Below, piece by piece: positions 1 through 33,781 of a stretch of DNA of 33,781 bases. How positions within the stretch are numbered: the first letter of the stretch is position 1; the number at the start of each line of letters is the position of its first letter. Under the pieces are notes generated by a model. That model made no database searches, was not told the DNA's origin, and was given only the letters and a program-made list of their open reading frames with translations. The position numbers and the translations under genes are program-made. Origin of the DNA: an uncultured delta proteobacterium (GTDB lineage Bacteria > Myxococcota_A > Polyangia > Haliangiales > Haliangiaceae); NCBI GenBank assembly GCA_900696455.1, contig CAADGB010000472.1:1-33781 (forward strand). Reading direction: 5' to 3'.

Positions 1-438
1 CCGGCGCCGCCCGCGCCGCCCGCCGCGCCCCGCCCCGCGCCGCCGCCGACGCCGGCCGCGCCGGTGCTCACCCTCGACGCGCCGTCGGTCGACCTCGGCG
101 AGGTCGAGGCCGGCAAGCGGGCGACGGTCGAGATCACCTTCGTCAACACCGGCGGCACGCCGCTTTCGCTCGACAAGAAGAAGCTGCGCTCGTCGTGCAA
201 GTGCCTCACGGCGACGGTCCCGCGCGCGCCCATCGCCCCGGGCGGCCGCGGCGTGATCCGCGCGACCTTCGTGGCGCCGGCCCAGGCGGGGCCGGCCCGG
301 CACCTGCTCCACGTCCGCTACCTGGTCGCCGACAAGGAGGAGCGCCACGCCCAGGTCGAGCTCACGGGCACCGTCAAGAAGCGCCCGCGGGGCGGCTCGC
401 CGCCGCGCTTCCAGGGCCGCGGCTTCATCCTGAGCTGA
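1..438 (+). CDS. DUF1573 domain protein, 3' part
   Basis: The reading frame is open to the window edge, so the true start lies outside. About the first 21 codons are a Pro/Ala-rich linker. A compact beta-sandwich of about 105 residues follows and looks like DUF1573 (an ASPM-SPD-2-Hydin-like immunoglobulin fold). The markers are an opening LDAPSVDLGEVEAG, then ITFVNTGGTPLSL, and a conserved SSCKC pair of cysteines followed by PIAPGGRGVIRATF. Such domains occur in exported or surface proteins and have no known catalytic activity. The GTG at 64 is only the first in-frame start in the window and is unlikely to be the real one, because the coding-like Pro/Ala linker continues upstream. The gene converges on the dehydratase-like operon; hairpin-forming sequence lies between them. 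Confidence 0.75.
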   Translation, partial: PAPPAPPAAPRPAPPPTPAAPVLTLDAPSVDLGEVEAGKRATVEITFVNTGGTPLSLDKKKLRSSCKCLTATVPRAPIAPGGRGVIRATFVAPAQAGPARHLLHVRYLVADKEERHAQVELTGTVKKRPRGGSPPRFQGRGFILS

Positions 439-446
439 CGCCGGCG

Positions 447-466
447 GGCGGCGCGCCTGCGCCGCC
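447..466. terminator. GC hairpin between convergent genes
   Basis: A perfect 8-bp stem (GGCGGCGC and GCGCCGCC) with a 4-nt loop lies 9 nt after the DUF1573 stop. A second weaker inverted repeat (GGCCCCG at 474-480, CGGGGCC at 499-505) follows. Neither has a T-run, so this is at best a Rho-assisted or bidirectional terminator. In such GC-rich DNA short stems can also arise by chance. Confidence 0.35.
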
Positions 467-509
467 GAACGACGGCCCCGGGTCGCCTGACGACGACGCG
501 GGGCCGCGC

Positions 510-2360
<1,851 letters not shown>

Positions 2361-2379
2361 GTGTTCTCCCGTTCCTTAC

Positions 2380-2412
2380 CTGGGTGCGTGCTGGGTGCGT
2401 GCTGGGTGCGTG
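2380..2412. repeat. Three tandem 11-bp repeats in operon spacer
   Basis: The unit CTGGGTGCGTG occurs three times without a gap (2380-2390, 2391-2401, 2402-2412), followed by a partial CTGG. It fills half of the 64-nt spacer between the activase stop and the ribosome site of the dehydratase-like gene. It may be neutral slippage, or it may affect translation or processing of the second cistron. Confidence 0.9.
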
Positions 2413-2424
2413 CTGGCTCGACGG

Positions 2425-5994
<3,570 letters not shown>

Positions 5995-6023
5995 GCGGGG
6001 ACCTCGTCCGGGGGGAGGACTGA

Positions 6024-6061
6024 ACTGACGCGTCAGTCTAGTCGTGGACTGACGCGTCAGT
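6024..6061. promoter_or_regulatory. Twin 14-bp palindromes, probable TetR-type operators
   Basis: ACTGACGCGTCAGT is a perfect palindrome and occurs twice, at 6024-6037 and 6048-6061. The centres are 24 bp apart, and the copies lie within a longer 19-bp direct repeat. They lie 30-67 bp upstream of the activase ATG on the minus strand and at least 149 bp upstream of the plus-strand lipoprotein ATG. They therefore most likely control the activase-dehydratase operon. A TAGACT box, a possible -10, abuts or overlaps each copy on the minus strand. Size and symmetry fit TetR-family operators; the cognate regulator is not known. Confidence 0.75.
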
Positions 6062-6155
6062 CTAGTTCTAAAACCGTGCGAGATCGCGCCCTTGAAGGTC
6101 CGACCACTTCGGTCCAGGCGGGAGTGGGCGCACGCACGATCTGGACGGAATCGGG

Positions 6156-6185
6156 TTGTGCCCGGGCCCGGCCGCCGCCTACGGT
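6156..6185 (+). promoter_or_regulatory. Candidate promoter of the haem-lipoprotein/VioB-N-like operon
   Basis: TTGTGC (6156-6161), an 18-nt spacer and TACGGT (6180-6185) lie 24 nt before the ATG at 6210. The -10 box is identical to that of the strong-looking kinase promoter at 17461-17489. The -35 box is weak. An AGGGGG-like ribosome site lies between this box and the ATG. Confidence 0.45.
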
Positions 6186-6209
6186 TTCGCAGCCACGGAA
6201 GGGGGCTCC

Positions 6210-7397
6210 ATGCGCCGGGGTATTCTCCTGGCGACGGCCACAGCGCTCGTCGCCTGCAAGTCTTCGTCTACACAGGGATCTGGCCCTGGCACGGGCAGCG
6301 GCTCGGCGGTGCCACCCACCGCCGACGCGGTACCACCCACCGCGCCGGGCGGCCTGCCCGGCTTCGCCCAGCTCGCCTCGGTGGCCACGGTCCCGGCCGC
6401 GATCGCCCGGATGTCGGCGACCGACCCGGCGACCCTGGCCTGGTACCTCTTCCTGTATCTCAACTGGCCCGCCCTGCCCGGCCAGCGCGGCGCGCCGGAT
6501 CCGGCCGGGAAGCTCGGGACCACGCCGACGGTGTGGCAGACGTGGAAGGAGGTCCACGAGGTCTACCTGGGAGGCGGCGCGCGACCGCTGCCGTGGGACG
6601 ACGGCGGGCCGGTGGGGCCGCCGCTCCTGTCGCAGGGCGAGATCGACGGCACCACCCTCAGCGACGTCAACGGCAACCCGATCACCTACACGGTGGCGAT
6701 GAACCAGGGCGCGTTCGAGTACCTGGTGTCGCGTCAGCTCTACGGCTGGGGCGGCCAGGCGGCGCTGCGCCAGGCCGGCGCCGCGCCGGTGGCGTTCCCG
6801 ACGACCGCCATGGAGGTGAAGGCGTCGTGGAAGATCCTCGACCCCGTCGCCGACCAGGATCGCCTCGATCACTATCTGGTCGCGCAGGCCCGGCTCGTGC
6901 CCGACGGTGGCGGCCCCGCCACCACCGTCGCGGTGGGCCTGACCGGGCTGCACGTCACCTCCAAGGCCCTGCCGAGCTGGGTGTGGATCACGTTCGAGCA
7001 GATCGAGAACCCGACGACCACCGGCGTCCCGCTCCGGCTGCCCGTCGACGCCGCGACCGCGGCGGTCAACGCCCGCTTCCAGCAGGCGCTGGCCGGCACG
7101 CCCTTCGCCTACTACCAGGCCAACGGCGTGCAGACCGAGGCCACGGTCGGCGGCCAGCCCACGCTCCTCGCCAACACCCAGATCGAGACCCGCTTCCAGA
7201 CCTCGAGCTCGTGCCTGACCTGCCACGCCCTGGCCTCGGTGTCGACCGGCGCGCGGGCGCGCCTCGACTTCTTCACGATGCAGGCCGGCAACCTGGTCGG
7301 GCCCACCGGCGCGCCGCCGACGGCGCCGTTCGGGCCCGGCCCCGATCAGTTCACCGCGCTCGACTTCGTGTGGTCGATGCGAGAGGCCCGGCGATGA
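6210..7397 (+). CDS. Lipoprotein with a single CxxCH haem-binding motif
   Basis: This 395-aa protein has a short lipoprotein signal (RRGILLATATALVAC, lipobox LVAC, lipidated Cys16). A Ser/Gly/Pro linker follows with a duplicated AVPPTAD-type unit. A longer frame opens at 6156, but the ATG at 6210 is chosen because it gives the clean signal and has a purine-rich ribosome site. The body carries TTMEVKASWKIL and LPSWVWITFEQIEN, which recall (from memory) a poorly described bacterial family with one covalent haem site. That site is CLTCH here, Cys335/Cys338/His339, near the C-terminus. It is expected to be exported and lipid-anchored, with haem attached by the cytochrome c maturation system. Its stop overlaps the ATG of the VioB-N-like gene by 4 bp, so the two are translationally coupled. 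An electron-transfer role is inference only. Confidence 0.72.
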   Translation: MRRGILLATATALVACKSSSTQGSGPGTGSGSAVPPTADAVPPTAPGGLPGFAQLASVATVPAAIARMSATDPATLAWYLFLYLNWPALPGQRGAPDPAGKLGTTPTVWQTWKEVHEVYLGGGARPLPWDDGGPVGPPLLSQGEIDGTTLSDVNGNPITYTVAMNQGAFEYLVSRQLYGWGGQAALRQAGAAPVAFPTTAMEVKASWKILDPVADQDRLDHYLVAQARLVPDGGGPATTVAVGLTGLHVTSKALPSWVWITFEQIENPTTTGVPLRLPVDAATAAVNARFQQALAGTPFAYYQANGVQTEATVGGQPTLLANTQIETRFQTSSSCLTCHALASVSTGARARLDFFTMQAGNLVGPTGAPPTAPFGPGPDQFTALDFVWSMREARR

Positions 7398-9412
7398 GCG
7401 CCCTCGATCGACCGCGGCTCCACTTCGTCGGTCAGATGGCGGTGTCGACGCCGACGGTCAACAACAACAACTGGGACCTGGTGGTCGAGCCCGAGCAGGC
7501 GACCCTCTACCCGAAGTTCCTGGCCATGAGCGACGACCAGTTCCGCCAGGCCATGAAGGAGCTGGTGGTCCTGAACCTCGGGATCATCCACGAGGGCCTG
7601 ATGCCCACGCTCGAGGGCAACTGGAACTTCTACGGCGACAACTCGGTGGTGTGGAGCGGCGCGGTGGTGACCGGGTACGATCCGCCGGGCGGCGGCCGCG
7701 TCACCACCGGCGATCCGGTGATCGGGCAGCCGGTGACGATCGCCGGCAACGCCTGGGGCGACGACACCACGCCGGCGATCATCGTCGACCTCGATCCCAC
7801 CAGCGACTTCTCGTCGCAGATGTTCATCCCGCGCTTCGCCGTGGGTGACGGCGGCGCCTCGGCCGCGGGCGCCGACCTCGGCCCGCGCCTGATCGCGCAG
7901 TCCACCGATCAGGTCGCGATCCCGCGCACCCACGCCCGCTGGCTCGATCAGTTCCGCAACCTGGCGATGTTCCCCGACGCCACGTTCGCCGCCACCTGGC
8001 AGCTCCCGCTGCCGGCCGGCACGCTCACGTTCGCGGACGCGGGCTCGCCGGCGGTGGCGGCGCTGGCCGCCGCGGCGACGGCGCCGGGCGCGGCCGGCCT
8101 GGTGGTGCGGTTCGCCACCTACTTCTTCAACCGCTCCTACACCGACCCCCAGCTCGCGAAGCTGTTCGCGCTCGGCAAGACCGTCCGCAACGCGTCGATC
8201 GGCGTGGTGCTGGGCACGATCGCGCCCTGGCGCCAGGGCGAGTGGGGCACGGTGCCCGCCGGCCGCCGCCTCAACCCGGTGGCCCAGCTCCAGAACCCCC
8301 TGCCCGACCGCTTCGTCGGCGCCTACGAGCTGGCGCCGGCGACCGCGGCCCTCACCGCCGACGGCTCGGCGATCGTGCTCGACCTGGTGGCGGCGTTCCG
8401 CGACACCGTCCTGCCGCCGCCGCCGCCGCCCGCCGCCGCCCCCGAGCCGACCGATCTCGATCCGACCCCGCCCCCCGATCCGTCGATCATCTCCAAGGCC
8501 GATCTCGGCCCGGCGATCCTGCAGGTCGTGGACGCCGCCGGCGTCGTCCATGACCTCGGTCCGGTGCCCTACGACCAGGCGACGTACCTGGCGGGCGCCG
8601 GCCTGGTCGAGCTCCCGCTGCCGCCCGGCGTCACCGCCGCCACCGTCGCCGCCGGCACGCTCCAGCTCGTCGCGCCCGAGGCCTCGGCCCAGCCGCTCCT
8701 GCTCGAGCGGCCGCTGGTGGCCGAGAGCGACGATCGCGCCACGTACCTCACCCTCGGCCAGCGCGCGACCATCACCGTCAACGTCCGCGCCCGCGGCGTC
8801 GCGCCGGCGGAGCCGGTGGGCGTGACCGTGCTCCAGTACCGCTCGCTCGAGACCCTGTCGCCGGCGCCCGACGGCACGCACCCCATCCCGGCCAAGCTGA
8901 CCCTGCCGGTGCCGGGCCCCGACGGCAAGGTCGCGCCGGTGGTCACGGTGTCGCCCGAGGGCGGCTTCACCGCCGCCGCCGGGAACCTGGCGCTCACGCT
9001 CACCGCCGTCGCCCCCGGCATGTGCATCCTCCTGCTCACGCCCGACGGCCAGGCGCCACCGTCGGACCTGAACGGCTTCTCGCCGGCCTGGACCTGGCTC
9101 TACTTCGTCCACGTCCGGGTCCTGCCCGCCGACGCCGACCTCGACGCCATCCCCGACGACCAGGTGACGTGGGCGCTCGTCTACGAGCGCGTGCTCCGCT
9201 ACTTCTACAAGGTCTTCCCGGTGATGGACGACCACCTGCCGCTGAACGACAAGCAGGCGTGCATGCGCAGCGCGCAGATGCTCCTGCTCCTCACCGACCG
9301 CGCCACCTGGGACTCGACCCTCTACATGCCGGTCACCCGCGAGCTGTCCGACGGCAAGCGCCGCCTGCTCCACCGCTGGTGCCAGCGGGTGCTGCGCGGC
9401 GAGGAGACCTGA
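7394..9412 (+). CDS. VioB N-terminal-half-like protein, lacking the ferritin-like catalytic half
   Basis: This 672-aa protein has no signal peptide; GAGAGG lies 7 nt before the ATG. Compared from memory with violacein enzyme VioB (iminophenylpyruvate dimer synthase, ~1000 aa), several blocks match in order. The N-terminus MSALDRPRLHF resembles VioB MSILDFPRIHF. TIAPWRQGEWGTVPAGRRLNP parallels VioB GLWRRGELASYPAGRLLRP. A DLGPAILQVVDAAG block follows. Near the end, YERVLRYFYKVFPVMDD and YMPVTRELSDGKRRLL match VioB YRHVMAYYELVYPFMSD and YMPSTRELSAPKARLF. The protein stops where VioB continues into its ferritin-like haem-dependent domain. A Pro-rich stretch (~residues 340-362) divides it into two halves. 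It is coupled by ATGA overlaps to the CxxCH lipoprotein upstream and the nucleotidyltransferase downstream. The function of this VioB region is not established, so no reaction is assigned. Confidence 0.7.
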   Translation: MSALDRPRLHFVGQMAVSTPTVNNNNWDLVVEPEQATLYPKFLAMSDDQFRQAMKELVVLNLGIIHEGLMPTLEGNWNFYGDNSVVWSGAVVTGYDPPGGGRVTTGDPVIGQPVTIAGNAWGDDTTPAIIVDLDPTSDFSSQMFIPRFAVGDGGASAAGADLGPRLIAQSTDQVAIPRTHARWLDQFRNLAMFPDATFAATWQLPLPAGTLTFADAGSPAVAALAAAATAPGAAGLVVRFATYFFNRSYTDPQLAKLFALGKTVRNASIGVVLGTIAPWRQGEWGTVPAGRRLNPVAQLQNPLPDRFVGAYELAPATAALTADGSAIVLDLVAAFRDTVLPPPPPPAAAPEPTDLDPTPPPDPSIISKADLGPAILQVVDAAGVVHDLGPVPYDQATYLAGAGLVELPLPPGVTAATVAAGTLQLVAPEASAQPLLLERPLVAESDDRATYLTLGQRATITVNVRARGVAPAEPVGVTVLQYRSLETLSPAPDGTHPIPAKLTLPVPGPDGKVAPVVTVSPEGGFTAAAGNLALTLTAVAPGMCILLLTPDGQAPPSDLNGFSPAWTWLYFVHVRVLPADADLDAIPDDQVTWALVYERVLRYFYKVFPVMDDHLPLNDKQACMRSAQMLLLLTDRATWDSTLYMPVTRELSDGKRRLLHRWCQRVLRGEET

Positions 9413-10068
9413 TGACCGGGCCGGCCGCCTCCCGCTACACCGGGAGCATGGCCCTCGACCTCGTCGCCGAGCTCGAGTCCCTCGTGGACGGCTTCGACCG
9501 CGACGGCGTGGAGTACGCGCTCTGTGGAGGCCTGGCGGTCGCGGTCCATGGCCATCCTCGCGCGACCATGGACATCGAGGTGCTCGTCCGCGCCGATCAG
9601 CTCGCCGACGCCGTGCGCTCGGCGCGCGCCTGCGGGTTCGATGTCCCGGCGCGCCGGATGACGTTCGGGCTGCGCGAAGGCAAGCCGCGCGAGGTCCAGC
9701 GAGTCTCGAAGCTCGACGCCGCCACCGGGGAGCTCCTCCCGCTCGACCTGGTCGTCGCCGGACCGTCACTGACGGCGATCTGGGACGGACGAACGGAGGT
9801 GCCGTGGGGCGACCGACGCATCTGGACCGTATCGCGCGCCGGGCTCATCGCGATGAACCGCCTGGCGGCGCGTCCCCAGGACGTCGCCGACCTCGCCGCG
9901 CTCGAGGGCCGAGCCGATGACGCCGACTGCCCCCAGCGCCTCGCCGGCCGTCGACATGTCGGCAGGGGCGATCACACGTCGGCTGGAGCCGGTGCGCGCG
10001 CTCTACCGGCTGATGGTCTCGCTGCGTGGGATCGCCGCGCCGGGCGCCACCGCGCGGGGACCAGGTGA
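9412..10068 (+). CDS. Nucleotidyltransferase-fold protein (AbiEii/DUF6036-like)
   Basis: The ATG overlaps the previous stop (ATGA) and has GAGGAG 5 nt upstream, so it is preferred over the internal ATG at 9448. The protein fits the minimal nucleotidyltransferase pattern: Gly39-Gly40 (CGGLAVAVHG), then TMDIEVLV giving Asp54 and Glu56 as metal ligands. The C-terminal part has GLIAMNRLAARPQDVADLAALEG, typical of the family end. Members transfer nucleotides to RNA, proteins or small molecules; some are toxins, but no clear antitoxin is present. Residues after about 170 read like out-of-frame sequence and overlap a small frame starting at 9917. The natural end may be near 9920, with a frameshift (real or sequencing) extending it to 10068. 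Confidence 0.6.
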   Translation: MTGPAASRYTGSMALDLVAELESLVDGFDRDGVEYALCGGLAVAVHGHPRATMDIEVLVRADQLADAVRSARACGFDVPARRMTFGLREGKPREVQRVSKLDAATGELLPLDLVVAGPSLTAIWDGRTEVPWGDRRIWTVSRAGLIAMNRLAARPQDVADLAALEGRADDADCPQRLAGRRHVGRGDHTSAGAGARALPADGLAAWDRRAGRHRAGTR

Positions 10069-10132
10069 CGCGGACGCGGACCGCGCCGTCGAGGGCGCGG
10101 CTGACGGCGACCCGGGCCCCGTCGCCGGGTGA
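9917..10132 (+). CDS. Small protein overlapping the nucleotidyltransferase 3' end
   Basis: This 71-aa frame starts with ATG at 9917; an internal ATG at 9956 is possible. The central stretch SAGAITRRLEPVRALYRLMVSLR is a credible amphipathic helix pair and more protein-like than the competing frame. The C-terminal third is low-complexity Gly/Ala/Asp. The ATGA at 9917-9920 mirrors the coupling used by the three genes upstream. That would fit a partner gene if the nucleotidyltransferase once ended at the TGA. No family is recognised with confidence. Confidence 0.35.
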   Translation: MTPTAPSASPAVDMSAGAITRRLEPVRALYRLMVSLRGIAAPGATARGPGDADADRAVEGAADGDPGPVAG

Positions 10133-10137
10133 GCGCG

Positions 10138-10174
10138 CGCCCCGGCGGCTCAGGGCTGGGCGGGCGCCGGGGCG
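10138..10174. terminator. Inverted repeat at the convergent junction
   Basis: Two perfect 10-bp arms (CGCCCCGGCG at 10138-10147, CGCCGGGGCG at 10165-10174) with a 17-nt loop enclose the stop codon of the minus-strand SPFH lipoprotein. They sit just after the plus-strand operon. There is no T-run. A two-way terminator is plausible but unproven. Confidence 0.35.
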
Positions 10175-11166
10175 GGCGCGGTCGCGTCACCCGGCGCGGG
10201 CGCGGGCGGGCCGTCCCCCGGCGCGGGCGTCGGCGCGGGCGCCGCGGGCTCCTCGGTCGGCACCGTCGCCTCGCGGGCGACCGCCATGTAGCGCTCCTCC
10301 ATCTGCTTGAGCAGCGCCTCGTCGGCGGAGGTGAGGACCTTGCGCTTGCCCTCGGAGTGGACCAGGGGCATGCCGGTGCCGTCGGCGGTGTTGGGCAGGA
10401 CCAGGTACGTCTTGTTCTGGGTCGAGCCGGCCAGGGTGCGGTAGACCTGCACCGCCTTGCGCTGGACGTAGAGCGGGTCGAGGGTCTCGCTGATGATGCG
10501 CTGCTGCTTGGCGACCTTGAGCGCCTCGAGCACCCGGATCGCCGCCTCCTTACGGGTCTTGGCCAGCACGAACTCCTGGCGCTCGAACTCCTGCTGCTTG
10601 GCGATCTTGGCCTGGATGGCCTCGGTCACCGCGGTCGGGAACTCGATCGAGCCGATGTCCACCGACAGGATCTCGACCGGGGTGTCCTGGTACTTGCCGA
10701 CGAGCTGGTCGTAGATCCGCTGGCGGACCTTGTCGGTCTCGAGCTGGATGTCGATCGCGCTCACCTCCATCACCTCGCGGCGGATGACGGTGCGCAGCGG
10801 CTCCTTGACGTTGCGCTCGTACCACTGCGGCCCGCCGTACTCCTCGACCACCTTGCGCACCGAGCCGGTGCGCAGGGCGATGCGGGTCGAGACCTGGAAG
10901 GCGACCGAGAGGTTGTCGCGGGTGAGGAGCTGGAAGTCCTCCTTGTAGCTCTTGGCCCGCATGTCGACGTTGACGACGTAGAGCCGCCACGACATGCCGG
11001 TCGAGGCCGGGCCGACCAGGGTCTGCTGGTAGGACATCTTGCCCAGGACCAGCGGCGTGCGGAAGACGTAGCCCTCGTGGCCGGCCGGGGTCGACGGGTT
11101 GGTGCAGGCGGCGGCGCCGCCGGCGGGCACGACGGCGAGGAGCGCGAGGCGCGAGGTGGTGCGCAT
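10150..11166 (-). CDS. SPFH/band-7 domain lipoprotein (second of a tandem pair)
   Basis: This 338-aa protein has a lipoprotein-like signal ending AAAC (Cys21). Just after it, TNPSTPAGHEGYVF matches its upstream neighbour. An SPFH domain of about 200 residues follows (YVVNVDMRAKSYKEDF, VEILSVDIGSIEFP), with a charged helix rich in QEFERQEFVLAKTRKEAA. The tail is low-complexity Pro/Ala/Gly. SPFH proteins such as HflK/HflC, stomatins and prohibitins form membrane-bound rings that organise proteases or lipid domains. The frame continues upstream through the neighbour's gene, but the ATG at 11166 is chosen because it gives the signal peptide and leaves an 11-nt gap to the upstream stop. The lipobox lacks the usual Leu at -3, so uncleaved membrane anchoring is possible. 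Confidence 0.75.
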   Translation of the reverse strand: MRTTSRLALLAVVPAGGAAACTNPSTPAGHEGYVFRTPLVLGKMSYQQTLVGPASTGMSWRLYVVNVDMRAKSYKEDFQLLTRDNLSVAFQVSTRIALRTGSVRKVVEEYGGPQWYERNVKEPLRTVIRREVMEVSAIDIQLETDKVRQRIYDQLVGKYQDTPVEILSVDIGSIEFPTAVTEAIQAKIAKQQEFERQEFVLAKTRKEAAIRVLEALKVAKQQRIISETLDPLYVQRKAVQVYRTLAGSTQNKTYLVLPNTADGTGMPLVHSEGKRKVLTSADEALLKQMEERYMAVAREATVPTEEPAAPAPTPAPGDGPPAPAPGDATAPAPAPAQP

Positions 11167-11177
11167 GGTCCGGGTCC

Positions 11178-12047
11178 TCACTTGTCGATGTTGAGCAGGA
11201 GCGGCGCGCCGCCCTTGCCCGTGGGCTGGATGATGAAGGTGGCGTTGGGGGCGTTGGCCAGTTCCTCGATGGCGCCCAGCGCCTCGAACTGCAGGAACAT
11301 CGGGTCGAGGGTGGTGCGGATGATGCGCTGGGCGTCGGCGACACCCTCGGCCTCGGCGATGCCGATGTCGATCTCGCGCTGCGCGATCTTGAGCTCGATG
11401 TCCTTGCGCTCGTTGTCCTCGTTGGTCACGAACTTGCGGATGACCGACTCGACCACGACCGTCGGGTACGCGATGTCGCCGATGTCGACCGACAGGAACT
11501 CGATGGGGGTCTTGGCGTAGCGATCCTGCATCGACGCCAGCACGGTGTCGGCGATCTCGCCGGACCGCGCCTTGACGCTGAACGCGTCGAGCGACTGGAC
11601 CTTGGCCCGGACCTCGGAGCGGAACTGCTCGCCGACGTTGGCGGCGTACCAGTTGGCGCCGCCGAACCTCTCGACCACGTCCTTGACCCCGCCGGCGCGC
11701 AGGCCGATGCGGGCGTGGGCGCGGAAGGTGAGCGGCAGGCGCTCGGCGGTGATGATGCTCATCTCCTCGCTGAACGTGCGCGGGCGCATGTCGATGTTGA
11801 CCACCTCCTGCCGCCACACCAGGCCGGTCGAGGTCGGCCCGCGCTGGATGCCGACGAACTCGCCGGCGCCGAGCAGCGGGTTGGACCGCAGGTAGCCCTC
11901 GTGGCCCGGCGGGGTGTGCCGGTTGACGCAGCCGACCCGGGCCAGCCCGACGCCGATGACGATGAGGGCGCTGAGCGCCACCCCGACCAGCCGCACCGCG
12001 GCCGGAGGGCCGCCGCGCAGCACGTGGATGCGACCGTTTTCCGCCAT
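11178..12047 (-). CDS. SPFH/band-7 domain membrane protein (first of a tandem pair)
   Basis: This 289-aa protein has one N-terminal membrane helix (VRLVGVALSALIVIGVGLA, residues 18-36). Cys40 is followed by VNRHTPPGHEGYL, aligned with the same segment in the downstream paralogue. The SPFH core includes VVNIDMRPRTFSEEM and IEFLSVDIGDIAYP, then a charged helix (NEDNERKDIELKIAQREID). Cys40 is preceded by RVG, a poor lipobox, so a transmembrane anchor is more likely than lipidation. The pair parallels HflK/HflC, which assemble as alternating subunits; a mixed ring with the downstream protein is inferred. No associated FtsH-like protease is in the window. AAGGG lies about 9 nt before the ATG. Confidence 0.8.
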   Translation of the reverse strand: MAENGRIHVLRGGPPAAVRLVGVALSALIVIGVGLARVGCVNRHTPPGHEGYLRSNPLLGAGEFVGIQRGPTSTGLVWRQEVVNIDMRPRTFSEEMSIITAERLPLTFRAHARIGLRAGGVKDVVERFGGANWYAANVGEQFRSEVRAKVQSLDAFSVKARSGEIADTVLASMQDRYAKTPIEFLSVDIGDIAYPTVVVESVIRKFVTNEDNERKDIELKIAQREIDIGIAEAEGVADAQRIIRTTLDPMFLQFEALGAIEELANAPNATFIIQPTGKGGAPLLLNIDK

Positions 12048-12134
12048 GGCCCCGACCCTTGCACAACCCGGCCCGAAACCAAGGCGCCCACGGCCGGTTT
12101 CGGTCCGGAACCGACCGCGCGCGCCGCGAGGTGC

Positions 12135-12140
12135 TAGCGT
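12135..12140 (+). promoter_or_regulatory. Candidate -10 box (TAGCGT) of the DoxX-like gene
   Basis: TAGCGT ends 8 nt before the ATG at 12149, and there is no Shine-Dalgarno sequence in between. This spacing suggests a leaderless or nearly leaderless transcript. The matching -35 region (CCGACC at 12111-12116) is weak. Confidence 0.35.
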
Positions 12141-12148
12141 GGGCCGCG

Positions 12149-12835
12149 ATGCTGTCCCGGCTCGACGCGATCCGCCGCCGCGCCCGCGCCCACCCCGCCG
12201 CCGCCCGCGCGGTCGCGCTCCTGCGCCTGCTCATCGGCTTCGCCTTCCTGCCCGCCGGCGTGCGCAAGGTCCTCGGCCAGCCGTTCACCGACGCCGCCAA
12301 CCACGGCCCGTTCCACGACTTCCTGCCCGCCTTCCACGCCACCGGCGGCTTCTACCGCGCGGTCGGCGTCGTCCAGCTCGTGGCCGCGCTCCTGCTCATG
12401 ACCCAGCACCGGGCCGCCCTCGGCGCCGCCCTCGCCCTGCCGGTGATGAGCGCGATCCTCGCCTTCTGCTGGAGCACGGCGGTCTACCCGACCGCGATCG
12501 TCGTGACCCTCATGGTCGCCGGCCTGTGCGGCCTCCTGGTCTGGGAGCTGCCGGCGTGGCGCCCGCTGGTGGCGCCGGCCGCCGGCGCCGTGCCCGCGCC
12601 GCCCGATCCGCCCGAGGCCCTCGATCGCCCGGTGTGGGCGGCCGCGGGCCTCGCGGTCGCCGCGCTCTACGCCACCGCCTGCGCCCTCGAGGGCGGCGTC
12701 TACCGGCCGCGGGGCATGGACCTCGGCGCGCCCGGCTTCTGGCTGCTCGGCGCGATCGCGCTGGTGCCGCTCGTCGCCTACGCCGTCGCGCGCCGGCGGC
12801 GACCGCGCCGCGCCCTCACGCCATCCGCGTCGTGA
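12149..12835 (+). CDS. DoxX-like integral membrane protein
   Basis: This 228-aa hydrophobic protein has about six predicted membrane segments. The DoxX-type opening LLRLLIGFAFLPAGVRKVLGQPF is followed by ATGGFYRAVGVVQLVAALLL. A Pro-rich loop near residues 150-165 separates the four-helix DoxX-like part from two further helices (AAAGLAVAALYATACAL and FWLLGAIALVPLVAYAVA). DoxX-like proteins are small membrane subunits linked to quinone or thiosulfate oxidation and redox stress in some bacteria, but most are uncharacterised. The frame opens at 12059, but the ATG at 12149 fits both the start of membrane-protein character and the -10 box just upstream. Its last 20 bp overlap the end of the convergent DUF917 gene. 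Confidence 0.72.
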   Translation: MLSRLDAIRRRARAHPAAARAVALLRLLIGFAFLPAGVRKVLGQPFTDAANHGPFHDFLPAFHATGGFYRAVGVVQLVAALLLMTQHRAALGAALALPVMSAILAFCWSTAVYPTAIVVTLMVAGLCGLLVWELPAWRPLVAPAAGAVPAPPDPPEALDRPVWAAAGLAVAALYATACALEGGVYRPRGMDLGAPGFWLLGAIALVPLVAYAVARRRRPRRALTPSAS

Positions 12836-13934
12836 GCTCCTCGACCGGCACCCACGGCCCGCCGTAGCCCAGGCCCTGGAGGTCGAGCTGGAACTGGGCG
12901 ATGAAGTACGGCGTGCGCATGGCGGCCGGCGCCGGCACGCCGACCAGCGCCACGCGCGTCCCCACCGCGAGCTCGGCGTCGGCGTTGGAGAACGGCACGC
13001 CGGCCTCGGTCAGGTAGCAGAGCAGATCGGGCGCCAGGGCGAGGGGCGCGGGGCGGCGCGAGCTGTACGCGACGAGGTTCTCGTTCTGGCTGAAGACGCG
13101 GACGGTGCTGCCGTCGTCGCAGGCGAGCTCGACGGTGGTGTGGTCGAAGCCGCCCGCGGTCTCGGCCGCCACCGCCGCCACCGTGCCGCGGGCGAGCAGG
13201 AAGCCGCCGGTGTAGGCGAGCGCGGCCTCGACCTTGGCGTCGGGCGCGGCGGCGCGCAGGGCGGCGCCCAGCCCCCGGGCGTAGGTCGTGGCCTGGGGGA
13301 TCGAGGCCGCGCGCGCGGCGGCGCCGCTCATCGTCCACGCCGCCACGCCGGCCTCGTTGCCGAAGCCCTCGGCGCCGCCCACCACCGCGCGCAGGACGTT
13401 GTCGGCGACCGCCGCGCTCGACACCGTCACGCTCATGACGTCGGTGGGCGAGGCCAGCACCATGGGCGAGATCGCGAGGCCGGCCTCGGCGAAGGTGGTC
13501 TCGGCCAGGCTGGGCACCGCGCGCCGGGCGCCGGCGGCGTCGAGCACCGGCAGGGGCGTCGGCAGGCTGGCCGCCACCGCCAGCGGGATGAAGCTGTTGC
13601 CGCCGCCGAGCTCGACCGGGACCACGAACGAGAGCGCCGGCTCGCCCGCGCGCTGGGCCCGCGCCGACAGCTCGGCGAAGGCGCGGGTCGCCGGCGACCA
13701 GTCGAAGGTGCCGGAGGCGGCGTCGTCGGGTGAGCCGGCGAACGCGCTCATCGCGCCGCAGGCCCCGTCGTCGAGGTCGGCGGGCGCGACCAGCACCGGC
13801 AGCGTGCCGGCCGCGACCAGGCTGTCGATGATCATCTGGCCGACGACGCGGGGGCCGCCGCCGCCGGAGCCGAGGAAGGTGGCGCCGGCGAGGAGGTCCT
13901 CCAGCGCGCAGCGATCGAGCGGGGTGGTCTTCAT
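12816..13934 (-). CDS. DUF917 family protein
   Basis: This 372-aa cytoplasmic protein has the glycine-rich signature LGSGGGGPRVVG near residue 23 and the general pattern of DUF917 proteins (LGGGNSFIPLAVAA; ISPMVLASPTDVMSV; TPYFIAQFQLDLQGLGY). The family is often found beside hydantoinase/oxoprolinase-like genes, but its chemistry is not established. Here no hydantoinase is adjacent. Instead the ATG overlaps the stop of the 1171-aa kinase (ATGA at 13931-13934), so both proteins come from one mRNA. The 3' end overlaps the DoxX-like gene tail-to-tail by 20 bp. Confidence 0.78.
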   Translation of the reverse strand: MKTTPLDRCALEDLLAGATFLGSGGGGPRVVGQMIIDSLVAAGTLPVLVAPADLDDGACGAMSAFAGSPDDAASGTFDWSPATRAFAELSARAQRAGEPALSFVVPVELGGGNSFIPLAVAASLPTPLPVLDAAGARRAVPSLAETTFAEAGLAISPMVLASPTDVMSVTVSSAAVADNVLRAVVGGAEGFGNEAGVAAWTMSGAAARAASIPQATTYARGLGAALRAAAPDAKVEAALAYTGGFLLARGTVAAVAAETAGGFDHTTVELACDDGSTVRVFSQNENLVAYSSRRPAPLALAPDLLCYLTEAGVPFSNADAELAVGTRVALVGVPAPAAMRTPYFIAQFQLDLQGLGYGGPWVPVEELTTRMA

Positions 13935-16900
13935 GTCGGGCGTTCCTCCAGGCGCGCCAGGAGCGCGCGGGCGCGGCGCAGGTCGACGGTGTCGCCGCCG
14001 TCGCGCACGCGCTCGAAGGCGGGGACCAGCACGGCGCGGGCGCTCACCCGGTCGCCGGCGTCGAGGTCGAGCGCCGCCGTCGCCACCGCCACCCGCAGGA
14101 CGAGGGTGTCGGCGCCCAGGGCCTGGGCGTCGCGACGGGCGGCGGCCAGGGCGGCGCGGGCCGCGGCCGGCGCGCCCTGCGCCGACAGCGCCCGGCCCTC
14201 CAGGCACAGGAGGTCGGCGCGCAGCGGCCGCTCGTTGCGCGCCTCCGACCACGCCACGCCCTCGCGCGCGACCGCCAGCGCCTCGGCCGGCTCGGCGAAC
14301 AGGAGCAGGGCGTCGGCGAGGAGCCCGGTGATGAGGGTGTGGCCGGCGCCCTGCCCGATCGCCTGCCACTCCGCCCACACCGCCCGCATCTCGTCGAGGT
14401 AGCGGCGATCGCGCTCGCGGTGCGCCAGGGCCCAGGCCCGCAGGGTGCGGGCCAGGATCATGTAGGCCGGGAACGGCGCGCCCAGGCGGATGAGGGTCTC
14501 GCTGCCCTCGAGCGTGGCCTCGACGTCGCGGCGCAGCGCGGCCAGGAAGGTCCCGACCTGGATCGCGATGGCCTCGGTGAAGCCGTGGCCGAGCTCGCGG
14601 GCCAGCGCCACCGCCTCGTCGGCGCGCTGGCGCGCCAGCTCGGGCCGGCCGCTCGCCCACGCCCCCCACGCCCCGCCGGTCATGCAGGTGATGCGCGGGA
14701 CCTGGCCGAAGCGCTCGGCGTGGAGCGGCGCGCGCGCGTCGCTCCACAGCGCCAGCACCCGCTGCACGTTCTCCTCGCAGCCGGCCAGATCGCCGGCCCA
14801 GAACTGGGCGTTGGACAGGGCGAAGCGGCCCTCGAGCTCGAGGTCGACGTCGCCGGCGTCGCGCGCGATCTCGAGCGCGCGCTCGGCCAGGCGCAACGAC
14901 GACGTGATGTCGCCGCGGAACAGGTGGACCGCGGCCTGGCCGAACAGCACGGCGAAGGCCTGGGCGCCGCCGGCCACCCCCAGCGACTCGCACAGCGCCG
15001 CCGCCCGATCGTAGGCGGCGGCGGTCGCCGGCGAGCCGAAGCCGTCGAGGATGAGGGCGCAGGTGCCCCGGCCGAGCTGCAGCGCGAGCTCGGCGCGATC
15101 GCGCTCGGCGCCGGCGAGGCCGCGGTCGTCGAGGAGCGCGAGCGCCCGCTCGAACGCGATCCGGGCCCGCGGGTACGCGGCGCGGGTGAGCAGCGACTCG
15201 CCGGCGGCCGCCGCCCACGCCGCCTCGCGCGCCCGATCGCCGGCCTGCCCCCAGTGCCAGGCCAGCGCCACCGGATCGCGGCGCCGCGCGTCGAGCCAGC
15301 CGGCGACGCGGCGGTGGAGCTCGGCGCGCCGCGCCGGGGCGATGCCCTCGACCAGCACCTCGCGCACCCGGTCGTGGGTGAAGCGCCAGCCGCCGACGTC
15401 GGCGTCGACCACGCCGGCGTGCTCGGCCGCCCCCAGCATCGCCGCCAGCCCGGCGCCGGGGCCGAGCGCGGCCAGCATCTCGAGATCGAGCTCGCGGCCG
15501 GCGATCGCCGCCAGCTCGCACAGCGGCAGGACGTCGCCGGGCAGCCGGGCCAGGCGATCGCGCCGCGCCTGCTCGAGCTGGGCGACGGTCAGCGCCGGCG
15601 GCAGCCGCATCGTCGCGATCCGATCGAGGCCGCCGGCCTGGCTGGCCAGGAGCCGCAGGGCCTCGACCACGTACAGCGGCACGCCGCCGGTGCCGTGGTG
15701 GAGGAGCTCGACCAGGTCGGCCCGATCGCCGAGCGGCCCCAGCACCGCGGTCGCCAGCTCGGCCAGCTCGCGGCGCTCGAGCGGCGCGAGCGCCACCACC
15801 TCCACCCCCGGCCCGCGCACCGCGGCCGCGGCCTCGGTGCGGGCGGTGGCGACGACGAGGAGCGGCGCCTGCGCGGCGACCCGGGTCATGGCGCCGAGCA
15901 GGGCCAGGCTCTCCGGTCCCGCCCAGTGCAGGTCCTCGAGCAGGATGAGCGTCGGGCCGCGGGCGGCGCGCACCAGGGCCTCGACCGCGCCGAACAGCAT
16001 CACCTGCAGGGTCTGGGGATCCATGGGCGGCGGCGCCAGCGGCCCGGCGCCGATCAGCTCGCCGACGTCGGGCACGACCAGCGCCAGGAGCGGCCACGGC
16101 ACCGCGGCGCCGGGCGCGGCCTCGAGCGCGAGCAGGCGCACCGGCTCCTGCCACGCCTGGTAGGCGCCGCCGCCGGCCGCGACCTCGCCGCCGACCATCA
16201 CCGCGAAGCCGGTGACCAGGGCGTGGGTGCGCAGGTCGTCGATCAGGCGCGACTTGCCGACGCCGCTGTCGCCGGTGACCGCCACCACGCCGCCGTGGCC
16301 GCGGCGGGCGCGGGCCAGGGCCTCGCGGAGCTGGGCGCGCTCGCGGGTGCGGCCGACCAGCCGCGCCGCGGCGACCAGGCTGCGCTGGGCGTCCGCGTCC
16401 TCGCCCTCGCCGAGCACGCCGGTGCGGGCGAGCAGGCGCAGGGCCTGGGCCGCGCTCGACGGCCGGCGTTCGGGAGCGTGGGCGAGCAGGCGCTCGACGG
16501 TGTCGACGAGGGCCGCGCTCGCCGCCGCCGGCAGCGACGGATCGTGCAGGGTCAAGGTCGGCGGCAGGCCGCTGGCGCGCAGGAGATCTTCCTCGCTGCG
16601 CCCGAACGGGTGGTGGCCGGCCAGGAGCTCGTAGGCGACGATGCCGGCGGCGTAGAGATCGGCGGCGACCGTGTGCGGCTCGCCGCGCATGACCTCGGGC
16701 GCGATGTAGCCGAGGGTCCCGGCCGGGCGGTGATGCTCGCCGCTCTCCAGCGCCAGGCCGAAGTCGAGCACGCGCACGCGGCCGTCGGCGACCAGCACGT
16801 TGGATGGCTTGAGGTCGCGGTGGCGGATGCCGCGCCGGTGCAGGTAGTCGAGCGCCTGCAGCATCTGGGCGATGAAGGCGACCCGCGCCGCCAGCGGCAG

Positions 16901-17446
16901 GCCGCGGGCGGCGGTGGTGATCGGGCGCGCGTCCTCCAGCAGCTCGAGCACGAGGAACGGCCGCCGCTCGTCGTCGAAGCCGTAGTCGAGGACGCTGATG
17001 ATCGACGGGTGGCGGAGCGAGGCCAGGATGCGGAACTCGGTGGCGATGGCCAGCCGCATCGCCAGCGCGCTGTCGCCGTCGGGCCGCGGCGACGGCGACG
17101 GCCGCTCCTGCCGCGTCGGCGCCTCGTCGCCGCGCTCGGCGACCGCGGCCCGAGCGGCGGGCGTCGCCGCCAGCGTGTGCCCGGCCGTGTCGAAGGCCGG
17201 ATCCGTCACCGCCGTCCCGACCTCGCCGCCGGGCGCGCCGCCGATCTCGCCGCCGATCTCGCCGCGGGGCGGCGCCACCGCCGGCAGCGTGACGCCGGGC
17301 CGCGACCGCACGGCCAGCCGCTTCACCGCCACCTCCGCGCCCGTCAGCCGGTCCACCGCCCGGTACACGGTCCCCATGCCGCCCTCCCCGAGCATCCCGG
17401 TGAGCGCATATCGACCCGCCCCGACCTGATCCGTCGATTCTGCCAT
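13931..17446 (-). CDS. Serine/threonine protein kinase with AAA-type ATPase and helical-repeat region
   Basis: This 1171-aa protein begins with an STK domain: glycine loop GEGGMGTVY (20-28), Lys42, alphaC Glu137, HRDLKPSN (Asp211), DFG (Asp228), APE (249-251). All catalytic residues are present. An ATPase domain follows, with P-loop GDSGVGKS (392-399) and a Walker-B-like LILLEDLHWAG, then winged-helix-like and long Ala/Leu/Arg-rich TPR-like repeats to the end. This is the PknK/MalT-like architecture common in myxobacteria, usually signalling hubs that bind partners through the repeats. There is no transmembrane segment. An unusual low-complexity insertion of about 85 residues splits Lys42 from alphaC. 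It is transcribed from a near-consensus promoter just upstream and is coupled to the DUF917 gene downstream. Target unknown. Confidence 0.9.
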   Translation of the reverse strand: MAESTDQVGAGRYALTGMLGEGGMGTVYRAVDRLTGAEVAVKRLAVRSRPGVTLPAVAPPRGEIGGEIGGAPGGEVGTAVTDPAFDTAGHTLAATPAARAAVAERGDEAPTRQERPSPSPRPDGDSALAMRLAIATEFRILASLRHPSIISVLDYGFDDERRPFLVLELLEDARPITTAARGLPLAARVAFIAQMLQALDYLHRRGIRHRDLKPSNVLVADGRVRVLDFGLALESGEHHRPAGTLGYIAPEVMRGEPHTVAADLYAAGIVAYELLAGHHPFGRSEEDLLRASGLPPTLTLHDPSLPAAASAALVDTVERLLAHAPERRPSSAAQALRLLARTGVLGEGEDADAQRSLVAAARLVGRTRERAQLREALARARRGHGGVVAVTGDSGVGKSRLIDDLRTHALVTGFAVMVGGEVAAGGGAYQAWQEPVRLLALEAAPGAAVPWPLLALVVPDVGELIGAGPLAPPPMDPQTLQVMLFGAVEALVRAARGPTLILLEDLHWAGPESLALLGAMTRVAAQAPLLVVATARTEAAAAVRGPGVEVVALAPLERRELAELATAVLGPLGDRADLVELLHHGTGGVPLYVVEALRLLASQAGGLDRIATMRLPPALTVAQLEQARRDRLARLPGDVLPLCELAAIAGRELDLEMLAALGPGAGLAAMLGAAEHAGVVDADVGGWRFTHDRVREVLVEGIAPARRAELHRRVAGWLDARRRDPVALAWHWGQAGDRAREAAWAAAAGESLLTRAAYPRARIAFERALALLDDRGLAGAERDRAELALQLGRGTCALILDGFGSPATAAAYDRAAALCESLGVAGGAQAFAVLFGQAAVHLFRGDITSSLRLAERALEIARDAGDVDLELEGRFALSNAQFWAGDLAGCEENVQRVLALWSDARAPLHAERFGQVPRITCMTGGAWGAWASGRPELARQRADEAVALARELGHGFTEAIAIQVGTFLAALRRDVEATLEGSETLIRLGAPFPAYMILARTLRAWALAHRERDRRYLDEMRAVWAEWQAIGQGAGHTLITGLLADALLLFAEPAEALAVAREGVAWSEARNERPLRADLLCLEGRALSAQGAPAAARAALAAARRDAQALGADTLVLRVAVATAALDLDAGDRVSARAVLVPAFERVRDGGDTVDLRRARALLARLEERPT

Positions 17447-17460
17447 CCCCGGTGACCTCG

Positions 17461-17489
17461 ACCGTAGGCCGGGCCCGCCGGGGTGTCAA
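17461..17489 (-). promoter_or_regulatory. Near-consensus sigma-70-type promoter of the kinase gene
   Basis: On the minus strand, TTGACA (17489-17484), a 17-nt spacer and TACGGT (17466-17461) stand 14 nt before the ATG at 17446. The -35 is a perfect match and the spacing is ideal, making this the best promoter in the window. The leader would be only about 8 nt. Confidence 0.7.
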
Positions 17490-17544
17490 ACCGTCCCATC
17501 GCCTCGATCCCACCTCGGGCGCGGGCTCGGGGTGGGGCTCGGGC

Positions 17545-18186
17545 TCAGCGCGCCAGCACGCCGACCAGCGCCAGGTCGATCAGCTCGCGGGTCACGTCCG
17601 CGATCGGCTGATCCAGCGGCTGGTCCACCGGCCGGGTCACGCAGTGCTCCACGATCCCCCGCACCAGCCCGAGCAGCGCCGCCGCCGTCCGCTCGGGGTG
17701 ACAGCGGCGGATGAGGCCGATCTGCATCCCGGTCTCCAGCGACAGCGCGATCACCTGCCGGACCTCGGCGTAGAAGCCGGCCAGCCGCGCCGCCGCCTCG
17801 GCGTCCGGCGTCGAGCTCGACGACAAGAGCACCGCCGCCAGCGGCCGGTCGGCGACCACGAACGCCAGGAGCCCCGACAGGCTGTCCTCGAGCTGATCCT
17901 TGGGCGAGCGCGCCCCCGGCCCGGTGTCGATGCGCACGATGCGGTGCCGCAGCTCCGTCATCGCCTCGTCGAGCAGGGCCCCGAAGACCGCCTCCTTGCT
18001 CTCGAAGTAGAGGTAGAAGGTGCCGCGGGCGATCGCCGCCCGCTCGATGATCGCGTGGATCGACGCCCCGTGGTAGCCGGCCTCGGCGAAGACCTGCTTG
18101 GCGGCGTCGAGGATCTGGCGGCGGCGCTCGGCGCGGGCGCCGAGCGCGCGGACGTCCTCGGCCGGCACGCTGGAGCGACCGGCCAC
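17545..18186 (-). CDS. TetR-family transcriptional regulator
   Basis: This 213-aa protein has an N-terminal TetR helix-turn-helix (RRRQILDAAKQVFAEAGYHG, then SIHAIIERAAIARGTFYLYF, residues ~22-62) with the typical FYLYFESKEAVF recognition end. The all-helical C-terminal ligand domain is not assignable. The start is GTG at 18186, one nucleotide after the stop of the PLD-like gene, so the two are coupled. It may autoregulate this operon; short direct repeats lie upstream of the operon promoter. Whether it also binds the twin palindromes at 6024-6061, about 12 kb away, cannot be judged here. Confidence 0.85.
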   Translation of the reverse strand: MAGRSSVPAEDVRALGARAERRRQILDAAKQVFAEAGYHGASIHAIIERAAIARGTFYLYFESKEAVFGALLDEAMTELRHRIVRIDTGPGARSPKDQLEDSLSGLLAFVVADRPLAAVLLSSSSTPDAEAAARLAGFYAEVRQVIALSLETGMQIGLIRRCHPERTAAALLGLVRGIVEHCVTRPVDQPLDQPIADVTRELIDLALVGVLAR

Positions 18187-18187
18187 G

Positions 18188-19450
18188 CTAGCCGCCCTTC
18201 CGCGACTGGTAGGCCATGATCGCGGTCTCGAGGCCGCTGGCCAGCCGCTTGTAGCGGACCCGATCGTCGACCACCTCGCCCTCGGCGGCGTGGCGCGCGA
18301 TCTCGTGCTCGACCGCCTGGGCGAAGCCGGCGTGGTCGGCGTACAGGTTGATCTCGTCGTAGACGCCGTGGGAGATGCGCGTGAAGTTGGCCGAGCCGAT
18401 GTCGACGACGCGGTGGTCGATCACGACCACCTTGGAGTGGACCATGCGCGGCAGGTGGACGATGCGCAGGTGCTCGGGGGCCCCGGTCAGGCGGCGCAGC
18501 GTGTCGCAGGTGGCGCGGTTGACGTTGCCCAGCACGTCGGCGCGGGCCGCGGTGACCAGCGTGACCTCGACCCCGCGGCCGACGGCGCGGGCCAGGGCCT
18601 GGGTGAAGCGGCGGTCGCCGAGGTAGGCCATCTCGATCGTCAGCGACGTGCGCGCGCTGTCGAGGAGCGCCAGGCGGTGGGTGAGCATCGGGCAGGTGCG
18701 CGGGCGGTGGGCCTCGCGGCTGTGGACGAGGAAGTCGATGCCGCGCGACGGATCGAACTCGTCGTCGCCGGCCATGCGCTGGCGCAGGCGAGCGACGTGC
18801 TGGGCGCCGTCGAGCTCGACCATGAGATCGACCCAGTCGTGGAGGTGGTTGTCGCCGATGCCCATCGAGCCCAGGCACATCCACTCGTCGTCGACGATGT
18901 AGACCTTGGAGTGATCGAAGCGCTTGCGGTGGTGCTCGACCGTGATGTTGGGGTGCTCGAGGATCGCGGCGGCCAGCGGGTTGGGGCGCTGCTTGAACGA
19001 GCCCTTCTTGCGGAAGACCGCGCCCAGCACCCAGGCCTGCATGCCGCGCACCGGATCGACGCGCTTGTGGAAGAAGCTCTGCTTGTTGCCGCCGGCGTAC
19101 TCGTAGACCGCGGCGATCCGGTCCTTGTGGATCGTCACCCGGGCGCCGCGCTCGGCGGCGGCCAGCACCGCCTCGCCGAAGACGTTGCCGGCGGCGTCGT
19201 CGCGCCACAGGAAGGCGCGGATGTCGACCGAGCGGGTGGCGCCGGCGATGCGCTCGACGATCCGGCGGAAGGCCACGTCGCCGGTGCCGACCACCCGCGG
19301 GGTGTCGACCGCCGCCGCCGGCTGGGACGCGGCGAGGAGATCGAGGTCGACGCCCAGGCCCGGAGGGAGCTGACCGCGCGCCGCCTTGCGCCCGAACAGG
19401 CGCGGCCGCGTCGAGGCGGCGCGAGGCGCGGGCTTGGCACGACGGGCCAT
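18188..19450 (-). CDS. Phospholipase D / cardiolipin synthase-like protein
   Basis: This 420-aa protein has two complete HxKxxxxD motifs: HSKVYIVD with His180 and HSKVVVID with His338, the latter followed by GSANFT. The two-motif layout fits cardiolipin synthases and related phosphatidyltransferases, which form one active site from both halves. The N-terminal ~50 residues are basic and Ala-rich. Unlike classical Cls there is no clear pair of N-terminal membrane helices, so it is closer to ClsB-like or a soluble PLD nuclease/transferase. A longer frame exists, but the ATG at 19450 follows a good promoter at 19463-19491. It is co-transcribed with the TetR gene downstream. Confidence 0.82.
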   Translation of the reverse strand: MARRAKPAPRAASTRPRLFGRKAARGQLPPGLGVDLDLLAASQPAAAVDTPRVVGTGDVAFRRIVERIAGATRSVDIRAFLWRDDAAGNVFGEAVLAAAERGARVTIHKDRIAAVYEYAGGNKQSFFHKRVDPVRGMQAWVLGAVFRKKGSFKQRPNPLAAAILEHPNITVEHHRKRFDHSKVYIVDDEWMCLGSMGIGDNHLHDWVDLMVELDGAQHVARLRQRMAGDDEFDPSRGIDFLVHSREAHRPRTCPMLTHRLALLDSARTSLTIEMAYLGDRRFTQALARAVGRGVEVTLVTAARADVLGNVNRATCDTLRRLTGAPEHLRIVHLPRMVHSKVVVIDHRVVDIGSANFTRISHGVYDEINLYADHAGFAQAVEHEIARHAAEGEVVDDRVRYKRLASGLETAIMAYQSRKGG

Positions 19451-19462
19451 GATCGGCCCACC

Positions 19463-19491
19463 GTCGTACCCCAGCCGCGCCGGCCGCGCAA
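19463..19491 (-). promoter_or_regulatory. Promoter of the PLD-TetR operon
   Basis: On the minus strand, TTGCGC (19491-19486) and TACGAC (19468-19463) are separated by exactly 17 nt. The ATG at 19450 lies 12 nt beyond. The spacing and short leader resemble the kinase promoter. It supports the shorter start for the PLD-like protein. Confidence 0.5.
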
Positions 19492-19529
19492 CGGAATCAG
19501 GTCGGCGCCGCGCGCCGGGCCACCGCAAC

Positions 19530-19552
19530 GGCGTCACGGCGTCAGGGCGTCA
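19530..19552. repeat. Three 7-bp direct repeats with 8-bp period
   Basis: GGCGTCA occurs at 19530, 19538 and 19546, each separated by one base. The last copy contains the stop codon of the upstream minus-strand gene, and the array ends 39 bp before the -35 box of the PLD-TetR promoter. It may be an activator or regulator site, or chance. Confidence 0.6.
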
Positions 19553-20371
19553 CAGGCGGCCCGACAGCCCGACGAACGGCCACGGCATGATCTCGGGGCC
19601 GTCGTCGTAGCAACCCGAGCAGCTCTGCGCGCCGCCGAGCTGGCCGCCGAAGCCGACGCCGGCGTCGAGCGCGAGCTTGCCCAGGCCCCAGCGACCGCCG
19701 ACGTAGCCGGCGACGACGCTGTCGTGCTCGTCGTCGGTGACGTGGAGCTCGCCGACCAGCTTCGTGCCCCGGCCCATCGACCACGACACCCCGCCGAACA
19801 CCGGGGCCTCGTCCTCGCCGGCGATCGCCAGCGCGGTGAGGTGGAGCGAGACCAGGGTGTTGCAGGCGTCGCCGTCGGCGCACAGGCTGGCCACCAGCGA
19901 CGGCACGAAGAGGGTCTCGTCGTCGTCGGGCGGCGCGAAGATGTCGAGGCTCGCCGCCAGGGCGGCGCGGCGGCTGCGCAGGAGCTGGACCTTGCCGTTC
20001 ACCGCCAGCACCCTGCCCTCCTCGGCGATGCCGATGCCGCCGACGCCGAGCTCGAAGCGGCCGAACGACGCGCTGACCTGCCCCAGCGCCACCGGCGCGA
20101 TCGGGGCCCGGAGCTGGAAGGTCACCGCGCCGCTGGGCGCGATCAGCGCGCTGCGGGCGAGGTAGGCGCGGTCGGCGCCGACGTCCTCGACCTGCCGCTT
20201 CTCGATCCCGACCAGCGGCGGCGCCGCGTCGGCGGCCGCGGCCGGGGGCGGCGGCACCGCGTAGGCCGGCACCGCCGGCACCGGCTCGGCGCCTGGCGCG
20301 AGGCCGGGCTGGGCGGCAGCGAGGGCGGGGGCGAGGACGAGGGCGGCGGCGGCGGCGGGCAGCGTGCGCAT
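19550..20371 (-). CDS. Exported protein of unknown function, possibly beta-rich outer-membrane
   Basis: This 273-aa protein has a signal peptide (MRTLPAAAAALVLAPALAAAQPG, cleavage near AAAQ) and then a Pro/Ala linker. The body alternates hydrophobic and polar residues (VTFQLRAPIAPVALGQVSASFGRFELGVGG; GYVGGRWGLGKLALDAGVGFGG), as in beta-barrel or beta-sandwich envelope proteins. It contains a close cysteine pair (CSGC) near the end and a last cysteine pair in LCADGDAC. The C-terminus WPFVGLSGRL lacks the usual final Phe of barrel proteins. Longer frames reach to 20557, but the ATG at 20371 gives the signal peptide. No family is recognised. It is divergent from the ABC importer operon. Confidence 0.6.
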   Translation of the reverse strand: MRTLPAAAAALVLAPALAAAQPGLAPGAEPVPAVPAYAVPPPPAAAADAAPPLVGIEKRQVEDVGADRAYLARSALIAPSGAVTFQLRAPIAPVALGQVSASFGRFELGVGGIGIAEEGRVLAVNGKVQLLRSRRAALAASLDIFAPPDDDETLFVPSLVASLCADGDACNTLVSLHLTALAIAGEDEAPVFGGVSWSMGRGTKLVGELHVTDDEHDSVVAGYVGGRWGLGKLALDAGVGFGGQLGGAQSCSGCYDDGPEIMPWPFVGLSGRL

Positions 20372-20583
20372 GACCTGCGCATCAGCAACGGCCGTGCCGG
20401 CGTCCCGAGAGACCGACGAGCGGCGCAACCACCTGGAACCATGACGCCACCCGGCCCCGATCCCACGGAAATCTGTCGCGGACCGGTGCGGGCCTCCACC
20501 ACCCTCCCGCGCCGCGACCGCGACGCGGCTGCCGCGGCCCCGACCGGTGCCCGCCATGTTTCTGGCGCGAACGCCGCTCGCCG

Positions 20584-20606
20584 TCCCGTTGCGATCGGCA
20601 ACGGGA
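20584..20606. promoter_or_regulatory. Inverted repeat upstream of the ABC importer operon, possible operator
   Basis: TCCCGTTGC (20584-20592) and GCAACGGGA (20598-20606) are perfect 9-bp arms around a 5-bp centre. It lies 65 bp upstream of the -10-like box and has no T-run, so an operator is more likely than a terminator. Sugar importers are often controlled by LacI-type regulators, but the odd-length centre is not typical of their sites. Confidence 0.5.
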
Positions 20607-20660
20607 TCGCGGCCACCTGGCGCGCCAACTCCGGGTGATCAGTGAGCTTCTCGGCGTGGC

Positions 20661-20677
20661 AAGGAGGTTGCTATCGT
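20661..20677 (+). promoter_or_regulatory. Importer start signals: AAGGAGG and TATCGT
   Basis: A -10-like TATCGT (20672-20677) ends 10 nt before the ATG at 20688. A perfect AAGGAGG (20661-20667) lies 20 nt before the ATG, too far for normal pairing, and upstream of the presumed start of transcription. It is therefore probably not the ribosome site. No clear -35 was found. Confidence 0.35.
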
Positions 20678-20687
20678 CCGGGCCAAC

Positions 20688-21788
20688 ATGTGCGAGGTAC
20701 GGCTCTCGGGCATCCGCAAGGTCTACGACGGCGCGCGCGCGGCGCGGCCGGCCGTCGACCGGCTCGACCTGACATTCACGTCCGGAGAGCTGGTCGTCCT
20801 GGTCGGCCCGGCGGGCTGCGGCAAGTCGACCACCCTGCGCATCGTCGCCGGGCTCGAGGACCCCACCGAGGGTCACGTCCTCATCGACGGCCGCGACGTC
20901 ACCGCGATGCCGCCGGCGCAGCGCGACATCGCGATGGTGTTCCAGAGCTACGCGCTCTACCCCCACATGAGCGTGTTCGAGAACCTCGCCTTCGCGCTGC
21001 GCATCCGCAAGCTGCCCGAGGCCGAGATCCGGACCCGGGTCGAGGAGGTGGCCAAGAACCTCGCCATCGACAGCTACCTCGACCGCCGGCCCAAGGCGCT
21101 CTCGGGCGGGCAGCGGCAGCGGGTCGCGATCGGCCGCGCCGTCGTGCGCCGGCCCAAGGTCTTCCTCTTCGACGAGCCGCTGTCCAACCTCGACGCCAAG
21201 CTGCGCGGCGACATGCGGCGCGAGATCGCGCGCATCCACCGCGAGTCGGCGACGACCTCGCTCTACGTCACCCACGACCAGATCGAGGCCATGACCCTGG
21301 CCGACCGCATCGTCGTGCTCAAGGACGGCACCCTGCAGCAGGTGGGCACGCCGCTCGAGATCTACCAGCGGCCGGCCAACCGCTTCGTCGCCGGCTTCTT
21401 CGGCACCCCGGCCATGAACTTCCTGTCGGCGGCGCTCGAGGACGCCGGGGGCGCGCGCGCCGCCCGCGGCCTCGGCTTCCAGGTGCCGGTGCCGTCGCAC
21501 CTCGACGGCCTGGGCAAGGACGACCGCGGCGACGTGGTCATCGGCATCCGCCCCGAGGACATCGGCCTCGATCGACGCGCCGACCGGGTGCCGCTGCCCG
21601 GCGCGGTGCAGCTCCGCGAGGTCCTGGGCGCCGAGGTCGTGCTCCACGTCGCGTCGCCGGCCGGCGAGGTGACGGTGCGCGCCGACGCCCGCACCCCCGG
21701 CCGCCCCGGCGACGCGGTCACGCTGTGGCTCGACCCCGGCGCCGTGCACTGGTTCGACGCCCGCTCGGAGCACCGGCTGGCGTCATGA
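20688..21788 (+). CDS. malK: Sugar ABC importer ATPase (MalK/UgpC type)
   Basis: This 366-aa cytoplasmic ATPase has all motifs intact: Walker A GPAGCGKST (40-48), Q-loop FQSYALYPHMSVFENL, signature LSGGQRQRVAIGRA (~138), Walker B VFLFDEPLSNLD (~162), and H-loop YVTHDQIEAMTLADR. A C-terminal TOBE/regulatory domain follows (PANRFVAGFFGTPAMNFL; VVIGIRPEDIGL). Length and motifs match the carbohydrate CUT1 class. It is the first gene of a four-gene operon and overlaps the binding-protein gene by 4 bp. It energises uptake through the two permeases encoded downstream. The partner genes favour a maltose/maltodextrin-type substrate, but UgpC/MsmK-like ATPases are very similar. Confidence 0.92.
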   Translation: MCEVRLSGIRKVYDGARAARPAVDRLDLTFTSGELVVLVGPAGCGKSTTLRIVAGLEDPTEGHVLIDGRDVTAMPPAQRDIAMVFQSYALYPHMSVFENLAFALRIRKLPEAEIRTRVEEVAKNLAIDSYLDRRPKALSGGQRQRVAIGRAVVRRPKVFLFDEPLSNLDAKLRGDMRREIARIHRESATTSLYVTHDQIEAMTLADRIVVLKDGTLQQVGTPLEIYQRPANRFVAGFFGTPAMNFLSAALEDAGGARAARGLGFQVPVPSHLDGLGKDDRGDVVIGIRPEDIGLDRRADRVPLPGAVQLREVLGAEVVLHVASPAGEVTVRADARTPGRPGDAVTLWLDPGAVHWFDARSEHRLAS

Positions 21789-22990
21789 CCGCGGCGCTCT
21801 CGAGGTCCCGGCCGGCGGCGCGAGCCGCCGCGCTGGCCGCCGCCTTGGCGCTGGCCGCCTGCGGCCGCGCCGGCGACGACGCGGTCACGCTGTGGCACGC
21901 CTACAGCGGCGACGAGCGGGCGGCGCTCGAGGACGAGGCCGCGCGCTGGAACCGCGACCACCCCGAGCGCACCGTGCGCCTGGTCGCGGTGCCCTACGAC
22001 GCCTTCGCCGACAAGATCACGAGCGCGATCCCCAACGGCAACGGCCCCGACCTCTTCGTCTACTCCCACGATCGCGTCGGCGACTGGGTGGCGTCGGGGC
22101 TGCTCGAGCCCATCGAGTTCTGGATCGACGGCGACACCGCCGCGACCTGGGCCGACGACGCGCTGGCGGCGATGGCCTACCGCGGCTCGCTGTGGGGGCT
22201 GCCGCTGGCGGTCAAGTCGCTGGCCCTCTACGTGCGCACCGACCTGGTCGCGGCGGCGCTGACCACCACCGACGAGCTCTTCGCGATGGCGCCCGGCCTG
22301 CGCGCCCGCGGCGTCTTCCCGCTGTCGTACCCGGTCGACGATCTGTACGGCCACGCCGCGTGGCTGCACGGCTTCGGCGGCCAGACCCTCGACGCCGACG
22401 GCCGGGCCGCGATCGCGACCCCCGAGGCGGTGGCGGCGGCGGCCTTCGCCCGCGAGCTGGTGGTGCGCGAGGTCGTGCCGCGGGACGCCGACGTCGCCCT
22501 GACCGCGACCCTGTTCAACGAGGGCAAGGCGGCGATGGCGATGTCGGGGCCCTGGTTCCAGGGCGACATCGCCGGCGGCGTGCCGTGGACCGTCACCACC
22601 TTGCCGGTGGTGTCGGCGACCGGACGCCCGGCGGCGCCGTTCCTGGGCGCCGAGGGCGTGCTGATGTCGGCGCGGGCCCGCGACAAGGACGCGGCGATCG
22701 CGGTGATGCTGGCCCTGGCCGGCGACGACGCCGCCGGCCGCCGCGCCCGCCGCGCCCGCCAGGTCGTGCCCAACCCGCGCGCCTACGACGGCGACCTCGC
22801 CGCCGATCCGGTGCTCGACGCCTTCCGCCGCCAGCTCGACGCCAGCGTGGCGATGCCGGCGGTGCCGCTCATGCGCGCGGTGTGGACGCCGTACAAGAAC
22901 GCCCTGGGCAGCGTGGTGTCGGGCGCCAGCCGGCCGGCCGACGCCCTCGACCGGGTGGCCAGCGAGATCCGGACCTACGAGGCGCCGTAG
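21785..22990 (+). CDS. malE: Sugar-binding lipoprotein of ABC importer (MalE-like)
   Basis: This 401-aa extracytoplasmic solute-binding protein has a lipoprotein signal ending LAAC (Cys26). Family-1 features include VTLWHAYSGDE near the start, FVYSHDRVGDWVASGLLEPI, GSLWGLPLAVKSLALYVRTDLV, and TLFNEGKAAMAMSGPWFQGDI. The last closely recalls the MalE FNxGxxAMxxxGPW block. The C-terminal MPAVPLMRAVWTPYKNAL also matches the MalE pattern. It captures the sugar and delivers it to MalF/MalG. The start codon overlaps the ATPase stop (ATGA). The ligand is probably a maltose-like oligosaccharide, inferred from these blocks. Confidence 0.88.
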   Translation: MTAALSRSRPAARAAALAAALALAACGRAGDDAVTLWHAYSGDERAALEDEAARWNRDHPERTVRLVAVPYDAFADKITSAIPNGNGPDLFVYSHDRVGDWVASGLLEPIEFWIDGDTAATWADDALAAMAYRGSLWGLPLAVKSLALYVRTDLVAAALTTTDELFAMAPGLRARGVFPLSYPVDDLYGHAAWLHGFGGQTLDADGRAAIATPEAVAAAAFARELVVREVVPRDADVALTATLFNEGKAAMAMSGPWFQGDIAGGVPWTVTTLPVVSATGRPAAPFLGAEGVLMSARARDKDAAIAVMLALAGDDAAGRRARRARQVVPNPRAYDGDLAADPVLDAFRRQLDASVAMPAVPLMRAVWTPYKNALGSVVSGASRPADALDRVASEIRTYEAP

Positions 22991-22994
22991 TACC

Positions 22995-24593
22995 GTGACG
23001 CCCGAGATGACCTCGACGCCCCCGCCCCGGCCGCCGGTGCGCTCGGCCCTGCGCGACGCCGCGGTGGCCGCGTTCGCGCTGTGGCTGGTGCTGTTCACGG
23101 CGTTCGTGCGCCACCGCAACCACGAGCTGGCCGACCGCGAGCGGGCGCGGGCCCAGGCGGCGGCGGCGGCGGTGGCCGCCGGCGAGGCCCCGCTCCACGC
23201 CACCAGCGCGCTGGGCGTGGTGCTGCCGGCGGAGCCGGACCCTCGCCACCCGTTCCTGGCCCGGCGCGCGGTGGTGGACGCCGCCGGCACCCGCGCCCTG
23301 GGCGGCGCCGAGGCGCCGGCCGCCGACAAGCTGCTCTACGACGCCGCCGCGCGCTTCGATCGCGAGGGGCCCTTCGTCGGGCTCCTCACCGACGGCAGCG
23401 GGCGGGCGGTGGCCGCGATCGCGACCCCGCGCGGGCCGGCGATCGCGGTGACCGCGCCGCCGGGCTCCCCGGCCGGCCTGCCCTGGCTCATGATGATCGG
23501 GCTCCTCGGCCTGGGCGCGGCGCTGGTCACCGCCGGCGCGCTGTCGGGGCGGGGCGCCCTCGGCGTCGGCGCCGGGCTCGCGGTGCTGGTGGTGCCGGCG
23601 TGGATGTGGGGCGGCGTGGCGCTGGCGGCGGTCGCCGGCGGGGTCGCAGCGGCGGTCGCCGTCGCCCACGGCCGCGGCGCCACCGAGCGCCTGGCCGCCG
23701 GCCTGATCGCCCACCGGGTGGCGCTGTCGTTCCTGACCCCGGCGGCGGTCGCGATGGCGGTGCTGGTGCTGGTGCCGTTCCTGGTCGGCCTGGTGATCGG
23801 CTTCTACGATCACCAGCACGGCACCTGGACCTTCGTCGGGCTCGACAACTTCGCCCGCATCCTGTCCGGCGACGGCCGCGCCTTCGACGACCCGCTCAAC
23901 TTCTGGTTCATCCTCGGCGTGACCGTGCTGTGGACCGGCGCCAACGTGCTGTTCCACGTCGTCATCGGCACCACCCTGGCCCTGGCGCTGCGCCAGCCGT
24001 GGCTGCGCGCCCGCGGCCTGTTCCGCGTGCTGCTCATCGTGCCGTGGGCCATCCCCAACTACATCACCGCCCTCATCTGGAAGGGCATGTTCCAGGGCGA
24101 GTACGGCGCGATCAACTCGCTGCTCGAGGGTGTGGGCGTCGGCGGCGTGTCGTGGTTCTCGTCGTGGGCGACCGCGTTCGCCGCCAACGTCGCCACCAAC
24201 ACCTGGCTCGGCTTCCCGTTCATGATGGTGGTGGCGCTCGGCGCCCTCGAGTCGATCCCGCGCGACCTCTACGAGGCGGCCGAGGTCGACGGCGCCAGCG
24301 CCTGGCAGCGCCTGACCCAGATCACCCTGCCCCACCTGCGGCCGGCGCTGGCCCCGGCGGTGATCCTGGGCTCGATCTGGACCTTCAACATGTTCAACGT
24401 CATCTACCTGGTGTCGGGCGGCAAGCCGGGCGGCTCGACCGACATCCTGGTCACCGACGCCTACCGCTGGGCCTTCGAGCGCGGCGAGCGCTACGGCATG
24501 GCGGCGGCCCTGGGCACGATCATCTTCCTCATCCTGCTGCTGTGGACGGTGTTCGGCACCCGGGTCACCCGCCGGACCGAGGAGGCGCCATGA
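22995..24593 (+). CDS. malF: ABC importer permease, MalF-like, with extra N-terminal module
   Basis: This 532-aa protein starts at GTG 22995; ATG at 23007 is an alternative four codons later. The core permease occupies about 235-532, with SFLTPAAVAMAVLVLVPFLVGLVIG, the FVGLDNFARIL element, and the EAA loop EAAEVDGASAWQRLTQITLPHLRPAL that contacts the ATPase. Before it lie a membrane helix (22-38), an extracytoplasmic stretch of about 120 residues (40-162), and two or three more helices (164-225). Enteric MalF also has extra N-terminal helices, but its large periplasmic domain follows the third helix. Here the domain follows the first helix and looks unrelated. It overlaps malG by 4 bp. Confidence 0.88.
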   Translation: MTPEMTSTPPPRPPVRSALRDAAVAAFALWLVLFTAFVRHRNHELADRERARAQAAAAAVAAGEAPLHATSALGVVLPAEPDPRHPFLARRAVVDAAGTRALGGAEAPAADKLLYDAAARFDREGPFVGLLTDGSGRAVAAIATPRGPAIAVTAPPGSPAGLPWLMMIGLLGLGAALVTAGALSGRGALGVGAGLAVLVVPAWMWGGVALAAVAGGVAAAVAVAHGRGATERLAAGLIAHRVALSFLTPAAVAMAVLVLVPFLVGLVIGFYDHQHGTWTFVGLDNFARILSGDGRAFDDPLNFWFILGVTVLWTGANVLFHVVIGTTLALALRQPWLRARGLFRVLLIVPWAIPNYITALIWKGMFQGEYGAINSLLEGVGVGGVSWFSSWATAFAANVATNTWLGFPFMMVVALGALESIPRDLYEAAEVDGASAWQRLTQITLPHLRPALAPAVILGSIWTFNMFNVIYLVSGGKPGGSTDILVTDAYRWAFERGERYGMAAALGTIIFLILLLWTVFGTRVTRRTEEAP

Positions 24594-25465
24594 CCGCCCC
24601 GTCGCCGCGCGCCGGCACCCGGCGGCCCCGGCCGCTGCTGATGATCGCCGTCTACGCCGCGCTGTCGGTGGCGACGGCGGCGGTGCTGTACCCGGTGCTG
24701 CTCGTCATCAAGAAGGCGTTCGAGCCCGGCCGCCAGTTCGCGCTGTCGGCGTCGCCGGTGCCCGAGGACGTCACCCTCGAGCACTTCCGCGGCCTGCTCG
24801 GCCAGCGCGGCGCCGGCGGCGAGCTGGCGTTCCTCCAGCACGCCCTGGCCTCGGTGGCGGTGGCGCTGGCCACCACCCTGGTCGGCATCGCCCTGGCCTG
24901 CACCGCCGCCTACGCCCTGTCGCGCTTCCGCTTCCCCGGCCGCCGCACCGCGCTCACCACCTTCCTGGTGGTGCAGATGTTCCCGGCCTCGCTCCTGATG
25001 CTGCCGCTCTACGTGCTCCTCGATCAGCTCCACCTCCTCAACTCGCTCACCGGCCTGGTGCTGGTCTACTCGACCACGGCGATCCCGTTCTGCGTGTGGA
25101 CGCTCAAGGGCTACTTCGACGGCCTGCCCCGCGAGCTGCTGGAGGCGGCGCGGGTCGACGGCGCCGGCCCCGCCCGCATCTTCTTCACGATCGTGCTGCC
25201 GCTGGCCCGCCCCGGCATCGCCGTCACCGCCCTGTTCTCGTTCATGACCGCGTGGAACGAGTTCATCATGGCCTCCACCTTCCTCACCGACGAGGGCAAG
25301 TACACGCTGCCGGTGCTCCTGCAGTCGAGCGTCGGCCAGTTCTCGGCCGACTGGGGCCGCTTCGCCGCCGGCGCCCTGGTCACCAGCGTGCCGGTGATGG
25401 TGCTGTTCTACGTGCTGCAGAAGTACCTGGTCGGCGGGCTGACCGCCGGCGCGGTCAAGGGCTGA
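24590..25465 (+). CDS. malG: ABC importer permease, MalG-like
   Basis: This 291-aa inner-membrane protein has six predicted helices. A strong GGAGG precedes an ATG that overlaps the malF stop. CUT1 permease hallmarks include the EAA loop EAARVDGAGPARIFFTIVLPLARPGI, preceded by CVWTLKGYFDGLPREL, and TAWNEFIMASTFL. The C-terminus GGLTAGAVKG is the highly conserved MalG ending. It pairs with MalF as the translocation pore. The DNA encoding its last codons is tandemly duplicated past the stop codon. Confidence 0.93.
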   Translation: MTAPSPRAGTRRPRPLLMIAVYAALSVATAAVLYPVLLVIKKAFEPGRQFALSASPVPEDVTLEHFRGLLGQRGAGGELAFLQHALASVAVALATTLVGIALACTAAYALSRFRFPGRRTALTTFLVVQMFPASLLMLPLYVLLDQLHLLNSLTGLVLVYSTTAIPFCVWTLKGYFDGLPRELLEAARVDGAGPARIFFTIVLPLARPGIAVTALFSFMTAWNEFIMASTFLTDEGKYTLPVLLQSSVGQFSADWGRFAAGALVTSVPVMVLFYVLQKYLVGGLTAGAVKG

Positions 25466-25479
25466 CCGCCGGCGCGGTC
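25436..25479. repeat. Tandem 21-bp duplication forming two identical hairpins at the malG stop
   Basis: A perfect 21-bp direct repeat (25436-25456 and 25459-25479, period 23) spans the malG 3' end and stop. Each copy contains GACCGCCGGCGCGGTC, a 6-bp stem with a 4-nt loop (25441-25456 and 25464-25479). The first copy encodes the conserved MalG C-terminus; the second is mostly after the stop. The paired hairpins may act as a terminator or mRNA 3' stabiliser before the convergent gene. Confidence 0.8.
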
Positions 25480-25493
25480 GGCGCGGCGGCGGG

Positions 25494-26183
25494 TCAGGCC
25501 GCGGCGCGACGCGGGCCGCGGCGTCGGGTCCGGACCAAGGCGAGCGCGCGCAGCGCGGCGGCGCCGGCGATCAGCGCGGCCAGGACCGCGGCCAGGACGC
25601 TGACGCCGGCCCGGCCGCCGTAGCTGACGGCGAAGACCGCCCACAGCGTCCACATGCCGGCGGTGTGCAGGGCCCGCCAGCGGCGCCGGCCGAGCCAGGC
25701 GGCCGCGCGATCGGTCGAGGTCGCGGCCATCGCCGCCAGGAGCGCGTAGGCGAGGCCGCCGGCGAGGAGCGTCCCCACCTCGCGGTCGGCCCAGAACGCG
25801 GTCGGCGCCACCGCGGCGAACGCGACGATCGCGGCGAGGTGACCGGCGTGGGACACCGCCAGCCCCAGGCCGAGGTAGCGACGGTTGCGCAGGAGCCACT
25901 TGCTCGCCGGCGACGGCGCCACCGCCACCAGCGGCCGGGCCACGAACGCGAGCAGGAACCAGGCGAGCGAGGTGCGCGCCGTCACCCGCAAGAGCTCGCC
26001 GAGGCTCGCCGTCAGCGGACCGGTGGCCAGGGTGGCGGCGGCCTCGACCGCGAGCACGGCGGCGGCCAGGGCGACCAGCCGCGGCCCGTCGAGCGCGGTC
26101 AGGCGCGCGCCGACGTCCGGCGGCGACGACGACGACACCGAGGGGGACCCTGCCGAGGACGTGCGCGTCATGGGGGCGACCAT
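25494..26183 (-). CDS. Ferric-reductase-like (MsrQ/YedZ-type) membrane protein
   Basis: This integral membrane protein has about six helices and two histidine-bearing helices that could bind b-haem: LAVSHAGHLAAIVAF and WRALHTAGMWTLWAVF. RTSLAWFLLAFVARPL and LLRNRRYLGLGLA are typical of the ferric reductase-like transmembrane family, which passes electrons across the membrane. The start is uncertain: a TTG at 26207 (4 nt after the RND pump stop), ATG at 26183 or ATG at 26171. The N-terminus before residue ~30 is Ser/Pro-rich. It is the last gene of the efflux operon strand and may be co-transcribed. No partner such as MsrP is nearby. The role in metal handling is inference from position. Confidence 0.7.
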   Translation of the reverse strand: MVAPMTRTSSAGSPSVSSSSPPDVGARLTALDGPRLVALAAAVLAVEAAATLATGPLTASLGELLRVTARTSLAWFLLAFVARPLVAVAPSPASKWLLRNRRYLGLGLAVSHAGHLAAIVAFAAVAPTAFWADREVGTLLAGGLAYALLAAMAATSTDRAAAWLGRRRWRALHTAGMWTLWAVFAVSYGGRAGVSVLAAVLAALIAGAAALRALALVRTRRRGPRRAAA

Positions 26184-26211
26184 GACCGGCGGCCGCGGAC
26201 CCGACAATGGG

Positions 26212-29200
26212 TCAGGTGGCCGATCCGGCCCGGCGCGCGTCGCGGGCCAGCGCCCGCCCCTCGAGCCAGCGGTAGAGCACCGGCACCACCAGCAAGTTGA
26301 GCGCGGTCGAGCTGCCGAGGCCGCCGAGGATGACCACCGCCATCGGCGCCTGCAGCTCGTTGCCCGGCTGCTCGGCGGCGAGCACCAGCGGCACCAGGGC
26401 GAGCCCGGCGCACAGCGCGGTCATGAGGATCGGGCTCAGCCGCTCGAGGCTCCCCCGCCGCACCGCCTCGTCGAGCGACGCGCCCTCGGCGGCGCGCAGG
26501 TGCTCGTAGTGCGAGACCAGCATGATGCCGTTGCGGGTGGCGATGCCGAACAGCGTGATGAACCCGACCAGCGAGCCGACGGTGAGCACCGGGTCGCTGG
26601 CGAACACCGCGATCACGCCGCCGATGAGGGCCAGCGGCAGGTTGACCATCACCAGGAGCGCGCGCCGCACCGAGCCGAAGGCGAGGTGGAGCACCAGGAA
26701 GATGGCGAGGACGACGCCGGCGGCGAGCACGGTGAGGGTCCGGCTGGCCCGCTCCTGGCTCTCGAACTGCCCGCCGTAGGCGACGTGGTAACCCTCGGGC
26801 AGGACGATCTCGCGGGCGATCCGGGCCTGGAGGTCGTCGACCACCGAGCCCAGATCGCGGCCGGCGACGTTGGCCATGATCACCATCTTGCGCTGGGCGT
26901 TCTCGCGCGTGATCGTGCTGGGCCCGACGTCGCGCCGGATCGTCGCCAGCATCGACAGCGGCAGGAGGCCGTGGCCGGGGACGGCGAGCGGCGTACGCCC
27001 CAGCTCCTCCAGCGAGTCGCGGCCGGCCGGATCGTAGCGGACGACGACGTCGAACGTGCGCTGGCGCTCGATCACCTGCGTCACCTTGCGCCCGACCAGC
27101 GCCTGCTCCATGGCCTCGGCCAGCTCGCCGCGGTGGGTGCCGGCGCGCGCCACCCGGTCGAGATCGAAGTCGACGACGACCTGGGGGATGTCGACCTGCT
27201 GCTCGATCGAGACGTCGACCGCCCCGGGCACGGCGGCCAGGACGCGCCGGATCTGCTCGGCGTGGGTGCGCAGGGTGAAGAGGTCGTCGCCGAACAGCTT
27301 GACCGCGATCGCCGCCCGCGAGCCCGACAGCATGTGGTCGATGCGGTGCGAGATCGGCTGACCGATCGTGATCGCGACCCCGGGCACCGCGCCCAGGATC
27401 CGCCGCAGCTCGTCGAGCAGGCGCGCGCGCGACCGGCCCGGCCGCAGCCGGGCCTCGATCTCGGTGACGTTGACGTCCTGGGCGTGCTCGTCGAGCTCGG
27501 CGCGGCCGGTGCGGCGCGCGGTCGAGACCACCTCGGGGACCTCCAGCAGGAGCTCCTCGAGCCGGCGCCCCATCGCGTCGCTCTCCGCCAGCGAGGTCCC
27601 GGGCACGGTCACGGCGTTGATCGTCAGGGCGCCCTCGTTGAACTCGGGGAGGAACGAGCGGCCCAACCCCGGCACCAGCGCGGCGGCGCCCACGGTGAGG
27701 GCGAGCGCGGCCGCGACCGTGAGCCGGCCGTGGCGCAGCGCCGGCGCCAGCGCCGCGGCGTAGGCGCGCTTGAGGCCGCGCACCACCAGCCCCTCGCGGT
27801 GGCGGCGGGCGGCAGCCCGCGGCAGGAGCAGCAGGCACAGGGCCGGGGTCACGGTCAGGGCCGTGATCAGGGAGGCGAAGATCGCGATCAGGTAGGCCAG
27901 GCCGAGCGGATCGAGCAGGCGGCCCTCGACGCCCTCGAGGAAGAACACCGGCACGAAGACCAGCATCACGATCACGGTCGCGAAGACGATCGAGCCCCGG
28001 ATCTCGCGACTCGCGGCGTAGACCACCTCGAGCGCCGGCCGCCGCGCCGGCGGAGGCCGCTGCGCGTTCTCGCGCAGGCGCCGGACCACGTTCTCGACGT
28101 CGATGATCGCGTCGTCGACCAGGGCGCCGATCGCGATCGTCAGCCCGCCCAGGGTCATGGTGTTGATGCCGGCGCCGACCCAGGCCAGGACGATGACCGC
28201 GACCAGGAGCGACACCGGCAGCGACAGGGCCGAGATGAGCGTGGCCCGCGGATCGACGAGGAACAGGAGGATGATCGCCACCACCAGGATCGCGCCGTCG
28301 CGCAGCGCGGTGGCCACGTTGTCGACCGCGGCGGCGATGAACTCGGCCTGGCGGAAGAGCTGGCGCTCCACCACCATGCCCTTGGGCACGGCGGTGACCA
28401 GGGCGTCGAGCTCGCGCTCGATCGCGCGGGTCAGCTCGAGGGTGTTGGCGCCGGGCTGCTTGCTGACCGCCATCACCACCGCCGGCCGGCCGTCGACCGA
28501 GCCCTCGCCGAAGCGGAGGCCGGCGCCGACCTCGATCGTCCCGAGCTGACCGACGGCGATGGGGACGCCGTCGCGGCTGGCCACGATCACCGCCGCCAGG
28601 TCGTCGCGCGAGCGGAAGCGGCCGAGGCCGCGGATCAGGTGCTGCTGCGGCCCCCGCACCAGGAAGCCGCCGGTGGCGTTCTGGTTGGAGGTCTCGAGGG
28701 CGTGGGCGACGTCGTCGAGGGTGAGCCGCCAGCGGCGCAGGCGCTCGGGATCGAGCAGGACCTGGTACTGGCGGACGCCGCCGCCGATGGCCACCACCTG
28801 GGCGACCCCCGGCACCGCCAGCAGGCGGCGGCGCACGACCCAGTCCGCCGCCTCGCGCACCTCGAAGCCGGGGTGGACGTCGCTGCGCAGGCCGACGAAC
28901 ATGATCTCGCCCATCACCGACGACACCGGCGCGAGCTGGGGCGGCGGCAGGTCGGGCGGGAGCTGGGGCAGCGCGAGCTGGAGCTTCTCGCCCACGAGCT
29001 GGCGCGCGCGCACGATGTCGGTGCCCCACGCGAACTCGACCCACACGATCGAGATGCCGACGCCCGAGGCCGAGCGCACGCGGCGGACCGCGGTCTGGCC
29101 GTTCATCGCGGTCTCGATGGGCACCGTGACCAGGGACTCGACCTCCTCGGGGGCCAGGCCGTGGGCCTCGGTCACGATCGTGACCGTCGGCGCCGTGAGG

Positions 29201-29328
29201 TCGGGGAAGACGTCGATCGGCATGCGCCAGGCCACGACCGCGCCGTAGATCGAGAGGGTCGCCGCCGCCGCCAGCACGAACGCGCGGCGGGTCAGCGACC
29301 AGCGGATGAGGCCGTCCATGAAGGTCAT
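26212..29328 (-). CDS. Heavy-metal RND efflux pump, CusA/CzcA family
   Basis: This 1038-aa inner-membrane pump is normal family length. It starts MDGLIRWSLTRRAFVLAAA and has WRMPIDVFPDLTAPTV, VESLVTVPIETAMNG and the TM4 charged motif IGALVDDAIIDVEN near residue 399. CzcA has DFGxxxDGAVVxVEN at TM4; here the first Asp is absent and the motif is closer to CusA (IGAMVDAAIVMIEN). Monovalent metal (Cu/Ag) or another ion is possible; specificity cannot be read with certainty. The second half repeats the fold (LVGFITLFGIATRNGIMLVSHYEHLR). It uses the proton gradient to expel metal through the adaptor and outer-membrane factor encoded upstream; 9 nt separate it from the adaptor gene. Confidence 0.92.
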   Translation of the reverse strand: MTFMDGLIRWSLTRRAFVLAAAATLSIYGAVVAWRMPIDVFPDLTAPTVTIVTEAHGLAPEEVESLVTVPIETAMNGQTAVRRVRSASGVGISIVWVEFAWGTDIVRARQLVGEKLQLALPQLPPDLPPPQLAPVSSVMGEIMFVGLRSDVHPGFEVREAADWVVRRRLLAVPGVAQVVAIGGGVRQYQVLLDPERLRRWRLTLDDVAHALETSNQNATGGFLVRGPQQHLIRGLGRFRSRDDLAAVIVASRDGVPIAVGQLGTIEVGAGLRFGEGSVDGRPAVVMAVSKQPGANTLELTRAIERELDALVTAVPKGMVVERQLFRQAEFIAAAVDNVATALRDGAILVVAIILLFLVDPRATLISALSLPVSLLVAVIVLAWVGAGINTMTLGGLTIAIGALVDDAIIDVENVVRRLRENAQRPPPARRPALEVVYAASREIRGSIVFATVIVMLVFVPVFFLEGVEGRLLDPLGLAYLIAIFASLITALTVTPALCLLLLPRAAARRHREGLVVRGLKRAYAAALAPALRHGRLTVAAALALTVGAAALVPGLGRSFLPEFNEGALTINAVTVPGTSLAESDAMGRRLEELLLEVPEVVSTARRTGRAELDEHAQDVNVTEIEARLRPGRSRARLLDELRRILGAVPGVAITIGQPISHRIDHMLSGSRAAIAVKLFGDDLFTLRTHAEQIRRVLAAVPGAVDVSIEQQVDIPQVVVDFDLDRVARAGTHRGELAEAMEQALVGRKVTQVIERQRTFDVVVRYDPAGRDSLEELGRTPLAVPGHGLLPLSMLATIRRDVGPSTITRENAQRKMVIMANVAGRDLGSVVDDLQARIAREIVLPEGYHVAYGGQFESQERASRTLTVLAAGVVLAIFLVLHLAFGSVRRALLVMVNLPLALIGGVIAVFASDPVLTVGSLVGFITLFGIATRNGIMLVSHYEHLRAAEGASLDEAVRRGSLERLSPILMTALCAGLALVPLVLAAEQPGNELQAPMAVVILGGLGSSTALNLLVVPVLYRWLEGRALARDARRAGSAT

Positions 29329-29337
29329 GGCCGGGTC

Positions 29338-30963
29338 CTAGTGGGCGTGACCATGGGAGGGGACCGCGGCGCCGGCCCCGGCCAGCTTGACGGCGTAGGC
29401 GCCGCGGGTGACGACCCGCTCGCCGGCCGCGACGCCGTCGACGAGCTCGGTCCAGCCGCCCGAGCGGATGCCGGTGGTGACCGGGCGCCGCTCGAAGCTC
29501 TCGCCGCCGGCCTGGACGTAGACCACCTCGCGCCCGGCGTCGTCGACGATCGCGTCGTCGGGGACCGCCAGCGCCTGGCGGGGCGCGCCGGTGGCGATGA
29601 AGACCGTGGCGAAGCTGCCGACCCGCAGCCGGCCCTCCGGGTTGCCGACCTCGACGATCATGGGGACGGTGCGGCTGTGGCGATCGACCAGCTTGCCGAC
29701 CGTGACCACGCCGCCGTCGGGCGGCGCGATCTCGAACGGCTGGGCGTGACCGTCGATCCGGAAGGTGGCGCGGGTCGCGCCCTCGACCCGCGCGATGTCG
29801 GGCTCGAAGATGTCCGCGTGCACCCACACCCGCGACAGGTCGACGACGGTGAACAGGAGCTCGCCGGCCTCGACGCTCTGCCCCGAGGTGGCGCGGAGCT
29901 CGACCAGGGTGCCGGCCACCGGCGCGCGGAGCTGGAAGCCGGCCCGGCCCCCGCCCCGGCCGCTGGCGCCGGCGTCGAACTGCGCCATCCGCCCCTCGGC
30001 GCCGGCCAGCCGCGCGCGCGCGACCTCGAGCCGGGTGCGCGCCTCGTCGAGCTGGCGGGCGGGGATGGCGCCGTCGGCGGCCATCCGCTGGTCGCGCGCG
30101 ACCTGGCCCTCGGCGGCGGTGACCTCGGCGCGGAGCTGGCGGAGCTCGGCCACCAGCGTCGGGCGGTCGACGGCGTCGGCCAGGCGCGGCGCGACCGTGC
30201 CCAGGAGCTGGCCCCGCTCGATGGACATGCCGAGCACCGGCGGCGGGGTGGCCAGGACGACGCGGCCGCCCACCGGCGCGGTGAGCCGGGCCTCGCGCCC
30301 GGCGGTGGCGCGGATCTCGCCGCTGGCGCGCAGGGTCGGCGTGAGGTCGCGCGGCCCGACGTCGTCGACCGCGAAGTCGCGGGTCCACGCCTGATCCTTG
30401 AGCAGCGTGATGCGGCCGGCGGGCTCGTCGGGCGCGGCCGGCACCGCCGCCGCGCTGGCGTGGACCACGCAGTCCTCGACGTCGACGCGATCGGCCGTGG
30501 CGACCGCCGGGTCGCCCACCGCCGGCGAAGCCGGCGAGAGCGGCGGCGGCTCCAGGCGCACGGTGAGCGTGCACGGCCCGGCCGCCGTCGGCACCAGCTC
30601 GGGGCGGAACAGGCCGGCGGACGCCGGCGCCTCGGCGCGGGCGGTGACCACCGCGCCGTCGGCCTGGCGCAGCTCGGCGACGACGACGCCGGCGGTGATC
30701 GGCCGGTGGCCGGCGCGGCGGGTGACGTGGGTGGCGAGGCGCGACGCGCCGCCGACCACGAACGGCGGGTGCTCCGCGAAGACCTCGTGGGTCGCGGTCC
30801 AGCGGGTGAAGGCGACCGCCGGCGCGTCGCCGTCCTCGCCGTGGTCGTGGTCGGCGCGGTCGGCGTGTCGCTCTCCGCATGCGGCGGCGCCGAGCGCGCC
30901 CAGCGCCGCCAGCGCGACCGCGCGCGGCAGCGAGGCGCCGCGGCGCCAGCTCCCCGGGCTCAT
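29338..30963 (-). CDS. RND periplasmic adaptor lipoprotein (CusB/CzcB-like)
   Basis: This 541-aa membrane-fusion protein has a lipoprotein-like signal ending AAAC (Cys29) followed by a His/Asp-rich stretch (ERHADRADHDHGEDGD). An N-terminal beta-rich region of about 150 residues comes next, then the HlyD core: lipoyl half (LTAPVGGRVVLATPP), an alpha-hairpin with RQLDEARTRLEVARARLAGAE, the second lipoyl half (FQLRAPVAGTLVELRATSG), and a beta-barrel (VVDLSRVWVHADIFEPDIARV). The C-terminus SHGHAH is again His-rich. Both His clusters suggest divalent or soft-metal capture. It links the inner-membrane pump to the outer-membrane factor. The ATG overlaps the stop of the upstream gene. Confidence 0.9.
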   Translation of the reverse strand: MSPGSWRRGASLPRAVALAALGALGAAACGERHADRADHDHGEDGDAPAVAFTRWTATHEVFAEHPPFVVGGASRLATHVTRRAGHRPITAGVVVAELRQADGAVVTARAEAPASAGLFRPELVPTAAGPCTLTVRLEPPPLSPASPAVGDPAVATADRVDVEDCVVHASAAAVPAAPDEPAGRITLLKDQAWTRDFAVDDVGPRDLTPTLRASGEIRATAGREARLTAPVGGRVVLATPPPVLGMSIERGQLLGTVAPRLADAVDRPTLVAELRQLRAEVTAAEGQVARDQRMAADGAIPARQLDEARTRLEVARARLAGAEGRMAQFDAGASGRGGGRAGFQLRAPVAGTLVELRATSGQSVEAGELLFTVVDLSRVWVHADIFEPDIARVEGATRATFRIDGHAQPFEIAPPDGGVVTVGKLVDRHSRTVPMIVEVGNPEGRLRVGSFATVFIATGAPRQALAVPDDAIVDDAGREVVYVQAGGESFERRPVTTGIRSGGWTELVDGVAAGERVVTRGAYAVKLAGAGAAVPSHGHAH

Positions 30964-32198
30964 GGCGCGCTCCCCTCGGCGCGGTGGAGCTCGAGGCGCG
31001 CCAGCTCGGCCTCGAGGCGCAGGTCGAGCGCCTGCAGCTCGACCTCGCGCGCGACGCGGTGGGCGTCGATGACGTCGATCAGGTCGCGGGCGCCGCCGGC
31101 GTGGGCCGCCCCCATCCGGCGCGCCAGCGCGGCGGCCCCGGCGCGGGGCCCGGCGTCGAAGCGCTGGCTCTGCGCGATCACCGCGAGCAGGCGGGCGCGG
31201 GCCCGACCGCGGTCGGTCCCGGCCTCGGCGGCCAGGGCCGAGGCCTCGGCCTGCCACGCCGTGGCCTCGGCGCGGGCGCGCCGGACCGCCGCGCCTCCGG
31301 CGTCCGCGAGGGGGAGCTCGGCGCGCACCCCGAGCAGGTAGCCAGCCTCGGTCGCCGTGGCGTCGCCGGCGAGGACCAGCCCCGCGGTCAGCTCGACCGC
31401 GGGGACCCAGCGGCGGGGCGCGGCGCCCGCGGCGTGGCCCGCCGCCGCGCCGCGGTGGCGCGCCGCCGCGACGTCGCGGCGGTCGAGCTCGCCATCGGCC
31501 GGCACCGCCGGCAGGGCCAGGTCGTCGACCGCCACCAGGCCGCCGTCCTCGCCGAGCGCGGCCGCGAGCTGGCGCTCGGCGTCGTCGCGCTCGCGCCCGG
31601 CGCGGGCCGCCAGCTCGTCGAGCAGCGCCAGCTCGAGGCCGGCGCGGGCGGCGTCGAGATCGGCGGCGTCGCCGCCGCGCGCGCGCGCGACGAGGACCTC
31701 GACCAGCGCCGCCAGGTCGGCGCGCGATCGCGCGAGCACCTCGCCGGCCTGACGGGCGTGGGCGGCCCGCGCGTAGGCGCCGTGGGCGCGTAGCGCGCGC
31801 TCGAGGCCGTCGTGGGCCTGCTCGGCCGCGGCCGCGGCGTGGAGCGCCCGGGCCGCCGCGACCCTCCGCCGTCGTTGACCGGCCAGGTCGAGCGACCAGC
31901 CCAGCCGGAAGAAGTCGTCGTGGGCGTCGCGGCCGGGCACCGCCTCGCGCTCCCAGCTCAGGGCGGGGTTGGCGCGGACGCCGGCGGTGGCGACCTCGGC
32001 GGCGGCGACGTCGACGCGGGCGGCGGCGGCCCGCGCGCGGGGCGTGGACGCGCCGAGGCGCGCGGCGAGCGCGGCGCGGTCGAGCGGGCGATGCGTGGCG
32101 GGAGACGTGGACGAGGGGCGATCGGCGCGAGCGGGCGCCGCCGCCGCGATGGACGCGACGACGACGGCCCCGATCGCACACCAGGGGCGGGCGGGCAT
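30960..32198 (-). CDS. TolC-family outer-membrane efflux factor (CzcC/CusC-like)
   Basis: This 412-aa protein has a signal peptide (MPARPWCAIGAVVVASIAAAAPARAD) and two long Ala/Arg/Leu-rich alpha-helical repeats. VAAAEVATAGVRANPALSWEREAV at the N-terminal repeat is typical of CzcC-like factors, and GGARDLIDVIDAHRVAREVELQALDLRLEAELARLEL is the matching C-terminal repeat end. It forms the outer-membrane channel for the RND pump. A strong GGAGG precedes the ATG. It is coupled by ATGA overlap to the adaptor gene. Its sequence is very Ala-rich, so helix limits are approximate. Confidence 0.82.
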   Translation of the reverse strand: MPARPWCAIGAVVVASIAAAAPARADRPSSTSPATHRPLDRAALAARLGASTPRARAAAARVDVAAAEVATAGVRANPALSWEREAVPGRDAHDDFFRLGWSLDLAGQRRRRVAAARALHAAAAAEQAHDGLERALRAHGAYARAAHARQAGEVLARSRADLAALVEVLVARARGGDAADLDAARAGLELALLDELAARAGRERDDAERQLAAALGEDGGLVAVDDLALPAVPADGELDRRDVAAARHRGAAAGHAAGAAPRRWVPAVELTAGLVLAGDATATEAGYLLGVRAELPLADAGGAAVRRARAEATAWQAEASALAAEAGTDRGRARARLLAVIAQSQRFDAGPRAGAAALARRMGAAHAGGARDLIDVIDAHRVAREVELQALDLRLEAELARLELHRAEGSAP

Positions 32199-32239
32199 GG
32201 TGACCTCCGGGTTCGGGCGCGAGCGGTGACGGGCCGAGG

Positions 32240-32566
32240 TCAGCCGATCGGAGGTCGGAAGGCGGGCTCGCGGGCGGACAGGTCGCGCAAGGTCGAGGCC
32301 GGCAGCGGAGCCTCGCTGGCCAGGCGCTCGCCGCGGCGCAGCGCGACGACGTCGGGCGCGAGCGCCAGCGTGCGGTGGCAGGCGCAGACATGGATGAGCC
32401 CGGTGCAGCCGTGCTCGCAGTCCTCGGGGACCTCGTCGTGGTGCGCCGAGTGGGCGCCGTCCTCGCCGGCGAGGACGTGGCCGACCAGGTGCTCGACCTG
32501 CTCGCTCACCTCGGCCACCGGCAGGAGCGCCAGCACCAGGAAGATCGCCAGGAGGCGCGCCGGCAC
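32240..32566 (-). CDS. Small exported Cys/His-rich protein at head of metal-efflux operon
   Basis: This 108-aa protein starts at GTG 32566; a longer in-frame form begins at 32674. The GTG is preferred because the signal sequence follows at once (PARLLAIFLVLALLPVAEVSE) and a promoter lies 6 nt upstream. The middle has His39, His42, His43, then Cys50, His52, Cys54, His59, Cys61, Cys63 and His64 (DCEHGCTGLIHVCACHR), a strong metal-binding cluster. The tail is poorly conserved-looking. The likely role is periplasmic metal sensing or chaperoning for the CzcCBA-type pump. There is no catalytic domain and no named family is recognised. Confidence 0.68.
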   Translation of the reverse strand: MPARLLAIFLVLALLPVAEVSEQVEHLVGHVLAGEDGAHSAHHDEVPEDCEHGCTGLIHVCACHRTLALAPDVVALRRGERLASEAPLPASTLRDLSAREPAFRPPIG

Positions 32567-32572
32567 CGGAGC

Positions 32573-32601
32573 AGCATGCCGGAGGGTTGACGGCGGATCA
32601 A
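32573..32601 (-). promoter_or_regulatory. Candidate promoter of the metal-efflux operon
   Basis: On the minus strand, TTGATC (32601-32596) and CATGCT (32578-32573) are separated by 17 nt. The GTG start at 32566 lies 6 nt downstream of the -10, so the transcript would begin at or next to the start codon. There is no Shine-Dalgarno sequence before that GTG, consistent with a leaderless message. Confidence 0.4.
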
Positions 32602-32720
32602 CTCCGCCGGCCACCGCGCGTGAGGCGCGCCGGGCCACCGGGAGACCGTCGCGCGGGCTCGGAACGCACCGCACGAGGACGTCGCGGCGTCGCGCGGCGC
32701 CCGATCGCGCCCGCCGGGAG

Positions 32721-33617
32721 TCAGGCCCGCGCGAGGCGGAGCAGCGCGGCGGCGGTCAGCGTGGTGGCGAGGCCGGCGGGCACGGTGAGCCACCACCGCA
32801 GCTCGTGCTGCGAGGCCTGGGCGAGCAGCTCGCCCCACGACGGGGTCGGCGGCGGCGCGCCGAGGCCGAGGAACGACAGCGCCGCCTCGGCCAGGATCGT
32901 CGTCGCCGCGGTGACCGCGGCGGCGGCGGCCAGGCCGGGCGTGGCGTGCGGCAGCGCGTGGCGGACCAGCACCCGCGTCGGGGTCGCGCCGGCGGCGCGC
33001 GCCGCCACCGCGAAGGGCTCGGCCAGGGTCGCGCGCAGGGACGCCGCCACCACGCGCGCGGTGTCGGCGCCGCGCGGCACCGCGACCAGGAGCGCGAGCG
33101 CGGTGACGCCGCGCACGCCGGTGAGGCCGCCGACCGCGATCACCGCCAGCAGTGCCGGGGCGGCGGCCAGCGCGTCGCACGCCGCGAGCGCCGCGACCTC
33201 GGTCGCGCCGCCGGCGCGCACGGCCAGGAGCGCCAGCAGGAGGGCGAGCGCCGTGGCCAGGGCGGTGGCGACCACGGCCGCGCCCAGCGAGGTCCGCGCG
33301 CCGTGGATCAGCCGCGCCGCGACGTCGCGGCCCCGGTCGTCGGTGCCGAGGCGGTGGCGCGCCGAGGGCGCGGCCAGGGGCGCGAGCTCGCCGGCGGTGC
33401 GCACGGCGATCGGATCGGCGGCGACGGGCGGCCACAGCGCCCAGTCGTCGGGGCCGAGGGTGGCGCGCAGCGCGTCGCCGCGCGGGCCGTCGGCGGGCAG
33501 CCACACCCGCTCGCCGCCGCGGGCATAGACCAGCGGCCGATCGGACGCGACGAGCTCGGCGCCCAGCGCCACGAGCGCCAGCAGCGCCAGCCAGCCGAGG
33601 GCGAGGCGCCGGGTCAC
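32721..33617 (-). CDS. Peptide-type ABC transporter permease (DppC/OppC family)
   Basis: This 298-aa inner-membrane protein has a first helix at ~5-24 (LALGWLALLALVALGAEL). An extracytoplasmic segment follows (ASDRPLVYARGGERVWLPAD), as in extended OppC/YejE-type permeases. Then comes the family signature RLGTDDRGRDVAARLIHGARTSLGAA and the ATPase-contact loop FAVAARAAGATPTRVLVRHALPHATPG, followed by EAALSFLGLGAPPPTPSWGELL. It forms half of an oligopeptide, dipeptide or nickel importer pore. The GTG start overlaps the stop of the upstream permease (GTGA). The ATPase and binding protein are not in the window. Confidence 0.87.
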   Translation of the reverse strand: MTRRLALGWLALLALVALGAELVASDRPLVYARGGERVWLPADGPRGDALRATLGPDDWALWPPVAADPIAVRTAGELAPLAAPSARHRLGTDDRGRDVAARLIHGARTSLGAAVVATALATALALLLALLAVRAGGATEVAALAACDALAAAPALLAVIAVGGLTGVRGVTALALLVAVPRGADTARVVAASLRATLAEPFAVAARAAGATPTRVLVRHALPHATPGLAAAAAVTAATTILAEAALSFLGLGAPPPTPSWGELLAQASQHELRWWLTVPAGLATTLTAAALLRLARA

Positions 33618-33781
33618 GGCGGCGCCGCCTCGGCGTCGGCCAGGCGCGGATCGGCCCGGCGCGCCAGGGCGGCGGCGGCGACCGAGGTCGCGGCGACGGC
33701 GGCGGCGGCCAGCGCCGCCAGCGCCGCCACCACCGGGACGTCGCCGGCGGCGGCGGCGTCGGCCAGGACCCGGCCGGCGCC
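33614..33781 (-). CDS. Peptide-type ABC transporter permease (DppB/OppB family), 3' end
   Basis: Only the last 55 codons are inside the window. They read GRVLADAAAAGDVPVVAALAAL, a membrane helix, then ALARRADPRLADAEAAPP. The D-x-P-V-V helix followed by a short ADPRL tail is the normal C-terminus of DppB/OppB permeases. It is the natural partner of the DppC-like permease, coupled by a 4-bp overlap. The fragment is very Ala-rich, so the assignment rests partly on context. Confidence 0.65.
   Translation of the reverse strand, partial: GAGRVLADAAAAGDVPVVAALAALAAAAVAATSVAAAALARRADPRLADAEAAPP

Follow-up and report, generated by a model that had tools for sequence, protein, structure and literature searches.

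VioB, the iminophenyl-pyruvate dimer synthase described by the NCBIfam profile TIGR04492, carries out IPA imine dimerisation and is encoded with vioA, vioC, vioD and vioE; RebD and StaD are related to it in function. A 2021 review (PMC9705886) reports VioB with haem b and catalase activity, and describes its structure as still missing. The locus analysed here encodes a protein, P2, that shares the front half of VioB but has no ferritin-like domain in its chain; its partner, P1, is a predicted exported haem c protein. A survey by title and abstract opening, with subscription journals thinly covered, yielded no paper on a stand-alone VioB half or on its pairing with a haem protein, and the current annotation of such genes, as in Gloeothece, is hypothetical protein.

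A predicted haem lipoprotein gene overlapping a stand-alone VioB half

Both genes lie on the forward strand of the window, by which we mean the whole stretch of 33,781 nucleotides analysed, and at the coordinates given in the original prediction. The features of the pair are as follows.

6210..7397, + strand: P1, predicted exported lipoprotein of 395 aa with one c-type haem motif (ORF)
7212..7226, + strand: CxxCH of P1 (CLTCH, residues 335-339; sequence)
7394..9412, + strand: P2, stand-alone VioB N-terminal-half protein of 672 aa (profile and BLASTP)
8708..9130, + strand: Ig-like beta-sandwich predicted at P2 residues 439-579 (structure model)
9107..9388, + strand: best VioB-model-matched segment of P2 (residues 572-665, model positions 487-581; NCBIfam, BLASTP)

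The translation of P1 begins MRRGILLATATALVACKSSS, and inspection by eye places a lipobox, LVAC, at residues 13-16. The ATG of P2 overlaps the TGA stop of P1 as ATGA at 7394-7397. The CxxCH lipoprotein with a stop overlapping the next ATG, as originally described, is borne out by CLTCH, lipobox and ATGA. On the basis of the CxxCH motif and this export signal, P1 is predicted to be an exported mono-haem c protein; attachment of c-type haem takes place outside the cytosol. C335, C338 and H339 are kept in all 32 aligned relatives. Judged by eye, a cysteine follows a hydrophobic stretch in the P1 protein of 8 of the 11 pairs, the lipobox is canonical in the window, L003, L006 and L012, and the P1 proteins of L007, L066 and L061 resemble signal-peptidase-I substrates. 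A palindrome pair at 6024-6061 was weighed as a possible operator for the two genes but set aside, because in L006 it remains next to the divergent BcrAD gene, which starts at 4675, with the P1 start at 6748.

The relation of P2 to VioB, proposed when the locus was first described, was evaluated by profile and sequence comparison. P2 matches TIGR04492 in two stretches (E 6e-24, 83.9 bits), below the curated cut-off of 1250, and in BLASTP its residues 1-666 align with VioB 1-578 at 25% identity (E 5e-23), with the motifs LDxPRxHF, PAGRxLxP and YMPxTRELSxxKxRL all inside the alignment, so that the block-by-block correspondence holds for the three blocks named at the outset. The full-length VioB query itself scores 1922 bits against the same cut-off of 1250. 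Profile comparison gave a probability of 99.9%, against 0.2% for the reversed control. The best-matched segment ends in YMPVTRELSDGKRRLL, and the C-terminus of P2 falls at the start of the VioB ferritin-like domain, the boundary that had been anticipated. When the genome was searched with the profile, VioB model positions 1-292 and 487-589 matched the P2 gene, and positions 595-698 matched another gene on a different contig. Pfam yields nothing for P2 up to an E-value of 1, and sequence and profile searches of the PDB found no solved-structure relative.

P2 has no leader: conservation with VioB starts at residue 1, and the distance from the last stop to the P2 ATG is 12 codons in L061 and 6 in L038. 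Across 13 stand-alone members, no His or Cys position is shared by 11 or more. The structure model (mean pLDDT 67.6, pTM 0.70) places at residues 439-579 a predicted domain that VIA-align relates to intimin and S-layer Ig-like domains with Z of about 10, a modelled match to a common fold that is functionally uninformative.

Conservation of the pair across phyla

The original prediction of a conserved two-gene unit was supported by the neighbourhood survey, and neither of the two outcomes named beforehand as contradicting it, an insignificant profile match to the VioB N-terminal region or unconserved neighbours, was seen. Of the 16 loci of P2's VioB-half subfamily, 11 have P1 and P2 side by side on the same strand, and the paired loci come from four phyla (Myxococcota, Acidobacteriota, Verrucomicrobiota and a cyanobacterial plasmid); recurrence in such distant genomes argues that the pair is not due to chance. 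Across the 11 pairs the identities of P1 and P2 are correlated (r 0.967; none of 5000 permutations as high), the ATGA overlap occurs in five according to the coordinates, and within the genus itself P2 is present in six of seven genomes and P1 in the same six. The coupling is conserved but not obligatory, as four relatives in P2's subfamily have no haem gene alongside. The tree and the counts exclude two loci, namely L073, a fragment at a contig end, and L075, with a match at E 6e-5 and no BLAST match. The two draws from the organism's own phylum were unequal, with 282 and 266 genomes, and since the phylum draws scored 4 to 7 first-look candidates per genome, misses are possible.

Neighbouring genes associated with the pair

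Two further genes, both on the reverse strand, recur near the pair in other genomes.

12816..13934, - strand: S-Me-THD-like protein, 372 aa (PF20906 E 2e-27, PF06032 E 8e-26)
13931..17446, - strand: Ser/Thr kinase with AAA_16 domain, 1171 aa (Pfam)

The stop of the kinase gene overlaps the ATG of the S-Me-THD-like gene, which in the window lies 3.4 kb from the pair with other genes between. The S-Me-THD-like product matches PF06032 and PF20906 at 91.4 and 96.4 bits, against a gathering score of 27, and matches S-methyl thiohydantoin desulfurase (NF058532) at E 2e-6 and 26.9 bits, far below the cut-off of 450. PF06032 proteins are presented as proposed hydantoinases in one study (PMC11055893). 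New here is the association itself: of the 12 haem-associated loci, 7, window included, have an S-Me-THD-like gene in the vicinity of the pair (tblastn from acidobacterial neighbours), close kinase-AAA relatives adjoin in 6 of 12, and both associations span Myxococcota and Acidobacteriota. More distant kinase/AAA genes, at 24-33% identity, adjoin P2 in two further loci, L008 and L013/L038; kinase-AAA genes form a large common family. Because no S-Me-THD-like gene was found near the pair in the other five loci (L002, L005, L008, L013 and L061), this gene may be accessory.

None of the 11 window stretches scanned with Pfam carries a violacein-type gene by domain, and indole alkaloid synthesis as a context has no support among these neighbours. 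A reading in which P2 has a binding or structural role, P1 uses its haem for general electron transfer and the two co-occur only through shared regulation would accommodate the predicted Ig-like domain, the lack of conserved His or Cys and the several relatives with no recognised partner. We nevertheless consider it very improbable, given that P2 is homologous end to end with the front half of a catalytic protein, that P1 and P2 co-diverge, and that an enzyme family is associated in 7 of 12 loci.

Ferritin-like domains and the sister subfamily

No PF12902 ferritin-like domain was found in the window, in line with the original prediction; the only match in the 7.98-Mb genome is on contig C396. 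Among the 11 genomes holding both genes, PF12902 was matched in four (G000, G085, G299 and G310) and not matched in seven (G304, G305, G307, G308, G059, G311 and G395), two of the latter being 75% and 86% complete and two having no stated completeness. This distribution underlies the apparent independence of P1 and P2 from the domain, and the idea that P2 might act in trans with the contig C396 protein is weakened.

A different arrangement is found in a sister VioB-half subfamily, where a separate ferritin-like gene adjoins in two of six loci. In these split VioB-like units (G258 and a plasmid of Gloeothece verrucosa), a VioB-half gene stands next to its own PF12902 gene; the VioB-half product belongs to the same family as P2 by profile comparison (100% probability), and to a separate subfamily in the tree (100/100 support). 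Like P2, the split units adjoin an exported lipoprotein, but theirs has no CxxCH, so haem is not required by all VioB-half proteins.

These observations bear on the possibility of a direct two-component oxidase, in which P2 would provide substrate binding and P1, through its haem c, would assume the redox role that VioB keeps in its own chain, with P2 reaching the envelope leaderless or contacting P1 before or during export. The ATGA overlaps and the matched divergence of the two proteins would fit such an enzyme, as would the seven genomes with PF12902 unmatched, the absence of conserved His or Cys in P2, the sister proteins showing that a VioB half can partner a separate redox module, and the haem b and catalase activity reported for VioB (PMC9705886). 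However, an export signal is seen by eye on P1 and none on P2, and the haem is of the type attached outside the cytosol; moreover, Gloeothece and G258 encode an exported lipoprotein alongside a ferritin-like gene, so that the exported partner is no mere substitute for the ferritin-like protein. We regard a direct oxidase as unlikely.

The P1 family and cytochrome P460

The P1 family is far broader than the P1-P2 pair. Two draws, of 266 and 247 genomes, yielded weaker P1-like matches in 11 and 10 genomes, with contexts examined for 10 and 7 of these, respectively; among the 49 plasmids with P1-like matches, a single one also matched P2. On plasmid 1 of Paracoccus denitrificans, a protein of the same haem family (25% identity, BLASTP) is accompanied by a tyrosinase and a 577-aa protein with no Pfam match, and by no VioB-half protein. 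A profile search with P1 gave seven matches, six methyltransferase sequences and one adhesin, all with E-values of 0.16 or worse and taken as chance.

P1 was also compared with cytochrome P460 / c'-beta (PF16694), which likewise has a single CxxCH in its C-terminal part, preceded in the same order by FPxxxxVK-like and WxW-like motifs; at 395 aa, P1 has about twice the length of these proteins, whose frames are mostly 166-230 aa. P1 could be an enzyme of this kind acting on small nitrogenous ligands such as NO and hydroxylamine, or on peroxide, with P2 a separate step in a stress or nitrogen-compound system. With 15 aligned P460 proteins of the organism's own phylum as the reference, hhalign gave P 0.003 for the region of FPxxAMEVKASW and P 0.0016 for that of CxxCH, while reversed profiles gave about 0.5, although the matches are 16-17 columns long and their probabilities 11-16%. 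The P460 model scored L168, L062 and L097 at 17.5, 11.6 and 10.9 bits, compared with 3.0 for the best shuffled sequence, but the window's own P1 reached only 2.8 bits. One lysine is kept in 30 of 32 P1 relatives, Pfam Cytochrome_P460 was matched at E 0.01 in one of 11 relatives scanned, and the P1 structure model is of low quality (pLDDT 32.5). We judge this reading of the pair improbable.

Proposed role and comparison with known systems

We tentatively propose, at somewhat short of an even chance, that P1 and P2 are central to a conserved small-molecule gene set working as a two-compartment relay. Because the pair recurs in four phyla, often near S-Me-THD-like and kinase genes, it looks like an undescribed small-molecule system and not pigment synthesis, and its likeliest role would be amino-acid-derived heterocycle metabolism split between P2 and the exported haem c. 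With P2 leaderless and devoid of conserved His or Cys, and P1 exported, direct electron transfer between them meets a topology problem; the redox or scaffold function first suggested for the unit is putative. In the relay, P2 would act in the cytosol, binding or organising a hydantoin- or imine-like substrate derived from an amino acid, joined there by the S-Me-THD-like enzyme where its gene is present; the product would leave the cytosol, and in the envelope P1, through its haem c, would oxidise it or drain its electrons, under the control of the kinase-AAA sensor encoded nearby. We infer the substrate class, the division between compartments, the direction of electron flow and the kinase control.

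Hints at substrate class and partner come from the genes that recur nearby, those for the haem c protein, the S-Me-THD-like enzyme and the kinase, and a pathway of this sort in four phyla would, if real, represent a new kind of small-molecule gene cluster. In addition, free-standing proteins of the P2 type, which live without a ferritin-like domain, let the first 580 residues of VioB be tested alone. A wider generalisation, which we rate as somewhat unlikely, is that VioB's first half constitutes a mobile and independent module for substrate handling, with interchangeable redox partners, and that P2, together with the S-Me-THD-like and kinase-AAA proteins, belongs to an undescribed envelope-spanning system for making or breaking down an amino-acid-derived heterocycle. 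If so, the module would be partnered by a fused ferritin-like domain in VioB, by a separate ferritin-like protein in some members of the sister subfamily and, at the locus described here, by an exported haem c protein.

The gene pair and its homology to VioB

The two adjacent genes of the window were confirmed on the sequence at the positions originally predicted, including the overlap of the first stop with the second start:

6210-7397, + strand: P1, predicted exported mono-haem c lipoprotein (395 aa), with a short signal whose lipobox reads LVAC by eye, and a single CLTCH
7394-9412, + strand: P2, stand-alone VioB N-terminal-half protein (672 aa), starting inside the P1 stop (ATGA)

Neither protein had a Pfam match at E values up to 1. 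Against NCBIfam, P2 matched the VioB model (E 6e-24) in two stretches. In a whole-genome search, model positions 1-292 and 487-589 matched P2, and positions 595-698 matched a separate gene on contig C396 encoding a 502-aa protein with PF12902, the ferritin-like domain of the C-terminal part of VioB. Residues were compared with a full-length VioB sequence that reached 1922 bits across the whole model, against a cut-off of 1250; P2 1-666 is 25% identical to VioB 1-578 (BLASTP E 5e-23), and the alignment contains all three blocks on which the original prediction relied. Its proposed match to the VioB N-terminal region proved significant at the profile level, with family profile A7 (13 members) aligning to VioB 1-579 at a probability of 99.9%, against 0.2% for reversed VioB.

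An AlphaFold2 model of P2 from 8 sequences (mean pLDDT 67.6) predicts an Ig-like domain spanning residues 439-579, with helices at the C-terminal end. Residues kept in all 13 aligned type A sequences (the window's kind, defined below) include T21, N23, N24, W77, D132, Q142, D330, Y393, E438, Y451, M611, Y644 and M645, while no His or Cys is conserved in at least 11 of the 13 rows. Such a protein, lacking conserved His or Cys and homologous along the whole VioB half, most plausibly retains the substrate-handling part of VioB.

P1 appears on inspection to be exported. Across 32 aligned relatives, C335, C338, H339 and W207 are present in 32, E326 in 31, and K204, H248 and W259 in 30. Because one P1 relative had a Pfam match to cytochrome P460 (E 0.01), the P1 family was compared with those proteins: hhalign gave local matches of 16-17 columns (P 0.003 and 0.0016, probabilities 11-16%), with reversed controls at about 0.5. 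Some P1 relatives scored 17.5, 11.6 and 10.9 bits against the P460 model, compared with 3.0 for the best shuffled sequence; P1 of the window scored 2.8, below the shuffled value.

Distribution and co-conservation of P1 and P2

One scan of genome contigs yielded 7 P2-type loci across Myxococcota, Acidobacteriota and Verrucomicrobiota. Profile searches found P2 matches in 7 of 30 genomes of the window's own family and, as lower bounds since few first-look candidates were scored per genome, in 4/282, 7/247 and 2/240 genomes of the own-phylum, acidobacterial and verrucomicrobial draws, respectively. Among 72,556 plasmids, tblastn matched one, from the cyanobacterium Gloeothece verrucosa PCC 7822. 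A midpoint-rooted tree of 22 relatives, with two long branches flagged, separated two groups with 100/100 support: type A (n=16) and its sister type B (n=6). The two types match each other with an hhalign probability of 100%, and the matches of profiles A7 (type A) and A8 (type B) to VioB reach 99.9% and 98.0%.

The two-gene unit is conserved in related genomes: P1 immediately precedes P2, in the same orientation, at 11 of the 16 type A loci (the window, L002, L003, L005, L006, L007, L008, L012, L013, L061 and L066); five pairs overlap by 4 bases and the others are 16 to 112 bases apart. At a twelfth locus (L004, genome G307), P1 is found on a different contig from P2 and, as in the window, next to the divergent BcrAD gene; the split may be due to rearrangement or to misassembly. 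In that genome (L004, L172), the end of a eutB-like gene (by eye) precedes P2. The remaining four type A loci (L067, L069, L070, L071) have no P1 alongside; among the genomes concerned, G557 yielded no P1-like match anywhere.

Within the window's genus, P2 occurs in 6 of 7 genomes and P1 in the same six; the seventh (G306) has neither. P1-like matches were found in 14 of 266 own-phylum genomes, where the three with E <= 1.4e-113 mark exactly the three genomes with a type A P2, the pair being adjacent in each, and in 12 of 247 acidobacterial genomes, where both matches with E < 1e-150 adjoin P2. The weaker matches had no VioB-half neighbour in 10 own-phylum loci (representing 10/11 such genomes) or in 10 acidobacterial loci (7/10 genomes). 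Both families are present but apart in G336, G319 and G483, and P1-like genes occur on 49 plasmids, only one of which carries a P2 match. Identity matrices of P1 and P2 over the 11 pairs correlate at 0.967 (0 of 5000 permutations as high), a value to which shared ancestry of the hosts contributes. Overall, the predicted unit is real, better founded than a sequence-only reading allowed, and larger than first described.

Two other P1-like loci were recorded. On a Paracoccus denitrificans plasmid (L063 3314-8329), the gene for a P1-like haem protein follows those for a tyrosinase (no leader by eye) and for a 577-aa protein in which Pfam recognised no domain. In a genome of the acidobacterial draw, two similar 83-aa ORFs (L166 5365-5616 and 8331-8582) lie either side of a P1-like gene.

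The ferritin-like domain and type B partners

The ferritin-like domain seems dispensable for the pair. Among 11 genomes holding both genes (10 with the adjacent pair, plus G307), PF12902 had no match in seven, some of them incomplete (G304, G305, G307, G308, G059, G311, G395), and a match in four (G000, G085, G299, G310).

Among the six type B members, a separate PF12902 gene adjoins in two (L037, L061), two others are tandem copies separated by a distant P1-like gene (both in L074), and neither gene was found by BLAST at L068 and L072. Beside the ferritin-like gene, L037 and L061 share a third gene, whose product is an exported lipoprotein lacking CxxCH (51.6% identity from one locus to the other):

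L037 4378-8554 (genome of the window's class) and L061 492-4902 (Gloeothece): three-gene unit of type B VioB-half, PF12902 ferritin-like protein and exported lipoprotein without CxxCH
L074 6169-11433 (genome of the verrucomicrobial draw): two type B VioB-half genes in tandem, on either side of the distant P1-like gene

Neighbouring genes

Other elements near the pair in the window are:

513-5994, - strand: BcrAD_BadFG/DUF2229 CoA-enzyme-activase gene and 616-aa neighbour
6024-6037 and 6048-6061: palindrome ACTGACGCGTCAGT, present as two exact copies (0.12 expected by chance when up to 2 mismatches are allowed)
9412-10068, + strand: ORF starting in the P2 stop (TGATG), nucleotidyltransferase-like by eye
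12816-13934, - strand: S-methyl-thiohydantoin-desulfurase-like (S-Me-THD-like) gene
13931-17446, - strand: kinase-AAA gene

The BcrAD_BadFG/DUF2229 gene and its neighbour are 86-94% identical in L002, L003, L006 and L172, upstream of P1 on the opposite strand. The palindrome has near copies in genus relatives. Because at L006 its copies remain next to the divergent BcrAD/DUF2229 gene and 2 kb away from P1, the pair of palindromes looks like a candidate operator of that gene. Searches with the ORF at 9412-10068 were negative, both against Pfam (limit 0.001) and by tblastn against 12 other loci.

The gene convergent with P2 in two acidobacterial loci encodes an S-Me-THD-like protein (PF06032 and PF20906). 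Such a gene also lies near P2 in L003, L004, L006, L012 and the window, which makes 7 of the 12 type A loci whose genomes contain P1; it is convergent with P2 in six of the seven and shares the strand of P2 in L012. Near the pair in L002, L005, L008, L013 and L061 the search was negative (10-20 kb on the P2 side; E limit 1e-3 or 1e-10), as it was in the remaining VioB-half and P1-like loci compared (E limit 1e-3). The window's kinase-AAA gene or a relative of it stands next to the S-Me-THD-like gene in 6/12 (the window, L003, L006, L012 via L180, L066, and L007, where only the AAA part was seen). The two genes overlap by ATGA in the window and L066 and are convergent in L180; in the window, the S-Me-THD-like gene is 3.4 kb from P2, with the gene of an SPFH protein and further ORFs in between. 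More distant kinase or AAA genes (24-33% identity) directly follow P2 in L008 and L038, without an S-Me-THD-like gene.

Since the window protein scores far below the cut-offs of the characterised desulfurase models, we claim superfamily membership alone. PMC11055893 treats PF06032 proteins as probable hydantoinases that have not been characterised experimentally. An S-Me-THD-like gene near P2 suggests a cyclic amino-acid derivative as the substrate class.

Proposed mechanism and comparison with VioB

In type A, just one redox centre could be recognised within the pair, the predicted haem c of P1, which would lie outside the cytosol. P2 has no signal peptide by inspection, its conservation begins at residue 1, and its upstream frame is closed at 12 codons in L061 and 6 codons in L038. 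Our first choice, held tentatively, is a relay in which P2 would act in the cytosol and hand its product outward to P1. Direct contact, in which P2 would reach the envelope by some route and meet P1 there, seems to us somewhat less likely.

According to PMC9705886, VioB contains haem b and has catalase activity. Within literature coverage that leaves out most subscription journals, no paper addressed a stand-alone VioB-half/haem-protein pairing in its title or the start of its abstract. The pair is a novel variant assembled from known protein kinds.
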